A stretch of DNA of 64,000 nt from Sulfurimonas paralvinellae (GTDB lineage: Bacteria > Campylobacterota > Campylobacteria > Campylobacterales > Sulfurimonadaceae), in assembly GCF_014905135.1 (NCBI RefSeq), contig NZ_CP041406.1:124001-188000 (forward strand), given 5' to 3'. The position numbers and the translations under genes were made by a program. Position 1 is the stretch's first letter. Each line of letters opens with the position of its first letter. Of this stretch, positions 1 through 64,000 are shown in pieces. The notes beneath the pieces were generated by a model. That model searched no databases and was not told where the DNA came from. It was given only the letters and a program-made list of their open reading frames with translations.

Positions 1-328
1 ATTTTTCAACATCTTCATCTGTAAAGCGTAAATCTCTAAAAGTTTCAAATAGATTATCTTCTTTTGAAAAATCAATACTTTTTGTAATTTTCTCTGCATG
101 TTCATTACTGTCAATATTATAAAGCCATTTACCAGTTTCTTTTTCTATGACATCGAAGTAGCCTTCATTCTTATATTCAAGATCATATTTTTGTGTATAA
201 AAACCGTTTTCAATAGCATTTTCAAAAGCTGAGATTTTTTCATAAAGATCAAAGTGTGATGATTGTAGAAAAAGAATGTTCTTTGTGTATACTTTCTGTG
301 TCTGTTGTTGTATCTGTTGCATATCCAT
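1..328 (-). CDS. Maf-type (DUF115) motility-associated glycosyltransferase, N-terminal part only
   Basis: The reading frame opens at an ATG whose complement is 326-328 and stays open to the window edge, giving about 109 residues of a longer protein. The N-terminus reads MDMQQIQQQTQKVYTKNILF and continues with an LYEKI segment and a GKWLYN motif, which resembles the N-terminal region of Campylobacter Maf proteins that move nonulosonic acids onto flagellin. An AAGGA ribosome site sits just upstream, and only 2 bp separate it from the legF stop, so it should be the last visible gene of the legionaminic acid operon. Its place at the end of a sugar-nucleotide operon beside flagellar genes supports the flagellin glycosyltransferase reading. 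The catalytic part lies outside the window, so the family call is moderate. Confidence 0.68.
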   Translation of the reverse strand, partial: MDMQQIQQQTQKVYTKNILFLQSSHFDLYEKISAFENAIENGFYTQKYDLEYKNEGYFDVIEKETGKWLYNIDSNEHAEKITKSIDFSKEDNLFETFRDLRFTDEDVEK

Positions 329-330
329 TA

Positions 331-1017
331 TTATCCTTCGTTTATTAAAAACTGCGCAAATTTAAAGTCTAGTTCTGTATCGATGTCTATTGATTTTTCT
401 TGTGGCATTTTATAGGCATAAATTTTACTGTTCAAAAAGAAAGTTTTTTCTTTGAGCACTCTTTTGGTATCTGCAATATATATAGCTCCATTCAGCCTGT
501 AGTAAGGTTCAAGATCTTGACTTCTTTTGTTCTTTGCTTCAGCTTGTAAAAAGTTTTGCATACTGTTGTCTTCAGGGAGTTGGTTTGACCATAGAGGTGA
601 ATGTTCCGTCTTACAAACACTGATGACGGCATCAGCTTTTTTTGTCATAAGCAACTCTATAGCTTCATCGATTTCTTTGGAAGTTCGTAGGGGACTAGTT
701 GGTTGTAGTAGTACGATAAAGTCGTATGTATCACTGTTCTCAATTGTGTGAATGACTGTTTCAATACTGCTTGCTGTGTCACTTGCAAGTTCTTGAGGCC
801 TTTGTAAAACATCACTACCATACTCTTTAGCAATTTCCAAGATCGTTTCATCATCACTCGTGACGATAACTTTGTCTATGTATGTACTCTGTAGTCCCGC
901 TTCTATGCTCCATGCTATTAATGGCTTTCCTGCCAGGTCGAGTATATTTTTCCTTGGTACTCTTTTACTCCCGCTACGCGCTGGAATAATTGCTAAAAAA
1001 GTTTTTTTCTGTAACAT
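331..1017 (-). CDS. legF: CMP-N-acylneuraminate / CMP-legionaminate cytidylyltransferase
   Basis: A 228-residue protein of the NeuA family, which activates a nonulosonic acid with CTP to give the CMP-sugar used by glycosyltransferases. The N-terminus carries the nucleotide-binding signature PARSGSKRVPRKN near residue 12, followed by LAGKPLIAWSI and later VLLQPTSPLR, all typical of the family. Length is normal. The start codon shares one base with the ptmE stop (TAATG), so translation is probably coupled. Neighbouring legI and legG supply the free sugar. The genes for the GDP-linked pathway (ptmE here) favour legionaminic over sialic acid, but the substrate is inferred from context. Confidence 0.9.
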   Translation of the reverse strand: MLQKKTFLAIIPARSGSKRVPRKNILDLAGKPLIAWSIEAGLQSTYIDKVIVTSDDETILEIAKEYGSDVLQRPQELASDTASSIETVIHTIENSDTYDFIVLLQPTSPLRTSKEIDEAIELLMTKKADAVISVCKTEHSPLWSNQLPEDNSMQNFLQAEAKNKRSQDLEPYYRLNGAIYIADTKRVLKEKTFFLNSKIYAYKMPQEKSIDIDTELDFKFAQFLINEG

Positions 1018-2063
1018 TAAAAGATCTCACCATACTCGTTTTGTGCCTGTTCAAAGTCACTCATCCGACCAATGTCGAGCCAATATTCATGGATAGGAAA
1101 AGAGATTGATTTTAGCTCATCTTTGATGATATCCTCAAAGAGTGTTGGCATATCATAGAACTCATTTTTTGGTATATACTCAAAGACTTGTGGTGAAAGA
1201 GTGTAAATACCGGCATTGACAAAAAATTTATGAACTGGTTTTTCTTCTATGGATGTAATACGACTGCCATCTGTTTGTATGACCCCATAAGGAACCTGAT
1301 AATCGTACTCACGCACACACATCGTAGCAACAGAGTGTTCCATCAAGTGAAAATCGAGCAGATGTTCAAAGTTTACATTTGTCAAAAGGTCGGCATTCAT
1401 CACAAAAAACGGCTCTTGCGGACGTTCCTGTATGAGACTGAGCGCTCCTGCCGTGCCAAGGCGCTTCGTTTCTTCGATATAGTCAATATTTACACCCAAA
1501 TCACTTCCATCCCCAAAATATTTTTTGATCATATCAGCTTTGTAGTTGACACTAATAGTAATATTGACAAAACCATACTTGGCAAAGTTTTCGATAATTG
1601 TCTCAAGAATCGGTTTATTGCCGACTTTTAAGAGTGGTTTTGGAATATCTTCGGTCAAAGGACGAAGACGTGTTCCCAGGCCTCCTGCCATTAAAATCAC
1701 CCTGTTGTTTTTTGCATTTGTTTTTAACAGTTTTGAGATCTCTTCGATCTTTACTAACTTACCTTCATCATCTACGATAGGAATCTGGTATATTTGTTTG
1801 CGAACAGCTTTTTGAATAATCAGTTCTTTAGAATCATTGATATTTGCCAGTGTCGGTTCTTTAAAGTAAAGATTTTCTATACTTGATTCAAGCGTGAGAC
1901 CATCAAGCAGTCCACGACGAATATCTCCATCACTCAAAGTTCCAACAACTTTTTCATCATTATCCAGTACAATAGCAATACGCATTGCTCCTTTGTCGAT
2001 AACATGCAGAGCTTTTTTTATGGTTGAATCTCTTTGTAGTAAAATATCTTGATATTTATTCAT
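1017..2063 (-). CDS. ptmE: CBS-domain sugar nucleotidyltransferase (GDP-GlcN-forming PtmE-like)
   Basis: 348 residues in two parts. Residues 1-115 form a pair of CBS motifs (for example VVGTLSDGDIRRGLLDG). From about residue 120 there is a nucleotidyltransferase domain with the MAGGLGTRLRPLTEDIPKPL signature and a FVNAGIYTL segment. This architecture matches PtmE of Campylobacter, which makes the GDP-activated glucosamine precursor of the legionaminic acid pathway. It overlaps the end of legG by 8 bp and touches legF by one base. One copy of the TGCGTGAG word (minus strand, 1308-1315) encodes part of VREY. The exact substrate is family knowledge and was not tested here. Confidence 0.85.
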   Translation of the reverse strand: MNKYQDILLQRDSTIKKALHVIDKGAMRIAIVLDNDEKVVGTLSDGDIRRGLLDGLTLESSIENLYFKEPTLANINDSKELIIQKAVRKQIYQIPIVDDEGKLVKIEEISKLLKTNAKNNRVILMAGGLGTRLRPLTEDIPKPLLKVGNKPILETIIENFAKYGFVNITISVNYKADMIKKYFGDGSDLGVNIDYIEETKRLGTAGALSLIQERPQEPFFVMNADLLTNVNFEHLLDFHLMEHSVATMCVREYDYQVPYGVIQTDGSRITSIEEKPVHKFFVNAGIYTLSPQVFEYIPKNEFYDMPTLFEDIIKDELKSISFPIHEYWLDIGRMSDFEQAQNEYGEIF

Positions 2064-3225
2064 GGAAACATCCTTTTATGTCATAGAATTTTTTTCTTAA
2101 GATACCGTTTATTGGGTTCTTTTTTAATATTTCTTTTATTCTTTTCGCACTATTTGGCATTTCAAAAGGGCTTTTTATATCACTGATGTTTTTGAGAAAA
2201 TCTTTATTGTATGCTGTTTCAATAGCTCTTTGTATGTCAGCTTGTTCTATCTTACAGTCAATGATACTTTGAGCTTTGAGTCTTCCTTCTTGTCGTTCAC
2301 CTATATTTATGGTCGGTTTACAAAAACTTGGAACTTCTAAAATACCGCTTGAACTATTTCCTATTACAGCATCGACATATTGTATAATGCTAAAGTATCG
2401 TAACTGCCCCAAAGAATTAAAAGCAACAGCTCGTTTTTTATGTTTTTTTACAAATGTATCGATCATTTTGTTGATCTCTTTTCCGCCTTCATCAGCATTT
2501 GCTTTTGTAAAGACTATTGTGGTATCTTTAAGATTTTCAAGTACACATAAAAGTTCATGAAATTGTTCTTTTGGGGTCATTATTGAGAGTGTTTGTGGGT
2601 GATATGTTACAAGTAAATTTTTCTTACCGAGTGAAAAATTAATGTTTTTTTCTAAAGAGTGTCTGTCAAGCAGTTTCAAATTCTTAATATTCTCAACGCC
2701 TAACGAACCTACATTGAATACTCTAGCCGGATCTTCTCCAAGCTGTATGACTCGATCGGCATACTCTTGGGCTGCCGTAAAATGGAGCAAGGAGAGCTTT
2801 GTTACTGCATGGCGTATATTATCATCAATAGCTCCCTCTGTAATCTCACCCCCATGAATGTGTGCAATAGGAATATGCAGCATCATGGCTGCTGTTGCTA
2901 TGCTAAGAATTTCATAACGGTCTCCTAAAAGCACAATAATATCAGGACTAAGTCTAGAAAGTGCGAGTGTGATATCTTTTTGTAATTCTGCCATACTCAA
3001 TGATAATGATACAGGAGTATCACTTGAGAGATTCATTGCTATTTTTTCATTGATAGAGAATTCTGCTTCTATCTCTTTATATGTTTCACCAAAGTTTTTA
3101 TCTAAATGAGTACCTGAAACGATCAATTGCAATTGTAATGCTTTATCATCTTCTATTTGCCGCAACAGAGGTTTTAAGAGCCCATATTCTGCACGTGTTG
3201 TTGTAACGACACAAATTTTTCTCAT
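2056..3225 (-). CDS. legG: UDP/GDP-N-acetylglucosamine 2-epimerase, hydrolysing (NeuC/LegG)
   Basis: 389 residues of the NeuC family, which removes the nucleotide and epimerises C2 of an N-acetylated sugar to give the mannosamine-type precursor for the nonulosonic acid synthase. Visible family features are the N-terminal VVTTTRAEYGLLKPLL, the LLGDRYEI segment, AHIHGGEITEGAIDD, VTYHPQTL and the nucleotide-binding GNSSSGILEVPSF near residue 290. It begins inside the legI stop with an ATGA overlap, pointing to translational coupling. Substrate (a 2,4-diacetamido-trideoxy hexose in the legionaminic route) is inferred from the operon. Confidence 0.9.
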   Translation of the reverse strand: MRKICVVTTTRAEYGLLKPLLRQIEDDKALQLQLIVSGTHLDKNFGETYKEIEAEFSINEKIAMNLSSDTPVSLSLSMAELQKDITLALSRLSPDIIVLLGDRYEILSIATAAMMLHIPIAHIHGGEITEGAIDDNIRHAVTKLSLLHFTAAQEYADRVIQLGEDPARVFNVGSLGVENIKNLKLLDRHSLEKNINFSLGKKNLLVTYHPQTLSIMTPKEQFHELLCVLENLKDTTIVFTKANADEGGKEINKMIDTFVKKHKKRAVAFNSLGQLRYFSIIQYVDAVIGNSSSGILEVPSFCKPTINIGERQEGRLKAQSIIDCKIEQADIQRAIETAYNKDFLKNISDIKSPFEMPNSAKRIKEILKKNPINGILRKKFYDIKGCFHE

Positions 3226-4217
3226 AACAATGCATCTTTCTGATAGTCTTTTTGTGAGACCGTGCCAATAATTTCATCCCATTTCATCGGACTTATTCCA
3301 TTACCGGGTCTTTTGATAGTGATGTTTTCTTCAGTAAAAATTTCACCTTTTTTTATCTCTCTTTTTGCAACTATACTTTTTCGTGCCACAATAATATTTG
3401 GAGTTTCACTTTTACTTGGTTTTTTCACGCCATCACCTAAAGCCAGTTCTATATTGCGTATAGCTTTTACCATTGCTTTTAATTCATCCGGTTCTAAACT
3501 TGCCTTATGGTCAGGTCCTTCCATACTCTTATCAAGTGTGAAATGTTTTTCGATGACGCTCGCACCCATCGCCACAGCAGCGATGTCGACCTCGATGCCT
3601 AAAGTATGATCACTGTATCCATAGGCGATATCAAAGGTACTACCTATGGTAAGCATGGCTCGTAGATTGACATCTTCCATTGGTGTCGGGTACATTGTAT
3701 TTGCATGCAGGACTGTAATGTTCTCTTTTTTTGTTCCTGCATCTTGGAGTATCTGCAGGGCATCATCTATCTCATCAAGTGTTGCCATACCTGTAGAGAG
3801 AATTACTTTTTTATTTAGTGCTCCTATTTTACGCAGGTAGGGCAGGTTCGTTATCTCTCCACTTGGAATTTTAAAGATTTTCAAACCAAGATCATTTAGC
3901 ATGGCGATACTTTCAAGATCAAAAGGCGTGGAGAGGAACATTATATTCTTTTCTTCACAGTATTTTATAAGTTCTTTATGTGTTTCAAGATCAAGTTCGA
4001 GCTTTTTTATCATGTCAAACTGAGACTCTTGCGCATCTGTTGTCTCTTTTTGATACTCTGCTTTTTGAGCATTTTTACTGACGAGATTTTCGGTTTTGAA
4101 AGTTTGAAACTTAACTGCATCGGCTCCGGCATTACTTGCAACATCGATGAGTTTTTTAGCAAGTTCTATGCTACCGTTATGATTCACACCGGCCTCGGCG
4201 ATTATAAAAACACTCAT
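3222..4217 (-). CDS. legI: N,N'-diacetyllegionaminate synthase (NeuB family)
   Basis: Condenses the mannosamine-type precursor with phosphoenolpyruvate to form legionaminic acid. The protein begins MSVFIIAEAGVNHNGS, the usual NeuB start. The frame is open 13 codons further upstream, but the ATG at 4217 overlaps the legH stop as ATGA, so I chose it. Other family motifs are AVKFQTFKTE, FLSTPFD, KIPSGE and GYSDHTLG. The C-terminal 60 residues (about KGEIFTEENITIKRPGNGIS) are the antifreeze-like SAF domain that NeuB proteins carry. About 331 residues, a normal length. Whether the product is legionaminic or another nonulosonic acid is inferred from legB/legC/ptmE nearby. Confidence 0.92.
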   Translation of the reverse strand: MSVFIIAEAGVNHNGSIELAKKLIDVASNAGADAVKFQTFKTENLVSKNAQKAEYQKETTDAQESQFDMIKKLELDLETHKELIKYCEEKNIMFLSTPFDLESIAMLNDLGLKIFKIPSGEITNLPYLRKIGALNKKVILSTGMATLDEIDDALQILQDAGTKKENITVLHANTMYPTPMEDVNLRAMLTIGSTFDIAYGYSDHTLGIEVDIAAVAMGASVIEKHFTLDKSMEGPDHKASLEPDELKAMVKAIRNIELALGDGVKKPSKSETPNIIVARKSIVAKREIKKGEIFTEENITIKRPGNGISPMKWDEIIGTVSQKDYQKDALL

Positions 4218-4792
4218 TTGACAATACTCCCGGCTTTTATAAAGCCACTTACGCATATACTCTGCTTTGTTGTCGTACCACTGCCTATAAAAGTGTCCTG
4301 CATCACCTGTACACCGCCATTGATGATGGCACCTGTGCTTACATGACAGTTGTCTTCAATACTGCTGTCATGTTCTATGAGTACTTTTGTATTGATAATA
4401 CAGTTCTTGCCGACTTTTGCAGCGGCATTGACGATGGCATGGTGCATAATGACAGTGCCTTCTTGCAGGGTTGCGTGAGGAGAAACATAGGACAAAGGAG
4501 AGATTATTGTCGGAATGGTAAAGTCGAGTTCCTTCAGTTTTGAAAAAAGCTTTTTGCGTACGGCATTGGAAGCGATATGCCCTATGGTAATGAAGGCATA
4601 ACTGTACTGCTCGCGCAAAGTTGCAAGTTCATCATCTGTACCGATTAACGGGTAGCCGAATATGGGTGCACTCTCACCTTCGAACTTTTCTACAATTCCG
4701 GCGATCTCGAATCTTCCTTCTTGTTCAATGACATCGATGACACTTTTGCAGTGTCCGCCGCCGCCAAGTAAAATGATCTTCTCTTTTTTCAT
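4214..4792 (-). CDS. legH: Sugar O/N-acetyltransferase, NeuD family (LegH)
   Basis: 192 residues. The N-terminus (KIILLGGGGHCKSVIDVI) is the nucleotide-binding fold typical of NeuD/PglD acetyltransferases, and the second half is a run of hexapeptide repeats (VGKNCIINTKVLIEHDSSIE and onward) forming a left-handed beta-helix. In this pathway it should N-acetylate the UDP-4-amino sugar made by LegC. The conserved His of the family is probably in IEHDSSI. Its start shares one base with the legC stop and its stop overlaps legI, so it lies in the middle of a fully coupled operon. Other sugar acetyltransferases look similar, so specificity rests on context. Confidence 0.85.
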   Translation of the reverse strand: MKKEKIILLGGGGHCKSVIDVIEQEGRFEIAGIVEKFEGESAPIFGYPLIGTDDELATLREQYSYAFITIGHIASNAVRKKLFSKLKELDFTIPTIISPLSYVSPHATLQEGTVIMHHAIVNAAAKVGKNCIINTKVLIEHDSSIEDNCHVSTGAIINGGVQVMQDTFIGSGTTTKQSICVSGFIKAGSIVK

Positions 4793-5943
4793 TATAACAC
4801 CACGCTGCTTGGAATATTGACTATCGTCTCAGATAGTGCGAATGAGTTTGCCAGAGTGTCTTTTTGACACTCTCTGTAGATCTCAAGCTCACTTAAAAGC
4901 TGCCAAATCGGTCGGGTCATGACATTGTTGGCATTACAACACTCCAAAAAAGCATCTCTTTGGCCTTTGTTTTGAAATGCCAAGGCGTTGAGCCAATAGT
5001 TGCTCTGTGCCCCCTTTGGTTCTTTTATAAACTCTATATCGTCATATTTTGAAAAAAAATCATTATATTTTTCTGCGAGGGAGCGTTTGTTGTGTAAAAA
5101 CTCTGAAAGCTCTTCAAGCTGTGCGACAAGCAGTGCTGCGTTAAGGTTTGGCATACGGTAGTTATAGCCCATCATATCATGTACATATTCCCATTTGTGT
5201 GGAACTTTTGCCGTTGTTGAGATATGCTTGGCCTTTTGCGCCAAATCGGCATCATCAGTGACGATCATACCTCCGCCGCCTGCTGTGATGATTTTGTTGC
5301 CGTTAAATGAGAAACAGCCCAGTTTGCCAAAGGTTCCGGTATGTTTTGTTCTGTAGTAAGAGCCAAGACTCTCCGCAGCATCTTCTACAAGAGTAATATG
5401 CCAACGTGAGCAGATTTCGGCAATGGTGTCGATTTGACAAGGATGCCCAAAGGTATGCATAGGGACACATGCTTTGATGACTTTTTGCGTTGTTTTATTG
5501 ATGCATTGTCTGTTTTCTATCTGACAGTTCTGTGTTAAAAAATTTTCAAGTGCTTCGGGACTCATGCCCATGCTCTTACGTGAGACATCAAGAAAGATCG
5601 GTTTTGCTCCACAGTAGCTGATGGCATTTGCCGTTGCTACAAAACTCAGTGCCTGCGTGAGCACTTCATCGCCATTTTTTACACCTGCGCAAAGCAGAGC
5701 AACATGTAGTGCACTTGTACCGTTAACGGTGGCAACTGCATATTTTGCTCCGACAAAAGCAGTAAAATCTTCCTCAGCTCTATCGACGAACTTCCCTACA
5801 CTCGAAACGAAAGTGGAGTCGATACATTCGTTGAGGTATCTTTTCTCGTTCCCCCTAAAACGCGGCTCATGAAGAGGAATGAACTCTTGTGTTCTGTAAG
5901 TTTCTTGAATGAATTGAACAATATCATTACATTTTTGAGTCAA
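4792..5943 (-). CDS. legC: UDP-4-keto-sugar aminotransferase (DegT/DnrJ/EryC1 family, LegC)
   Basis: 383 residues of a PLP-dependent sugar aminotransferase. The catalytic lysine is in SFNGNKIITAGGGGM, the phosphate-binding region in VNGTSALHVAL, and the PLP Asp in VEDAAESLGS. It would transaminate the 4-keto sugar from LegB. The N-terminus (FIPLHEPRFRGNEKRYLNEC) is the usual LegC start. It overlaps the legB end by 17 bp and shares a base with legH. One TGCGTGAG copy lies on the opposite strand inside it (5654-5661), where it encodes Leu-Thr-Gln. Confidence 0.9.
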   Translation of the reverse strand: MTQKCNDIVQFIQETYRTQEFIPLHEPRFRGNEKRYLNECIDSTFVSSVGKFVDRAEEDFTAFVGAKYAVATVNGTSALHVALLCAGVKNGDEVLTQALSFVATANAISYCGAKPIFLDVSRKSMGMSPEALENFLTQNCQIENRQCINKTTQKVIKACVPMHTFGHPCQIDTIAEICSRWHITLVEDAAESLGSYYRTKHTGTFGKLGCFSFNGNKIITAGGGGMIVTDDADLAQKAKHISTTAKVPHKWEYVHDMMGYNYRMPNLNAALLVAQLEELSEFLHNKRSLAEKYNDFFSKYDDIEFIKEPKGAQSNYWLNALAFQNKGQRDAFLECCNANNVMTRPIWQLLSELEIYRECQKDTLANSFALSETIVNIPSSVVL

Positions 5944-7114
5944 GATATTTTCCTTTGTCCTCGTAAGCGAAATTTGGAAGTAGTTTGAAAAACTCCTCTA
6001 CGATGTCTCGTTTTTCCCAACTATAGTTTTGTTTAAAACTCTCGATATGTTTTGTAAAATCATTGAGTGCTTGATTATCAAAATCGGCTCTATTTTTAAT
6101 GACACCAAGATTTTCAAATCGTTCCATATCAAGTGTTTCGTTCTTTGTGAAGAACTCTTCGAAATCCTTTTCACCTGTTGTATCGCTCTGTGTAAAAAGA
6201 CAAGGCCATTTTCCTTCTTGTGGCAAAGTTTTTGCCAATAACCTTGCTTCATCCTCACTTTTACAAAGATAAGGTTCATAACCCTTTTTGCGCAGATATT
6301 TGACGGCAATATCAGCGAAGGAGATAAGATGCAGACTCTCTGAAAGTTTCGGAAAGAAGATATCTCGGTTCTCCCCAAAAATAGCGCTCATAAGACAAAG
6401 CTCTCCGCTCTCTTGCGGTGTGACAAAGTAGCGTTTGATGTCGTTTGGCGCAACAATGGGCTGGCGTTTTTCAATTCGCTGGTTAAATCCGTGTAAAAGG
6501 CTGCCGTCAGAAAAGGCCACATTTGCAAAACGAGCCATTGAGACATCTATATCAAGTGAATGGCGATGTACGAACATCTCCATGATGCGTTTGCTTGCTC
6601 CCATCATATTGACGGGATTTGCCGCTTTGTCCGTAGAAACACAGAAGTATTTTTTTACTCCGTTTTCTATGGACTGCGTGAGGGTTTTGTCGGTATTGAA
6701 AATATTGACATCACACATACGCATCAAAGTAAAAGGGTCTTTTTCACTGCGGACATGTTTGAGTGCCGAAAGATTGAGAACATAATCATATCTGCCGTCA
6801 TTTTTTATAAAAGCGTCATATTCGAGTGAGCCTATGTCCAGAGCAAAGGTTGCGAATTCTCCGTCTATATAGCCATAAGAGCTGCGAATATCACGTACGA
6901 GTTCAACCATATTGTTTTCGGAAATATCTACGACATGCAGTTTTTGAGGATTACGTTTAAATATCTCTTTGACAACGGCTTGACCGATACTTCCTGCACC
7001 GCCGAGGACTAAAAAAGAAGATTTCTTGACACATTGAGACAGCAAGGCAGAATATTGTCGTATATCGCTGTAAAATAGTTCTTGATCTCTTCCAATAAGT
7101 TCTAAGATATTCAA
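5927..7114 (-). CDS. legB: UDP-GlcNAc 4,6-dehydratase, LegB-like (CapD/PseB relative)
   Basis: 395 residues of an extended short-chain dehydrogenase. The cofactor motif GGAGSIGQAVVKEI starts near residue 38. The catalytic region STDKAANPVNMMGASKRIME has the Met/Lys pattern of the dehydratase branch of the family, and ALKHVRSEKDP is also typical. It would open the legionaminic pathway by making the 4-keto-6-deoxy sugar. The only plausible start is TTG at 7114 (MNILELIG) with a GGA element upstream, because nearby ATGs are out of frame. As first gene of the operon it faces fliD across 131 bp. The C-terminal 100 residues go beyond the short PseB type, as in LegB. Confidence 0.87.
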   Translation of the reverse strand: MNILELIGRDQELFYSDIRQYSALLSQCVKKSSFLVLGGAGSIGQAVVKEIFKRNPQKLHVVDISENNMVELVRDIRSSYGYIDGEFATFALDIGSLEYDAFIKNDGRYDYVLNLSALKHVRSEKDPFTLMRMCDVNIFNTDKTLTQSIENGVKKYFCVSTDKAANPVNMMGASKRIMEMFVHRHSLDIDVSMARFANVAFSDGSLLHGFNQRIEKRQPIVAPNDIKRYFVTPQESGELCLMSAIFGENRDIFFPKLSESLHLISFADIAVKYLRKKGYEPYLCKSEDEARLLAKTLPQEGKWPCLFTQSDTTGEKDFEEFFTKNETLDMERFENLGVIKNRADFDNQALNDFTKHIESFKQNYSWEKRDIVEEFFKLLPNFAYEDKGKYLDSKM

Positions 7115-7148
7115 TCTGCATCCATCTTTAATGATTTATTTATATTTT

Positions 7149-7154
7149 GTTATA
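7149..7154 (-). promoter_or_regulatory. Candidate -10 box for the leg operon
   Basis: On the minus strand the sequence reads TTTGC followed by TATAAC about 35 bp before the legB TTG start. This resembles the extended -10 region usual in Campylobacterota. No convincing -35 is visible, so the call is weak. Confidence 0.35.
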
Positions 7155-7172
7155 GCAAATATGGTACCAGAC

Positions 7173-7199
7173 TAAAGAAAAAATAATTTTTGTCGATTA
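7173..7199 (+). promoter_or_regulatory. Sigma-28 (FliA)-like promoter of fliD
   Basis: TAAAGAAA, an 11-bp spacer, then GTCGATTA. The flagellar sigma-28 consensus is TAAAGTTT-N11-GCCGATAA, so spacing is exact and most box positions match. It lies 47 bp before the fliD ATG. The same arrangement recurs before fliS. Confidence 0.6.
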
Positions 7200-7245
7200 T
7201 ATGTTTAAAGAATTTAATAATTATATATAAAGCAAAGGATTTATT

Positions 7246-8619
7246 ATGGCTGTATCATCATTAGGTCTTGGTTCAGGTGTTCTGACACAGGATGTATTAG
7301 ATCAATTACGTAAAGCTGATGAGTCATCACGCGTCACACCGATAGATATGCAACTGGCACTTGTTAAAGATGAGCAGGGGGCTTTTAATGTATTGGATGC
7401 AAAGATGACAAATCTAATTGATAGCATCGATGCATTGAAAAGACCACTTTTGTATGATGAAAGAACGGCAAGAGTGACAGGAACATCTGTTGCAGTAACT
7501 GCAAGTGCCAACAGTGATCTTCAAGAGTTTACGCTGAATGTTACACAGTTGGCTACGAAACAGATTGAAGAATCAGGTTCATTTGGTTCTGAGACAGATA
7601 CTATTGCAAGTGCGGCTGGCAGTATTAATCTCAATATAGACGGCACTGACTTTACGATTGATTATGATGATACTACTACTTTAAAGAGTTTTAAAAAATC
7701 TATTAACGATATTGCCGGTGATAAGGTTAATGCCACAATTGTTCAAATTGCAAGTGGTGATTATAGATTGTTTTTAAACTCTGTAGGAACAGGGAGCAAT
7801 CAAGATATAACTATTACAGATAACAGTGGGAATCTATCAGGAACACAGTTAACAGATGATTTAACTGCCTTGCAGACGGGAGTTGATGCAACGTTTGAGT
7901 TTAATGGTCAAACGGTAACAAGAAGCTCTAATGAAGTGACTGATCTTGTTACGGGATATGATATAACACTTAAAGAACTTGGATCATCAAGTGTGAAGAT
8001 CGAACAAAATAGAGACGCAATATTAGAGAAAATTGATAGTTTCGTAGAAAAGTACAATGATGCAATGGGTGAGCTTGGAAGACTTACAGTTAATAGCACT
8101 AATTCTGATGAGAGAGGTATTTTTGCAGGTAATAGTACTATCCGAAGCATGCAGCTTAAGATACGAAATTTAATGGATGACATAGGCGGTGGTGTTGGTA
8201 ATATCTATGACTATGGTTTTGATATAGACAAAAGTGGAAAATTGACTTTTGATAAGTCAGTATTCAATGATGCTCTTGATGCAGATGCAGCAAATGTAGA
8301 AGCTTTCTTTTCCGGTGGAGATTTTGATAATGGGGATGGTACAACAACGATAGTTGATGGTATTTTTAATGAACTCTCTACAGCAGTTGGGGCGTATACA
8401 AACTACGATCAAACACTAGATCAATTTAAAAAGAGTTTGATGGAACAAAGTACTGAACTCGAGGATAGACGAGCGACAGAAATAGAGAGACTAGACAATA
8501 AGTATGCAACATTACAAAAACAGTGGGCTGCATATGATGCTTTAATAGCAAAATTAACTTCTTCTGCCAATGCATTTATACAGATGGTAAATACGCAAAA
8601 TTCGACCAAAAACAACTAA
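7246..8619 (+). CDS. fliD: Flagellar filament cap protein FliD
   Basis: 457 residues. The N-terminus (MAVSSLGLGSGVLTQDVLDQ) is the classic start of FliD, the pentameric cap that sits on the growing filament and guides flagellin folding. The ends are predicted helical (residues about 1-60, and 390-450 with LEDRRATEIERLDNKYATLQ), as needed for the D0/D1 coiled-coil leg. The middle is Thr/Ser/Asp-rich beta structure and divergent. AAAGGA precedes the ATG. It is followed by fliS as in most Campylobacterota, and it sits back to back with the flagellin-sugar operon. A sigma-28-like promoter precedes it. Confidence 0.96.
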   Translation: MAVSSLGLGSGVLTQDVLDQLRKADESSRVTPIDMQLALVKDEQGAFNVLDAKMTNLIDSIDALKRPLLYDERTARVTGTSVAVTASANSDLQEFTLNVTQLATKQIEESGSFGSETDTIASAAGSINLNIDGTDFTIDYDDTTTLKSFKKSINDIAGDKVNATIVQIASGDYRLFLNSVGTGSNQDITITDNSGNLSGTQLTDDLTALQTGVDATFEFNGQTVTRSSNEVTDLVTGYDITLKELGSSSVKIEQNRDAILEKIDSFVEKYNDAMGELGRLTVNSTNSDERGIFAGNSTIRSMQLKIRNLMDDIGGGVGNIYDYGFDIDKSGKLTFDKSVFNDALDADAANVEAFFSGGDFDNGDGTTTIVDGIFNELSTAVGAYTNYDQTLDQFKKSLMEQSTELEDRRATEIERLDNKYATLQKQWAAYDALIAKLTSSANAFIQMVNTQNSTKNN

Positions 8620-8643
8620 ATTTTTTTTAAAAAGTGTCGATTT
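8617..8643 (+). promoter_or_regulatory. Second sigma-28-like promoter, before fliS
   Basis: TAAATTTT, 11 bp, GTCGATTT. The first three bases are the fliD stop codon. Spacing and the GTCGATT core equal those of the element before fliD, which supports both. It would let fliS be transcribed apart from fliD. Confidence 0.5.
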
Positions 8644-8668
8644 AATTGGTAGATAAAAAGGATTGAAA

Positions 8669-9040
8669 ATGTATGCAAACAGTGCTTATAATGCCTATAC
8701 GGAAAACTATATAGGGATAGAATCACCATATAAACTAATAGAAATGTTATACGAAGGGGTGCTACGTTTTAATGCACAAGCAAAACGGGCAATAAAAGAT
8801 AATGACATTGAAAAACGAGTATATTGGACAAATCGATCAATCGCTGTATTGGCTGAGCTCAAAGGGAGTTTAGATTTTAAGCAGGGGAATGTAGCAAAAT
8901 ACTTGGATGGTCTGTATGATTATCAGATTAAACTTTTAACAGAAGCCGGTATAGAAAATAGTCTTGAAAAACTTGAAGAGTGTACAAATGTATTTAAGGG
9001 GCTTTTGGAAGCTTGGAGAGAAACTACGGATGTGGCTTAA
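8669..9040 (+). CDS. fliS: Flagellin export chaperone FliS
   Basis: 123 residues, almost wholly helical, beginning MYANSAYNAYTENYIGIESP, a standard FliS N-terminus. It continues with the conserved KLIEMLYEGVLRFNAQAKRAI region and a NRSIAVLAELKGSLDF segment. FliS binds the flagellin C-terminus in the cytoplasm and stops early polymerisation. A TTG lies two codons upstream, but the ATG at 8669 is 7 bp after an AAGGA site and matches the family start. Its stop overlaps the start of the next small gene. Confidence 0.95.
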   Translation: MYANSAYNAYTENYIGIESPYKLIEMLYEGVLRFNAQAKRAIKDNDIEKRVYWTNRSIAVLAELKGSLDFKQGNVAKYLDGLYDYQIKLLTEAGIENSLEKLEECTNVFKGLLEAWRETTDVA

Positions 9041-9284
9041 TCAGCTTAAGATTGCCATTGTCCAACAAGATGTAGATTTACTCAATAAATTACTAGATGA
9101 TATTCCAACATTTGATGATGTAGATAAAATTGAAGAAGCTTTATACCTTTTGAAAGAAGCGACACAAATCGTACAAGGACTTCAAGATGAAACGGCTGAA
9201 TCAATGAAACAAATGAAAAAAAATATAGATTTTTTAAAATCTACTCAGGTAGATAAAACCGCAAAATTCGACATCACTTCTTAG
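9030..9284 (+). CDS. Small helical protein in the fliD-fliS operon, FliT-like position
   Basis: 84 residues if translation starts at the ATG at 9030, which lies inside the last codons of fliS; the frame is open further upstream but that would overlap fliS by more than 70 bp. The protein is acidic and helical (DVDKIEEALYLLKEATQIVQ, then QDETAESMKQMKKNIDFLKS). Third place after fliD and fliS is where a FliT-type chaperone or its Campylobacterota counterpart is often found, but I do not see a motif that proves this. The last 11 bp overlap the end of the convergent SDR gene. Confidence 0.7.
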   Translation: MWLNQLKIAIVQQDVDLLNKLLDDIPTFDDVDKIEEALYLLKEATQIVQGLQDETAESMKQMKKNIDFLKSTQVDKTAKFDITS

Positions 9285-9972
9285 ATTTTTTACGTATCCC
9301 AAAATTTAGACTTCTTATGGTGTAGTCACTTACAACAGCACCTTTTCGCATAGTTAATATATGCTCTACCGCATCGGCGATATCTCCTGCCAAGAGTTTT
9401 TCATTTTCATTTTCACTGACATCAAAACGCAGTTCATCGTAAAAAGTGCTCTCTGTCATGTCGGGGTTGATGTTCGTTATGCTGAGGTTTGTTTTTCGTG
9501 TCTCTTCAAAAAGGGCATCGCCAAAGGCCTTCAGACCTGCTTTTGTGGCAGAGTAGAGAGCGGCGAACTTACTTGCCCGCAGTGCTTCGATGGAGTTTAT
9601 GTTGATGAGGTAGCCGCTGTTATGTTTGAGTGAGCGAAGTGTTGCGTGAGTAAGCAGCATCGGTGCTGTGAGATTGAGGTGTGTCATCTTCTCAATGATT
9701 TCAGGGCTTAACTCTTCGTGCAGCTCGAACCTTCCAAAACCTGCAGCATTGACGAGGATGGAAATATCCTCTTTTTTCAAAGCTTCACAGAGCTTTTTCG
9801 TTGCGTGAGCATCGCAGAGGTCTGCCTGAACGGCTTGAAAATCGGCATGCATAAAATCTTCATAGGATATTGTCCGACTGATACCCGTAACGGCATATCC
9901 AAGGGTTAAAAGACGTTGTGTTATCGCTTTGCCGATGCCGCTGCTTGCTCCCGTAACCACTGCTTTTCTCAC
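9274..9972 (-). CDS. Short-chain dehydrogenase/reductase
   Basis: 232 residues of the classical SDR type. The cofactor motif is TGASSGIGKAI at residues 8-18, the NAAGF motif follows near residue 85, the catalytic Ser is in ININSIEAL and the Tyr/Lys pair in YSATKAG. Substrate unknown. The start is GTG at 9972 (MRKAVVTG). A TGCGTGAG copy overlaps this start codon, and two more lie inside the gene on the opposite strand. It converges on the fliS-linked gene and diverges from the HAD gene. Confidence 0.88.
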   Translation of the reverse strand: MRKAVVTGASSGIGKAITQRLLTLGYAVTGISRTISYEDFMHADFQAVQADLCDAHATKKLCEALKKEDISILVNAAGFGRFELHEELSPEIIEKMTHLNLTAPMLLTHATLRSLKHNSGYLININSIEALRASKFAALYSATKAGLKAFGDALFEETRKTNLSITNINPDMTESTFYDELRFDVSENENEKLLAGDIADAVEHILTMRKGAVVSDYTIRSLNFGIRKKSKK

Positions 9973-9989
9973 GCAACTCTCCTTTTTGC

Positions 9990-9995
9990 TATAAT
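9990..9995 (+). promoter_or_regulatory. -10 box immediately before a start codon (HAD gene)
   Basis: TTTTTGC-TATAAT ends only 6 bp before the ATG at 10002, so transcription would begin at or next to the start codon. No ribosome site is visible. See the finding on leaderless transcripts. Confidence 0.55.
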
Positions 9996-10001
9996 CATGC
10001 C

Positions 10002-10829
10002 ATGAAAAATATTTACATAACAGACCTTGACCATACTTTTTTACGTTCTGACTTGTCTTTGAGTGATTATACTAAAAAAATCTGGAACTCTTACGAAAAT
10101 GAAGCTATTTTGGGCATTGCAACTGCGAGAACCTACAAAAAAACGGTACAGTTCCTAGAAGGTGTGTATATTTCAGCACCGATGATACTCCTTGACGGTG
10201 CACTTATTGCTACAATGGATAAAAAAATCATCGACACTAAGTTCATTGCAAAAGATGCAGCCGACACCATCATAGATGAGGGTGCACGGCTGGGTATCTA
10301 CCCCTTTGTACTCTCACTGGTCGATGAGAAACTGGGTGAAGCGTTCTCTTACTCGACAACGCTCAATGCGTATCAGCAGGAGATCATCAAGCGTTATGCG
10401 AACGATGACCATACAGAGGCTTTTCGTGATCTGCGTGCAAAAGAGAGGAACTTCAAAGTGGTCTATATGGCAGAGGAGATGCTGCTTGAAGCATTGAAGC
10501 AGAATCTTGAAGCCATCTTTGGCGATGAATTGAAGTATATATTGGCACCCGAAGCTTATATGGGCTGCTATTTTTTGACCATTTTACATAAAGATGCAGA
10601 CAAATCCCACGGTATCAAGAGTGTGAGTGAAGCAGTCGGATTTGATCTGGATAAGTTAACCGTCTTTGGAGACAATCTTAATGACATCGGTATGTTCGAG
10701 CTGGCAAACAGGTCTGTGGCGGTGGCGAACGCGCAGGAAGATGTGAAAGAAAAAGCGGATATTGTGTTAGAACACACAAATGATGAAGACGGTGTTGCCA
10801 GATATCTTGAGGAGCTGAAAAATGCATAG
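10002..10829 (+). CDS. HAD-superfamily (Cof-like, type IIB) hydrolase
   Basis: 275 residues. Motif I is DLDHTFL (residues 8-14; the usual DxDGT has His in place of Gly). Motif II is in GIATARTY, and motifs III/IV are in a Lys (DKSHGIKSV) followed by VFGDNLNDIGMF. The layout and length fit Cof-type sugar-phosphate phosphatases. It overlaps the sugar transporter gene by 8 bp, and a hexose-phosphate mutarotase follows, so a role in sugar-phosphate turnover is a fair inference, not shown. Confidence 0.85.
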   Translation: MKNIYITDLDHTFLRSDLSLSDYTKKIWNSYENEAILGIATARTYKKTVQFLEGVYISAPMILLDGALIATMDKKIIDTKFIAKDAADTIIDEGARLGIYPFVLSLVDEKLGEAFSYSTTLNAYQQEIIKRYANDDHTEAFRDLRAKERNFKVVYMAEEMLLEALKQNLEAIFGDELKYILAPEAYMGCYFLTILHKDADKSHGIKSVSEAVGFDLDKLTVFGDNLNDIGMFELANRSVAVANAQEDVKEKADIVLEHTNDEDGVARYLEELKNA

Positions 10830-12063
10830 AAGATCTTCACTTATTCCGATGCTTATCATTGGAGCACTCTTTTTCATTTTCGGTTTTGTGACCTGGCTTA
10901 ACGGTTCGCTCATTCCGTTTTTAAAAGAGATCTGTTCGCTTAATGAGTTTGAGGCACTTTTTGTCACTTTTGCTTTTTACATTGCCTACACGGTTATGGC
11001 ACTGCCGATGGCTTTTGTACTGGAGAAAACCGGTTACAAAAAAGGAATGGCTCTCGGGCTTGTCGTCATGGCAGTAGGTGCGTTGCTTTTCATCCCAGCG
11101 GCACAGAGTGCGGAGTTTCTTGTTTTTTTGCTGGCACTTTTCACGCTTGGGACAGGGCTTACCATACTCCAAACGGCATCAAATCCTTACATCGTTCTTA
11201 TCGGTCCAATAGAATCAGCGGCAATGCGTATCAGCATTATGGGGCTTATCAACAAAAGTGCGGGTGTTTTGGCACCGCTTGTCTTTACAGCGCTCATACT
11301 TGCAGATATCCAACCCGACCCCTCTCTGTTAGCCCACGAGCTCATTAAGCCTTATGCGATCATGGCGGCTATTTTAGCGGCATTGGCACTCTTTGTCTAC
11401 TTCTCTTCGCTTCCTGAGATCGAGTTTGAAGAAGACCCATATGATGATGAAAATATCTTTGGTTTTCCCCGTGTCGTGCTTGGTGCTGTGGCACTTTTTT
11501 TCTACGTGGGTATCGAAGTTATTGCTGGTGATACCATTGGACTCTATGCGCAGAGTATCGGGATGGAGAATGCAACAGCCTTGACCTCTTATACTATGTT
11601 CTTTATGGTTATAGGTTACATTATCGGTGCTGTTGCCATTCCAAAGTTCCTTACGCAGGAAAAGGCATTGACACTTTCGGCTCTCTTTGGAATAATACTG
11701 CTTTTTGGTGTGGCTTTTTCTTCCACGAGTGATACAAGCTTTTCTGAGATTTTATGGGGTTGGAGCGGTGTAATGCTGCTGCCGAACTCTCTACTTTTTG
11801 TGGCACTTTTAGGTCTTGCCAATGCTCTTGTCTGGCCGACGATCTGGCCTTTGGCACTTGAAGACCTTGGAAAACACACAGCAAAGGGGAGTGCACTGCT
11901 TATCATGTCCATTGCCGGTGGGGCACTCCTGCCGCTTGCTTTTGGAAAAACGGCACAGCTCACGCACAATATGCAAGAAGCCTATCTTCTTGGCATCATC
12001 TGTTACGCTGTTATCTTGATGTATGCACTCAAATGGCATAAGATGAAAGGGTGGAGAGGCTAG
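10822..12063 (+). CDS. MFS sugar transporter, FucP/GluP family
   Basis: 413 residues with about 12 hydrophobic segments. FFIFGFVTWLNGSLIPFLKE near the N-terminus and QTASNPYIVLIGP near residue 115 are hallmarks of the fucose/glucose/galactose:H+ symporters of the FucP family. The substrate cannot be read from the sequence. The gene is coupled to the HAD gene upstream (8-bp overlap), and the mutarotase gene begins 2 bp after its stop. This makes a three-gene sugar uptake set, which is unusual for a presumed chemolithotroph. Confidence 0.9.
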   Translation: MHRRSSLIPMLIIGALFFIFGFVTWLNGSLIPFLKEICSLNEFEALFVTFAFYIAYTVMALPMAFVLEKTGYKKGMALGLVVMAVGALLFIPAAQSAEFLVFLLALFTLGTGLTILQTASNPYIVLIGPIESAAMRISIMGLINKSAGVLAPLVFTALILADIQPDPSLLAHELIKPYAIMAAILAALALFVYFSSLPEIEFEEDPYDDENIFGFPRVVLGAVALFFYVGIEVIAGDTIGLYAQSIGMENATALTSYTMFFMVIGYIIGAVAIPKFLTQEKALTLSALFGIILLFGVAFSSTSDTSFSEILWGWSGVMLLPNSLLFVALLGLANALVWPTIWPLALEDLGKHTAKGSALLIMSIAGGALLPLAFGKTAQLTHNMQEAYLLGIICYAVILMYALKWHKMKGWRG

Positions 12064-12064
12064 C

Positions 12065-12907
12065 GTGTATGCTTTAAAAGAGCTTGAAAACGGATTTGTT
12101 TATTTAGAAGTAAAGAATGAAGCGGCTCACGCAAAGATAGCGCTGCAGGGTGCGCATATTTTTAAATATGAAAATTATAACGGTGAACTGCTCTGGCTGA
12201 GTCAAATAAGCCGATTTGAGACGGGAAGTGCCATTCGAGGCGGTATTCCACTTTGCTGGCCTCGCTTTGGCAATCTTGATGAAACGCTGCCACAGCATGG
12301 TTTTGCACGAACAATGATTTTTGAGCTCATTGAAGTAAAAGAGGTTTCAAATAGCCTCACGCAAGTCCATCTTCGGCTGGAAGATACTCCCAAGAGTAGA
12401 AAGATCTGGAATTTTGCTTTTGAACTTGATGTTGTTTTTGAGATTTCTGCTACACTCTCCATCTCTATGAAAACAACGAACAGAGATACAAAAGAGTTTC
12501 TCCTCACGCAGGCTTTTCATACCTATTTTCAGGTGGATGATATTGTAAAAGTACGTATAGAGGGTTTGGAAGGCATGAAATATTTAGATACGTTGAGCGA
12601 TACTAAAGCCGTTGAAGATCAGCCGATAGAGATAGATAAAGAGATAGACAGGGTTTATCTTGGCGTGAAAGAAGATATACACTTGCGTGAGGAGCATAAA
12701 AACATCAGTATCCATGCAGAAAATTCCAACTCGGCAATCGTATGGAATCCCTGGGCGGAAAAATGCAGTAACATGAGTGCTATGAAGCCCGATGCCTACA
12801 AGGAGTTTGTCTGCATAGAGAGTGCGAACGCTTTTGATGACTTTCGGATTGTTCAACCAAATGAGAATGTACATTTACGGGCTACTTATCTCACGCAAAG
12901 GTGTTAA
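12065..12907 (+). CDS. D-hexose-6-phosphate mutarotase (aldose 1-epimerase family, YeaD-like)
   Basis: 280 residues with a GTG start just after the transporter stop. Family signs are LQGAHIFKYEN, GSAIRGGIPLCWPRFG, PQHGFART (with the catalytic His), TQAFHTYFQV (second His) and VWNPWAEK near residue 225. It would speed the alpha/beta exchange of hexose 6-phosphates. The gene holds five TGCGTGAG words, four on the opposite strand and one in the coding strand, the densest cluster in the window. Confidence 0.88.
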   Translation: MYALKELENGFVYLEVKNEAAHAKIALQGAHIFKYENYNGELLWLSQISRFETGSAIRGGIPLCWPRFGNLDETLPQHGFARTMIFELIEVKEVSNSLTQVHLRLEDTPKSRKIWNFAFELDVVFEISATLSISMKTTNRDTKEFLLTQAFHTYFQVDDIVKVRIEGLEGMKYLDTLSDTKAVEDQPIEIDKEIDRVYLGVKEDIHLREEHKNISIHAENSNSAIVWNPWAEKCSNMSAMKPDAYKEFVCIESANAFDDFRIVQPNENVHLRATYLTQRC

Positions 12908-12909
12908 AA

Positions 12910-13359
12910 ATGAAGATGTACATAGATGGAGATGCCTTTCCCAATCTTTTAAAGCCGATAGTTCTGCGTCAGATAGAAAAACTGGGCATTGAAACCTTTG
13001 TTGTAGCGAATAAAAAAGTCACTATTGGAAAGTCACAGAATGTTTTTTATGTTATCGTTGATGCCGGAGCGGATGAAGCGGATAATAAAATTGTAGAGAT
13101 GTTACAAGAGGGTGATCTTGTCATTACCGCTGACATTCCGTTAGCAGACAGAGTAATCTCAAAAAATGCACATGCCATAGATCATCGAGGAGAACTCTAC
13201 AGCAGGGACAATATCAAGCAATATCTTGCGATGAGAAATCTTATGGAGTCCATCAGGGAAATGGGTGAAGTAACCAAAGGAGCAAAGGCATTTGGTCAAA
13301 AAGATGCTGAACATTTTGCAAATCAACTCAATGCATTTTTGCAGAGATATGATTTCTAG
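12910..13359 (+). CDS. YaiI/YqxD family protein (UPF0178, DUF188)
   Basis: About 149 residues. The start MKMYIDGDAFPNLLKPIVLR matches the acidic PIN-like N-terminus of this family, and VDAGADEADNKIVEM plus VITADIPLADRVISKNAHAI plus HRGELY are its other signatures. A GTG three codons upstream overlaps the mutarotase gene. I prefer ATG 12910, which sits about 9 bp after AAAGG. Biochemical role is not established for the family; the fold suggests a nuclease-like or nucleotide-binding function. Confidence 0.88.
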   Translation: MKMYIDGDAFPNLLKPIVLRQIEKLGIETFVVANKKVTIGKSQNVFYVIVDAGADEADNKIVEMLQEGDLVITADIPLADRVISKNAHAIDHRGELYSRDNIKQYLAMRNLMESIREMGEVTKGAKAFGQKDAEHFANQLNAFLQRYDF

Positions 13360-13457
13360 GTCAAAATATATGCGTTACTATGCCGTATTTAGAAGTTTAC
13401 TTTTAAGAGTTTCTAAAAGGTAATGTTAAGATTAATTCAGTGATTGTTATGTGTTGA

Positions 13458-13542
13458 TGGTGCGGACGAAAGGACTTGAACCTTCACACCTTGCGGCACC
13501 AGATCCTAAGTCTGGCGTGTCTACCAATTTCACCACGTCCGC
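13458..13542 (-). tRNA. tRNA-Leu (anticodon TAG)
   Basis: Acceptor GCGGACG pairs with CGTCCGC. The anticodon arm CCAGA-CTTAGGA-TCTGG gives TAG, a long variable arm is present as expected for Leu, and the T-loop is TTCAAGT. CCA is encoded. It is the last tRNA of the cluster. Confidence 0.95.
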
Positions 13543-13585
13543 GTGGAATAAGTTTTTAGTGTCACTTCTGACGAATAACATATAG

Positions 13586-13662
<77 letters not shown>

Positions 13663-13673
13663 ATAATCAAAGG

Positions 13674-13750
13674 TGGTACGCCCGATAGGATTCGAACCTA
13701 TAACCCTCGGAGCCGAAATCCGAAACTCTATCCAGTTGAGCCACGGACGC
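13674..13750 (-). tRNA. tRNA-Arg (anticodon TCG)
   Basis: Acceptor GCGTCCG, anticodon arm TCGGA-TTTCGGC-TCCGA, T-loop TTCGAAT, encoded CCA. Confidence 0.93.
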
Positions 13751-13791
13751 AACTATGTTATTATGATTATTAATATTTTATATTTGTTTTA

Positions 13792-13869
13792 TGGGGTGGG
13801 ATACGGGATTCGAACCCGCGACCCCCGGCACCACAAACCAGTGCTCTAACCAGCTGAGCTAATCCCACC
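13792..13869 (-). tRNA. tRNA-His (anticodon GTG)
   Basis: Acceptor GTGGGAT with the extra G(-1) opposite C73, the identity mark of tRNA-His. Anticodon loop TTGTGGT, T-loop TTCGAAT, encoded CCA. Confidence 0.95.
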
Positions 13870-13908
13870 ATGTTTTTGAATAAAATATAAAAAATTGAAA
13901 TTTAAAAG

Positions 13909-13986
13909 TGGTCGGGGTGAAAGGACTCGAACCTTCGGCCCCCTGGTCCCAAACCAGGTACTCTAACCATACTGAGCTACACCCCG
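13909..13986 (-). tRNA. tRNA-Pro (anticodon TGG)
   Basis: Acceptor CGGGGTG, anticodon arm CCTGG-TTTGGGA-CCAGG, T-loop TTCGAGT, encoded CCA. First gene of the Pro-His-Arg-Arg-Leu tRNA operon. Confidence 0.95.
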
Positions 13987-14029
13987 ACCTATACACTAAA
14001 CGAGCGCTTAAGCTGATTAATGAGGCGAA

Positions 14030-14058
14030 ATTATAGTCAATATATCACTGTTTGTCAA
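14030..14058 (-). promoter_or_regulatory. Consensus sigma-70 promoter of the tRNA operon
   Basis: On the minus strand TTGACA, a 17-bp spacer and TATAAT, a perfect match to the housekeeping consensus, lie about 44 bp before tRNA-Pro. A strong promoter fits stable RNA genes. Confidence 0.85.
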
Positions 14059-14098
14059 TAGTATTTCTCTATTTCTTTAAAAAAATACTATTTTTAAG

Positions 14099-14104
14099 TA
14101 TAAT
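14099..14104 (+). promoter_or_regulatory. -10 box for the NSS transporter gene
   Basis: TTTTTAAG-TATAAT lies 27 bp before the ATG at 14132, with an AAAAGGGA ribosome site between. No clear -35. A 9-bp inverted repeat (14058-14066 and 14083-14091) lies between this box and the divergent tRNA promoter. Confidence 0.5.
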
Positions 14105-14131
14105 TAGACCAATTAAAAGGGAAAGCACTTT

Positions 14132-15469
14132 ATGAAATTAGCAAGATTTAGTCGGTTAGGTTTTATTTTAGCAGCAGCAGGCTCTGCTGTCGGACTTGGA
14201 AATATCTGGAAGTTTCCATACATTACAGGAGAGTATGGCGGCGGAGCATTTGTGCTCATTTATCTTATCACTGTGCTGCTTATCGGGTTTTCCATCATGA
14301 TAGCGGAGATGCTCATTGGTTATCTTGGCCGCCGTGATACGGTTACATCGTTTGAAGAACTTGCTCCTAGAAACAAGCATATATGGAAACTTGGTGGTTT
14401 TCAGGCCTTAGCAGGTCTATTCATTATGATTTTTTACTCAGTCGTTATCGGTTGGATATTTAACTACATCATCACTTCTTTGAGCTATCTTCCTGCAAGC
14501 GTCGAAGAGGCGGAGACTACTTTTACGACAATGCTTCACAGCAATTTTTGGATACAGCTTTTTTACCATACGCTCTCTTTTGCTTTCATTACCTATGTAG
14601 TTCATAAGGGTATTAAGAGTGGTATTGAAAAACTAAATTACTACTTGATGCCGGCATTGATGGTGATTCTTGGTGGTATGTTCATCTATGCAACGACGCT
14701 TGGAGGTTTTTCAAAAGCGGTGGACTTTATGTTTATGCCGGATTGGTCAAAAGTTACTTCAGAGGCGTTTGTCGTAGCGGTCGGACATGCATTTTTTACT
14801 CTCTCACTCGGTATGGGTGCCATTATGACCTATGCAGCATCACTGCCAAAAGATGCCAACCTTGTTAAAAGTGCTTTTTGGGTTGTCTTTTTAGATACGA
14901 CCATCGCTATAGTAGCGGGTTTGATGCTCTTTACATTTCTATACCAATACGGCTCAGGCCCTGCAAAAGGCCCGGGGCTGGTTTTTATTTCATTGCCGGC
15001 GGCTTTTTATGAGATGGGTATTCTTGGCAACTTCTTCGCAGTACTCTTTTTTATAGCGCTTGCCTTTGCCGGACTTACATCTTCGGTCTCTCTTGTTGAG
15101 CCGATGATTCAGTACTTTATCGACAGATTTGGCTGGAGCCGCCTTAAATCTTCTTTGAGCATGGGCTTTTTCTTTTGGTTTTTAGGCATCTTTGCCATTC
15201 TCTCAAATATCGACGGCACAAAAGAGTTCCTGACATGGGGAAGCAAAAACTTCTTTGACTGGGTAGATTATGTAACGGCAGCCATTATGCTGCCTTTGGG
15301 TGGTCTTATCATGGCTGTATTTGTCGGCTTTGTCATTCCTGAGAGTGAAGTGGAGAAAGTTGTCAAACCACAATTGAAATGGGCATATAAACCATGGTAC
15401 TTTTCACTTCGTTATCTTACGCCGGTCGCTATGTTCGTGGTCATGCTTTCACTGATGGGAATCATATAG
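14132..15469 (+). CDS. Sodium-dependent transporter, NSS/SNF family
   Basis: 445 residues with 11-12 membrane segments. The N-terminus GFILAAAGSAVGLGNIWKFP contains the sodium and substrate site motif of the neurotransmitter:sodium symporter family, followed by GEYGGGAFVLIYL. FFTLSLGMGAIMTYAASLP near residue 225 matches helix 6. Bacterial members carry amino acids or similar solutes with Na+; the substrate here is unknown. The next small gene begins directly after its stop, so they are probably cotranscribed. Confidence 0.93.
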   Translation: MKLARFSRLGFILAAAGSAVGLGNIWKFPYITGEYGGGAFVLIYLITVLLIGFSIMIAEMLIGYLGRRDTVTSFEELAPRNKHIWKLGGFQALAGLFIMIFYSVVIGWIFNYIITSLSYLPASVEEAETTFTTMLHSNFWIQLFYHTLSFAFITYVVHKGIKSGIEKLNYYLMPALMVILGGMFIYATTLGGFSKAVDFMFMPDWSKVTSEAFVVAVGHAFFTLSLGMGAIMTYAASLPKDANLVKSAFWVVFLDTTIAIVAGLMLFTFLYQYGSGPAKGPGLVFISLPAAFYEMGILGNFFAVLFFIALAFAGLTSSVSLVEPMIQYFIDRFGWSRLKSSLSMGFFFWFLGIFAILSNIDGTKEFLTWGSKNFFDWVDYVTAAIMLPLGGLIMAVFVGFVIPESEVEKVVKPQLKWAYKPWYFSLRYLTPVAMFVVMLSLMGII

Positions 15470-15745
15470 ATGGATATCGCCAAAGAGTGTAGAAAAATCC
15501 TGCGTGAGGCAGGTGTCAATTCTCAATCACACATCGATTTTGATGTCAATGGTGAAGTGATGACGCTGACACTTGAGTATATCATAGATGCATATATGCA
15601 GGCTTCCAAAGAGTCTCAGCTTGTTTTTTACGCTGCACTGCAGAAGTCACTCGATACAAAAGAGATGGGAATTGAGAAGTTCTTTGAGGGGATGGGACAG
15701 CTGCTGCTTATGTCCCATCTCTCTGAGAAGTTTGAAGGTTTATAA
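15470..15745 (+). CDS. Conserved-looking small hypothetical protein
   Basis: 91 residues with an ATG placed directly after the transporter stop. It has an N-terminal helix (MDIAKECRKILREAGV), a short FDVNGEVMTLTLEYIIDAYM stretch and an acidic helical C-terminus; no signal peptide or membrane segment. I do not recognise the family. The position suggests coupling to the NSS transporter. A TGCGTGAG copy in the coding strand (15501-15508) encodes Leu-Arg-Glu. Confidence 0.75.
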   Translation: MDIAKECRKILREAGVNSQSHIDFDVNGEVMTLTLEYIIDAYMQASKESQLVFYAALQKSLDTKEMGIEKFFEGMGQLLLMSHLSEKFEGL

Positions 15746-15755
15746 AGGAAAATAG

Positions 15756-15959
15756 ATGGGATGGACATGCCAACACGATTACAAAGGTTTTTGCAAACTT
15801 TTAAATGTAGTCTGCACTCCGGGCATCAAAGGATGTACTCTTAATAAAGGGAAACACGACTATTTTTTTACGAGTGGTAATTTTGAAGAGGATAAAAAAA
15901 GGGAGGAGTCCAAAAAGAGAGACTCCATCGACTTTGCCGCTTTGGCAAGGTCAAACTAA
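15756..15959 (+). CDS. Small Cys-containing hypothetical protein
   Basis: 67 residues, ATG after an AAAGGAAA site. Four cysteines fall in the first 27 residues (positions 5, 13, 20 and 27) in the pattern [13 protein letters not shown] then [10 protein letters not shown], followed by a charged Lys/Glu-rich tail. The spacing could hold a metal or an iron-sulphur cluster, but this is inference. It ends 4 bp inside the convergent thiG gene. I do not recognise the family. Confidence 0.7.
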
Positions 15960-16735
15960 AACTGAATCAATCCATCAACAGGACTTGATGCCGTAGCGTA
16001 TGGTTTTTTAGGTATGCGGCCTGCAAGATAGCTCATGCGTCCTGCAATGACAGCATGCTTCATGGCTTCTGCCATCGCGATAGGATTGTTTGACTGAGCG
16101 ATGGCTGTATTTGTAAGCACACCTTCTGCACCAAGCTCCATGGCATAGGCTGCATCACTCGCACATCCGATTCCCGCATCAACGATTACAGGAACATCAA
16201 CCGCTTCACGTACAAAGACAACATTGTAAGGGTTTTGCACGCCAAGACCGCTTCCAATAGGGGCTGCCAGCGGCATAACTGCATGAGCACCCGCATCTTC
16301 TAAGCGTTTTGCCATGATAGGATCATCTGATGTGTACGCCATGATGGTAAAGCCGTCTTTGTGAAGGACTTCACAGGCTTTGATAGTCTCAAGTACATCA
16401 GGGTAGAGTGTTTTTTGCGTGTCACCGATGACCTCTAGTTTTATAAGATCGATGCCTGTCGCTTCACGAGTCAGACGAAATGTCGTGATCGCCTCTTCAG
16501 CCGTTACACAACCTGCAGAGTTTGGCAAGAATTTTACATTGGTTCCTGCAAAAGTATCACGTAAATTCTCTTTGCTCGGGTCTGTAATGTTTAAGCGGCG
16601 AACGGCAACAGTGATAAGTTCACTCCCTGATGCCAATGTTGCCTCTTTTGTCATCTCAAAAGAGGCATATTTTCCACTGCCGACGATAAGGCGTGAGCCT
16701 AATTCATATTTTCCGATTTTTAGTTTGTTATTCAT
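15956..16735 (-). CDS. thiG: Thiazole synthase ThiG
   Basis: 259 residues forming a TIM barrel that builds the thiazole ring of thiamine from deoxyxylulose 5-phosphate, dehydroglycine and ThiS thiocarboxylate. The N-terminus [19 protein letters not shown] is typical. The Schiff-base lysine is K99 in LIKLEVIGD, and the phosphate-binding [11 protein letters not shown] and [18 protein letters not shown] are present. The partners thiS, thiF and thiH are not in this window. It lies 49 bp downstream of nnr on the same strand. Confidence 0.96.
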
Positions 16736-16784
16736 TATAGGTTTCCTATATTATATTAATTATTGATTTATAGCATAAGCTATC

Positions 16785-18155
16785 TTATAGTTTTCCAATT
16801 TGCTCTATCAAATCGTTTGGCGTAAGAGAAAAATCAGCCCCGCTATAATGTTTTGCCAGTGTTGTATGTGCCAGCGAAGCATGGATGGCTGCGTGAAGCG
16901 CCTCAAACCCCTGCGCTAAAAGCGCACCGATAAGGCCGCTTAGAACATCGCCGCTGCCGCCTTTGGCTAGTTTTGCACTACCGTGAGGGTTGACATAGAA
17001 TTTCTCATTTTGCCCGATGATGACATTTGCTCCTTTTAAAAGCAGTGTTGCGTGAGGATATTTTTTACAAAAGAGTTCTGCATACTCAAAACGTTCATTT
17101 TGTAACGTTTCTACACTAATGTCTGCGATGCCTGTCAGTTTTAAGAGTGAGACAAATTCTTTGGGATGCGGCGTGAGCACAATATTTTTACGTTTTAAAA
17201 GCTTTAAAATGATATCTTTGTAAAAAAGATCGGCATCGATGATAAGCGGCAAATCAGTGTCTAAAAAGGCCAACAGTTCTTTGTCGCTGAACTCTTCGCC
17301 AAGTCCCATTCCAAGTGCGATAGCCGATGTCGTCTGTGGCAGGGCATGTCCATACATCAGTGCTGAAGGGATGTTTAAGAACTGCTCTTTTTCATACCCG
17401 ATAAGTGTGACAAGTCCTGTACCAAAACGAAGTGCAGCCGAAGCAGAGAGTACACTTGCACCCAGTTTCTCTCCACTGAGAACTGCTAGGTGCCCATAAC
17501 TGCCTTTGTGTGAGTTTTTCTGTTTTCTATGAGGGAGTTCAAGGTCTTCTTCATCCAGCAGGTACCAGTTTGATTCTCTTTCGTAGAGCTTGCGTGAGAT
17601 GCCAAGATCGATCACATGAATCTCTCCGACATACTCTTTTGTTGTGTCTAAAAAGAGGGATTTTTTCAGTGCTCCCATCGTCAGTGTTGTATCTGCAAAG
17701 AAGTTAGGACTTGGCATATCGCAGGCGATCTTGTAACTATCAAGAGTATTCATCTCTTGAATGAGTTGCGTGAGCTGGGTAGAAAACTTACCTTGAAAGC
17801 CTGTTCCCACAATGGCCTCTACGAGTACGTCACATGGTTGAAGCTGCGTGAGAATCGGAACACCAAGAGCATCGGCACGTTTTTGCTGGAGCTGTGCCAT
17901 GGGAGATTTTGGCTCTTTTGCATGGAGGAGGGAAACGTCATAGTCACCATGGATCAGTCGAGTAAGAGCGATGCCGTCAGCACCGTTGTTTCCGCTGCCA
18001 GTGACAACTATGACCTTTGCATCTTTTGCAAACTTCTCCCTGATGAAAGCGGCCATGCCTTCTGCGGCATGTTCCATCAAGATATCTTCACTCAGGTAAA
18101 AATCATCATAACAACGTCTATCAAGGCTGCCTACTTCATCAAAGAGCTTTTGCAT
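16785..18155 (-). CDS. nnr: Bifunctional NAD(P)H-hydrate epimerase / ADP-dependent dehydratase
   Basis: 456 residues. The N-terminal half is the YjeF epimerase with VVTGSGNNGADGIALTRLI near residue 48 (Ala where GGDG is usual). The C-terminal half is the ribokinase-like dehydratase with VLTPHPKEF, LLLKGANVIIG and the ATP/ADP site LAKGGSGDVLSGLIGALLAQG. Together they repair hydrated NADH/NADPH. It begins 1 bp after the preceding ATPase gene ends, so the two form an operon. Four TGCGTGAG copies lie on the opposite strand. Confidence 0.93.
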   Translation of the reverse strand: MQKLFDEVGSLDRRCYDDFYLSEDILMEHAAEGMAAFIREKFAKDAKVIVVTGSGNNGADGIALTRLIHGDYDVSLLHAKEPKSPMAQLQQKRADALGVPILTQLQPCDVLVEAIVGTGFQGKFSTQLTQLIQEMNTLDSYKIACDMPSPNFFADTTLTMGALKKSLFLDTTKEYVGEIHVIDLGISRKLYERESNWYLLDEEDLELPHRKQKNSHKGSYGHLAVLSGEKLGASVLSASAALRFGTGLVTLIGYEKEQFLNIPSALMYGHALPQTTSAIALGMGLGEEFSDKELLAFLDTDLPLIIDADLFYKDIILKLLKRKNIVLTPHPKEFVSLLKLTGIADISVETLQNERFEYAELFCKKYPHATLLLKGANVIIGQNEKFYVNPHGSAKLAKGGSGDVLSGLIGALLAQGFEALHAAIHASLAHTTLAKHYSGADFSLTPNDLIEQIGKL

Positions 18156-18156
18156 G

Positions 18157-18891
18157 TTACTCTTCCAGTACGTACTCGTCTATTTTCACGATAGAACTGA
18201 CAATCTCATTAAAGAGCAGTGTTGGATACGCTGTACGGTACTGATAGAGAAACTTGTTCTTTTTGAGTGTTTTCAGCAGCGCTGTATTGTAGTAGTTTGC
18301 ATTGGAACATTTTCCAAGGAACAGAAATGAAAAGAGTAGTTTAAGGTGTGGGTTTTCAAAAGTTTCATGCGGTTGTGCAAGAAAGGTAAAACCGTATTTT
18401 TGCAGATTTGCAAAGCTGAGCATATAGAGAAGAAAATCTTCGAACTGTGTATAAAAACCGTTGAGATTTTCAATGTCATGGAAAAAGTAGTAATAGTTGT
18501 CCAGCAGTTCCTGTTGGGAGATAATCTGTGAAAGCTTACTTTTTTCATCTCGTTTGCGTGCAAAAAAGTTTGGGTCTACCGCCATATAGATATGTTTTTT
18601 CTCTGCAACGAGCTTTTTAAACGCTTCATCAAAAGCATCGCTCTCTTCAAAACGAATGTAGTTAAAATGCTCATCTTTGTATCGCAGCTCAACATCCTCT
18701 TCATGTGAGTTGTTAAAGTCCATGTAAAGTGTTGGAACATTCATGTCAATGACGTAGTTGCGGATTCTACAGGCGAGATTCGTTTTCCCTGAACCGACCT
18801 CTCCTAAAATCAAGGTATTGTGACAAAGCATTCTCTCTTCAAGTTTCAGTGCATCGATAGTGTCTAGGTATTTTCCAATAGTTTCTCTCAT
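18157..18891 (-). CDS. P-loop ATP-binding protein of unknown role
   Basis: About 244 residues starting at ATG 18891, which has AAAGGA 6 bp upstream; six more codons are open upstream. Walker A is GEVGSGKT near residue 35, and a YMDFNNSHEED segment follows, recalling the ATPases that handle DNA or membrane complexes, though a clear Walker B is not obvious. The C-terminal part is aromatic and basic. The nnr gene follows within 2 bp. Function unknown; the operon partner gives little guidance. Confidence 0.78.
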   Translation of the reverse strand: MRETIGKYLDTIDALKLEERMLCHNTLILGEVGSGKTNLACRIRNYVIDMNVPTLYMDFNNSHEEDVELRYKDEHFNYIRFEESDAFDEAFKKLVAEKKHIYMAVDPNFFARKRDEKSKLSQIISQQELLDNYYYFFHDIENLNGFYTQFEDFLLYMLSFANLQKYGFTFLAQPHETFENPHLKLLFSFLFLGKCSNANYYNTALLKTLKKNKFLYQYRTAYPTLLFNEIVSSIVKIDEYVLEE

Positions 18892-18954
18892 AGGTGTTCC
18901 TTTATGCAATAGTATTTAGTTCGTCTTATTATATCTTCTTGAGGATAAAAAAGG

Positions 18955-18960
18955 TATAAT
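18955..18960 (+). promoter_or_regulatory. -10 box 6 bp before the kdsD start
   Basis: TATAAT is separated from the kdsD ATG by AAGAAC only, so the transcript would have almost no leader. An AAGG lies 14 bp before the ATG, which is too far for a normal ribosome site. Confidence 0.5.
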
Positions 18961-18966
18961 AAGAAC

Positions 18967-19929
18967 ATGAATTACAAAACAATTGCACAAGAAACACTCC
19001 AGATAGAAGCAGATACCCTGCGTGAGGCTGCAAAAAAAATTGGAAATGAATTTGATAAAGCTGTCGAAATTATCCTGAACTGCAAAGGCAAACTTGTTGT
19101 TAGCGGTGTAGGAAAAAGCGGGCTTATCGGTGCCAAAATGGCTGCAACATTTGCATCAACAGGCACACCGAGCTTCTTTTTGCATCCCACAGAAGCACTT
19201 CACGGCGATCTTGGAATGATAGGCAAAGAGGATGTAGTCCTTGCTATCAGTTACTCCGGAGAGAGTGAAGAGCTTAGTTCGATTTTACCACATATAAAAC
19301 GTTTCGGTACGCCGCTTATCGGGATGACGCGCAATGAGCATTCAACACTTGGGGAGTACAGTGATCTTGTTATCAAAGTGGAAGTTGAGCGTGAAGCCTG
19401 TCCGCTTAATATTGCACCGACAAGCTCAACGACACTTACGCTTGCTCTTGGGGATGCTCTGGCGGTTTGTCTGATGAAGGCGCGTGATTTTCAAAAGAGT
19501 GATTTTGCCTCTTTTCATCCGGGCGGCGCGCTTGGAAAGAAACTTTTTGTAAAAGTAAAGAACTTGATGCAGACAGAAAATCTGCCGATTATCAACCAAG
19601 ATGCAAAAGTGAAAGATGCCATTTTGACCATTAGTGAAGGGCGGCTTGGAACAGCGCTCATAAACGATGAAAAGGGAAAACTTGTTGCACTTATGAGTGA
19701 TGGAGATGTACGTCGGGCACTTTTGAGCGAAGCGTTCTCACTTGATGATCCGGTACTGAAATATGCAACGAAAAATCCGCTCAGCATTGATGATGCCGAG
19801 ATGCTGGCAAGCGATGCACTTGTTTTGATAGAAGATAAAAAAATTCAACTTTTAGTCATAACTGACACAGATAAAAAGATACAAGGGGTACTTCATATTC
19901 ATACCCTGATAGAAAAAGGAATCTCATAA
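18967..19929 (+). CDS. kdsD: Arabinose-5-phosphate isomerase
   Basis: 320 residues: an SIS sugar-isomerase domain (GVGKSGLIGAKMAATFASTG near residue 47, then LAISYSGESEEL) followed by two CBS motifs from about residue 205. This is the KdsD/KpsF architecture that turns ribulose 5-phosphate into arabinose 5-phosphate for Kdo and lipopolysaccharide synthesis. FHPGGALGKKL is a further family mark. The rluB gene begins directly after the stop. A coding-strand TGCGTGAG copy encodes Leu-Arg-Glu at 19019-19026. Confidence 0.94.
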   Translation: MNYKTIAQETLQIEADTLREAAKKIGNEFDKAVEIILNCKGKLVVSGVGKSGLIGAKMAATFASTGTPSFFLHPTEALHGDLGMIGKEDVVLAISYSGESEELSSILPHIKRFGTPLIGMTRNEHSTLGEYSDLVIKVEVEREACPLNIAPTSSTTLTLALGDALAVCLMKARDFQKSDFASFHPGGALGKKLFVKVKNLMQTENLPIINQDAKVKDAILTISEGRLGTALINDEKGKLVALMSDGDVRRALLSEAFSLDDPVLKYATKNPLSIDDAEMLASDALVLIEDKKIQLLVITDTDKKIQGVLHIHTLIEKGIS

Positions 19930-20736
19930 ATGAGACTAAATAAATACATCGCGCATTACTCGACCTACTCACGTAGAGAGGCTGACAAGGCAATTCAAGA
20001 CGGTTATGTCCGTGTTAACGGTGAGATCGAAGATAACCCAGCTACACAGATAGAAGAGGGTAGAGATATTGTCTACATCAGCGGTAAACAGGTAAGTCCG
20101 CAAGAGAAATATACCGTCATTGTTTATAACAAACCAAAAGGCGAACTCGTTACAAAGTCAGACCCAAAAGGGCGTCGAACTATTTACGATTCACTTCATA
20201 AAGATTTTCGTCATTATATTCCGGTAGGACGACTCGACTTTGCATCTGAAGGTCTGTTACTCTTAACCGATGCTTCGCATGTGGCAACGGCTTTGATGGA
20301 GTCTGACCTTGAGCGAATCTACAAAATAAAGATCAAAGGCGAAGTGACACCGGAGATGGAAGATGCGATGATGAACGGGCTCTATCTTGAAGATGCAAGT
20401 GCCGGTGCACATTCGCATTCAAAAATAAAATCTATGGAGTTCAAGCCTTTCATCGGGTACAAGATCCAAAAGAATCAGCCGAACTACTCCATACTCAAAG
20501 TAGCACTTAGCGAAGGAAAGAACCGTGAACTACGTCGTTTCTTTGCACACTTTGGCGGCGAAGTGGTTGATTTGAAACGTTTGAGCTTTGCAGAGATAGA
20601 ACTTAACAATCTACCAACCGGCAAGACGCGTTTTTTGACACGTTCGGAATATTCGGCTCTGCATAAATTTCTCAAAGAGGAAAAAAAGCGCTCCAAAGAG
20701 AGAAAAAACAGACTAAAAGCTGTTGAAGACGAGTAA
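19930..20736 (+). CDS. rluB: RluB/RsuA-family ribosomal pseudouridine synthase
   Basis: 268 residues. An S4 RNA-binding domain comes first (MRLNKYIAHYSTYSRREADK), then the catalytic domain with VGRLDFASEGLLLLTD (catalytic Asp) and EGKNRELRRFFAHFG. The last 35 residues are strongly basic and may help RNA binding. The start ATG follows the kdsD stop with no gap, and the end overlaps rarA. RluB, RsuA and RluE are close relatives, so the exact rRNA site is uncertain. Confidence 0.88.
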   Translation: MRLNKYIAHYSTYSRREADKAIQDGYVRVNGEIEDNPATQIEEGRDIVYISGKQVSPQEKYTVIVYNKPKGELVTKSDPKGRRTIYDSLHKDFRHYIPVGRLDFASEGLLLLTDASHVATALMESDLERIYKIKIKGEVTPEMEDAMMNGLYLEDASAGAHSHSKIKSMEFKPFIGYKIQKNQPNYSILKVALSEGKNRELRRFFAHFGGEVVDLKRLSFAEIELNNLPTGKTRFLTRSEYSALHKFLKEEKKRSKERKNRLKAVEDE

Positions 20737-21916
20737 AATTTTGGATTTTACCTATCTATTGCGTCCAAAGAATTTCGATGAGATGGTGGGGCAAGAGCAC
20801 CTCACGCAAATAGGTGCACCATTGAGAACACTGTGTGAAAAAAATGCTTTGGGACACAGCTTTTTTTATGGGCCTGCCGGTGTCGGTAAGACTTCGCTCG
20901 CACGAATCATAGCTACAACGCTGGATATGCCTTTTTATGAGTTCAATGCAACCTCACTCAAAATAGATGAGCTTCGAAAGGTTTTCGCTCAGTATAAGAA
21001 TGCCCTGCAAAAACCGCTTATCTTTATAGATGAGGTGCACCGTCTTTCTAAAAATCAGCAAGAGGTTTTGCTGCCAGTAATGGAGAATAACTCTGTACTT
21101 GTCATCGGTGCCTCAACGGAGAACCCTTTCTTCTCACTTACTTCTGCAATGCGTTCACGCTCTATGCTCTTTGAGCTCAAAGCTATCTCTCATGCAGCCC
21201 TCACGCAGCTGCTTCAAAGAGCGCAAGAAAAAGAGAACCTGCAGATTGAGAGTGATGTGCAGGAGTATCTTGTAGCTTCTAGCGGCGGGGATGCTCGTGC
21301 AATGTTGAAGCTGTTGGAGTTTGCAGCCAATGTAGATGAGAAAATTACGCTGGAGCTGCTTAGATCACTGCGTCCAAATGCACTGCAAACGGGAAGCAGT
21401 GAAGCGGGTGTCCATTATGATCTGGCCTCGGCGCTTATCAAGTCGATTCGCGGAAGTGACGTGGATGCTGCCATCTATTATCTTGCACGGCTTATTGAAG
21501 GCGGGGAGAGTGCTGATTTTATAGCCCGTCGTTTAGTGATACTCGCAAGTGAAGATATCGGCAATGCTAATCCGCAGGCACTCACACTGACGACTTCGAC
21601 ACTCACGAGCGTTAAGCAGATAGGTTATCCGGAAGCGCGCATTATTTTGGCGCAGGCTGTTCTCTACCTTTGTGCCTCACCCAAATCAAACTCAGCTTAT
21701 TTAGCAATAAATAAAGCTTTGAAAGCCGTTCGAGACGGCGAGATACTTGAGATTCCGAAAAACATAACACAGCAGAATGAAGGCTATCTCTATCCACATG
21801 ATTTTGGCGGTTATGTAAAACAGCAGTATTTAAGTAAGGATCTCAAGCTCGTAGAACTCAAAGAGATCGGCTATGAGAAAAAAATGAAAGAGTGGCTTAA
21901 TTTATTTTGTACTTAA
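20723..21916 (+). CDS. rarA: Replication-associated recombination protein A (RarA/MgsA, AAA+)
   Basis: 397 residues. It starts with LRPKNFDEMVGQEHL, then Walker A GPAGVGKTS at about 50-58, Walker B IFIDEVHR, sensor 1 VIGASTENPFF and the RarA C-terminal region (ARRLVILASEDIGNANPQAL, YPEARIILAQAVLYL). RarA acts at stalled forks. There is no ATG near the start; TTG at 20723 overlaps rluB, and TTG at 20741 is possible. Two TGCGTGAG words lie on the opposite strand, both encoding Leu-Thr-Gln. Confidence 0.94.
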   Translation: MKTSKILDFTYLLRPKNFDEMVGQEHLTQIGAPLRTLCEKNALGHSFFYGPAGVGKTSLARIIATTLDMPFYEFNATSLKIDELRKVFAQYKNALQKPLIFIDEVHRLSKNQQEVLLPVMENNSVLVIGASTENPFFSLTSAMRSRSMLFELKAISHAALTQLLQRAQEKENLQIESDVQEYLVASSGGDARAMLKLLEFAANVDEKITLELLRSLRPNALQTGSSEAGVHYDLASALIKSIRGSDVDAAIYYLARLIEGGESADFIARRLVILASEDIGNANPQALTLTTSTLTSVKQIGYPEARIILAQAVLYLCASPKSNSAYLAINKALKAVRDGEILEIPKNITQQNEGYLYPHDFGGYVKQQYLSKDLKLVELKEIGYEKKMKEWLNLFCT

Positions 21917-21970
21917 GGGTACATTAGATATTATGTCTAGCATTAATTGATAATTAAAGGGACGTATCTT

Positions 21971-22258
21971 ATGGATATTTCAACCACATCTAACGTTGTT
22001 ACAATTTCGGGGAACATTAAAACTGTCAGTGATTACCAAGCTATTAAAAGCACTCTAGATTCATTGATTGGAGCAAATAAGACCATTATCATCGATATTA
22101 AAGATTCTATCTCTATTACATCATCTGTTATAGGGTACCTTACAAAACTTGTACAAAAAGAGGGTATAGACCTTAGTATTAAAGTTGGTAACGATAGTCT
22201 GCTTGAACTATTTGACGATCTTAATCTCATCACACTTTTCAAAGTTAAAAAGGCATAA
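21971..22258 (+). CDS. STAS-domain protein (anti-sigma factor antagonist type)
   Basis: 95 residues; the ATG at 21971 has AAAGGGA upstream, and I rejected a TTG at 21947. A single STAS domain: VVTISGNIKTVSDYQAIKST, then TIIIDIKDSISITSSVIGYL, where Ser51/Ser52 occupy the position of the phosphoserine of SpoIIAA-type antagonists. The C-terminus LLELFDDLNLITLFKV is also typical. It would be phosphorylated by a RsbW-type kinase and freed by a PP2C phosphatase, both of which appear fused two genes downstream. The chemoreceptor starts 3 bp after its stop. Confidence 0.85.
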   Translation: MDISTTSNVVTISGNIKTVSDYQAIKSTLDSLIGANKTIIIDIKDSISITSSVIGYLTKLVQKEGIDLSIKVGNDSLLELFDDLNLITLFKVKKA

Positions 22259-22261
22259 ATC

Positions 22262-24238
22262 GTGACTATTAAAAATAAACTCAAACTTATAACTGCCATT
22301 GTCGTCTCTTTCGCACTCATAATTATTGCATTGACGATAAACAGTGCAATGAATGAACGAGCAGTGATAACACAGGCAAAAGAGCTGAATGTGCTTTCAC
22401 AGAAACTTTCACTCCTGATACATGAAACACAAAAAGAGAGAGGGGCAAGTGCCGGTTTTCTTGGATCAAAAGGGAAAAAGTTTGGTGAGATTCTTAAAAA
22501 ACAACGAGTGCTTACAGATAAACGATATGAAGAGTTACAGCAATATGTAAAGAGTCTTGATCTAGAACACTACTCGTCTGAATTGCGTACGAATATCAAA
22601 GAAGTTATGGATGGGATGGGGAATATTGGAAAAATTCGTTCCCGTGTTGACAGTTTGACAATCCCGGTAAAAGAAGAAGTACAATACTATACGGGTGTCA
22701 ATAAAGACATCTTGGATGTGGTCTCCCTTACAGCAAAACTTGCAAATACTCCGGAACTTGTGAAAGCATTAAGTGCCTATACGAACTTTTTAAAATCAAA
22801 AGAGAGAGCGGGAATAGAGAGAGCTGTTATGAGTGCTACCTTTTCATCAGATAAATTCGGTAAGGGAATGTTTGCGAAATTCATCACATTAATGGCTGAG
22901 CAAAATGCTTATATGGATGCTTTTACAAGTATTGCACCGCACGAGTCTGTGAAACTGTATAAAGAGACAATGAACTCCCCAGTTGTTGCAGAAGTCAATA
23001 AAATGCGCTCAATTGCACTGGCAAAAGCAAGTGAAGGTGGTTTTGGCGTTGATGGTGTTGTCTGGTTTCAAACGATCACAAAGAAAATCAATCTACTGAA
23101 AAAAGTCGATGACAGCCTTGCAAAAGAGAACGATAAACTGTTAGCTGAAATTGAATCACAATATAAACAAGACACTCTTATCACTCTGCTTAGCTATAGT
23201 ATATTTGCTATTGCTGTATTTATTATCATCTTAATAATTGCAAGAGGTGTCAATAGAAGTGTTGATAGCTCACTTGAAAAAATAAGCTGTGTATCAAATG
23301 ATCTGGATCTTAGCTGTAATGTTGTCGTTGAAGGGGATGATGAGATATCTCAAATTTCACGAGCACTACACAAGATGATTATTGCCTTTAAAGAGAGTGT
23401 ATACAGCTCTCAGGATGTGGCAACAGCAACGACACGTGAGAGTAATCGTTTGAATGAAGTTGTTGATGCTTTAACTGAAAATTCCCAACAAGAAGAGAAG
23501 AAAATTACCGAAGCAAACGGCCTTATATCCGAAATTGGAGAGAAGCTTGACATTGTTGAAGAGTCAACTATTGTGGTTACTGAAGATCTCAACACAACAT
23601 TCAATGTTCTTGATAGTTTCATTGTAAAATTGGACTCTGTTGTTACTTCTATTGAAAATGGGAGTGAACAGCAACAAGAACTTGTGGATAAAGTTGCATC
23701 ACTTACAGAACAGGCGAAAAATATCAAAGATGTGCTTGCTATCATCTCTGACATTGCTGATCAGACAAATCTACTAGCACTCAATGCTGCCATTGAAGCG
23801 GCTCGTGCAGGAGAACATGGACGTGGTTTTGCCGTTGTAGCGGATGAGGTAAGAAAACTTGCTGAGCGTACACAAAAATCACTCTCAGAAATCAGTGCTA
23901 ATGTGAATCTCATTACACAAAATGTTGTTGAAATTTCTGAAGAGACAGACAGAACATCACAAAGCATGCATGCCATTGCCGGTTCTGCACAAGAGCTCAT
24001 TATCTCATCCAATGAAACAAAAGATAACCTAGTGAGAACAAAAGACAAATCAACAGATACGATGCATCAGAGTGTATTTATTGCAACGAAAACAAAGACA
24101 CTTATCTCTACTATGAATGAGATTGTCGCTGTTGCGATGAAAAACAGTGAACTTAGATCTACTGTGGAAACTGCAGTGGAAACATTAACGAGAGACGCTA
24201 AAAAACTACAATCAGAACTGAGCAAGTTTAAAATATAA
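22262..24238 (+). CDS. Methyl-accepting chemotaxis protein with periplasmic NIT (nitrate/nitrite-type) domain
   Basis: 658 residues with a GTG start. TM1 is about residues 9-27 and TM2 about 305-325. Between them is a NIT-like domain with the mark [18 protein letters not shown] and a later KERAGIERA segment. A HAMP-like linker follows, then the signalling domain with the tip [20 protein letters not shown] and [19 protein letters not shown] domains are known for nitrate or nitrite sensing, but the ligand here is unproven. No CheR-binding pentapeptide at the end. It lies between the STAS gene and a phosphatase/kinase gene whose start shares a base with its stop. Confidence 0.9.
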
Positions 24239-25500
24239 TGTCCAAAGAGAGACTTGAACAGCTAGAAAAAAGTGAGGCTTATGCCTCCTATCAATCAGAT
24301 TTGGCATTTGCAAAAGAGCTGAATATTCTGAGAAATGATTTTTATTATCAGATGATCGATTCGAATGCGGCTACTTTAGTCGATTTTTTGTATAAACCGT
24401 TGGATACGCTTAGTGGCGATGCTTACAGTGCTAGAAGAATTGATGAACATAGAACATTTTATCTTCTCGTTGATGGCATGGGCAAAGGCGTGTCGGCTTC
24501 TTTTACCGCGGTTATTATGACGACTTTTATCAATCATTTAGTTGATAAGATGATAGAGCATGACAGTTTTAGTTTAGATCTTATTGTTAAAGAATCTATG
24601 GAGTTTATCAAACCGATCCTGCTTGACGATGAAGTTTTGGCAATAGATTATATTTGTTTTGATAACTATTATGATGTTTTAGAGTATGCAAAGTTTGCCA
24701 TGCCTCCTTTTTTACTGCAGGATAAAGATGATAATATCATCAGGATAAAAGCTAACAACACTCCCCTAAGCAAGTGGCAGTCTAAATATGACATTGCAAG
24801 GCATAATGTTGCCAATATCGAAAAATTTCTCTTTTACAGTGACGGTATTGTCGAGAATACAACAGATTGTGAAGGCTTGCCTTATGCCGCTTTTATTGAA
24901 GATGATTTTAGAGAATCTTTTAGTAGAGAAGAGTTTAAAGAGAAATTCTTCAATAAGGTCAAGGAACAAGAGGATGACCTCACGCTTATCTTTATTAACA
25001 GTTTGGATATTCGTGAAGAGACACTTGTGGCAAAACACTCCTTTAAGACATCTTTAGCTGACGTTGATGCAGCTTCGCAGTGGTATGAAACACTTTGGGG
25101 GAATATTCAGACAGATAACTCTTCTGAGGCAGAGAAAGCAGGTGTAGTATTTACGGAACTCTATATGAATGCCTATGAACATGGAAATCTCGGCATCAGT
25201 GCGAAGGAAAAACATCAATATCTTGAAGACGATGTCTATTTTGAAAAACTGAATGAACTTGAGCAAATGAGTACAAAGAACATTATTGTGGAAGTCTATA
25301 TGCTGAAAGAATTTGCCAATGAGTATGTTGTTACAAAAATAAAAGATGAAGGCGATGGCTTCGATACTCAGATTCTCAGTCAGATCTTTCGAAATTCTCG
25401 AAAGTTTAATGGCCGCGGTGTCTTTATCTCACGCAAGAATTCTATGGGAATTTACTACAACTCCCAAGGAAATTGCGTACTTTTCTTCAATAAAATATAA
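24238..25500 (+). CDS. SpoIIE-type PP2C phosphatase fused to RsbW-like HATPase kinase
   Basis: 420 residues. The PP2C/SpoIIE part has LSGDAYSARRID (metal Asp61), LLVDGMGKGVSASF (Asp79), LFYSDGIVENT and EDDLTLIFI, so the acidic metal ligands look intact. From about residue 270 a GHKL ATPase domain follows, with the N box FTELYMNAYEHG, the G1 box IKDEGDGFD and GRGVFISR. Phosphatase and kinase of a partner switch are thus in one chain, as in HsbR/SypE-like regulators, but without a receiver domain. The likely substrate is the STAS protein two genes upstream. No sigma factor gene is nearby. Confidence 0.87.
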   Translation: MSKERLEQLEKSEAYASYQSDLAFAKELNILRNDFYYQMIDSNAATLVDFLYKPLDTLSGDAYSARRIDEHRTFYLLVDGMGKGVSASFTAVIMTTFINHLVDKMIEHDSFSLDLIVKESMEFIKPILLDDEVLAIDYICFDNYYDVLEYAKFAMPPFLLQDKDDNIIRIKANNTPLSKWQSKYDIARHNVANIEKFLFYSDGIVENTTDCEGLPYAAFIEDDFRESFSREEFKEKFFNKVKEQEDDLTLIFINSLDIREETLVAKHSFKTSLADVDAASQWYETLWGNIQTDNSSEAEKAGVVFTELYMNAYEHGNLGISAKEKHQYLEDDVYFEKLNELEQMSTKNIIVEVYMLKEFANEYVVTKIKDEGDGFDTQILSQIFRNSRKFNGRGVFISRKNSMGIYYNSQGNCVLFFNKI

Positions 25501-25553
25501 CTATTTATCGAAATAGTTATATAATTACATTATAGAAAAAATAAGGATTTATA

Positions 25554-26858
25554 ATGTCAAAAAGTATGTCATTTGAAGAGGCATCTCTTAATTACCACAG
25601 AGCAAAAGGTGAATTTGATCAAAATGGAAAAACTGCTACTCTTTTAACAAAACCGTGCACGACACAGGAAGAGCTTTCTATGGCTTACTCTCCGGGTGTT
25701 GCCTATCCATGTCTGGAGATTCAAAAAGAGAGTGAAAAAGCGTATGAATACACAAACAAAGGAAACCTCGTTGCCGTTGTAAGTGACGGAACTGCGGTTC
25801 TTGGGCTTGGTGATATTGGACCATTGGCTGGAAAACCTGTTATGGAAGGCAAGGGCGTTTTATTTAAATCTTTTGCCAATGTAGATGCTGTTGATATTGA
25901 GTTAAATACAAAAGATACGGAGGAGATCATTCAAATTGTTGCTGCTATGGCTGATAGTTTTGGCGGTATAAACCTCGAAGATATTTCAGCACCAAGATGT
26001 TTTGAGATAGAAGAGCGTCTCAAAGAGATCTGTAATGTACCTGTTTTTCATGATGATCAGCATGGAACGGCGGTTATTACGACAGCAGGGCTTATGAACG
26101 TGCTTGAGATGAGCGGTAAGAATGTCGAAGATTTGAAAGTTGTTGTGATCGGTGCTGGTGCTGCAGGAATCGCCTGTGGCAAGATGTATAAAGAACTCGG
26201 TGTGCAAAACATCACTATGCTTGATTCTAAAGGTGTTATTCACAGCGGTAGAGATGATCTAAATAAATATAAACAGCAATTCGCTCTCGATACTGATGAC
26301 AGAACACTGGAAGATGCGATGAAAGGTGCGGACATGGTTCTTGGACTTTCAAAAGCTGATATCATTACACCGGAGATGGTAAAGTCAATGTCTGATACAC
26401 ATCCAATCATCTTTGCCTGCGCAAATCCAAATCCTGAGATAAAACCTCCTGTAGCCAAAGAAGCAAGAGAAGATATCATCATAGGGACGGGAAGAAGTGA
26501 TTATGCCAATCAGGTAAACAATGTTCTTGGTTTTCCTCAAATATTCCGTGGAGCATTGGATGTACGTGCAACAAAAATAACAGAGAAAATGAAACTTGCA
26601 GCTGCACGTGCATTGGCCGCTCTTGCAAAAGAGGAAGTGCCGGCTCATGTAAAAATAGCACACCATAGAGAGACTATGGAGTTTGGACCTGAATATATCA
26701 TTCCTTCACCGTTTGACAGACGTGTTCTCGTTTATGTTGCTTCTGCAGTAGCAGAGGCGGCTATTGAAGATGGTGTTGCACGTGTGAAAGATTTTGATAT
26801 GGATGCATACAAAATAAAACTACAAAGACTTGCAGACCACCTCGACGGCAAGATCTAA
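25554..26858 (+). CDS. maeB: Malic enzyme (malate dehydrogenase, oxaloacetate-decarboxylating), short form
   Basis: 434 residues without the C-terminal phosphotransacetylase domain of long MaeB proteins. [56 protein letters not shown] (metal ligands) and the cofactor motif [16 protein letters not shown] are clear. It converts malate to pyruvate and CO2 with NAD(P)H. Whether it uses NAD or NADP cannot be told safely. AAGGA precedes the ATG. It converges on mqnA through a hairpin. Confidence 0.94.
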
Positions 26859-26861
26859 AAC

Positions 26862-26886
26862 CAAAGAGAGATTTAGACTCTCTTTG
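26862..26886. terminator. Bidirectional hairpin between maeB and mqnA
   Basis: CAAAGAGAG and CTCTCTTTG form a perfect 9-bp stem with a 7-base loop that contains the mqnA stop codon. No long T run follows on either side, so termination strength is uncertain. Confidence 0.6.
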
Positions 26887-27523
26887 CCTCCTTATAAAAC
26901 TTGCGAAGTCCCAATTTTGCTTTTGTATCGAGTTTATACGATATAAGTTTCAGATAATTTAAAATATCTTTTTTTTCAATGCCTGTTTTGTTGGAGGCTT
27001 GCTGCAGCAGGTACTGAGGGATTTTATACTGCTTTTTTAAAAATTCATTTTCAATTTTTTTATAGAGCTTTCTATCTTTGTGATAGCATAAAAGTGCAAA
27101 TACAAAAGGAAGATGATGTGTCGTGTTCCATAGTGCCGCTAGATCGATATAGTCATCATGTGCAAGAGAATATTTGAGCGCTTTGTCGCCGATGAGCACC
27201 TCTCCGTTTTGCTGTAGGATACGGGTTAAAACATTGGATGATGCCGATTCTCTATCGCTTTTGTCCTTGCGTGAGGGAATGACCAAAACACTCTGGACAT
27301 TTTTTTTGGCAATGATACCTAGATTAACATGTTTATATTTTTTCGCACTAATACTGGAGATAAAAGCGGCATCGACACGTCTGCTTATAAATTCATGATT
27401 GATTTTTGCAGGAACATTCTTTTTATGATTCATGATGGCATTTTCCTGTGAGTTTCTGCCAAAGCGTTTCATAAAGATATGAAAAGGGAGGAGGTTGAGG
27501 TATTCTATTTTTCCAAAAATCAT
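26873..27523 (-). CDS. mqnA: Chorismate dehydratase MqnA (futalosine menaquinone pathway)
   Basis: 216 residues beginning MIFGKIEYLNLLPFHIFMKR, a typical MqnA start. SRRVDAAFISSI, VLIGDKALKY and DLAALWNTTHHLPFVFALL are the usual substrate-pocket regions. It dehydrates chorismate to 3-enolpyruvylbenzoate, the first step of the futalosine route used by Campylobacterota. It is a little shorter than most homologues. The start codon lies 5 bp after a TATAAT box, so the mRNA may be leaderless. Confidence 0.88.
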   Translation of the reverse strand: MIFGKIEYLNLLPFHIFMKRFGRNSQENAIMNHKKNVPAKINHEFISRRVDAAFISSISAKKYKHVNLGIIAKKNVQSVLVIPSRKDKSDRESASSNVLTRILQQNGEVLIGDKALKYSLAHDDYIDLAALWNTTHHLPFVFALLCYHKDRKLYKKIENEFLKKQYKIPQYLLQQASNKTGIEKKDILNYLKLISYKLDTKAKLGLRKFYKEAKRV

Positions 27524-27528
27524 GCGAA

Positions 27529-27534
27529 ATTATA
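27529..27534 (-). promoter_or_regulatory. -10 box 5 bp before the mqnA start
   Basis: On the minus strand TATAAT-TTCGC-ATG. No ribosome site is visible in between or upstream. Confidence 0.5.
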
Positions 27535-27555
27535 TCGCACTTAACTTATCTTAGA

Positions 27556-27561
27556 TATAAT
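27556..27561 (+). promoter_or_regulatory. -10 box for moaD-moaE-moeA
   Basis: TATAAT about 28 bp before the moaD ATG, with GAAGGTG as ribosome site. Divergent from the mqnA promoter about 22 bp away. Confidence 0.5.
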
Positions 27562-27589
27562 TTTGTACATAAAATACGAAGGTGCAAAA

Positions 27590-27811
27590 ATGGTAAGAGT
27601 AGAATTTTTAGGGCCCATACAAAAAGATGCTCTAGAGCTTGAGATTGCAAATCTTGGTGAGCTTGCGGCAATTTTACAAGAAGATAAAGAACTCTCAGAG
27701 TGGCTGAAAAATTCAGCGGTAGCAGTAAACGATACAATGGTTACATCTCTTGATGTAGCACTTAAAGATGGCGATAAGATATCTTTGCTTCCGCCAGTCT
27801 GTGGAGGGTGA
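27590..27811 (+). CDS. moaD: Molybdopterin synthase small subunit MoaD
   Basis: 73 residues with the beta-grasp fold start VRVEFLGPIQ and the C-terminal PVCGG. The terminal Gly-Gly is adenylated and thiocarboxylated to carry sulphur for molybdopterin. A TTG nine codons upstream is open, but ATG 27590 sits after GAAGGTG and fits the family. Its last codons (GGA GGG TGA) form the ribosome site for moaE. Confidence 0.92.
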   Translation: MVRVEFLGPIQKDALELEIANLGELAAILQEDKELSEWLKNSAVAVNDTMVTSLDVALKDGDKISLLPPVCGG

Positions 27812-27814
27812 GTC

Positions 27815-28261
27815 TTGTTAAGTCTCTATGACGGTGCTTTGGATGTGCCAAAGATTTTAAAAGAGTGGTATGAAGAAGAGGCGCAGAGTAATTATGGTGC
27901 CTATATTCCTTTTGTCGGTACCGTACGCAGTGAAGACGATATTGATGGACTGAGTTTTGATATCTATGAGCCTATTTTGGAGTCCTGGTATAAAGCATGG
28001 GAAGAAAAAGCGGCACAAAAAGGCGCAATCATTAAAATGGCACACTCACGCGGTGATGTGATGTTGCATGAGTCTTCTTATATTGCAGCAGTCTTTTCGC
28101 CAAAAAGACGTGTGGCATTGGAGTTTATTGATGAGTTTGTAGAAGATTTCAAAGCAAGTGCACCTATCTGGAAGTATGATTTAAAGAACGGTCAAAGAAT
28201 TTATGCAGAGGATCGCTCGACGGCGATTAAAGGCAGCGGTATTTTAGGAGAAAAAGTATGA
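27815..28261 (+). CDS. moaE: Molybdopterin synthase catalytic subunit MoaE
   Basis: 148 residues. GAYIPFVGTVRSED, HSRGDVMLHESSYIAAVFSPKR and PIWKYDLKNG match MoaE, which inserts two sulphurs from MoaD into precursor Z. The start is TTG (LSLYDGALDV) placed 5 bp after GGAGGGTGA at the moaD end, so the stoichiometry with moaD is probably set by coupling. Overlaps moeA as ATGA. Confidence 0.92.
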   Translation: MLSLYDGALDVPKILKEWYEEEAQSNYGAYIPFVGTVRSEDDIDGLSFDIYEPILESWYKAWEEKAAQKGAIIKMAHSRGDVMLHESSYIAAVFSPKRRVALEFIDEFVEDFKASAPIWKYDLKNGQRIYAEDRSTAIKGSGILGEKV

Positions 28262-29484
28262 GTATAACAGGCACTGATTTCATCTCTTTTGAGACAAGTC
28301 AAAATATGCTTGATCTGTTGCAGGTAAATAATCACAGATATGAGAGAGTTCCTTTGAGTGATGCCTTAGGTCGTGTCTTGGCAGAGGATATTGTCGCTCA
28401 ATTTAACGATCCGCAGTTTCCGACGGCATCGATGGACGGTTATGCAGTGCGTCATGCAGATTTGGCAAAAGGCGAGTTGAGCGTTTTAGGTGACAACCCT
28501 GCTGGACATGATGAACAGCGTGAGCTGCAAGAAGGTGAGTCTATCAAGACATTTACAGGTTCTATGATGCCCCATGGATCAGACACACTCATCCAGATAG
28601 AAAATGTTATCTTTGCAGACGGGAAGATCATTATCAATGAGATGGTAGAAAGCGGAAATGCCGTTCGTCCTGTCGGTGAAGGTTATGCCGCTGGTGATGT
28701 ACTCATTAAAAAAGGAACAAAGATAGGTTTTGCCGAGATCGGTGTGATGGCTGGGCTGAATCAGGTCATGGTAAAAGTGGCACTTCGTCCCCGTGTAGCT
28801 GTTATTGCCACAGGAAGCGAAATACTTGACCTTGGTGAGAACTCTGAGAATCCCGCACAGATACGAAGCTCGAACAACTATACTTTGTCGGCCCTGTTCG
28901 AGCAGGCAGGTGCAGAAGTCATTCAGCTTGGAACAGCTCCTGATGACAGAGATGCCATAATGAAGACCTTTGAGAATGCTTTGGAATCTGCGGATATTAT
29001 GGTCAGTACAGGTGGCGTGAGTGTGGGTGATTATGACTTTGTCAAAGATATCGTGCCTCGTCTTGGTGCGGAGATCGTTTACAAAGGTGTTGGTATCAAG
29101 CCGGGACGTCATATTTTGGTTGCGCAGCGTGGGCATAAGTTCATCATGGCTTTGCCTGGATTTGCCTACTCATCAACCGTAGTGGCAATTTTATATGTTT
29201 TGCCACTTATTGCTAAAATGCTTGGCAAAGAGAAGCCATACAAAACAGTTGCCGCAAAACTGCAGGAAGACTTTAGAAAGCGAAGTCGATTTACAGAGTT
29301 TACAGCGTGTAATGTCGTTGTAGAGGATGGTGAGTACTTTGTAAATTTTGAGGGTAAAAAAGTCGGATCATCGGCGATACTGACAAATATGCTTGATAAT
29401 TCCGCTTTAATGATCGCCGGAGAAGAAGATAAGTTCCTGGAAGCGGGAACCTATGTCAACGTAATACTATTGGAGAATTTTTAA
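28258..29484 (+). CDS. moeA: Molybdopterin molybdotransferase MoeA
   Basis: 408 residues. PTASMDGYAV, EGESIKTFTGSMMPHGSDT, IATGSEILDLGE (MPT-binding domain), STGGVSVGDYDFVKD, and KPGRHILVAQRG are all present. It inserts molybdate into adenylated molybdopterin. Coupled to moaE upstream and sharing one base with the next gene. The molybdenum enzymes served are not in the window. Confidence 0.95.
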   Translation: MSITGTDFISFETSQNMLDLLQVNNHRYERVPLSDALGRVLAEDIVAQFNDPQFPTASMDGYAVRHADLAKGELSVLGDNPAGHDEQRELQEGESIKTFTGSMMPHGSDTLIQIENVIFADGKIIINEMVESGNAVRPVGEGYAAGDVLIKKGTKIGFAEIGVMAGLNQVMVKVALRPRVAVIATGSEILDLGENSENPAQIRSSNNYTLSALFEQAGAEVIQLGTAPDDRDAIMKTFENALESADIMVSTGGVSVGDYDFVKDIVPRLGAEIVYKGVGIKPGRHILVAQRGHKFIMALPGFAYSSTVVAILYVLPLIAKMLGKEKPYKTVAAKLQEDFRKRSRFTEFTACNVVVEDGEYFVNFEGKKVGSSAILTNMLDNSALMIAGEEDKFLEAGTYVNVILLENF

Positions 29485-30032
29485 TGCAATGTTTCGCAAT
29501 TAACCCTGAAGAGAAAAAAATAGAGAAGATAGATATTGAGATGAAAGCAGATACACTCTACAGCTTTTTTAACTCAATTCTCATCGATGAGATGCCGTCC
29601 ATTCGTGAGCATATTATTTATGCCGATGCAAATGCACTCTCACAGCAAAAAAAGCCTTATTTTATAGGTGAACAACTTGTTCTTGGTAATTCGTTGATAG
29701 TTGGAATGAATGAAAATATGGGTGAGCAGGATGCTACTATTCCTCAAGAGGCTTTGGAGTCCATCATCAACTATGAAGTGACGACTTTCTATAAAGATGT
29801 ATTGGAGCTTTTAAGTCAGACAGATATCAATCTCTATCGAATGTTTGAGGTCGAGAAGGGTGATGAAAAAATTATGCTCAATACCGAATGGGTGCTCTAT
29901 ACATATGACGTGGCAGATGAGAGAACAAGAAACTACTTTAAAGAGGAACTCTCAAAAGCCATAGAGCGTGAGAATGATGTCGCACAGCTTATTCGTAATA
30001 TGGCACAGCTTGCTATGAATGCAGCGGGTTAA
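29484..30032 (+). CDS. Hypothetical cytosolic protein after moeA
   Basis: 182 residues, acidic, with no signal peptide or membrane segment. The start MQCFAINPEEKKIEKIDIEM overlaps the moeA stop (TAATG), so it is the fourth gene of the moa operon. A FFNSILIDEMPSIREHIIYAD stretch and an ELSKAIERENDVAQLIRNMA helix are visible. I do not recognise the family. Its role may touch molybdenum cofactor use, by position only. Confidence 0.8.
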   Translation: MQCFAINPEEKKIEKIDIEMKADTLYSFFNSILIDEMPSIREHIIYADANALSQQKKPYFIGEQLVLGNSLIVGMNENMGEQDATIPQEALESIINYEVTTFYKDVLELLSQTDINLYRMFEVEKGDEKIMLNTEWVLYTYDVADERTRNYFKEELSKAIERENDVAQLIRNMAQLAMNAAG

Positions 30033-30038
30033 AAAGAA

Positions 30039-32798
30039 TTATCTGTGCGTATATAAAAACTCATAGCGTAAAAAAACTTCTAAAATACTCCCGCCGATAC
30101 CACTGACAGAGTCTGTATACTCTGTCCCGATAACGAGATGGTCTTGTGAGTATACTTTTCCACCATAACCGGCACTAAAGCCAAATGTCATATCATTTAT
30201 TTCACTGTTATAATAAAGTAAGCCTTCAAAATAAGGTCTCCAAACTCTTGTATAGATTTCACTGTTTTGCATACCATAGGAAAAATTGGCACCAAGATTG
30301 TAAAAATCTCTCGGGAGCACTTTATAGGTTCCATCTTGAAGTTTGTCTATGACACCTTTGCTTCCTTCATTTTCATTATATATACCGCCGTCGCTGAAAA
30401 TACCTACATGAAGATCAGGGTAGCCGTTTCTGATTTGATAACCGAGGTTTGCAGTGAAATAGTTTCCATCTCCAATAGCTATGTTGTCTTGTGAACTATA
30501 TTTGTTCTTATCATATCGAAACTCTAAAGATGTGGAGTTAAGAATATGATAGACAAACCCGAGGGAGAGCATATCTTTTTTACCACCGAGAAGCAGCTGC
30601 GTCGATTCATCTGATGTGATATTTTTTGCTATTTCAGCTTTAAGCGTAAAATATTTATGGAGTATATACTCCCCATAAAGAGAAAAACGATAGTAGCTAT
30701 CCATACTGTCGGCATAACCGCCTTCTAGTTCTACTTTCCCTCTGTTGAAGAGTTTTCTCACGCCAAAATCTACGCCGAGAGAGCTATTTGGCGTATAAAG
30801 CAGCACTGTGTTGTCAAGTGAGGAGTTTTTATAGTATTCAATATGACTCAGTAGATAGAGACCGTCATTGATGTAGGTATCATTTTTTATCTTGATATAT
30901 TTTCTCAGCAGAGGGTCACGATTGTAGTATGAAAGTTTGGAGTCAAAAAGATCTGAGCGTTTTTTCGTTAGATTGAGCCACGAAATATAGGCACTCTGAT
31001 TGTAATGGTTCGTGTTGAGAGAATTGTATGTCAGTGACTGGGCAAGGGCAGTTTGACCGTCATTATCCGCTGCATATGAGGCATCGTCAATTGGCAGTGT
31101 TTTAAGATATGCAAAGAGAAGGTCTTCAATGGTTGTGTGATTTTGCTGCATTAGCGCATTTGAGAGTTCCAGCCAAAGTTCGCGCTTGTCGGTTTGCAGA
31201 TAGATCGTGTGTGCGAGTTCATCAGCATTGTTTTGTACTGCCCAACCGTATCGAAGGTCATCATAGTGTGTCTGCGTGAGATATTTTTTACCAGATGCGA
31301 GCTCTTTTTCAAAGCTGTCTGCCTGTGCAGTATACATACGTACACGCAGGTAATCATACTGGTATTTATCCGTTTTAAGAACTACCGGATTGTTTTTTGC
31401 CTGATGGGCCAAAATTGTCTGAATTTCTCGGAGTTCATGTGCAACAGCCGGTTTTTTGAACTGAGCCCTGTAGAGTTCTAGAAGCATAAATTTAAATTCA
31501 AGACTCTTGGTTGCAGGCGCTTGTGCTTTTTGCAGGGCATCTATGTAAAAGGCTGCTTGGTCAATATCATGCAGAGCATAATAGAGAGAGGCGACAGAAA
31601 GGTAGAGAGCCGATGGAAGGTTTTTCTCCTCTGCAAGTTTTTGGAGTGTCTCTTTCGCATCGGCATAAAAACCGGCTTTTAAAAAGAAATCGATTGCCGT
31701 GAATTGTATCTGAAGATTGTGCTTGTCAAGTTGTAGTGCTTTTTGCAGAGCAAAATGAGTTTGGTCTTTTTTATTGTAATGCATAGCGAGCTGCGCTTTA
31801 ATAAGCCAATAGTTAGCTTCATTTGTGATGGCTGCGTGCTCTTTGTCAATCTTGTTTGTAATTGCGGCTATTGTATCATACTGATGCAGCTTCATAGCAT
31901 TGTTTGCAAAAGTATAGAAGAGATAGCTGCGATGATATTTTTCATATGCCGCTAAAGCAGTTTCAGAGGCAAGTGTTGTATTTGTATCTTTTGCAACATA
32001 GATAACACGCTCATAGTCGACAAGACGACCATCGTTATGTTCTATAAGAGCATAGGAATTTTTTGCGGCGTATTGATATTTTTGGATATACCAGCCAAGA
32101 TCGCTGCGTGAGATAAAGAGTTGTTTGTCATATTGCTGTGCAGTTGTTTTGTTTAAGGCAGCAAATGCCTGCTGCATATTACGTTTAAGGTAATAATAGT
32201 AGGAAATCAGCGTAATATTGTTATGTGTATAAAGAGAATTTTCTTCAATAAGATCGACAACTTTTTTTGCTTTATCAAGCTCTCCCATGTTTATATAGAG
32301 TTGTAACTCTTTTGTTAGAAAGTAACTTTCGTGAGTGCGTTTGTAAAGTTTTTGAAGCACTTCTGCCGCTTTTTCAGGCTCGCCGGTCTGAGCATAGATA
32401 TATATCATCAGTTCTACATTTTTTTTTGTAGGCTTTTTGAGTGCCTTGTCGGTTATAAGGTCTTTGATGGCATCATATTGGTACGCACTCAGTCCATAGT
32501 CAATAATCTCCTGTGCAAGCTTTTGGCTGTGATGCTTACGGTAAAGGAAGTCAAGATATTTCATCGCCTCTTGACCCCTGCCGCTCCATCTGCAGATATC
32601 CGCCATTTTTTGGTTCCAATAAAGAGAATGGGGATGTCGTTGATAACCTATTTTTGCCGTTTTGTAAGCATTGTCAAGATCATTGGAATATACAAAAGAT
32701 TGCAGCATCAACTGTATCTCTGTATCACTCAAGCGAATGGTTGTTTGTGCTTTGAGTGAAAAAACAAGCAGCAGTGCCAATAAACATGTACGAATCAT
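30039..32798 (-). CDS. pelB: PelB C-terminal part: TPR repeats plus outer-membrane beta-barrel
   Basis: 919 residues. Signal peptide about 1-17 (MIRTCLLALLLVFSLKA). Many TPR-type helical repeats run to about residue 600, then a beta-rich region with alternating aromatic strands ends in ILEVFLRYEFLYTHR. This equals the periplasmic scaffold and export pore of PelB, the outer-membrane porin of the Pel polysaccharide. In Pseudomonas PelB is one chain of about 1190 residues with an N-terminal membrane anchor; here the anchor part is a separate gene directly upstream, with a 4-bp ATGA overlap. Two TGCGTGAG copies on the opposite strand. Confidence 0.82.
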   Translation of the reverse strand: MIRTCLLALLLVFSLKAQTTIRLSDTEIQLMLQSFVYSNDLDNAYKTAKIGYQRHPHSLYWNQKMADICRWSGRGQEAMKYLDFLYRKHHSQKLAQEIIDYGLSAYQYDAIKDLITDKALKKPTKKNVELMIYIYAQTGEPEKAAEVLQKLYKRTHESYFLTKELQLYINMGELDKAKKVVDLIEENSLYTHNNITLISYYYYLKRNMQQAFAALNKTTAQQYDKQLFISRSDLGWYIQKYQYAAKNSYALIEHNDGRLVDYERVIYVAKDTNTTLASETALAAYEKYHRSYLFYTFANNAMKLHQYDTIAAITNKIDKEHAAITNEANYWLIKAQLAMHYNKKDQTHFALQKALQLDKHNLQIQFTAIDFFLKAGFYADAKETLQKLAEEKNLPSALYLSVASLYYALHDIDQAAFYIDALQKAQAPATKSLEFKFMLLELYRAQFKKPAVAHELREIQTILAHQAKNNPVVLKTDKYQYDYLRVRMYTAQADSFEKELASGKKYLTQTHYDDLRYGWAVQNNADELAHTIYLQTDKRELWLELSNALMQQNHTTIEDLLFAYLKTLPIDDASYAADNDGQTALAQSLTYNSLNTNHYNQSAYISWLNLTKKRSDLFDSKLSYYNRDPLLRKYIKIKNDTYINDGLYLLSHIEYYKNSSLDNTVLLYTPNSSLGVDFGVRKLFNRGKVELEGGYADSMDSYYRFSLYGEYILHKYFTLKAEIAKNITSDESTQLLLGGKKDMLSLGFVYHILNSTSLEFRYDKNKYSSQDNIAIGDGNYFTANLGYQIRNGYPDLHVGIFSDGGIYNENEGSKGVIDKLQDGTYKVLPRDFYNLGANFSYGMQNSEIYTRVWRPYFEGLLYYNSEINDMTFGFSAGYGGKVYSQDHLVIGTEYTDSVSGIGGSILEVFLRYEFLYTHR

Positions 32799-33853
32799 TG
32801 CATGACCTTTAAAATCTTTCTTGAAAGTCTTTTCGCTTTTTGGACTTCATTAGCTGATAAATAGAGTTTCAAGAGCAGCAGCCTTGAACTTTTGTCTTTT
32901 ATAAAATAATCTTCATACTTGCTTCCTAATTTTACAGCATCTTTGAGCAAATTACCTGAAACAAGTGTTTTTATCGCTTTTGTCCATAACTTTTTTCGTT
33001 TTTTATAAGAGCTTGTCCTATAAAAAAGTGTCATGTAATAATCGGCAGCTTTTTTATACTGTTTGTATGAGAGATAATAATCAATAAGTTTCTTTTGCCA
33101 AAAAGTTGAACTTTGTGCGGCATGCAAAAGATATGCTTCCATCTTTTTATAACTTGAGAGCTGTGTGAGCAGGAAATAGTGCTCGTTATTCCATCGTTTT
33201 ATATGTTTTTTATCCACCTGCGTGAGCAGCTGCACATAGTTGAGTGCTTCATCATATCTTTTTAATTTTGTGGCAAGATAGAGTGCATCACTGAGAAGTT
33301 TTATATCTTTTGGTTTTTTCTGCAGCATCTCTCGGACAAGTTGATACTGTGCCGGTTGGCTGCGCAGGAACATTGCTTCTTTGTAGAGCATAGGCAGATC
33401 TTTTTGCTCATAAAAGTGTTTGTCTAAAATAAAGAGAAATGTCTTTTCAAGTTTTTTTCGCAGTTTTTGCATCTTGTGTGTTTCATGTTTGTTTTCTAAG
33501 AAAAAGTAGTTTTGCTTCAGCAGCTCATAGCTTAAAAGATAAGCTTGTTTTTGTACTTCTATATGGTTTGATTTTTTTAGAAGTTCAAGGAGGCTTAAAG
33601 CAAGATCACGATTTTGGCTTTTGATGCTCTTTTGTGCCAGAGTAAGGATGAGTTTCTCATTTTTAGGGTCGTTTCTCAGCATATTTTTGAGGTAAAGTAC
33701 GCTGAGGTCATAGTTCGATTTTTCTTTTAGGATCTGGTCCATAATCAACTCTTTTGGATAGAGCACAAAAAGGATCAAAGCAAAGGTGATAAACCCGATG
33801 ATAATTTCTTTGTAGGTGGCTACATAGACTTTTTCGTTATCTGCAAATCGCAT
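32795..33853 (-). CDS. PelB N-terminal part: membrane-anchored TPR protein
   Basis: 352 residues. One membrane segment at about 17-35 (EIIIGFITFALILFVLYP), then helical TPR-like repeats (NYDLSVLYLKNMLRNDPKNE, LYLATKLKRYDEALNYVQLL, and others). Together with the next gene it makes up the length and plan of a one-chain PelB. It overlaps the pelA end by 17 bp and the barrel gene by 4 bp. It could instead be an extra Pel-linked TPR scaffold; a structure comparison is needed to decide. Confidence 0.72.
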   Translation of the reverse strand: MRFADNEKVYVATYKEIIIGFITFALILFVLYPKELIMDQILKEKSNYDLSVLYLKNMLRNDPKNEKLILTLAQKSIKSQNRDLALSLLELLKKSNHIEVQKQAYLLSYELLKQNYFFLENKHETHKMQKLRKKLEKTFLFILDKHFYEQKDLPMLYKEAMFLRSQPAQYQLVREMLQKKPKDIKLLSDALYLATKLKRYDEALNYVQLLTQVDKKHIKRWNNEHYFLLTQLSSYKKMEAYLLHAAQSSTFWQKKLIDYYLSYKQYKKAADYYMTLFYRTSSYKKRKKLWTKAIKTLVSGNLLKDAVKLGSKYEDYFIKDKSSRLLLLKLYLSANEVQKAKRLSRKILKVMQ

Positions 33854-36599
33854 CTATGGTCACTTTCTTATGATGTTTGTAGTTAAAAGAGATGACGTTA
33901 TTCTTTTGAACTGTTTTTTTATAGCCTGTTGTTAGTTTATAATGACACCTTTGAGGGATAAAAAGCTGTAGTTTTACCGGAAGATGTGATTCAAGAATAA
34001 GATGCAGTTTTTTGTCTGTTTGTTTGAAGTCCTTTATTCTGCCATTGGCACTGACAAGATAGGGAATGGTTTGATATTCTCTCGCAGACGCTTCTTTCAG
34101 TAAGAGCTCTGTTTGTGTACCTGCATGAACATAAGTATGGTTTTCAAAATGGTTGTAACCGGCTATATTTTTTGAATTTGTCAGATTGACAGCGGCATCT
34201 TTTTTTTCAATACGAACTGTCTTGAGATCCTTGAATCCTGAGAGTAGCGTCTCCCCATTTTCCTGTGCTAGAGAAACAGTATAGTAGTCCATTGCTTTTG
34301 GAATGTACTCTGAAGTGAAGATAGGATTTGTATCTTGTTTTATTACCCAGTCATAGACATATTTCAAAGCATTGTAAGAGGCTCTTTTTGATGCGGAGTA
34401 GTAGTGATAGTAGACATCTATCGGCTTGAATCTTCGTGGAGAATTTGTCAGTTTAAAGGTCTGTATAGTATTTTTAAATCCCCAGTATGGACCCTTCCAG
34501 TCATTTGTGTAGACATTTTCATCCTGCGCACCTGTATAGATCTGATAGTATTCGCCTCTCTCTATGCCGTACGGCGCAATGTATGAAAGCCAGGGATGAC
34601 TGTTCATAATGTAAGTGTCACCTCCGTTCATGTTGAGAATATGGTGTTCATAGACATAGCTGATTGCATTTTGCTGCGGCATGCAGTTTCCGCTCCAAAA
34701 AAGCATATGTGCTTTTGGCAGTTTGTTTTTTGGGTAATATTTTTCATTGATCTCTTGGAGCATGCCGCTTATCTCATAAGCCAGAGAGAATTTGTAGCCT
34801 TTTGGTTTGAGTCTGTATTTTGGTGCCAAATCACCGTTTTTGAGTTCTTGCCAAAAGAATGGATGAGAAAAAGTGTGTGTTGCTCCTTCAATATTTGGCA
34901 GTTTATATATATTTTTTACAATTTTTTGGAGCTGCGGTGATATTTTTGGGTAAAGCCCGTTAGGATCCACTTCTGCACCTACGATTGAAACTGAGATGGG
35001 AACATGGTACTTTTTAAGAAAGTCGCTTAAAATCACCTCACCTGAAAATAGTTTTGGATTCCATTCTACACGGTTCATGATTGCATCGCCGTCTATATGA
35101 CTGAAGAAAATTCTTTTACCGTTTTGGGTTGTGGTGTCAGGAACAGGTATCTTTTTGAGTCGAAAAGCTTTTTGAAAAAACTCAAAAGGGTTGATTGTCC
35201 AGATATTGTCATCATCAATGGTTGTCATAAAACTGTTTTCCAAAGCAAACCCGCCCCATGGCATGAGTGCGGCAAGCGTTGCTGTATGTCCGGCACTGTC
35301 TTTGATGCTGTAGAGTGCTTTTCCTGAAGATATACTGATAAAACTACCTGAATAAAAGAGCGGTGGATCCATTTCGTATCCCATCATTTTATCTTTCATG
35401 AGTATGCTGTTTATGTTGTTTGATGGCTGTGCGAAGCTTTTGCTTTTTATACCGAAATTATTTAACAGATTGGTGTCTTCCAAACCAAAATTACCTGCAA
35501 AGACAATCTTTATACCTGCATCTTTTACCTGCGTGAGCCAACTTACTAATTTTTGACTGTCTGTATAACTTTTCGGAAGCCATACAATGACGCCTGCATA
35601 CTGCTGCATATTTTCAAGTTTTGGCAACGGTTGGTTGATATCATAGAGTTTTTGAATATAACCCAGATACTCAAGAGGCAGTGCTCCATAAAGGTGTGCT
35701 CCGGTCTCCATAAGATAGGTATTGCTTGTATCGACTAAGGTTAGGATCTCACGTTTGAGGGCATTTTTGGAAGATTTCCCATAGGTACTCAAGTCTTGTG
35801 TTGTAACATAGGGAATAAAACCTTTTTTCTGGAGATCGTTGACAAGCTTGTCGGCTTTTTGCGTCTCAAGCTGCTCAAAAGGAAGATAATCGACGGCAAT
35901 GATATCGAGCTTGTATTTTTGTACCTTTGCAAGTTCTTTATTCAGCCATTCTCTGCTACTGTCATTGACATCATAATAACTTGCTTTTTGTCCTTGCACA
36001 CCATTAAAATAAGACTCAAAAAGAACAGCTGTGACATCATTATGAACAGTATCAATGATTTCAAAACCTCTGTTTATGATGAGCTTTGCGTGAGGATAGC
36101 GCTTATGAAACGTCTTGATGATATGAATAAGCGATTCTTTGCTTCTTTCTTTTTGTTCGGGTGTTTTGGCAACAAACTCGTAAGAGTCCAAAGTATCAAA
36201 AAAGAAGTTTTTAAAACCGCGTTTTATCTGCGGCTCTATCATTTTGGAAAAGAGAAATTTTTGGTAATCTGGATTTGTCAGATCTAAAACATCGCTTTTC
36301 CAGGCTTTGTTTGTTCCGATAATCCAGCTTTTATTGATATCTTTATACTCGTCAATATCTTTGTCAATCTCACCAATGCTTACGTAAGCATACATTTTGT
36401 CCTTATAAACATCAAACCCGTGTGTATAGACGTTTGTGTTGGATGGCTGCACAATTATGTAGTCATGAATACCGACCATGGGGTAGGAGATGTTGTCTCC
36501 GTAGTAGAGAATGGCACTCTTATCACTGAGTCCGGCAAAAAGAGTTGTAACTGTGAACAGCATAAGCATTAGAAGTTTACTGCAGCATAAATGTTTCAT
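33837..36599 (-). CDS. pelA: PelA: glycoside hydrolase / polysaccharide deacetylase of Pel export
   Basis: 920 residues with a signal peptide (about 1-22). The N-terminal TIM-barrel hydrolase shows FFFDTLDSY (Asp135) and VLFESYFNG (Glu195), in line with the catalytic pair of PelA hydrolase domains. A flavodoxin/reductase-like middle part follows. The deacetylase has metal ligands in FFSHIDGDA (Asp503/505) and THTFSHPFFW (His575, His579). It should trim and de-N-acetylate Pel in the periplasm. Length is close to the 948 of Pseudomonas PelA. It overlaps pelG by 23 bp. Confidence 0.9.
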   Translation of the reverse strand: MKHLCCSKLLMLMLFTVTTLFAGLSDKSAILYYGDNISYPMVGIHDYIIVQPSNTNVYTHGFDVYKDKMYAYVSIGEIDKDIDEYKDINKSWIIGTNKAWKSDVLDLTNPDYQKFLFSKMIEPQIKRGFKNFFFDTLDSYEFVAKTPEQKERSKESLIHIIKTFHKRYPHAKLIINRGFEIIDTVHNDVTAVLFESYFNGVQGQKASYYDVNDSSREWLNKELAKVQKYKLDIIAVDYLPFEQLETQKADKLVNDLQKKGFIPYVTTQDLSTYGKSSKNALKREILTLVDTSNTYLMETGAHLYGALPLEYLGYIQKLYDINQPLPKLENMQQYAGVIVWLPKSYTDSQKLVSWLTQVKDAGIKIVFAGNFGLEDTNLLNNFGIKSKSFAQPSNNINSILMKDKMMGYEMDPPLFYSGSFISISSGKALYSIKDSAGHTATLAALMPWGGFALENSFMTTIDDDNIWTINPFEFFQKAFRLKKIPVPDTTTQNGKRIFFSHIDGDAIMNRVEWNPKLFSGEVILSDFLKKYHVPISVSIVGAEVDPNGLYPKISPQLQKIVKNIYKLPNIEGATHTFSHPFFWQELKNGDLAPKYRLKPKGYKFSLAYEISGMLQEINEKYYPKNKLPKAHMLFWSGNCMPQQNAISYVYEHHILNMNGGDTYIMNSHPWLSYIAPYGIERGEYYQIYTGAQDENVYTNDWKGPYWGFKNTIQTFKLTNSPRRFKPIDVYYHYYSASKRASYNALKYVYDWVIKQDTNPIFTSEYIPKAMDYYTVSLAQENGETLLSGFKDLKTVRIEKKDAAVNLTNSKNIAGYNHFENHTYVHAGTQTELLLKEASAREYQTIPYLVSANGRIKDFKQTDKKLHLILESHLPVKLQLFIPQRCHYKLTTGYKKTVQKNNVISFNYKHHKKVTIDAICR

Positions 36600-37950
36600 A
36601 GTTTAACCTTTCCATTTGATTACGAAGTACAAGGATACTCGCCGTAAAAACGATAAGCAGTGAAACCGCATAACCGTATCCATACATTGCCGGTCCTATG
36701 TCTATAGAGAGTAGGGTAAGCAGAGCATTGAGAATAAAAAAAGCGATACTCAGCCACATGGCAACTTTTTTACGGTCGAGATAGTAGAGTATGGCAAGGA
36801 CTGACATAAAAGCCAGCTGCAGCATCGCACCGATTGTTAGAATATAAAAAAGTCCGAGATAGAGCTGTGGAATGTTGAGTGCTGCAAAGATCTGTGGGGC
36901 CGTGAGAAAGAGCATAATATCAACAATCCCCTGAATAATAATAATCTCATGCATTGCGTGACGAATGATATTGACCATTTCATCTCTGTAGATTCGTATG
37001 AGCTTCAATGATCCTCCGTTTCTGACTGCATCGTAATAGAGTTCATACTTTTCAGCAAAATCGGCCTCTAAACGAAAGAAAAATATAGCCATACCCGGGA
37101 GAATGGAGAGATAAGCCAAAAATATCGGCATGTCATAGACTATAGATGCATGCAGTCTGCCTAAAACTGCATAACCTGTTGCAGGATTGTACCAAAAGAT
37201 TATTTTGTCAATCCAGGCGCCGAGATTATAAAAAAGTCCTGCAAAGGCTAAAGACCAGTAAAAATTCTTAGCCAGAAAGAAGTCGACCTTTAAAAATATG
37301 GTCGCGTTGTAACTTTTTATGATCAGTGTCATGAGGGCAACGAGCAGCAGGGCGTTACCTATAAAAAAGATATAGATGAGCTTTTCAATACTGTCACCAA
37401 AAAAGATAGAAGTGATGACAATAAGTGTGTAGGATATAAAATAGGACCAGACGACACCTTTATAGTACTTGAGACTTGCGGCCAGGATACTTGCTATCCA
37501 AACAGCACAAAGAACAAGAAAAGTGGCTATTGTTCCCATGATAAATACAAGGCTCTCTCCCTCAAACATCCAGAGATAAAATGGAACGATAAAAGGCAGG
37601 CCGAGTATCCATGCCAAGAAGATCGCACCGAAAAATGAGGGGAGAATTTCATCTTCTTTGTGCTTAAAAACTAGATCGGCGATATAGCGGGTAAAGGGAA
37701 GTTGAATAATTCCCGTGATAATCAAACTTGACGCCAGAGCGATAGCATAGGTGATAACGACCTGAAAACGGTAAACATCACTATTTGGACCGTAATTTGC
37801 AATCGAAACGAATCCTACAAGTAAAATGGCAATGATGGAGATGACCCACGGTCCTGAGCTGAGAATTGCCGAGTAGCCGTATACTTTTGCAAGGGAGAGA
37901 AGTCGGTCCTCTTTGAGAATCTTTCGTAGCTCGAAGCCTATGCCTGCCAT
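36577..37950 (-). CDS. pelG: PelG: Pel polysaccharide membrane transporter (Wzx-like)
   Basis: 457 residues with about 12 membrane segments. The start MAGIGFELRKILKEDRLLSL and the following LSSGPWVISI are characteristic of PelG. Family knowledge places it in the inner membrane with PelD, PelE and PelF as the polymerisation and export complex. It overlaps pelF by 13 bp upstream and pelA downstream. Confidence 0.93.
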   Translation of the reverse strand: MAGIGFELRKILKEDRLLSLAKVYGYSAILSSGPWVISIIAILLVGFVSIANYGPNSDVYRFQVVITYAIALASSLIITGIIQLPFTRYIADLVFKHKEDEILPSFFGAIFLAWILGLPFIVPFYLWMFEGESLVFIMGTIATFLVLCAVWIASILAASLKYYKGVVWSYFISYTLIVITSIFFGDSIEKLIYIFFIGNALLLVALMTLIIKSYNATIFLKVDFFLAKNFYWSLAFAGLFYNLGAWIDKIIFWYNPATGYAVLGRLHASIVYDMPIFLAYLSILPGMAIFFFRLEADFAEKYELYYDAVRNGGSLKLIRIYRDEMVNIIRHAMHEIIIIQGIVDIMLFLTAPQIFAALNIPQLYLGLFYILTIGAMLQLAFMSVLAILYYLDRKKVAMWLSIAFFILNALLTLLSIDIGPAMYGYGYAVSLLIVFTASILVLRNQMERLNYETFMLQ

Positions 37951-39629
37951 GATACTTTGCCTCTTTTTACTTTTATTTTTGGATACGGAAGTTTGTTCGG
38001 TGCATAGTATGCAAAAACTTTTTTCTTGAGTTCATCATAGGTCAGCGGAAGCGCTTCATTATAGATTGCTCGGTAATCGTTTAAAAACATCTCCTCTTTA
38101 TAATATTTTTGAACTCGGGTGAGTGCATTTTTTTGTGCCTGTTCCCACATACCATTGTGAAAATTTAAAAATTTTACATACTCTTGTGCCAGTGCTTCAG
38201 GATTTGCAATGCTTGTAAGTGCACCTGCAAGGCCGATATGTTTGTCATCTTCATTGAGACCGCCTTCAATAAGATCGCGGCAGCTTCCCACATCAGTTGC
38301 AACACAAGGTACACCTGCTGCAAAACCTTCTAAAATAACCAGAGGCATACCTTCACTGATAGAAGTGAGTGTCTGCAGTGCCGATTTTGGAAGAATCTCT
38401 TTAATGTTCTGATGGCCGAAGAATTTGATTTTATCAGGGTCTTTTTCAAGTTCTTCCAATGATTTCGTTGCTTTATTGTTTGTAAAAGTTTGAAGATTAA
38501 ATTTGAGATCAAGAGAGATAGCCATCTGTTGGCATTCGAGAACATATTCGGCATCTTCATCGACAGCACCTACTATCCATCCTTCAATATCCGGAATGTG
38601 CTGTGATGCAATTTTGATGGCACGTATGAATGTTTTAATGTCTTTTATGGGAACAACTCGTCCAATAAGCGTGACAATAGGCCGTGGGGGATCCTGACGC
38701 AGTTTTATTGTCTGCATCAATCCATCGACATCGACACCGTTTGGTATGATCTCACATCGCTCTTCTGGTGCACCAAGGGCTATCTGTATCTTTTGGGCAC
38801 CTCTGTAGAGTGAAAAGATATGGTTAGCTCGGTGGTAACAAAAAAGACCGATCTTGTCAAAAAACTCTACCCACATTTTTTTGATATAGTTGTACTCTTC
38901 AGGCTGCTGCAGGAGCGTGGGTTTCTTATACTCTATCCAGTCGGCTGAAAGCATATCTATCTTTCTCTCACGTGTATAAATTCCATGTTCTGTCAGTATA
39001 AAGGGACGTTGTGTTGTATATGACGAGAGTGTACCGAGAAAACCGGCATATCCTGTAGAGGGTGAATGGTAGATTTTTGATTTTGGAAGATTTTTGACAA
39101 TCTTTGCAAGTATCCAGATTGGTCTGTGAATATTTCTGACCGTCCAGAAATAGTCAATAAAAGGAATGTCGGGAGCGTTCTTCATTGCAAGTTCATTGAT
39201 GAAATCCCAAGACTCCTGTGAATATAAAAAATCTTCAAAGGTAACATCTTGGAGATAAAAATCTATATTCTGCAGCATCTTTGGCATCTGACCTCTTTTT
39301 GTCGTGAAGGAGGTATGTAGTTTTCTGATAGCGCTAAATCCTTGCGCATTGCCTTTTATATTGCTTGGAGTTGGTGTTTCATCTTGGTTGTCAAAGAGAT
39401 AGTGAACTTCGAGATGTTTGAGGTTTGGCGGGAACTCATAACAGACTTCCATCTTTTTGCCATTAATATAGGGTGTCGCTCCAATGAAGCAGACGCCAAA
39501 AGTAAATTCAGGAAGTCCTTTCATGAGCTGCAGTATCCAACTTGAGACGCCTCCTTTGATATACGGATAGGTTCCTTCAGAAAAGAGCATAATGTCAACT
39601 TGGGAACTTTTTGGGAAATTGCTATTCAT
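37938..39629 (-). CDS. pelF: PelF: glycosyltransferase (GT4) that polymerises Pel
   Basis: 563 residues. VDIMLFSEGTYPYIKGGVSSW near the start and RVVPIKDIKTFIRAIKIA, then SISEGMPLVILEGFAAGVPCVATDVGSC (the GT4 donor-site EGxP and following region), fit PelF. The open frame extends 19 codons upstream, but ATG 39629 follows GGGAGAG by 6 bp and overlaps pelE by 8 bp. It uses UDP-linked amino sugars in the cytosol. Slightly longer than Pseudomonas PelF (507). Confidence 0.92.
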   Translation of the reverse strand: MNSNFPKSSQVDIMLFSEGTYPYIKGGVSSWILQLMKGLPEFTFGVCFIGATPYINGKKMEVCYEFPPNLKHLEVHYLFDNQDETPTPSNIKGNAQGFSAIRKLHTSFTTKRGQMPKMLQNIDFYLQDVTFEDFLYSQESWDFINELAMKNAPDIPFIDYFWTVRNIHRPIWILAKIVKNLPKSKIYHSPSTGYAGFLGTLSSYTTQRPFILTEHGIYTRERKIDMLSADWIEYKKPTLLQQPEEYNYIKKMWVEFFDKIGLFCYHRANHIFSLYRGAQKIQIALGAPEERCEIIPNGVDVDGLMQTIKLRQDPPRPIVTLIGRVVPIKDIKTFIRAIKIASQHIPDIEGWIVGAVDEDAEYVLECQQMAISLDLKFNLQTFTNNKATKSLEELEKDPDKIKFFGHQNIKEILPKSALQTLTSISEGMPLVILEGFAAGVPCVATDVGSCRDLIEGGLNEDDKHIGLAGALTSIANPEALAQEYVKFLNFHNGMWEQAQKNALTRVQKYYKEEMFLNDYRAIYNEALPLTYDELKKKVFAYYAPNKLPYPKIKVKRGKVSWQA

Positions 39630-40770
39630 AACTGCTCTCCCACTGTTTGATGAGAGGATAGAGTTTTGGATTATAGGCAAGGTCATGCGAGTGGTTTAAA
39701 ATGGACTTTACTATAGAGTATCGTTTGGTTATAAAATACACCTCTGCAAGATAAGGAAGAATAGCCGTTGACTTTTCATCTATCAAAGATTCGGCAAGGG
39801 TAAAATACTCCTGTGCTTTTTCATAATTTTGTTTAAGGGTAAAGATTCTTCCTTTTAATGTATAGATACTTGAACAGGTGAAATAGAGATCTTCAAGAGT
39901 TCGGTTGAATGATGGAGATTGCTTTTTCTCATGAAACTCTTCTGTTAGCTGATTTAGCTCTTGCATATAAAATTCTTGGGCGAGATTAAGATACAGAAGT
40001 GCTGAATTTAAGAAGTTTTTTTTCAAACTTTCATGTGAGAGTTCTGTGTAGACCATTTCCCAGTATAAAAAAGCAAGTTCTTTGGATGCAAAAGCAACTT
40101 TCTTTTCATCTCTTGCTTCTCCTTTTGTTGATTCTTTTCGAATAACATCGAGATATTTATTGATACGGTCATTGATGTTCTTCTCTGTTTTGTTGAGAAT
40201 GGCATAGCCAAAAAGGCGGATCTCGTCATCATCATTGGTAAGTGTCTGTTTAATAATACTCAGGCTGATTGGTGAAGGATTATTTGCCAAAATAGAGAGA
40301 GCTTTTATTTTTTTTGATTTTGGAATATAGCTGTTTTCAATGAGATTGATCATTGAACCCTCTCCAAAGGTTCGCTCTATCTTCAAAAAAGAGGTTTCAA
40401 ATTCATCAAGATTGAGCATATTTGTCTGTACAGCTTTGGCCTGATATTTTACATGCACCATATACCAAAAGAGCCACAGCGTGAGAAAATAACCGGCAAA
40501 GGGAATAGCCAGATTAAAACTGACAACAAAGAGAAAAATACTTAGAGGATTGTTCTTGTGCAGTGATGCAAAGAAAAGAAATTTAAAAAAAGCAGATCTG
40601 TCTTTAAGAGCTTCAAGTCTATATCTGTCTTTGCTGCACTCTTTTGGAAAACGTATGAGTGCATAGCGTGAGATGAAAAGAGCCAACATAAGGGTAATGA
40701 ATATGTGAATAGAAAAAAGAAGATAAAAATGATGGGTATAAAAAGTAAATAGTTTATCCATGGTAATCAT
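39622..40770 (-). CDS. pelE: PelE-like membrane/TPR protein
   Basis: 382 residues. Hydrophobic segments at about 15-35 and 77-105, then a soluble helical part with repeats (SILANNPSPISLSIIKQTLT and a TPR-like LKQNYEKAQEYFTLAESL). Pseudomonas PelE has two membrane helices and TPRs and sits between pelD and pelF, as here. Sequence of PelE is poorly conserved, so the call leans on position. It overlaps pelD by 17 bp; M4 is an alternative start. Confidence 0.75.
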   Translation of the reverse strand: MITMDKLFTFYTHHFYLLFSIHIFITLMLALFISRYALIRFPKECSKDRYRLEALKDRSAFFKFLFFASLHKNNPLSIFLFVVSFNLAIPFAGYFLTLWLFWYMVHVKYQAKAVQTNMLNLDEFETSFLKIERTFGEGSMINLIENSYIPKSKKIKALSILANNPSPISLSIIKQTLTNDDDEIRLFGYAILNKTEKNINDRINKYLDVIRKESTKGEARDEKKVAFASKELAFLYWEMVYTELSHESLKKNFLNSALLYLNLAQEFYMQELNQLTEEFHEKKQSPSFNRTLEDLYFTCSSIYTLKGRIFTLKQNYEKAQEYFTLAESLIDEKSTAILPYLAEVYFITKRYSIVKSILNHSHDLAYNPKLYPLIKQWESSYE

Positions 40771-42091
40771 CTGTTATGTATTGATATATCAGCTTCTCTT
40801 CTTTGATACTAAAGGTCATATACTCGAACTTTTTATCTTTTTCATGCTTAAGATTGTACAGCAGCCTATTGAGAAAGCCTAAAGCTACGGCCTGATCGTT
40901 AAGCGGGAAAAGTATGACAAGATAATAGATCTCTTTGTCCTTTGTTTGTGTAACGATGTCAAGTGAACGTAAAAGATTTTGGGTCTTTTCAAAAACCCTT
41001 CGCGTCTGCAGTTCGTTATCTATTTTTAGAATTAGGAGTGTCGAGTCAACTCTGTATTGTTTTTGCAGATGTTGCAGTCGGTTGTATTCATATAAAAAAG
41101 ATCTTTCAGAAAAAATGGCAGCTATTTTTTCTGATTGCTGCATAATGTTTTCTTTATAAATTTCAATGGAAAGGTACTCAAGTAAAATAGCGATTGAGAT
41201 GAGATTCTCTTTGTTGAATGCCATAAAAGGCATCTTCTCGATTACCAAAAGTGATAGCACTTCATTATTGTAAACGGTAGGGATTGCAGCGAGGTATCTT
41301 GACTCTTGTGTTGTTTCAAGTGTCGGATTATGAGCGGCATCACTGACAAAGACAGGTTTTTTTCTGCTGAGAGCCTGCGTGATAATGTAGTCATCAAAGA
41401 GAGCTGCTTCATCGGTATCTTGTTCATAGGATTTTGTATAACTTATCAAAGAGTTTTCAGGTGCAAGCGTCTTTTGAAGTTGATGATCGATTTTATGGAT
41501 AATAAAACCACTTTGCAGGCTAAAAGATTTTTCAAGAAGAACCAAAAAATCCAGATACTGCATGTTGTTTTTATCTCTATTGAGAATAATTGTCTCAATC
41601 GCGGAGCGAATACTCATGGGTTTGAGTACATAGTTTTTCTCAAGTTGGTCATGGGATATTTTTAAACTGTAAAAGGCTTTGGAAAGCTCGTCGAGCTTCG
41701 ATGCTTTATAGTCATCATCAATTTGTAACTCATGTATTCTTTTTGTCCAGTAGTAGTGAAACTGGCTAAAGATAAGCACCATCATGAGATAGACCAAAAA
41801 AGAGATATAAGGAAATTTGTCATAAAACTGCCACATGCTCAATGAGATTAAAGTCATGGCAATAAACGCACTCTCAAAACCATGAAAAAGTGTCAATATA
41901 GATAAAAGAATCAAAAGATAGGGGATCTTTTCCTGCGTGAGACAGATATCGTGAGGATTTACGATATAGCCGATGATTAAAAAGGCTGTAATAATGGTAA
42001 AACTCTCCAAATAAGAGTATTGACGAATCTTTCTTATGAAATATTCTAGTCGTGAGAGTTTTTTAATTCTTCTTGTAATACTTCTTTTCAT
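40754..42091 (-). CDS. pelD: PelD: c-di-GMP receptor of the Pel system
   Basis: 445 residues. About four membrane helices (30-115), a coiled linker, a GAF domain (about 165-310) and a degenerate GGDEF domain without the GGDEF motif. In the last, RSLD at residues 375-378 matches the RxxD c-di-GMP site of Pseudomonas PelD, and Arg409 is 34 residues further, near the spacing of its second Arg. Binding of c-di-GMP to PelD switches on Pel synthesis. Arg162 in the linker may also contribute. Preceded by pelC with an 18-bp gap. Confidence 0.88.
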   Translation of the reverse strand: MKRSITRRIKKLSRLEYFIRKIRQYSYLESFTIITAFLIIGYIVNPHDICLTQEKIPYLLILLSILTLFHGFESAFIAMTLISLSMWQFYDKFPYISFLVYLMMVLIFSQFHYYWTKRIHELQIDDDYKASKLDELSKAFYSLKISHDQLEKNYVLKPMSIRSAIETIILNRDKNNMQYLDFLVLLEKSFSLQSGFIIHKIDHQLQKTLAPENSLISYTKSYEQDTDEAALFDDYIITQALSRKKPVFVSDAAHNPTLETTQESRYLAAIPTVYNNEVLSLLVIEKMPFMAFNKENLISIAILLEYLSIEIYKENIMQQSEKIAAIFSERSFLYEYNRLQHLQKQYRVDSTLLILKIDNELQTRRVFEKTQNLLRSLDIVTQTKDKEIYYLVILFPLNDQAVALGFLNRLLYNLKHEKDKKFEYMTFSIKEEKLIYQYITDDYHG

Positions 42092-42109
42092 TCAAAGGCA
42101 TTTTTTTAT

Positions 42110-42598
42110 TTAATGACGTGCTGTCATCTGTTCGATGAGGTTTTGAGCGGTACTGCCGATGGAACCGTTACCCCAGTCACTGTCCGAACCCGTTGCACTC
42201 CAAATGAGTTTGGCATCTTTTGTGCTGTATAGACTGAGCTGTAGACTTACAGCAGGTTCGCCGTCGATACCTGTTTTATATCTCCACTCACTGATGCCGC
42301 CAATGAGAAAATAGTCTGATTTATCTTCTTGTGCTGAGTCCTGTGCATCTTCAAGAGAATCTATCTTTTGGTTTATATGGGTTTTGAGATGGTAGCCTTG
42401 TGCCAGCAGGACACCTTCAACAATATTGGTAGCACGCATACCCGCTCTTGGAGTATCTGTGTAGTTATTGAGTTCAAAGAGTGATATCTGTGCTGTAGTA
42501 TTGGTTTCGGGAAGTCTGTTTTGTGTATTTACAAGGGCTGTTGTTGAACATCCTGCTAAGAGAATAAGGGAGAGAGTGAATAATATAAATGGTTTCAT
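42110..42598 (-). CDS. pelC: PelC outer-membrane lipoprotein
   Basis: 162 residues with lipobox LLAGC (Cys17). FELNNYTDTPRAGMRATNIV and the later GGISEWRYKTGIDGEPAVSLQLSL section match PelC, which forms a ring at the outer membrane and funnels the cationic Pel polymer to PelB. Length is close to Pseudomonas PelC (172). It is the first gene of the operon here, where Pseudomonas begins with pelA. Confidence 0.9.
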   Translation of the reverse strand: MKPFILFTLSLILLAGCSTTALVNTQNRLPETNTTAQISLFELNNYTDTPRAGMRATNIVEGVLLAQGYHLKTHINQKIDSLEDAQDSAQEDKSDYFLIGGISEWRYKTGIDGEPAVSLQLSLYSTKDAKLIWSATGSDSDWGNGSIGSTAQNLIEQMTARH

Positions 42599-42622
42599 AG
42601 CTGCAATACCTTTTTTTAAGAT

Positions 42623-42628
42623 ATTATA
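42623..42628 (-). promoter_or_regulatory. -10 box for the pel operon
   Basis: On the minus strand ATGC-TATAAT about 25 bp before the pelC ATG, with AAAAAGGT between. The -35 is weak, which would suit a regulated promoter. Confidence 0.5.
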
Positions 42629-42651
42629 GCATGAATTGTTTCTTTCTTAGA

Positions 42652-43182
42652 TTAGTTCATTGAACCCATAGTGGCTATTATGCTAAAAATGTAGAAAAAT
42701 AGTAAAGCGACAAAAATAGCATAAACCCAGATTACCCATTGGTTGTATCCGCCGACTGCACGCATGGTCTCTATTCTTTTTTGTATGTCGTCTATACTGG
42801 CTTCTATCTCCGCTTTTTTATGTTTGTAGCCTTTGTAGACAAAATAGGTTGAAAAGCCGCCTGCCAAGATAGCTACAATCAAACCTCCAAAGGGGATAAT
42901 TCCCGCAAAAAGAGCCACAAAGAAAAGAACTAGTGCAGGGATGTACTGTTTTCTGTAGAGCAAAAATGCCCATCCACCAAAGAAAGCCCACCAGCTCCAT
43001 ACCCATTTCATGGTATCTATTCCATTGACATTAAACTTTGAAAAAGCATTCTGGTACCATAATGTCTTTTCCGGCTTATCTATAAATGCCTCTATCATTG
43101 CATTTTCATACTCTTTTTCAGACAATTCTGATGATGTGTTTGGTTGTGCTTCTACTTCTTGTGTGACTTGTGTTTCTTCCAC
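42652..43182 (-). CDS. DUF2628-type membrane protein
   Basis: 176 residues. An acidic N-terminus, then WVWSWWAFFGGWAFLLYRKQ and three or four hydrophobic segments, a charged KKAEIEASIDDIQKRIETMR stretch and a final membrane helix. The WSWWAFF..WLLYRK-like pattern is that of DUF2628 proteins. Function unknown. Same strand as the pel operon but separated from pelC by a likely pel promoter. Confidence 0.75.
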   Translation of the reverse strand: MEETQVTQEVEAQPNTSSELSEKEYENAMIEAFIDKPEKTLWYQNAFSKFNVNGIDTMKWVWSWWAFFGGWAFLLYRKQYIPALVLFFVALFAGIIPFGGLIVAILAGGFSTYFVYKGYKHKKAEIEASIDDIQKRIETMRAVGGYNQWVIWVYAIFVALLFFYIFSIIATMGSMN

Positions 43183-43227
43183 AATGGCTCTCCGATATTA
43201 AAATTTCATATATTGTATTGAAAAAAG

Positions 43228-43779
43228 TTAAAAAAGTCTAGGTTCGAGTGCTTTGATTTTATAACTACGTCTGTGAACAGGTGAGTAGCCATATTTTTGT
43301 ATCATTTCTATATGGAGTTTTGTGCCATAGCCTTTATGTTTTTCAAACTGATACTGCGGATACTCTTTGGCAAGTTCTAATATGTCTTTGTCGTGAGTAA
43401 CTTTTGCAAGGATGGAAGCGGCACTCACCTCGGCAACCTTTCCGTCGGCTTTAATCATCGTCTGCAGACCCTTGACGCCATAGTTTGAATTGCCGTCAAA
43501 GAGATACTCATCGGCTTTGAGGTTTTGCATGATCTCTTTGAGCCCTTGCGTGAGGCAGTGAGATATTCCTTTTTCATCTATAGCGGAAGCCGAAAATTTC
43601 ACTATATGATACTCTGCGTGAGGTATGATAAGCTCATAGAGTGCTTCTCTTCTTTTTTCACTCAGCTTTTTAGAATCATTCAGTCCTTCTACTGCCTCAC
43701 GCAGGATACATCCCGCCATAACCAAATCACCCGCAAGCGGTCCGCGTCCCGCTTCATCTATGCCACAAAGAATGCTCAT
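43228..43779 (-). CDS. rnhB: Ribonuclease HII
   Basis: 183 residues with the catalytic start GIDEAGRGPLAG, LNDSKKLSEKRRE, the conserved EVSAASILAKVTHD and the HKGYGTKLH motif. It removes RNA from RNA-DNA hybrids. The start follows the stop of the ATPase gene without a gap. Three TGCGTGAG copies fall within it, one in the coding strand. Confidence 0.95.
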   Translation of the reverse strand: MSILCGIDEAGRGPLAGDLVMAGCILREAVEGLNDSKKLSEKRREALYELIIPHAEYHIVKFSASAIDEKGISHCLTQGLKEIMQNLKADEYLFDGNSNYGVKGLQTMIKADGKVAEVSAASILAKVTHDKDILELAKEYPQYQFEKHKGYGTKLHIEMIQKYGYSPVHRRSYKIKALEPRLF

Positions 43780-44844
43780 CTAATCTCCTAACGCCCAAAT
43801 GTCAAAAGGTATTATAGCAACCTTAGCAAAAGGGTGTGAAATCGTTCCCTCTTTGTTCATCGTGATAACGGTTATCTTTGTGATGCCGTAACTGAATATA
43901 AAGGCTTCAAGACTCTCCAATTTTTTAAAGAGACGGCGTTCATCGGCAAAGGGTTTACATAGGATAATCTCATCATTATCCGGCAGATAAAAATCTATGC
44001 CGTCCTCGTAATAACATACTGTTTTTGATTTGAGAAGTTCAAGGTAGACCATGTTTTCAAAAAGACGACCGAAATTTTTCTCAGTGCTTAGAGCGGACTT
44101 GAGTGAGGTGTCACAGAGATAGACCTTCTTCGTTGCTCTTGCGTGAGCGAACTTTTCAAGCAGATGGATGTATTTTTTCTCTTGCAGTGCTTCAAAAGAT
44201 CTGTAGAGTTTGTCTTTGGATATCTTTCGTGTCAGCTTGAGTCTTTCATATAGAGTAAAGGCTGAGAGCTTTTGTGCCGTGAATTTTGCACAGAGTGTCA
44301 TGATGTCAAACTCCACATCATCGAGAGATGAGCGCATGATGTTTTGAAGAAAGATGATGCGTTCGTCCGTGCTGACTTTGTGCATAACAGGAAACCCTCC
44401 CAACTGCACAAAGTGATTGAGTGCCGATGAATCGAACTTATGCTCATAGGCAAGAAACTCTTCATAATCTAGTGGATAGAGCTGTATGGTTTTTAAAAGA
44501 GGAAGTTCATAGTGCTGCTGAGATGCGACGAGAAGCTGCGTAACATTGGGAAAGTCAAACTCAGTTCGATAGTTGTCGAGTGCCAATACATCTATCTTGT
44601 TCTGATTACAAAAAGAGGGCAGCAGCCTATTGAAGGCTTCGACATCGATGCGGATATCATTGCAGTTAATGTAGAGATAAGTTCCCTTTTTAAGTGAAAG
44701 CAGATAGTTCTTTATAAGTTTTGTCTTCCCGCTTTGCGTGATACCATTTATCTGATAAGAACCTCCATCAATAGAGACCTTCCGCTGATGAAATTTTTCA
44801 AGCTGCAGGTCGGTTTTATAGTATTCCTCTAGTAAAATTTCCAC
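43780..44844 (-). CDS. P-loop ATPase (DUF4143-like, AAA family) of unknown role
   Basis: 354 residues with a GTG start at 44844 after AAAGG. Walker A is GITQSGKTKLI near residue 34, the Walker B-like DVLALDNY follows, then QLYPLDYEEFLAYE, which resembles the LxPLSFxEFL motif of this ATPase family, and a winged-helix-like part (ISKDKLYRSFEALQEKKYIH). The C-terminal domain FGRLFENMVYLEL recalls DUF4143. Role unknown; many are linked to toxin-antitoxin or mobile DNA, but here it is coupled to rnhB. Confidence 0.78.
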   Translation of the reverse strand: MEILLEEYYKTDLQLEKFHQRKVSIDGGSYQINGITQSGKTKLIKNYLLSLKKGTYLYINCNDIRIDVEAFNRLLPSFCNQNKIDVLALDNYRTEFDFPNVTQLLVASQQHYELPLLKTIQLYPLDYEEFLAYEHKFDSSALNHFVQLGGFPVMHKVSTDERIIFLQNIMRSSLDDVEFDIMTLCAKFTAQKLSAFTLYERLKLTRKISKDKLYRSFEALQEKKYIHLLEKFAHARATKKVYLCDTSLKSALSTEKNFGRLFENMVYLELLKSKTVCYYEDGIDFYLPDNDEIILCKPFADERRLFKKLESLEAFIFSYGITKITVITMNKEGTISHPFAKVAIIPFDIWALGD

Positions 44845-44872
44845 TTTATCAGCCTTTAGTTCAGATAGCTTG

Positions 44873-44940
44873 TAAATATACTCTCACTCCGAGGACAAAT
44901 CCTCCCTAACGGTCTGAGCCTCTGCGTGAGAGTATATTTA
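44873..44940. other. Perfect 15-bp inverted repeat with nested hairpin
   Basis: Arms 44873-44887 and 44926-44940 are exact complements, with 38 bases between. Inside lies a second hairpin, GAGGA-CAAA-TCCTC. The right arm region carries the only intergenic TGCGTGAG copy. It is 29 bp before the ATPase start (minus) and about 100 bp before the S10 promoter (plus). No T run follows, so it is not a standard terminator. Confidence 0.7.
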
Positions 44941-45037
44941 TGAGCGCAATTAATAATTTTTGATGTGTAAAATTTTATCATTTCCTTATTAAAAGGAAAT
45001 AAATTTCAAAGAATTTCCATTTTTACCCCCTAAATCC

Positions 45038-45066
45038 TTGAATATTACACCTAGTTTGAGTATAAT
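45038..45066 (+). promoter_or_regulatory. Promoter of the S10-spc ribosomal operon
   Basis: TTGAAT, 17 bp, TATAAT, with TTTGAG before the -10. The leader to rpsJ is about 50 bases and has a small hairpin (GTTGG/CCAAC near 45083-45100), far shorter than the E. coli S10 leader that binds L4. Confidence 0.75.
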
Positions 45067-45121
45067 TCCGCTCCCTTAAATAGTTGGGCTAGGATCCAAC
45101 GAGTTCTTTAGAAGGAAAATT

Positions 45122-45433
45122 ATGGAAAAAATTCGTTTAAAATTGAAAGCTTACGATCACCGTGTTTTGGATAGATCGGTAGCATCAATCGTAGAGGCTG
45201 TTAAGCGTACTGGCGCGGTAATCCGTGGTCCAATACCTTTACCAACAAAAATTCGTAAATATACTGTTTTAAAATCAGTTCACGTTAATAAAAAATCTCG
45301 TGAGCAATTCGAAATCAGAATGCACGCTAGAATGATCGACATCGTATCTGCTACGCCAGAGACAGTTGATTCATTAATGAAACTTGATCTTGCACCGGAA
45401 GTGGACGTTGAAGTTCGCTCTATGGACAAATAG
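45122..45433 (+). CDS. rpsJ: 30S ribosomal protein S10
   Basis: 103 residues: [40 protein letters not shown] and the loop that reaches the 30S head. Normal length. AGAAGGAAAA precedes the ATG. First gene of the S10 operon. Confidence 0.98.
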
Positions 45434-45442
45434 GAGTAACCA

Positions 45443-46018
45443 ATGGAATATATCGTTGAAAAAATCGGCATGAGCCGTACTATCACAGTTCCTGCAAAAC
45501 CAGTTACTCTTTTAAGAGTTCTTGATGCAAAGGTGTGTGAAGTTAATGATGGTAAAGCTATTGTTGCGTACAACAGTGGTAAAAAAATGAATAAAGCAAT
45601 TGAAGGTCAACAGAAGAAATACAACCTTCCAGCAGAATTTAACCGTTTTGTTACATTAGAAGTAGCAAACGAAGAGGCCGGTGATTTAGATTTAGCTCCA
45701 CTTGCAGAAGCAAGTATCCTTAAATCTACTTTCAACACAAAAGGTCGCGGTTTTTCTGGTGGTATGAAGCGTTGGAATTTCGGTGGTGGTCCTGCATCTC
45801 ACGGTCACAGATTTGGTCGTAGAACAGGTTCTATCGGTAATGCTGAATGGCCAGGTCGTGTTATGAAGGGTAAGAAAATGCCTGGACAATATGGAAATAC
45901 ACAAAATAGTGTAAAAAATGAGATCGTTTCTTACGATGCTGAAAACAAAATCATTGCGGTTTTAGGTTCAGTTTCAGGTGCAAACGGTTCTTTAGGTCGT
46001 GTAAAGGTAGCTAAATAA
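45443..46018 (+). CDS. rplC: 50S ribosomal protein L3
   Basis: 191 residues. The family core [20 protein letters not shown] and [20 protein letters not shown] with the usual Gln (MPGQYG) that is methylated in other bacteria. Shorter at the N-terminus than E. coli L3, as usual here. Its stop overlaps rplD (TAATG). Confidence 0.98.
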
Positions 46019-46632
46019 TGAGCGCAATCGTTTTAAATGAAAAAATGGAAAAAGCTTCTGAGTTAGCGTTACCAGAGTCTTTCTCTGGAATCAACCCTCA
46101 TAACCTTTACCTTTATGTAAAATCTGCTCAAGCTGCACAACGTGCAAACACAGCAGTTACTAAAGGTAGAAGTGATGTACGTGGTGGTGGTAAAAAACCA
46201 TGGGCTCAAAAAGGCGGCGGTCGTGCTCGTGCTGGTTCACGTCGTTCTCCAATCTTCGTAGGCGGTGGTAAAGCTTTTGGTTCACAAAACAACCGTAACT
46301 ACGATTTAAAAGTAAATAAAAAGCAAAAAAGACTTGCTTTAGAGTTTGCTTTAAATGAGCATGCACAAAATGGTACTCTTTTTATCGTTGACAGCATCGC
46401 AGTTGAGTCTGGTAAAACAAAAGACGCTGCAGCAATGTTCAAAGCTTTAGGACAAAGAGACACTCTTTTTGTAAAAGAATTATTAGACGAAAAAACATAC
46501 TTGGCATTTGAAAATCTTCAAGCTACTTATGTTATCGAGTCTAATGAGTTAAACGCATACTTAGCTGCTAACTATCGCTCTATCGTGATAGAAAAAGCTG
46601 TATGGGAAAATCTTGTAAGTGAGGCTAAGTAA
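46018..46632 (+). CDS. rplD: 50S ribosomal protein L4
   Basis: 204 residues with the loop [20 protein letters not shown] that lines the exit tunnel. [14 protein letters not shown] follows. Shares one base with both neighbours (rplC, rplW), so translation is coupled. Confidence 0.98.
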
Positions 46633-46913
46633 TGGCAGATATTACAGATATTAAATCTATACTATATACAGAAAAGACTCTTGGTCTTCAAGAAGATGGT
46701 GTAATTGTTGTTCAAACATCACCACGTATGACTAAAACTGGTCTTAAAGAGGTTTTTAGAGAGTATTTCGGAATTATTCCTTCAAAGATCAACTCTCTAA
46801 ATCAAAGCGGAAAAGTAAAACGTTTCCGTGGTGTACAGGGTAAACAAAATGACTTCAAAAAGTTCTATGTAACTTTACCTGAAGGTGCACAAATAGAAAG
46901 TTTGGCGGTATAA
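46632..46913 (+). CDS. rplW: 50S ribosomal protein L23
   Basis: 93 residues; [20 protein letters not shown] and the [17 protein letters not shown] end. L23 is the docking site at the tunnel exit. Normal length. Confidence 0.96.
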
Positions 46914-46914
46914 G

Positions 46915-47760
46915 ATGGCAATTAAAACTTATAGACCGATAACTCCGTCTCGTCGTTTTTATACGAATGTTGACAGTTCAGATATCACTGCTAAAGCAAG
47001 CGTTCGTTCATTACTTGTTAAACTTCCAACACATGCTGGTCGTAACAACAATGGACGTATTACATCTCGTCATAAGCAAGCGGGTGCTAAAAAACTTTAC
47101 CGTATCATCGATTTCAAAAGAAATAAATTCGGTGTTCCTGGTACAGTTTCTACTATTGAGTACGATCCGTACCGTAACTGTAGAATTGCACTTGTTACAT
47201 ATGCTGACGGTGAAAAAAGATACATCCTTCAACCAAAAGGTTTAGAGGTTGGTGATACAGTTGAAGCTGCTGAATCTGGTTTAGATGTTAAACCTGGTAA
47301 TGCAATGAAACTTAAAAACATTCCTGTTGGTACACTTGTTCATAATATCGAGCTTAAAGTTGGAAAAGGTGGACAAATGGTACGTTCAGCTGGAACATCT
47401 GCTCAAATTATGGGTCGTGACGGTAAATATGTTTCTTTACGTATGCCTTCATCAGAAATGCGTTTAGTTCTTGGTGAGTGTTTAGCAACTATAGGTAGTG
47501 TTGGTAATGAAGAGTTTGCAAACATCGTGATTGCAAAAGCTGGTCGTCAACGTCACTTAGGTATTCGTCCTCAAACTCGTGGTTCTGCGATGAACCCTAT
47601 TGATCACCCGCATGGTGGTGGTGAAGGTAAAACGAATTCAGGTCGTCACCCAGTTACTCCTTGGGGTAAACCAACTAAGGGTGCTAAAACTCGTCGTAAA
47701 AAAGCAAGTGATAAACTTATTATCACTCGTCGTAAACCAAATGCAAAAAGGGTAGGCTAA
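46915..47760 (+). CDS. rplB: 50S ribosomal protein L2
   Basis: 281 residues with [14 protein letters not shown] at the start and the conserved [20 protein letters not shown] containing the peptidyl-transferase-proximal His. Stop overlaps the rpsS start (TAATG). Confidence 0.98.
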
Positions 47761-48035
47761 TGGCTCGTTCAGTTAAAAAAGGTCCATTCGTAGATGAGCA
47801 TTTAATCAAAAAAGTCGAAGCAGCAAAAGCTAGCGGAGACAAAAAACCTATTAAAACATGGTCAAGAAGATCTATGGTTCTTCCTGAGATGGTAGGTTTG
47901 ACATTAAATGTTCATAATGGTCGCCAATTCGTTCCTGTATATGTTACAGAGAACCATATTGGTTATAAACTTGGTGAATTTGCACCAACTCGTACATTCA
48001 AGGGCCACAAGGGCTCTGTTCAGAAGAAGGGGTAA
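47760..48035 (+). CDS. rpsS: 30S ribosomal protein S19
   Basis: 91 residues: [40 protein letters not shown] and [16 protein letters not shown], all standard. Confidence 0.98.
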
Positions 48036-48037
48036 TC

Positions 48038-48355
48038 ATGGCTAGAGCATTATTAAAATTTATCCGTGTATCACCTATCAAATCTCGCCTTATTGCACGT
48101 GAAGTGCAGGGTATGAATGCTGAAGAAGCTATGGCAGCTTTAGAGTTCACACCAAACAAGGCAGCTAAAATTATCTCTAAAGTAATTGCATCTGCAGTTG
48201 CTAACAGCGGTAGTGAAGCTGAAGATTGTGTAATTACATCATGTCGTGTTGACAATGGTCCAGTACTTAAACGTTTCCGTCCACGTGCTCGTGGTATGGC
48301 TTCAGGTATTAGAAAACCAACAGCACATATCTTAGTAGAAGTAGAGGGTAAATAG
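48038..48355 (+). CDS. rplV: 50S ribosomal protein L22
   Basis: 105 residues: [19 protein letters not shown] and the tunnel-loop region [20 protein letters not shown]. Normal length and place. Confidence 0.97.
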
Positions 48356-48356
48356 A

Positions 48357-49070
48357 ATGGGTCAAAAAGTTAATCCTATTGGTTTACGTCTTGGAATCAA
48401 CCGTAACTGGGAATCTCGTTGGTTTCCTAACTTTAAATCAGCTCCGGCTGCTTTAGGTGAAGATCACAAGATTAGAACATTTTTAAAGAAAGAGCTTTAC
48501 TATGCTGGTGTTTCTAACATCATCATTGAAAGAACAGTAAAACGTCTTCGTGTAACTATCGTTGCTGCACGTCCTGGTATCATTATCGGGAAAAAAGGTG
48601 CTGATATCGAGAAATTGAAAGCTGCTGTTCAAAAACTTGTTGGTAAACCAATTTCTATCAACATTAAAGAAGAGAAAAAAGCACAGGTTTCAGCACAACT
48701 CGTTGCTGAAAACGTTGCTACTCAGTTAGAGCGTCGTGTTGCATTCCGTAGAGCTATGAAAAAAGTTATGCAAGGTGCACAGCGTTCTGGTGCTAAAGGT
48801 ATCAAAGTTTCTGTTTCTGGTCGTCTTGGTGGAGCTGAAATGGCTCGTACTGAATGGTACTTAGAGGGACGTGTTCCTCTTCATACTCTTCGTGCTAAGA
48901 TCGATTACGGTTTCGCTGAAGCGCATACTACATACGGTATTATCGGTGTAAAAGTATGGATCTTCAAAGGGGAAGTTCTTACTAAAGGAATTCCTGCAGA
49001 AGCTAAAGAAGAGAAAAAAGAGCGTCGCGGAAGAAAACCACGTCGTGAAAATAGTGAAAAGGCTGAATAA
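48357..49070 (+). CDS. rpsC: 30S ribosomal protein S3
   Basis: 237 residues. [21 protein letters not shown] start, KH domain with [15 protein letters not shown], and C-terminal [21 protein letters not shown] basic Lys/Glu-rich tail ends the chain. Confidence 0.98.
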
Positions 49071-49072
49071 TC

Positions 49073-49498
49073 ATGTTAATGCCAAAAAGAACAAAATATC
49101 GTAAAGTGATGAAGGGTCGTAACCGTGGTTACGCTCGTTCTGGTTACAAATTAGCGTTTGGTGACATCGGTTTTAAAGCTGTAGAAGCCGGTCGTATCAA
49201 CTCTCGTCAGATTGAAGCGGCTCGTATCTCTGCTACACGTCACATTAAAAGAAATGGTAAGATTTGGATTCGTGTTTTTCCTGCTAAACCATTAACTGCT
49301 AAACCGCTTGAAACTCGTATGGGTAAAGGTAAAGGTGCAGTTGATCAGTGGGTAATGAACATCAAACCAGGTCGTATTATATTTGAAATGGCCGGTGTTC
49401 CACATGATATAGCTCGTGAAGCTTTATTACTTGCAATGCATAAATTGCCATTCAAAACTAAAATTATTACTGCGGAGATGAGCAATGAAATATTCTGA
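49073..49498 (+). CDS. rplP: 50S ribosomal protein L16
   Basis: 141 residues starting [40 protein letters not shown] is the A-site-facing core. The end overlaps rpmC by 14 bp. Confidence 0.97.
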
Positions 49499-49673
49499 TT
49501 TAGCAGGTAAAAGTGCAGCAGAACTTCAAGCTATGCTTAAAGAGAAGAAGACTGAGCTGTTTACTTTAAAAATTAAACAAAAAATGATGCAATTACAAAA
49601 TACTAGCGAACTTAAAGTCGCTAAAAAAGATATTGCACGAATCAATACTGCACTTGCTGCAGTAGAAAAGTAG
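49485..49673 (+). CDS. rpmC: 50S ribosomal protein L29
   Basis: 62 residues, two helices; [20 protein letters not shown] and [12 protein letters not shown]. Overlaps the 3' end of rplP. Confidence 0.95.
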
Positions 49674-49683
49674 GGGACGAGCG

Positions 49684-49929
49684 ATGGCAAATCAACGTGA
49701 GATTCAAGGTAATGTTGTAAAAATTGCAGGTGACAAAACAGTAACTATTGTTGTTGAACGCCGTGTAATGCATCCTCGTTACCACAAAGTTGTTAAGCGT
49801 TTCAAAAAGTACTTGGTACATGATGAGCGCAATGAGTGTAAAGTTGGAGACGAGATTGTTGCAGTCGAGTGTCGTCCAATGTCTAAAACAAAATCTTTTA
49901 GACTTAAGTCAGTTGTAAAAGGAGCGTAG
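49684..49929 (+). CDS. rpsQ: 30S ribosomal protein S17
   Basis: 81 residues: [20 protein letters not shown] and [18 protein letters not shown], the usual OB-fold protein of the 16S 5' domain. Confidence 0.96.
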
Positions 49930-49931
49930 TA

Positions 49932-50300
49932 ATGATTCAAGGTTTTACTCGTTTAAATGTAGCTGATAATACAGGTGCTAAAGAGATTATGTGTATTAAG
50001 GTACTTGGCGGTTCTAAACGTCGTTATGCATCAGTAGGTGACGTTATCGTTGCTTCTGTTAAAAAAGCGATCCCGACTGCTAAAGTTAAAAAAGGTAAAG
50101 TTGTTAAAGCTGTTATCGTAAGAACGCATAAAGAAGTACAACGTGAAAACGGTTCACTTATTCGTTTCGATGACAACGCAGCTGTAATACTTGATGACAA
50201 GAGAGAACCAATCGGTACTCGTATCTTCGGACCAATCGGTCGTGAAGTACGTTACGCTGGATTCATGAAGATCGTTTCTCTTGCTCCGGAGGTTGTGTAA
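49932..50300 (+). CDS. rplN: 50S ribosomal protein L14
   Basis: 122 residues: [20 protein letters not shown] and [20 protein letters not shown]. Shares a base with rplX. Confidence 0.98.
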
Positions 50301-50530
50301 TGGCAAAATTTAATTTCAAAAAAGGCGATATGGTAGAAATTATCGCTGGTGATGACAAAGGTACAAAAGCAACTGTACTCGCTGTTATGCCAAAGAAAAA
50401 CAAAGTAATCGTAGAGGGTTGTAAAGTAGCTAAAAAAGCTGTTAAACCAACTGAAGAGAACACTAAAGGTGGTCATATCAATAAAGAGATGCCTATCGAT
50501 GTTTCAAATGTACGTAAAGTGGAGGCATAA
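50300..50530 (+). CDS. rplX: 50S ribosomal protein L24
   Basis: 76 residues with a KOW motif ([20 protein letters not shown]). Shorter than E. coli L24 (104), as in related species. Confidence 0.95.
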
Positions 50531-50534
50531 TTAG

Positions 50535-51080
50535 ATGGCTCGTTTAAAAGATAAATATTTAGCGTTAAAACCAGAGATCCAAAAAGATCTTGATATCAAA
50601 AATGTAATGGAAATTCCTGCAGTTGAGAAGGTTATTATCTCTGTTGGTGCTGGTTTTGCTATGAAAGATAACAAACTTATCCAAAATATCGAAGACACTA
50701 TTACAACTATCGCTGGTCAAAAAGCTTCAACAGTTATCGCTAAGAAATCTGTTGCAGGTTTTAAAGTACGTGAAGGTATGCCGGTTGGTGTTCGTGTAAC
50801 ACTTCGTGGTGAAAATATGTATAACTTCTTGGATCGTCTCGTATCTATTGCACTTCCACGTGTGAAAGATTTCCGTGGTGTTCCAAGAAACGGTTTTGAC
50901 GGTCGTGGTAACTATAACTTCGGTCTTCAGGAACAACTTATTTTCCCAGAGATTAGCTATGATTCAATCATGCAAATCCATGGTATGAACATCACTGTAG
51001 TTACTACAGCTGATTCTGACAAGGCAGGAATGGTTCTTTTAGAGAAACTTGGTATGCCTTTTACTAAAGGGAGCAACTAA
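50535..51080 (+). CDS. rplE: 50S ribosomal protein L5
   Basis: 181 residues: [40 protein letters not shown] and the ending [10 protein letters not shown]. It binds 5S rRNA. Stop overlaps rpsN start. Confidence 0.98.
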
Positions 51081-51265
51081 TGGCTAAGAAGTCTATGATC
51101 GCAAAAGCGAAAAGAACACCAAAGTTCAAAGTACGTGCATATACACGTTGTCAGATCTGTGGTCGCCCACACTCTGTTCTTCGTGATTTTGGTATCTGCC
51201 GTATCTGTTTTAGAAAAATGGCAAACGAGGGAATGATCCCAGGCGTTAGAAAGTCTTCTTGGTAG
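51080..51265 (+). CDS. rpsN: 30S ribosomal protein S14, zinc type
   Basis: 61 residues with CQIC and CRIC pairs, so the short zinc-binding form. RKSSW end is standard. A 70-bp gap without visible genes follows before rpsH. Confidence 0.97.
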
Positions 51266-51335
51266 GCACAAGCCTCCCGAGTGGAAACTTCTAAATGTTA
51301 GCAGTCGTAAGACTTGCAAAATAAGGAAAAAATAA

Positions 51336-51734
51336 ATGGCAATAAATGATTTAGTATCAGATGCGTTAACACGTATTCGTAATGCTGGAATGAGAAGATT
51401 GGCTACAACAACTTTAGTTCACTCTAAAAGTGTTGAAGCTGTAGTTAGCATCTTGGTTGACAAAGGTTATCTTGATAGCTTCAACGTCATCGAAGATGGT
51501 GTTAAAAAGACAATTAAAGTTGTACTAAAATATGATGACAACGAAAAATGTGTAATCAATGAAATGAAAAGAGTTTCTAAACCGGGTCGTCGTGTCTACA
51601 AAGGTAGAGATGACATCAAACGTTTCAAAAACGGTTACGGTACAATTATCGTTAGTACATCTCATGGCGTTCTACCAAATGACAAAGCTTACGAGCTTGG
51701 TATTGGTGGTGAAGTTATGTGTACGGTTTGGTAG
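51336..51734 (+). CDS. rpsH: 30S ribosomal protein S8
   Basis: About 132 residues: [18 protein letters not shown] start and [20 protein letters not shown] end, which contact the 16S central domain. Ribosome site AAGGAAAA. Confidence 0.97.
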
Positions 51735-51743
51735 GAGAGTAGC

Positions 51744-52280
51744 ATGTCAAGAATTGGAAAAAATCCTGTAGAATTTGCTAGTGACATCACAGTTGCTGCA
51801 AATGGAAATGTTATCACTTTTACTAAAGGTAAAACAAGTGTCGATCTCGATACAAAAGGGTATGTGACTTTCGAAATCGAAGGAAACACATTAACTTTCA
51901 AAAACCTGTCTGACTCACGTGAAGATAGAGCTTTCTGGGGTACTTTTAGAGCATTGGCTCAAAATATCGTTACTGGTTTAACTACTGGTTACCAAAAGCA
52001 ATTAGAGATCAATGGTGTTGGTTACAGAGCTGCTGTTAAAGGTAAAACTCTTAATCTTCAACTTGGTTTCTCACATGATATAGACTATCCTTTACCAGAA
52101 GGTCTTGAAGCGTCTGTTGAGAAGAACGTTATTACTCTTAAAAGCCATGACAAACAAATGTTAGGTCAAGTTGCTGCTGAGATCCGTTCTTTCCGTCCAC
52201 CAGAGCCGTACAAAGGTAAAGGTGTTAAATACATTGATGAGCATATCGTGCGTAAAGCCGGTAAAACTGCTAAGAAATAA
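51744..52280 (+). CDS. rplF: 50S ribosomal protein L6
   Basis: 178 residues in two repeats; [16 protein letters not shown] and the end [20 protein letters not shown]. Confidence 0.98.
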
Positions 52281-52294
52281 GGGAGGAAGATAAG

Positions 52295-52651
52295 ATGAAT
52301 GCTAAAGTATTAAAAAGCAAAATCGCTAACCGTTTAAAACGTAAGCGTCGTATTCGTGCAAAAATATCTGGTAGTGCTGAACTTCCTCGTGTTTCTGTAT
52401 TTAAATCAAATCGTTACCTAAGTGTACAGGCTATTGATGATGCAACTGCAACAACTCTATGCGCACTACACTCTAAGGCTACTGGTCACAAAGCAAACAA
52501 AGAAGGTGCTGCTGCACTTGGTGAAGCATTCGCTGCTAAACTAAAAGAAGCTAACATCACTGAGATTGTATTTGACCGTAATGGTTACCAATACCACGGC
52601 GTTATCGCTGCATTTGGTGACGCACTTCGTGCAAACGAAATTAAGTTCTAG
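52295..52651 (+). CDS. rplR: 50S ribosomal protein L18
   Basis: 118 residues: [20 protein letters not shown] and [21 protein letters not shown] 5S rRNA-binding protein. Confidence 0.97.
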
Positions 52652-52657
52652 GAGCGC

Positions 52658-53107
52658 ATGACTATGACAGAAATCAATAGAGATGAATTTGAAGAATCAA
52701 TCGTAAACATTGGTCGTGTTACTAAAGTTGTAAAGGGTGGTAGACGTTTTCGTTTTACTGCGCTTGTAGTTGTTGGTAACAAAAACGGTACAGTCGGTTA
52801 CGGTGTTGGTAAAGCGAAAGAAGTTCCTGACGCTATTCGTAAAGCAGTTGATGATGCATTTAAAAACTTAACTACTGTTAAGATTAAAGGTACGACAATT
52901 GCACATGACATTGAACATAAATTTAATGCTAGTACAATCCTTTTAAAACCGGCATCAGAAGGTACAGGACTTATCGCAGGTGGTGCGGCTCGTCCAGTAC
53001 TTGAACTTGCAGGTTTCCAGGATTTACTAACTAAATCTATCGGTTCAAACAATCCAAACACACTAGTTCGTGCTACAGTTGAAGCACTTTCTCGTATCAA
53101 AGGATAG
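52658..53107 (+). CDS. rpsE: 30S ribosomal protein S5
   Basis: 149 residues. [20 protein letters not shown] and [20 protein letters not shown] are the standard core. ATG 52658 is only 3 bp from GGAG; the second ATG (52664) has better spacing and may be the true start. rplO follows 3 bp later, so rpmD (L30) is missing from its usual place. Confidence 0.97.
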
Positions 53108-53110
53108 AAA

Positions 53111-53509
53111 ATGGGTATTGAAAATTTAACACCTGCAGAGGGTTCAACTCACTCTCGCAAGAGAGTTGGACGCGGACAAGGTTCTGGTACTGGTAAGACT
53201 GCAGCACGTGGTCAAAAAGGTCAAAAATCTCGTTCAGGTTACAAAAGAAAAAGAAACTTTGAGGGTGGTCAACAACCACTTGCAAAACGTTTACCGAAAA
53301 TTGGTTTTCACTCTAAAGTTGAAAAACCATATGTAATCAACGTTGAAAAAATTAAAGCTGTTGCTGAGTTAGCTGAGATCACTGTGGAAAATATCCGCGG
53401 CGTTCATAAAATTGCAAACTCTGTAACAAAAATAAAACTAGTAGGTGCATCTGCAAAAGATCTTGCATCGAAAATTAAAGACGAAAACGTTACAACAACA
53501 GGTAACTAG
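53111..53509 (+). CDS. rplO: 50S ribosomal protein L15
   Basis: 132 residues: [53 protein letters not shown]. Normal. Confidence 0.97.
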
Positions 53510-53511
53510 TT

Positions 53512-54774
53512 GTGAATAAAAATCTAGTAAATAAGATACTTATTACTATCGGGTTTTTATTTATCTACCGCCTTCTGGCTTATGTGCCAGTTCCGGGCGT
53601 AGATACTGCTGTTATCGCTTCTTTCTTCGACTCACACCAATCAGATGCATTAGGGCTCTTTAATATGTTCAGTGGAAATGCTGTCCAAAGACTCTCTGTA
53701 ATTTCACTCGGTATTATGCCATACATCACCGCTTCCATTATCATGGAGCTTCTTGCTGCAACTTTCCCTACTTTGGGACAGATGAAAAAAGAGCGTGACG
53801 GTATGACAAAATATATGCAGATTATTCGTTATGCAACGATTGTAATTACGTTGATCCAAGCGGTTGGTGTTAGTGTCGGACTGCAAAGTCTGACAGGACC
53901 AAGTGGTAACTCTGCAATACTTGCGGACCACACTACATTCATTATGCTCTCAGCTGTCTCTATGCTAGCTGGAACTATGCTTTTGATGTGGATCGGTGAG
54001 CAGATTACACAAAGCGGTATCGGTAACGGTATCTCTTTGATCATCTTTGCAGGTATCGTTTCTGCGATCCCAAGAGCGATCGGCCAGACAGTGGAAATGG
54101 TAAATACCGGTGCAATGAGTTTCCTTACAGTTATTGCAATAGTTGTTCTTGTTCTTGGTACGGTAGGGATTATCATCTATGTTGAACTCGGTGAGCGCCG
54201 TGTGCCTATTACCTATGCGAAAAAGACAATGATGCAAAACCAAAACAAACGTGTTATGAACTATATTCCGATCAAAGTGAATTTAGCGGGTGTTATTCCG
54301 GTTATCTTCGCTTCGGCAATACTCATGTTCCCGATGACAGTTCTTGGAAGCAGTACAAATCCTACTGTGCAGGCAATCGCAGATTTCTTGCATCCCGGTG
54401 GATACTTTTTTAACTTTTTAACTTTTATATTTGTTATCTTCTTTGCATTCTTCTATGCATCGATCACATTTAACGCAAAAGACATCGCTGACAACCTAAA
54501 ACGTCAGGGTGGTTTCATTCCTGGTATTCGTACCGGTGATGCGACAAAAGAGTTTTTAAATACAACTGCGAGTAACTTGACTGTAACAGGTGCACTTTAT
54601 CTTGGTCTTGTCGCTACACTGCCGTTTATGATCATCAAAGGGATGGGTGTTCCTTTCTTCTTTGGTGGAACAGCTGTGTTGATCGTTGTTCAGGTTGCGC
54701 TTGATACGATGAGAAAAATAGAAGCTCAGATATATATGAGTAAATATGAAACCCTAAGTGCGGTTGGTCTATAG
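53512..54774 (+). CDS. secY: Protein translocase subunit SecY
   Basis: 420 residues and ten membrane helices, with a GTG start. YRLLAYVPVPGVD, the SGIGNGISLIIFAGIV region (helix 5) and RVMNYIPIKVNLAGVIPVIF are typical. It is the channel of the Sec system. Confidence 0.98.
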   Translation: MNKNLVNKILITIGFLFIYRLLAYVPVPGVDTAVIASFFDSHQSDALGLFNMFSGNAVQRLSVISLGIMPYITASIIMELLAATFPTLGQMKKERDGMTKYMQIIRYATIVITLIQAVGVSVGLQSLTGPSGNSAILADHTTFIMLSAVSMLAGTMLLMWIGEQITQSGIGNGISLIIFAGIVSAIPRAIGQTVEMVNTGAMSFLTVIAIVVLVLGTVGIIIYVELGERRVPITYAKKTMMQNQNKRVMNYIPIKVNLAGVIPVIFASAILMFPMTVLGSSTNPTVQAIADFLHPGGYFFNFLTFIFVIFFAFFYASITFNAKDIADNLKRQGGFIPGIRTGDATKEFLNTTASNLTVTGALYLGLVATLPFMIIKGMGVPFFFGGTAVLIVVQVALDTMRKIEAQIYMSKYETLSAVGL

Positions 54775-54776
54775 CA

Positions 54777-55535
54777 ATGGCTATTGCACTTAGAAAACCT
54801 CAAGAAATTGAAAAACTCCGCGCGGCCAACAAGATAGTTGGCGGCGCACTTAATCTCCTCAAAGAAAACACAAAGCCCGGAATGACTTTAAAAGAGATGG
54901 ATGCTATGGCAGAGGATTATATCCGCTCTCATGGTGCAAAGCCGTCTTTTAAAGGTCTTTACGGTTTTCCAAATGCTGTATGTACATCGCTCAATGAAGT
55001 TATCATTCACGGAATTCCGTCGGATTATAAACTTCAAGAGGGTGATGTTATCGGTTATGATATCGGAACAGAGCTTGAGGGCTGGTTCGGTGATGCAGCT
55101 ATCAGTGTCGGTGTTGGAGAGATTACAAAACAAGATGAAGATCTGATCGCATGTGCTAAAGATACACTCTACTATGCGATCGAGAACATTAAACAGGGTA
55201 TGCGTTTTAAAGAACTCTCTTTTATGATGGAGCAGTTCATCTTGGAGCGTGGTTTTGTACCTTTGCGTAACTTTTGCGGGCATGGTATTGGAAGAAAACC
55301 TCATGAGGAACCGGAAATTCCGAATTACTTAGAGGGAAATAATCCAAAAGCAGGTCCAAAGATAAAAAACGGCATGGTTTTTTGTCTTGAACCGATGATA
55401 TGCCAAAAAGAGTCAAAGCCGATTATCTTGGATAATGGGTGGGATGTTGTCAGTACCGACGGTTTACGCGGTTCACACTATGAGCACACTGTTGCAGTTA
55501 TCAACGGTAAAGCTGAAATTTTATCTCTTGCGTGA
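54777..55535 (+). CDS. map: Methionine aminopeptidase, type I
   Basis: 252 residues. Metal ligands are in GYDIGTELEGWFGDAAISV (two Asp), the His in GHGIGRKPHEEP, and Glu in CLEPMI and YEHTVAV. It removes the first Met of nascent proteins. The stop codon lies inside a TGCGTGAG word (55529-55536). Confidence 0.97.
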   Translation: MAIALRKPQEIEKLRAANKIVGGALNLLKENTKPGMTLKEMDAMAEDYIRSHGAKPSFKGLYGFPNAVCTSLNEVIIHGIPSDYKLQEGDVIGYDIGTELEGWFGDAAISVGVGEITKQDEDLIACAKDTLYYAIENIKQGMRFKELSFMMEQFILERGFVPLRNFCGHGIGRKPHEEPEIPNYLEGNNPKAGPKIKNGMVFCLEPMICQKESKPIILDNGWDVVSTDGLRGSHYEHTVAVINGKAEILSLA

Positions 55536-55571
55536 GAGTTAAAGTAAGAAATTTCTTTATAAAGGACTAAA

Positions 55572-55790
55572 ATGGCTAAAGCAGATGTTATTGAAGTTGA
55601 CGGCAAGATTATAGAGGCTTTGCCGAATGCAACTTTTCGTGTAGAATTAGAGAATGGACATATTATTTTATGTCATATCGCAGGAAAAATGCGTATGCAC
55701 TATATTAAAATATTGCCAGGTGATAAAGTTAAACTTGAACTGACACCATATTCACTTGATAAAGGCCGTATCACTTACCGATACAAATAG
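55572..55790 (+). CDS. infA: Translation initiation factor IF-1
   Basis: 72 residues: [20 protein letters not shown] and the OB-fold end [20 protein letters not shown]. It is the last gene before a terminator; rpmJ and rpsM do not follow. Confidence 0.97.
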
Positions 55791-55826
55791 TAAAAGAGCG
55801 TGCTCTTGGCACCCTCTTTACTTTTT
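55789..55826. terminator. Terminator after infA, shared with chorismate mutase
   Basis: AGTAAAAGAG and CTCTTTACT form a stem with one bulge, loop of 15 bases, then TTTTT. It starts in the infA stop and ends at the convergent gene, so it may act both ways. Confidence 0.65.
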
Positions 55827-56118
55827 AAAACTTTCCATCATTCCTAAACTCGGATATCTCCGTTTCAACCATCTCATCTATCATGATATTAAAAAGTTCA
55901 CTGATCATATTTGGATTTATATTTAATTCAATGGCACGTTTGCGTACACGCTGCATAATATCATCTATACGGTCTTCGGCCTTTACTTCATCTACAGAGT
56001 TCTTAAAAGCGGCAGCCTGACGAATGAGATGACTCCTTTCCGAAATCAAATCAACAAGCTTTGTATCAATTTTATCGATTTCGTCTCTGACTTCCTGTAA
56101 GGTATTACATTTTTTCAT
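55825..56118 (-). CDS. Chorismate mutase, AroQ class
   Basis: 97 residues, all helical. LQEVRDEIDKIDTKLVDLIS, ERSHLIRQAAAFKNS and RIDDIMQRVRKRAIE contain the Arg/Lys positions of AroQ enzymes, which turn chorismate into prephenate. It is a stand-alone domain without prephenate dehydratase. Monocistronic, convergent with infA. Confidence 0.88.
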   Translation of the reverse strand: MKKCNTLQEVRDEIDKIDTKLVDLISERSHLIRQAAAFKNSVDEVKAEDRIDDIMQRVRKRAIELNINPNMISELFNIMIDEMVETEISEFRNDGKF

Positions 56119-56172
56119 ATTGACCCTTTAAAAGATTATTTTGGCGTTAACACTTTTGTAACACTTTCTTAC

Positions 56173-56284
56173 TATAATGATACCTACGATTCTCCTTGTA
56201 TATCCTTAATCCGATTCATTAAGGACAACATGCAAAATTTCAAAGCACAATTGAGAGAGTTATCTCTCAATATCCTTATTTTTC
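56173..56284 (+). ncRNA. Candidate small RNA: promoter to terminator without a gene
   Basis: TATAAT at 56173-56178 is followed, about 75 bases later, by a 9-bp hairpin (56250-56258 and 56263-56271, loop GTTA) and a T-rich tract ending in TTATTTTT. A short ORF with AAGGA (ATG 56230) runs through the hairpin. The end is antisense to the 40-residue membrane ORF. The -35 is poor. Confidence 0.4.
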
Positions 56285-56382
56285 CAAGCCAAATATACTA
56301 CAATCACCATAAGTAATCCAAACATAACAGCCCAGATAAGAAGATCTCCTCCGCTGCTTGCTTGTTCTATATTTTCATTCAT
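56260..56382 (-). CDS. Small single-span membrane protein (40 residues)
   Basis: ATG 56382 after a GGA element opens a 40-residue frame: a short polar start with a Gly-Gly, one hydrophobic helix (LLIWAVMFGLLMVIVVYLAW) and a basic end KNKDIER. Composition is that of a true membrane peptide. It fills most of a 365-bp gap with no larger gene. Role unknown. Confidence 0.55.
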   Translation of the reverse strand: MNENIEQASSGGDLLIWAVMFGLLMVIVVYLAWKNKDIER

Positions 56383-56483
56383 GCTGTCATCCAAAGTTTT
56401 TATAATTATAGTTAGTTACACTTAATATTATATATTAAAATTAAGTAACATAAGATATAATAAAAGAAAACATAGGTTGGGAA

Positions 56484-57743
56484 TTGAGGCAGTTTGTATT
56501 ACTTTTACTATTTATATTCTCTATGTTAAATGCAAGTGAAGATACTGTGTCTACAATGGAATCTTATTTTGAAAAAGAGGATTATCAAAAAGCATGTAAA
56601 CTCGCAGAAGATTTTTATAAAGCAAACCCTTATAGTGTCAAAGCCAATCTCTATTACGGCAGATGTGCATATCGCAAAGGTGATATAGATACGGCAATGG
56701 CCGCATATGATAGAGCAGAGATATTGGATGACAAAAATTTATCTGTACATAAATATCTTGGTGATTTGTATGTACACGTCGGCAATATTGAGATAGCTAA
56801 TCGAGAGTACGACAAGGCTGATGTGTTTGGTCAAGATCGTTTGCAAAGAGTCTTTAAAGAAGGGTATACAGCAAATAAATTTTCTTTATTGGCAAATGTA
56901 AGCGGTGGTTATGACAGTAATGTTGAATACAATGCGGAACTCTCTGATATGAATCGATGGTTTGGGGGTGGCGGTTCTGTTGTGAAACCAAAATCAGATA
57001 CATTTGTAAAAGAGTATCTTTCTCTTACTCATGTATACGATAGCAATCCTTTTTCTGAATTTTATTATAAAAATCAGTTGCAGTTTTACAATAAAAACTA
57101 TGCTAAATATTCTGTAGATGATTTTACCCAGGCTGAAGTATTGAGCGGACCGGGATGGGCAGATAAAAGTTATGACTTTTGGTTGCCGATTTCCTATACT
57201 TATATGGCAACTGATTATAAAGATTATGCCGAAGTATATGCTGTGAAGCCGCAATTGAGAAAACGGTTTGAAAATAAGCTTTTATTGAAACTTGAAGGAC
57301 TTTATGAGTACAGAAAATATTTACAATGGAACAAAGGGGATAAAAATGCCTATGGCGGAACAGGGAGTCTGAGCAGATGGTTCGCCAAGCACTACCTGCG
57401 AGTAGCATACAGATATGAAGCAACCAAAAAGGCTGAAAAAGAGAGCCCGCGTATTTTTATAGATAAAAAATTAAATGAGATAGAGTTAAATTATACATAT
57501 ACGTTTAATCATGCTGTCGAATTTGGATTAGAAGGACTTTATAGTAAAACTTCTTATGATGACCTTGTTCAATCGGAAACTAGAGAAGATGAGTTATATA
57601 AATATTCAGCCTATTTGTCTTATAATGTGATAAGTATGTTTGGTTTTGTGTTGAAATATGATAATTATACAAATAAAACGAATTATATTCCATCAAAATA
57701 TAAAAAAGAGATTATAAACCTTGGTGTTTATATTTATTATTAA
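56484..57743 (+). CDS. Secreted TPR protein with beta-barrel-like C-terminus
   Basis: 419 residues with a TTG start and signal peptide (about 1-17, MLNA cut region). TPR-like repeats fill residues 20-130 (YQKACKLAEDFYKANPYSVK, GDIDTAMAAYDRAEILDDKN). From about 145 the chain is rich in Tyr/Phe/Lys with alternating strands and ends in INLGVYIYY, as outer-membrane barrels do. The plan recalls surface-assembly-modifier and PelB-like proteins. It starts a three-gene set with FecR-domain and GGDEF-EAL genes. Function unknown. Confidence 0.75.
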   Translation: MRQFVLLLLFIFSMLNASEDTVSTMESYFEKEDYQKACKLAEDFYKANPYSVKANLYYGRCAYRKGDIDTAMAAYDRAEILDDKNLSVHKYLGDLYVHVGNIEIANREYDKADVFGQDRLQRVFKEGYTANKFSLLANVSGGYDSNVEYNAELSDMNRWFGGGGSVVKPKSDTFVKEYLSLTHVYDSNPFSEFYYKNQLQFYNKNYAKYSVDDFTQAEVLSGPGWADKSYDFWLPISYTYMATDYKDYAEVYAVKPQLRKRFENKLLLKLEGLYEYRKYLQWNKGDKNAYGGTGSLSRWFAKHYLRVAYRYEATKKAEKESPRIFIDKKLNEIELNYTYTFNHAVEFGLEGLYSKTSYDDLVQSETREDELYKYSAYLSYNVISMFGFVLKYDNYTNKTNYIPSKYKKEIINLGVYIYY

Positions 57744-57755
57744 AAAGGGTGTGAG

Positions 57756-58538
57756 ATGAAAAAAATTATTTTATTAGCGATGCTCGTGACAATGTCATTT
57801 GCAAGTATAGGAAAAATAGCTGTTGCCAAGGGAGAGGCTTTCGTTGATCGTGATACGAAAGCAATTCATGCAGATAACAACATGGGGATTTTAAAAAAAG
57901 ATATTTTGTTGACAGAAGATGGTCGTATGCAGGTTATCTTTAAAGACAATACTGTACTTAGTCTTGGGAAGAAGAGCCGGTTGATTATTGAAGAATATCT
58001 TTATGATCAAACTAATCCGCAAAGAGTTGTTGCAACTTTTAAAATAAAAAATGGATTTGTAAAAGCCATTACAGGTGCTATCGGGAAGATGATGCCGCAG
58101 ATGTTTTCAATCGAGACTGCTGTTGCTAAAATAACTCCGCAGGGAACGATATGGAGTGTTTCTGTAGATGGAAAATCAGAACATTATGTAGTGAGTGAAG
58201 GAAAGATAAAAATCGCTTTCACAGATGGTTCAGGTAAAAGCATTGAACTCAAAGCCGGTGAGGCAATGACTTTGAATATTAAATCAAAGCAAGGTAAAAA
58301 AAGTGTTCAAAGTTTTGCAAAAAAAGCTGTTAGCACTGTAAGTCTAAATGAAGGAAAAATAGAACAATCATTAGCTACGGTGCAAGAAGATTCAGGTATA
58401 AACAGCGGAACAGTTGTTGAAGCAGACGGCAGTGTTAGAATTGACATTAATGTTCCTGGTCATGAAAATAACGGTTATGGTCATGGAAACAACGGTCATG
58501 GTCATGGAAATCATTTTGGATTCTGGCCATGGCAATAA
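57756..58538 (+). CDS. Secreted FecR-domain protein with His/Gly/Asn-rich tail
   Basis: 260 residues with a signal peptide (about 1-17). The FecR-type core has LTEDGRMQVIFKDNTVLSLG, VKAITGAIGKMMPQMFSIET, ITPQGTIWSVSVDG and VSEGKIKIAF, as in periplasmic FecR-domain proteins. The last 25 residues repeat Gly-His-Gly-Asn units and could bind metal. No FecI sigma factor or TonB receptor is near, so this is not a standard FecIR set. It lies 12 bp after the TPR-barrel gene and 30 bp before the c-di-GMP gene. Confidence 0.82.
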   Translation: MKKIILLAMLVTMSFASIGKIAVAKGEAFVDRDTKAIHADNNMGILKKDILLTEDGRMQVIFKDNTVLSLGKKSRLIIEEYLYDQTNPQRVVATFKIKNGFVKAITGAIGKMMPQMFSIETAVAKITPQGTIWSVSVDGKSEHYVVSEGKIKIAFTDGSGKSIELKAGEAMTLNIKSKQGKKSVQSFAKKAVSTVSLNEGKIEQSLATVQEDSGINSGTVVEADGSVRIDINVPGHENNGYGHGNNGHGHGNHFGFWPWQ

Positions 58539-58568
58539 TAAGTAAAATTTAGATTCATTAGGATTTAT

Positions 58569-60614
58569 GTGCGTAATGCTCTGTTTCGATTTTATAACTC
58601 GCTTGGTATTAGTAATAAATTAAACTTCATAGGAATAGCTTCGAGTGTATTAGCTGGGAGCATAGTTTTGATTTCTCTGTTTGTCTTTGCTTATGTAAGC
58701 GAGAGAAATAGTGTCGAGCATGAATCAAAGACATTTGCTAAAATATTAGCGGATAATATCGCATCACCTATCATAGCGAAAGATGCTCTACGTATTTCAG
58801 ATATCCTGGCTTCAGTTGAGTATAATGAGAAAATAACCCAAACGTTTGCACTTGATACATCCTGGAATGTACTTGGTACTTTTAGTAAGGGGAATAACTT
58901 TTCACAACAGCGTAAAATGATTCCAATCATCAGAGAAAATCAAAACTTATGGAAAGATGGATATTTTTACTCTGTGGTGCCTATTCTTAAGGATGATAAG
59001 CAGATTGGATATCTTGTTGTTGTAGCATCATTAAGTGAATTTTATAAAAAGATGTTGGAGTATGGTCTTTTTATAATATTTATCATATTTTTAGCTTCAG
59101 TGATCACGGGAAAATTTAGAAAATTGCTCTCAACATCTATTTTACAGCCAATTGCCCAATTAGATTCAATTACAACGAAGATTTTGCAAACAAAAGATCT
59201 GAATCTTGAAATACCAGTATACAATCAAGATGAGATTGGGGAACTTGCAAAAAATTTCAAACATATGATAGATGAGTTGAACAGTTATCATAATGAACTC
59301 AATGCGCAAAAAGATACACTTGCCTATCAGGCTAATTATGACTCATTGACAAAATTGCCAAACAGGGCTCTTTTTAATGACAGACTGCATCAAACTATAT
59401 ACACTTCCCAGAGAAATAATAAAAAATTTGCACTGCTTTTTATAGATTTGGATGAGTTCAAAAATGTAAATGATACATTTGGACATGAATATGGAGATAG
59501 ATTACTTCAAAAAGTCGCTGTCCGTCTCAAAAGTATACTAAGGCAAACCGATACATTGGCAAGACTTGGCGGTGATGAATTTGTCGTCATTATGAATGAT
59601 TTGACAGATTATCATGCTGCTTCTGTGTTAGCACAAAAGATGTTGGATATTTTAAAAATTCCTGTTGAGATTGAACATGAAGAGATATTTATAAGTTGCA
59701 GTATCGGTATCAGTCTCTATCCAAAAGATGCGACTGAAGCTCAGGAACTTATTAAGCATGCAGATATCGCTATGTATAGAGCAAAACATAATGGACGTAA
59801 TGCCTATGAATTTTATGTTGAGAGTATGACACAGGAGATATTGGCACGGCTTGATATGCAAAGTAAACTTCGTATAGCATTAGAAGATAGAGACTTTGTT
59901 GTTCATTATCAGCCACAATACAATATGAAAAATGATACGCTCATAGGGTTTGAAGCACTTGTCAGATGGCAGGATAAAGAGAAAGGTTTGATCTTTCCGG
60001 GAGATTTCATTCCTTATGCCGAAGAGTTTGGTATGGTTGTGGGTATAAATAGACAAGTTATGGAGATGGCAATGATACAGGCTGCAAAATGGCATCAGGC
60101 AGGTGTCTATTTTAGAAGAATTTCTGTTAACATATCCATTGAACAGGTGGAAGATGACAACTTTGTGATCTTTGTCAAAAAACTTTTGTTAAAGACTGAA
60201 TGCCGGGCAGAATGGTTTATATTTGAATTGGTAGAGAGTCAGGTCATGAAAAATACTGAGACTGCAATTATTGTTTTACAGGATTTGAGTGACTTGGGAA
60301 TAGAGATAGCTGTTGATGATTTTGGAACAGGCTACTCATCTTTGGCCTATTTAAAACATCTTCCTATCAATGAGCTGAAAATTGATCGTTCGTTTATCAT
60401 GGATACTCCTCAAAACAGTGATGATGCTTCAATTGTGAAAGCAATCATAGCAGTTGGAAAAAATCTAAATCTTGACTTGATTGCCGAGGGTGTAGAAACA
60501 GAAGAACAAAAGGAATTCTTACTCTCTAGCGGCTGTGAAAGAGTACAAGGGTATCTGTATGGACGTCCTATGAGCAGTGATGATATAGATAAAAAGATAT
60601 TTAATTTGGTTTAA
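58569..60614 (+). CDS. Membrane sensor with HAMP, GGDEF and EAL domains (c-di-GMP turnover)
   Basis: 681 residues, GTG start after AGGA. TM1 about 20-42, periplasmic sensor 43-163, TM2 164-182, HAMP to about 245. The GGDEF domain has intact GGDEF at 334-338 and the RxxD inhibitory site RQTD at 325-328, five residues before it. The EAL domain starts with FEALVRW (EAL 462-464) and keeps DDFGTGYSSLAYL. Both activities look possible. Its last 14 bp overlap the convergent small gene. Its signal may come from the periplasmic FecR or TPR proteins made just upstream; inference. Confidence 0.93.
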   Translation: MRNALFRFYNSLGISNKLNFIGIASSVLAGSIVLISLFVFAYVSERNSVEHESKTFAKILADNIASPIIAKDALRISDILASVEYNEKITQTFALDTSWNVLGTFSKGNNFSQQRKMIPIIRENQNLWKDGYFYSVVPILKDDKQIGYLVVVASLSEFYKKMLEYGLFIIFIIFLASVITGKFRKLLSTSILQPIAQLDSITTKILQTKDLNLEIPVYNQDEIGELAKNFKHMIDELNSYHNELNAQKDTLAYQANYDSLTKLPNRALFNDRLHQTIYTSQRNNKKFALLFIDLDEFKNVNDTFGHEYGDRLLQKVAVRLKSILRQTDTLARLGGDEFVVIMNDLTDYHAASVLAQKMLDILKIPVEIEHEEIFISCSIGISLYPKDATEAQELIKHADIAMYRAKHNGRNAYEFYVESMTQEILARLDMQSKLRIALEDRDFVVHYQPQYNMKNDTLIGFEALVRWQDKEKGLIFPGDFIPYAEEFGMVVGINRQVMEMAMIQAAKWHQAGVYFRRISVNISIEQVEDDNFVIFVKKLLLKTECRAEWFIFELVESQVMKNTETAIIVLQDLSDLGIEIAVDDFGTGYSSLAYLKHLPINELKIDRSFIMDTPQNSDDASIVKAIIAVGKNLNLDLIAEGVETEEQKEFLLSSGCERVQGYLYGRPMSSDDIDKKIFNLV

Positions 60615-60807
60615 CGATTTTTTTAAGCGATTTTGGCAGATGGGCAAAGGGGATACTGAACTCGTCTAATCTGTTTTTGTCTTCATATCTGATGACATCG
60701 AGTGTCATCGTGTCTGGTTTAAAGCGGATGAGTTTATAGGTTATGCCATTCTCAGTGAATTCTAAATTTTTCTGTGTGAGCTCTATAACTTTTTTCTTCT
60801 TTGCCAT
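60601..60807 (-). CDS. Small hypothetical protein after cvfB
   Basis: 68 residues, basic at both ends (MAKKKKVIELTQKNLEF; LPKSLKKIVKPN), with a short beta-rich middle YKLIRFKPDTMTLDVIRYED. It starts 3 bp after the cvfB stop, so it is likely cotranscribed with it. No known family recognised. Confidence 0.75.
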   Translation of the reverse strand: MAKKKKVIELTQKNLEFTENGITYKLIRFKPDTMTLDVIRYEDKNRLDEFSIPFAHLPKSLKKIVKPN

Positions 60808-60810
60808 AGT

Positions 60811-61662
60811 TTAGTCTTTGAGATAGATGCCTGTATCTTTGACTTCAATCTGACCGTCATCCTGCAGTTTTGTAAGGGAACGTTTGAACTCTTTTTTACT
60901 CAAACCAAAAGCTTGTTTTATAAGTTCGGCATCACTTTTGTAGTTGTAAGGCATAATACCGTTATTTTCCTTGAGAAGTGCAAGCACTTTCTCTGCAGAT
61001 GAACCGCTTTTTTTACTGCCGGCAGCTCTGAGACTCAGGTCGATATTACCGTCTTTACGAACAGTTTTCACATAAGCCTTTTTTTTGTCACCCAGGCTGA
61101 TGTTCTCAAAGATTTCATTATGGTAGATAAGCCCTTCATATTTGTCATTGACAATACACTTAAAACCAAGAGGTGTTTTGGTAATGATGAGAATATCGAC
61201 CTCTTTGTTCGGTGTAAGGCCTTTTGGATGTTTGTCAAAAAAATCTCCCAATTTTTCACTGCCGACAAGACGGTGTGTACGTTCATCGTAAACGACTTTT
61301 ATGAAGCGTTTCTCTCCTACAGCAAAAGGAGTCTTTTGCAGCTGCTTGGGTACAAGTAGATCTTTAGGCAGTTCCCAGTCCATAAAAGCACCAAAAGGAG
61401 CGACATCTACGACTTCCAAGAGTGCAAATTCATCGAGTTTTGCCTTTGGTGTCTGCGTGGTTGCGACTAGTCTGTCTTCAGAGTCTGTATATAAAAAGAC
61501 ATCGACAAGATCTCCCTCTTTCATATCCTGCGTGAGGTATTGTCCGGGAAGCAGGACATCATTGCCGTCTTGCGCCATAAGGTAAGCACCTGGTGTGGTG
61601 AGTCTGTCGATTTTGAGTGTGTTGATCTTGCCGAGTTCTAAAAAGTAGTCTTGTGTTTTCAT
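60811..61662 (-). CDS. cvfB: CvfB-like S1-domain RNA-binding protein
   Basis: 283 residues. N-terminal S1-like domains (LPGQYLTQDMKEGDLVDVFL, LLEVVDVAPFGAFMDWELPK, LLVPKQLQ), a third with YEGLIYHNEIFENISLGDKK and a C-terminal winged helix (LIKQAFGLSKKEFKRSLTKL). This is the plan of CvfB/YitL, a regulator that binds RNA. A TATAAT box lies about 30 bp before the ATG. Confidence 0.88.
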   Translation of the reverse strand: MKTQDYFLELGKINTLKIDRLTTPGAYLMAQDGNDVLLPGQYLTQDMKEGDLVDVFLYTDSEDRLVATTQTPKAKLDEFALLEVVDVAPFGAFMDWELPKDLLVPKQLQKTPFAVGEKRFIKVVYDERTHRLVGSEKLGDFFDKHPKGLTPNKEVDILIITKTPLGFKCIVNDKYEGLIYHNEIFENISLGDKKKAYVKTVRKDGNIDLSLRAAGSKKSGSSAEKVLALLKENNGIMPYNYKSDAELIKQAFGLSKKEFKRSLTKLQDDGQIEVKDTGIYLKD

Positions 61663-61692
61663 TGGTAATTCCGTTGTGTTTAAAGTATGACA

Positions 61693-62946
61693 TTATACCA
61701 AAGATAAGAGCACTATAAGTAGTACAGGCGGTGTGACTATAAGTCCGAATTTTGAGTAGGACCAGAAGTTGATGCTGATGCCTTTTTTCTCAAGTGAATG
61801 CAGCCATAACAGTGTTGCCAGTGAACCAAATGGCGTCATTTTCGGGCCGAGGTTACAGCCGATGATATTGGCGTAGATCATTGCCTGATTATGGATGTCA
61901 TCAAGTGCAATATCCATAACCATGATTGTCGGCATATTGTTCATAACTGCAGAGAGTGCTGCCGCGATGAAACCAGTACCAACGACTGCCACTGTCTGAC
62001 TTTGTGTATTGAGATAATGAAGCACCTGTGCTATCTCATCTGTAAGCCCCGCATTTTTAAGTCCGTAAACGACAACATACAGACCGAGTGAAAACCAGAC
62101 AACCTGCCACGGTGCTTCTTTGATGATTGTCTTTGCGTGAACACTTTTTGTGTACGATGCTATGAGCAAAAAGAGTATGCCGCCGCCAAGTGCAAAGACA
62201 GAAACAGGGACATGGTAGATATCTCCGATGAAATAGCCTGCGAGTAAAACAGCCAGAAAAAGCCAAGAAAAGTTAAAAAGTCCGCGGTGCTTGATAACAT
62301 CTTCCGGATTGTGAAGCAGTGAGATATCCACCTCTTTTGGAATGTCTTTGTGTAGAAGAGCAAAAAGAACAACCATAGATGCAGCAACACTGACAAGGTA
62401 TGGCACGATCATATTGGCGATGAACTCGGTAAAACCTATGCCAAAATAGTCAGCTGTTACAATGTTGGTAAGATTTGAAAAGACAAACGGAAGCGATGCG
62501 CTGTCACTGATGAAACCACCTGCTAGCAAAAAGGCAAGAATAGTTTTTGTATTGAGTCTTAAAACTTTCATTTTTGCAAGAAGAATCGGCGTGAGAATGA
62601 GTGCCGCGCCGTCATTGGCAAAAAGAGCCGAGACGACAGCACCGAGGATGATGGAGTAGAAGAACATCTTTCGTCCGCTGCCGTTTGAAAATTTTGCCAT
62701 CTTAAGTGCTGCCCATTCAAAAAAACCGATCTCATCAAGCACCATAGAGAGGATAATGATACCGATAAAGGCAAGTGTTGCATCCCAAATGATATCAAAA
62801 ACAATGACAACATCATGAAAATTCACGACTCCCAAAAGTAAAGCAGTGATGGCGCCAATAACGGCAGTTGTCCCTATCTGCAAGCCGCGCGGCTGCCATA
62901 TGACGAAGATGAGTGTGATTAAAAAGATAAGCGATGCTGTGAGCAT
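61693..62946 (-). CDS. Arsenite/anion permease of the ArsB-NhaD type
   Basis: 417 residues from ATG 62946, with 11-12 membrane helices. LTASLIFLITLIFVIWQPRG start, ALFANDGAALILTPILL, LPFVFSNLTNIVTADYFGIG, and MNNMPTIMVMDIALDD are marks of ArsB. It would pump arsenite out of the cell. The frame is open to 63024, but that would begin in the operator palindrome upstream of the promoter, so I rejected it. No arsR or arsC is in the window. Confidence 0.87.
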   Translation of the reverse strand: MLTASLIFLITLIFVIWQPRGLQIGTTAVIGAITALLLGVVNFHDVVIVFDIIWDATLAFIGIIILSMVLDEIGFFEWAALKMAKFSNGSGRKMFFYSIILGAVVSALFANDGAALILTPILLAKMKVLRLNTKTILAFLLAGGFISDSASLPFVFSNLTNIVTADYFGIGFTEFIANMIVPYLVSVAASMVVLFALLHKDIPKEVDISLLHNPEDVIKHRGLFNFSWLFLAVLLAGYFIGDIYHVPVSVFALGGGILFLLIASYTKSVHAKTIIKEAPWQVVWFSLGLYVVVYGLKNAGLTDEIAQVLHYLNTQSQTVAVVGTGFIAAALSAVMNNMPTIMVMDIALDDIHNQAMIYANIIGCNLGPKMTPFGSLATLLWLHSLEKKGISINFWSYSKFGLIVTPPVLLIVLLSLV

Positions 62947-62974
62947 TATAATGAAGTCCTGTTGTTTTTTTGAA

Positions 62975-63003
62975 AGTATAACGAAATAAATATAATATAT
63001 CAA
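62975..63003 (-). promoter_or_regulatory. Promoter of the arsB-like gene
   Basis: On the minus strand TTGATA, 17 bp, TATACT, about 29 bp before ATG 62946. The -35 box lies inside the operator palindrome. Confidence 0.6.
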
Positions 63004-63019
63004 GATATATTGATATATT
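62994..63019. promoter_or_regulatory. Operator-like palindrome, ArsR type
   Basis: AATATATCAA and TTGATATATT are perfect 10-bp arms with a 6-bp centre, covering the -35 of the arsB-like gene. The ATCAA...TTGAT form is that expected for ArsR/SmtB-family repressors. Confidence 0.6.
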
Positions 63020-63043
63020 AACAATTTGCAAATGCTTTTGAGC

Positions 63044-63049
63044 TATAAT
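63044..63049 (+). promoter_or_regulatory. -10 box for the lipoprotein gene
   Basis: TTTTGAGC-TATAAT, 27 bp before ATG 63077, with AAAAGGAG as ribosome site. Confidence 0.55.
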
Positions 63050-63076
63050 TGATGCATTTAATGAAAAGGAGCGATT

Positions 63077-63514
63077 ATGAAAAAGTTTTTAACAGCATCC
63101 TCTATAATAGCCATGCTGATTTTAAGCGGATGTGCAACCAATAGCGGACCTGAATATGACGGCAGTTCTTACAGAGAAATAAAAACATATGAGATTGGAA
63201 CAGTGCGTAACGTACGTCCGGTAGTGGTGAGTGACAGCGGTACGGGTACTTTTCTAGGTGCTATTGTCGGTACTGTAATTGGATCGACGATGGGTGGAGG
63301 CAGAGGAACTGCTTTGACAACTCTTGCAGGCGGTCTTGTAGGAGCTTATGCCGGAAATCAAGCAGGAAAAGCCAATGCTTCCGAGTTATCAGTCATGCTC
63401 GATGATGGCCGTGATATTGTTGTAGTTGTTAAGGGAAGCGGCTATAGTATTGGTGACAGAGTCAAAATTATCAAAGACGGAAAGAAGGTTGACCAAGTCT
63501 ATAAAATAGACTAG
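63077..63514 (+). CDS. Glycine-zipper outer-membrane lipoprotein (SlyB/Pcp-like)
   Basis: 145 residues. Signal peptide with lipobox ILSGC (Cys19), then a glycine-zipper region (FLGAIVGTVIGSTMGGGRG and LAGGLVGAYAGNQAGK) able to form two packed membrane helices, and a small beta-rich C-terminus (SVMLDDGRDIVVVVKGSGYS). This matches SlyB/Pcp-type 17-kDa lipoproteins. Ends 4 bp inside the convergent nnrS. Confidence 0.85.
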   Translation: MKKFLTASSIIAMLILSGCATNSGPEYDGSSYREIKTYEIGTVRNVRPVVVSDSGTGTFLGAIVGTVIGSTMGGGRGTALTTLAGGLVGAYAGNQAGKANASELSVMLDDGRDIVVVVKGSGYSIGDRVKIIKDGKKVDQVYKID

Positions 63515-64000
63515 GTGCTCTTGCCGAAGATGAGTATTTTTCCATAACGACCTGCCCAGATAATGAAGAGCAGAAGCCAGGCAGTAAAGGAGATGTCAAA
63601 CAAAAAGTTTGCACCCCATCCAAAAGCGATATTGAGACTAAAGAGTGTGCGCAGCAGTACAACGAGCTGGATAAAAAGAAAGATAGCTGTGGCAAATCTG
63701 TCTGCGTGAGGCGGCATTCCTGCGTGGCCGAGGGTAACGCGTGTTCCAAAGCCGATGAGTACCGTTGTTAAAAACCCGATGGCAAGCAGGTGGATGTTTA
63801 AAAAGTAAAAAGAGGTGTTAAAGACAAGCTCTGCTGTGAGTGATACTGCCGAGAGTGCAAAGGCTGCAGGCAGCCAGAAGAGTGAGAGATGCAGCACCCA
63901 AAGGATGGAGGGTGAATGAAACGGATGCAAATCCCAACGCAAGAACTCTTTGAGCATATATGATGCGAGTATGATGTCAACAACTATCTCTCCAACTGCA
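63511..64000 (-). CDS. NnrS-family membrane protein, C-terminal part
   Basis: The frame is open to the window edge, so the N-terminus is missing; about 162 residues are seen. HPFHSPSILWVLHLSLFWLP, then FLNIHLLAIGFLTTVLIGFGTRVTLGHAG and two more helices are typical of NnrS, a heme and copper membrane protein tied to nitric oxide stress and denitrification. An internal ATG (63957) is not the start, because open codons precede it. Confidence 0.85.
   Translation of the reverse strand, partial: AVGEIVVDIILASYMLKEFLRWDLHPFHSPSILWVLHLSLFWLPAAFALSAVSLTAELVFNTSFYFLNIHLLAIGFLTTVLIGFGTRVTLGHAGMPPHADRFATAIFLFIQLVVLLRTLFSLNIAFGWGANFLFDISFTAWLLLFIIWAGRYGKILIFGKST

Follow-up and report, generated by a model that had tools for sequence, protein, structure and literature searches.

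The window analysed here, a stretch of 64,000 nucleotides from Sulfurimonas paralvinellae, carries three genes that lie head to tail in the order STAS, chemoreceptor (MCP) and phosphatase/kinase (Table 1). The STAS stop codon ends at 22258 and is followed, after 3 bases, by the GTG at 22262; the TAA of the chemoreceptor gene (24236-24238) and the ATG of the phosphatase/kinase gene (24238) overlap by one A. Coordinates and Pfam matches thus agree with the gene order, the 3 bp gap, the one-base overlap and the domains given in the original prediction. We place the STAS start at the ATG at 21971, which equal-length relatives back; the TTG at 21947 is a mechanical open reading frame start. The host genome is 2.08 Mb and complete-looking, and its close relatives are Sulfurimonas (Campylobacterota). 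Housekeeping genes flank the cassette (SIS/CBS, pseudouridine synthase, RarA/MgsA-type ATPase, malic enzyme, a menaquinone-biosynthesis family gene and MoaD/MoaE/MoeA). Inspection of these flanking genes found neither a sigma factor nor an anti-sigma gene in the neighbourhood, as had been predicted for the sigma factor. No conserved sigma-28 or sigma-54 promoter was found upstream of the cassette, and membership in the flagellar regulon was rejected on that account. The pel genes sit 4.5 kb downstream in the host genome; a functional tie to them was also rejected, the flanks of every relative fetched being free of pel genes.

Table 1. Genes and domains of the cassette, in coordinates of the window
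Feature	Position	Strand	Description
STAS-fold protein	21971..22258	+	95 aa; probable phosphoacceptor Ser51; motif I-T-S51-S-V-I-G
Chemoreceptor (MCP)	22262..24238	+	658 aa, GTG start; NIT and MCPsignal by Pfam
Periplasmic NIT sensor domain	22415..23128	+	Chemoreceptor residues 52-289; PF08376 7e-66, 223 bits
MCP signalling domain, core match	23654..24121	+	Residues 465-620; PF00015 6e-30, MCPsignal 105 bits
PP2C-type (SpoIIE) phosphatase and RsbW-type serine kinase, bifunctional	24238..25500	+	420 aa, without receiver domain
SpoIIE/PP2C phosphatase domain	24442..24996	+	Residues 69-253; PF07228 5.9e-17, 63 bits
HATPase_c_2 (RsbW/SpoIIAB-type) kinase domain	25054..25482	+	Residues 273-415; PF13581 23.2 bits

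As a STAS protein, the first protein is highly divergent. Its Pfam STAS score of 18 bits is sub-threshold, and the same Pfam model recognises one of 32 orthologues and misses the other 31; we therefore used structure and profile methods instead. The assignment is based on an AlphaFold2 model (pLDDT 93) whose top PDB matches are SpoIIAA, RsbV and RsfB, and on a family profile that matches RsbV, with Ser51 aligned with the serine of the RsbV D-S-T-G motif. Matches of this profile to coronavirus spike coiled coils were discarded as low-complexity chance matches. The usual D-S-[ST]-G motif is swapped in this family for x-S-[STA]-x-x-G, in which the serine is retained. Ser51 and Ser52 had both been described as intact: Ser51 is invariant in 32/32 orthologues and is the probable phosphoacceptor, whereas Ser52 is not invariant among them.

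Among PDB structures, the model of the phosphatase/kinase (pLDDT 89.5) best matches the RsbU-RsbW domains of mycobacterial Rv1364c, with many PP2C phosphatases ranking next. The catalytic residues that had been predicted to be intact are invariant in 31 sequences of 33-76% identity: D61, D79, D202, D246 and D247 of the PP2C domain, E307 and N311 of the kinase N-box, and D370, G372 and G394 of the G-boxes. The HATPase_c_2 match (23.2 bits) falls just under the Pfam cut-off of 27.4; in profile comparison, the kinase domain is matched best by PDB 9qih (3.5e-18), the Leptospira protein LvrC or SenB. From these motifs we infer that the third protein would be active both as kinase and as phosphatase on Ser51 of the STAS protein. 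The window thus holds a STAS fold with a conserved serine and intact PP2C and kinase motifs, the marks of a partner-switching module, and a sigma factor is absent from the locus.

The predicted periplasmic NIT domain of the chemoreceptor is confirmed by a 223-bit match that two hydrophobic stretches, around residues 9-27 and 309-327, bracket in the hydropathy profile. The hairpin tip (43 residues) is canonical and essentially invariant across relatives, and the HAMP score is 12.6 bits against a Pfam cut-off of 25. The C-terminal arm matches another receptor of the host genome in length (154 residues after LALNA; L087 and L080), and by this length the receptor could be of the 40H type, which in Campylobacterota is named as an F3 input (PMC9321776). 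The original prediction offered nitrate or nitrite as the signal, and one part of the comparison with NasR, a soluble antiterminator that carries the same sensor domain family, speaks for it: the NIT domain matches NasR (PDB 4akk, E=5e-13), and E186 and R187 of the chemoreceptor, the two pocket residues compared, equal NasR E175 and R176, which are named for the nitrate pocket (PMC7496416). R187 is replaced by Lys in some distant relatives. Nitrate is a plausible ligand also because the host genome encodes NapA; it nevertheless remains only a guess from sequence, since the NIT domain of PA4520, a chemoreceptor like the one in the window, binds neither nitrate nor nitrite (PMC6381276).

Relatives of the phosphatase/kinase occur in 84/399 genomes of the order and in 35/87 genera. 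Conservation of STAS-MCP-SpoIIE synteny had been set beforehand as a check on the original prediction, and it was found: among 84 distinct loci with phosphatase/kinase relatives at >=40% identity, the full triad is present in 62, an MCP in 70 and a STAS gene in 70, some of the gaps being explained by contig ends. The triad is spread over several Campylobacterota families, and its neighbours differ outside the genus. Relatives with the order STAS-MCP-Spo, as in the window, stand beside loci with MCP-STAS-Spo (L041, L115, L121, L135) and MCP-Spo-STAS (L063, L064, L066, L067, L068, L166), and this varying order argues against mere inertia. The best 80 loci of a genome-wide scan were all from Campylobacterota or from unclassified MAGs of like appearance, and a search for plasmid spread of the cassette gave no match at 1e-8.

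With the receptor subfamily counted at >=55% identity, 33 of 60 congeneric genomes contain both receptor and phosphatase/kinase, 6 the phosphatase/kinase alone, 2 the receptor alone and 19 neither (Fisher 1.3e-8, a descriptive value that ignores relatedness); of the 35 genomes with the receptor, 31 have the phosphatase/kinase gene next to it. The next-best NIT proteins reach at most 47% identity and lie mostly within longer, different open frames. Correlations between the distance matrices of the three cassette proteins exceed what the neighbouring RarA gene accounts for (0.51-0.69; with RarA removed, 0.69 for STAS-MCP and 0.59 for SpoIIE-MCP), although the STAS values are noisy for a protein of only 95 aa and correlated trees also arise from the co-inheritance of neighbouring genes, no physical interaction being needed. 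The keeping together of the trio across many related species suggests that receptor and switch work together.

A different chemoreceptor, without a NIT match, stands beside the same STAS/REC-PP2C-kinase pair at L052/L154 and L056/L157, which indicates that the MCP output is what is kept. A second cassette of the host genome (L078) consists of a STAS protein, a FIST/PAS histidine kinase, a REC-PP2C phosphatase and a REC-GGDEF-EAL protein, the sensor kinase filling the slot that the chemoreceptor takes in the window. About ten loci have STAS and phosphatase/kinase genes without an adjacent MCP; together with the six genomes that have the phosphatase/kinase but not this receptor, they imply that the switch can work without it.

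Most relatives of the third protein have the order REC-PP2C-kinase; the window protein and its clade are without REC. The phosphoacceptor Asp is retained in 53/59 RECs. A tree of 98 sequences, some of whose states are made uncertain by contig ends and frameshifts, gives about 17 changes of REC and 13 of MCP, and the two kinds of change are not associated over supported independent pairs. As about 17 REC changes come without a matching receptor change, the receptor is independent of REC. Phosphotransfer from CheA to REC as the sole link is ruled out by the same changes without receptor loss, and by the absence of REC here. The host genome encodes one CheA, one CheW and two CheV-like proteins; CheA, CheW and a CheV map to 455-459 kb and the cassette to 146-149.5 kb. 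Genomes without any CheW-domain protein (4/60) are all without the cassette (probability by chance 0.008).

We propose, with confidence that stands about midway, that the locus encodes a partner switch that is complete in itself and coupled to a chemoreceptor, with phospho-STAS as its output. As the invariant catalytic motifs would have it, Ser51 of the STAS protein would be phosphorylated by the RsbW-type C-terminal domain of the third protein and dephosphorylated by its PP2C domain; in one of its phosphorylation states the STAS protein would bind a target other than a sigma factor, like HsbA, SypA and HmpV; and the NIT chemoreceptor would act as the sensor, its periplasmic ligand most likely biasing the kinase/phosphatase balance, with the signal presumed to run from receptor to switch. 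That the receptor is the sensor, which has about an even chance of being right, is argued best by the fact that a histidine kinase in L078, or a non-NIT chemoreceptor in two lineages, takes the same slot. In most relatives, CheA could phosphorylate the receiver of the REC-PP2C-kinase protein. With the receiver lost from the window protein, the question of how a chemoreceptor might act on the switch becomes a different one: here the link would have to be a direct or array-mediated contact, possibly via the conserved N-terminal helix of the third protein (residues 3-30 of its model). Should the coupling be real, the input from chemoreceptors would reach beyond swimming direction to a switch between motile and other states. 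A more specific version, in which the main-motility chemoreceptor array drives the partner switch directly, through receptors that touch either the phosphatase/kinase or the STAS protein and with no phosphotransfer from CheA to a receiver, seems to us improbable; if true, it would amount to a second, CheY-independent chemoreceptor output across Sulfurimonas-type bacteria.

The arrow between receptor and switch may also point the other way. Under the control of the phosphatase/kinase, the STAS protein would then bind the receptor or its array and tune or silence it, and the receptor would be the target of the switch. Such an arrangement requires no receiver in the phosphatase/kinase and agrees with the repeated loss of REC while the receptor is kept; the cassette offers the STAS protein no other target, with no sigma factor nearby; and STAS-MCP is the most strongly correlated pair (0.69 partial). 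We consider it unlikely all the same: the STAS and phosphatase/kinase pair is also found without an adjacent MCP, the second cassette has a histidine kinase in the MCP slot, and the STAS correlations are noisy at 95 aa.

The fully canonical tip means that the receptor may simply be a taxis receptor, signalling via the single CheA and co-transcribed with an independent switch because the same condition calls for both, so that only expression is shared. The C-terminal arm, equal in length to the arm of another host receptor (154 residues after LALNA), the single CheA and single CheW of the genome, and the lack of the cassette in genomes without Che all fit such a receptor. What makes this account unlikely is that adjacency outlasts reordering and changed neighbours in several families, that the receptor subfamily is seldom away from the cassette (31/35 adjacent), and that another MCP type can replace the receptor in the same operon. 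It is very unlikely, finally, that the cassette is a classical RsbV/RsbW/RsbU sigma switch with an unlinked sigma factor or, Pseudomonas-like, the anti-sigma FlgM as its partner; HsbA does bind FlgM, and the HsbR family has the domain order of the window relatives (PMC5085249), but the neighbourhood is without a sigma factor or anti-sigma gene and no conserved sigma-28 or sigma-54 promoter lies upstream of the cassette.

The proposed receptor-coupled cassette shares its parts with several known partner switches. The HsbR-HsbA system of Pseudomonas, which acts through FlgM and HsbD to control biofilm and motility (PMC5085249), likewise combines a phosphoserine STAS protein with one phosphatase/kinase protein and has no dedicated sigma factor. 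The kinship to it that the original prediction named holds for the domain order, but that prediction missed that the window protein has lost the usual REC: HsbR has the REC-PP2C-kinase order common to most Campylobacterota relatives. Moreover, the window has a chemoreceptor where HsbR-HsbA has the HptB phosphorelay genes, and no flgM or hsbD lies near the window cassette. SypE of Vibrio fischeri has its kinase domain first and a receiver in the middle, and thus differs from the window protein in domain order; SypE-SypA is also without a chemoreceptor. It resembles the window in its bifunctional kinase/phosphatase acting on a STAS serine (Ser56 in SypA) and in its sigma-independent output (PMC8256260). 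HmpU-HmpW-HmpV of Nostoc punctiforme is a STAS-output partner switch that controls motility (PMC6495340, PMC8256260), and HmpU-W operates beside a chemotaxis-like system (PMC6495340); unlike in the window, its phosphatase and kinase genes are separate, and no chemoreceptor is reported inside the switch.

Apart from the F7 trio (PMC7184735), we found no direct literature report of a chemoreceptor tied to a partner switch. In the F7 clusters of gamma- and beta-proteobacteria, a chemoreceptor, a STAS protein and a serine phosphatase make up a unit whose genes moved and disappeared jointly, as in the V. cholerae VCA1088 region and at P. aeruginosa McpA/PA0180; the receptor of this trio is dispensable for the F7 array and is reported in the F6 array, and its role is an acknowledged puzzle (PMC7184735). 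Since this unit has been published, the cassette is not a new layout from nothing, and the "new layout" of the original prediction was too strong. The two trios are alike in their adjacent chemoreceptor, STAS and serine phosphatase genes, a likeness judged by gene content. However, the F7 trio lies within a cheA-cheW-cheR-cheD-cheB cluster, whereas no such cluster surrounds the window trio, which is hundreds of kb away from the single cheA of its genome, carries a NIT sensor and combines phosphatase and kinase in one protein. What is new relative to the F7 trio is this stand-alone, kinase-fused, NIT-sensing version. As the unit stands alone in genomes that can hold a single CheA, and occurs naturally both with the receiver and lacking it, and with a NIT chemoreceptor or another one, the question of the receptor's role that the F7 trio raised becomes testable in a simple background.

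Only one of the 32 orthologues of the window's STAS protein (21971-22258) is detected by Pfam; the family is diverged and nearly invisible to Pfam, and for this reason STAS switches of this type are probably under-annotated in Campylobacterota.

The receptor beside the switch genes varies: at four loci (L052, L056, L154 and L157) a chemoreceptor without a NIT match takes the place of the NIT receptor, and the adjoining STAS and REC-PP2C-kinase genes are unchanged in kind. The phosphatase adjoining a second NIT receptor in another genome (G429) is about 393 aa long; its match is limited to the phosphatase part, and the kinase domain is apparently absent. Many members of the genus carry a tandem pair of NIT domains in open frames of about 950 aa (e.g. 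G408:C1:1710007-1711539). The MCP-tip protein L086 retains the hairpin tip with only about 56 residues beyond it, and so lacks most of the returning coiled-coil arm.

The Pel set in the window comprises a PelB barrel, a GH114 PelA-like protein, PelG, PelF and PelD; for one further gene, at 39622-40770, Pfam yields nothing, and its position points to PelE. The second partner-switch cassette of the same genome (L078) encodes a STAS protein (99 aa), a FIST/PAS histidine kinase, a REC-PP2C phosphatase devoid of a kinase domain, and a REC-GGDEF-EAL protein; the cassette thereby links a STAS switch with c-di-GMP turnover.

Locations of the cassette, receptor, Pel and c-di-GMP features
Feature	Location	Strand
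Second partner-switch cassette (L078)	own genome C1, about 790.4-796.2 kb	
MCP-tip protein (L086), 380 aa	own genome C1:449389-449670	
Pel polysaccharide gene set	window 30039-42091	minus
HAMP-GGDEF-EAL protein with CHASE8-like periplasmic sensor	window 58569-60614	
Chemoreceptor without NIT match, 530 aa	L052 7651-9243; L056 6968-8560; also L154, L157	
Second NIT receptor and adjoining phosphatase	G429:C71:6251-9209
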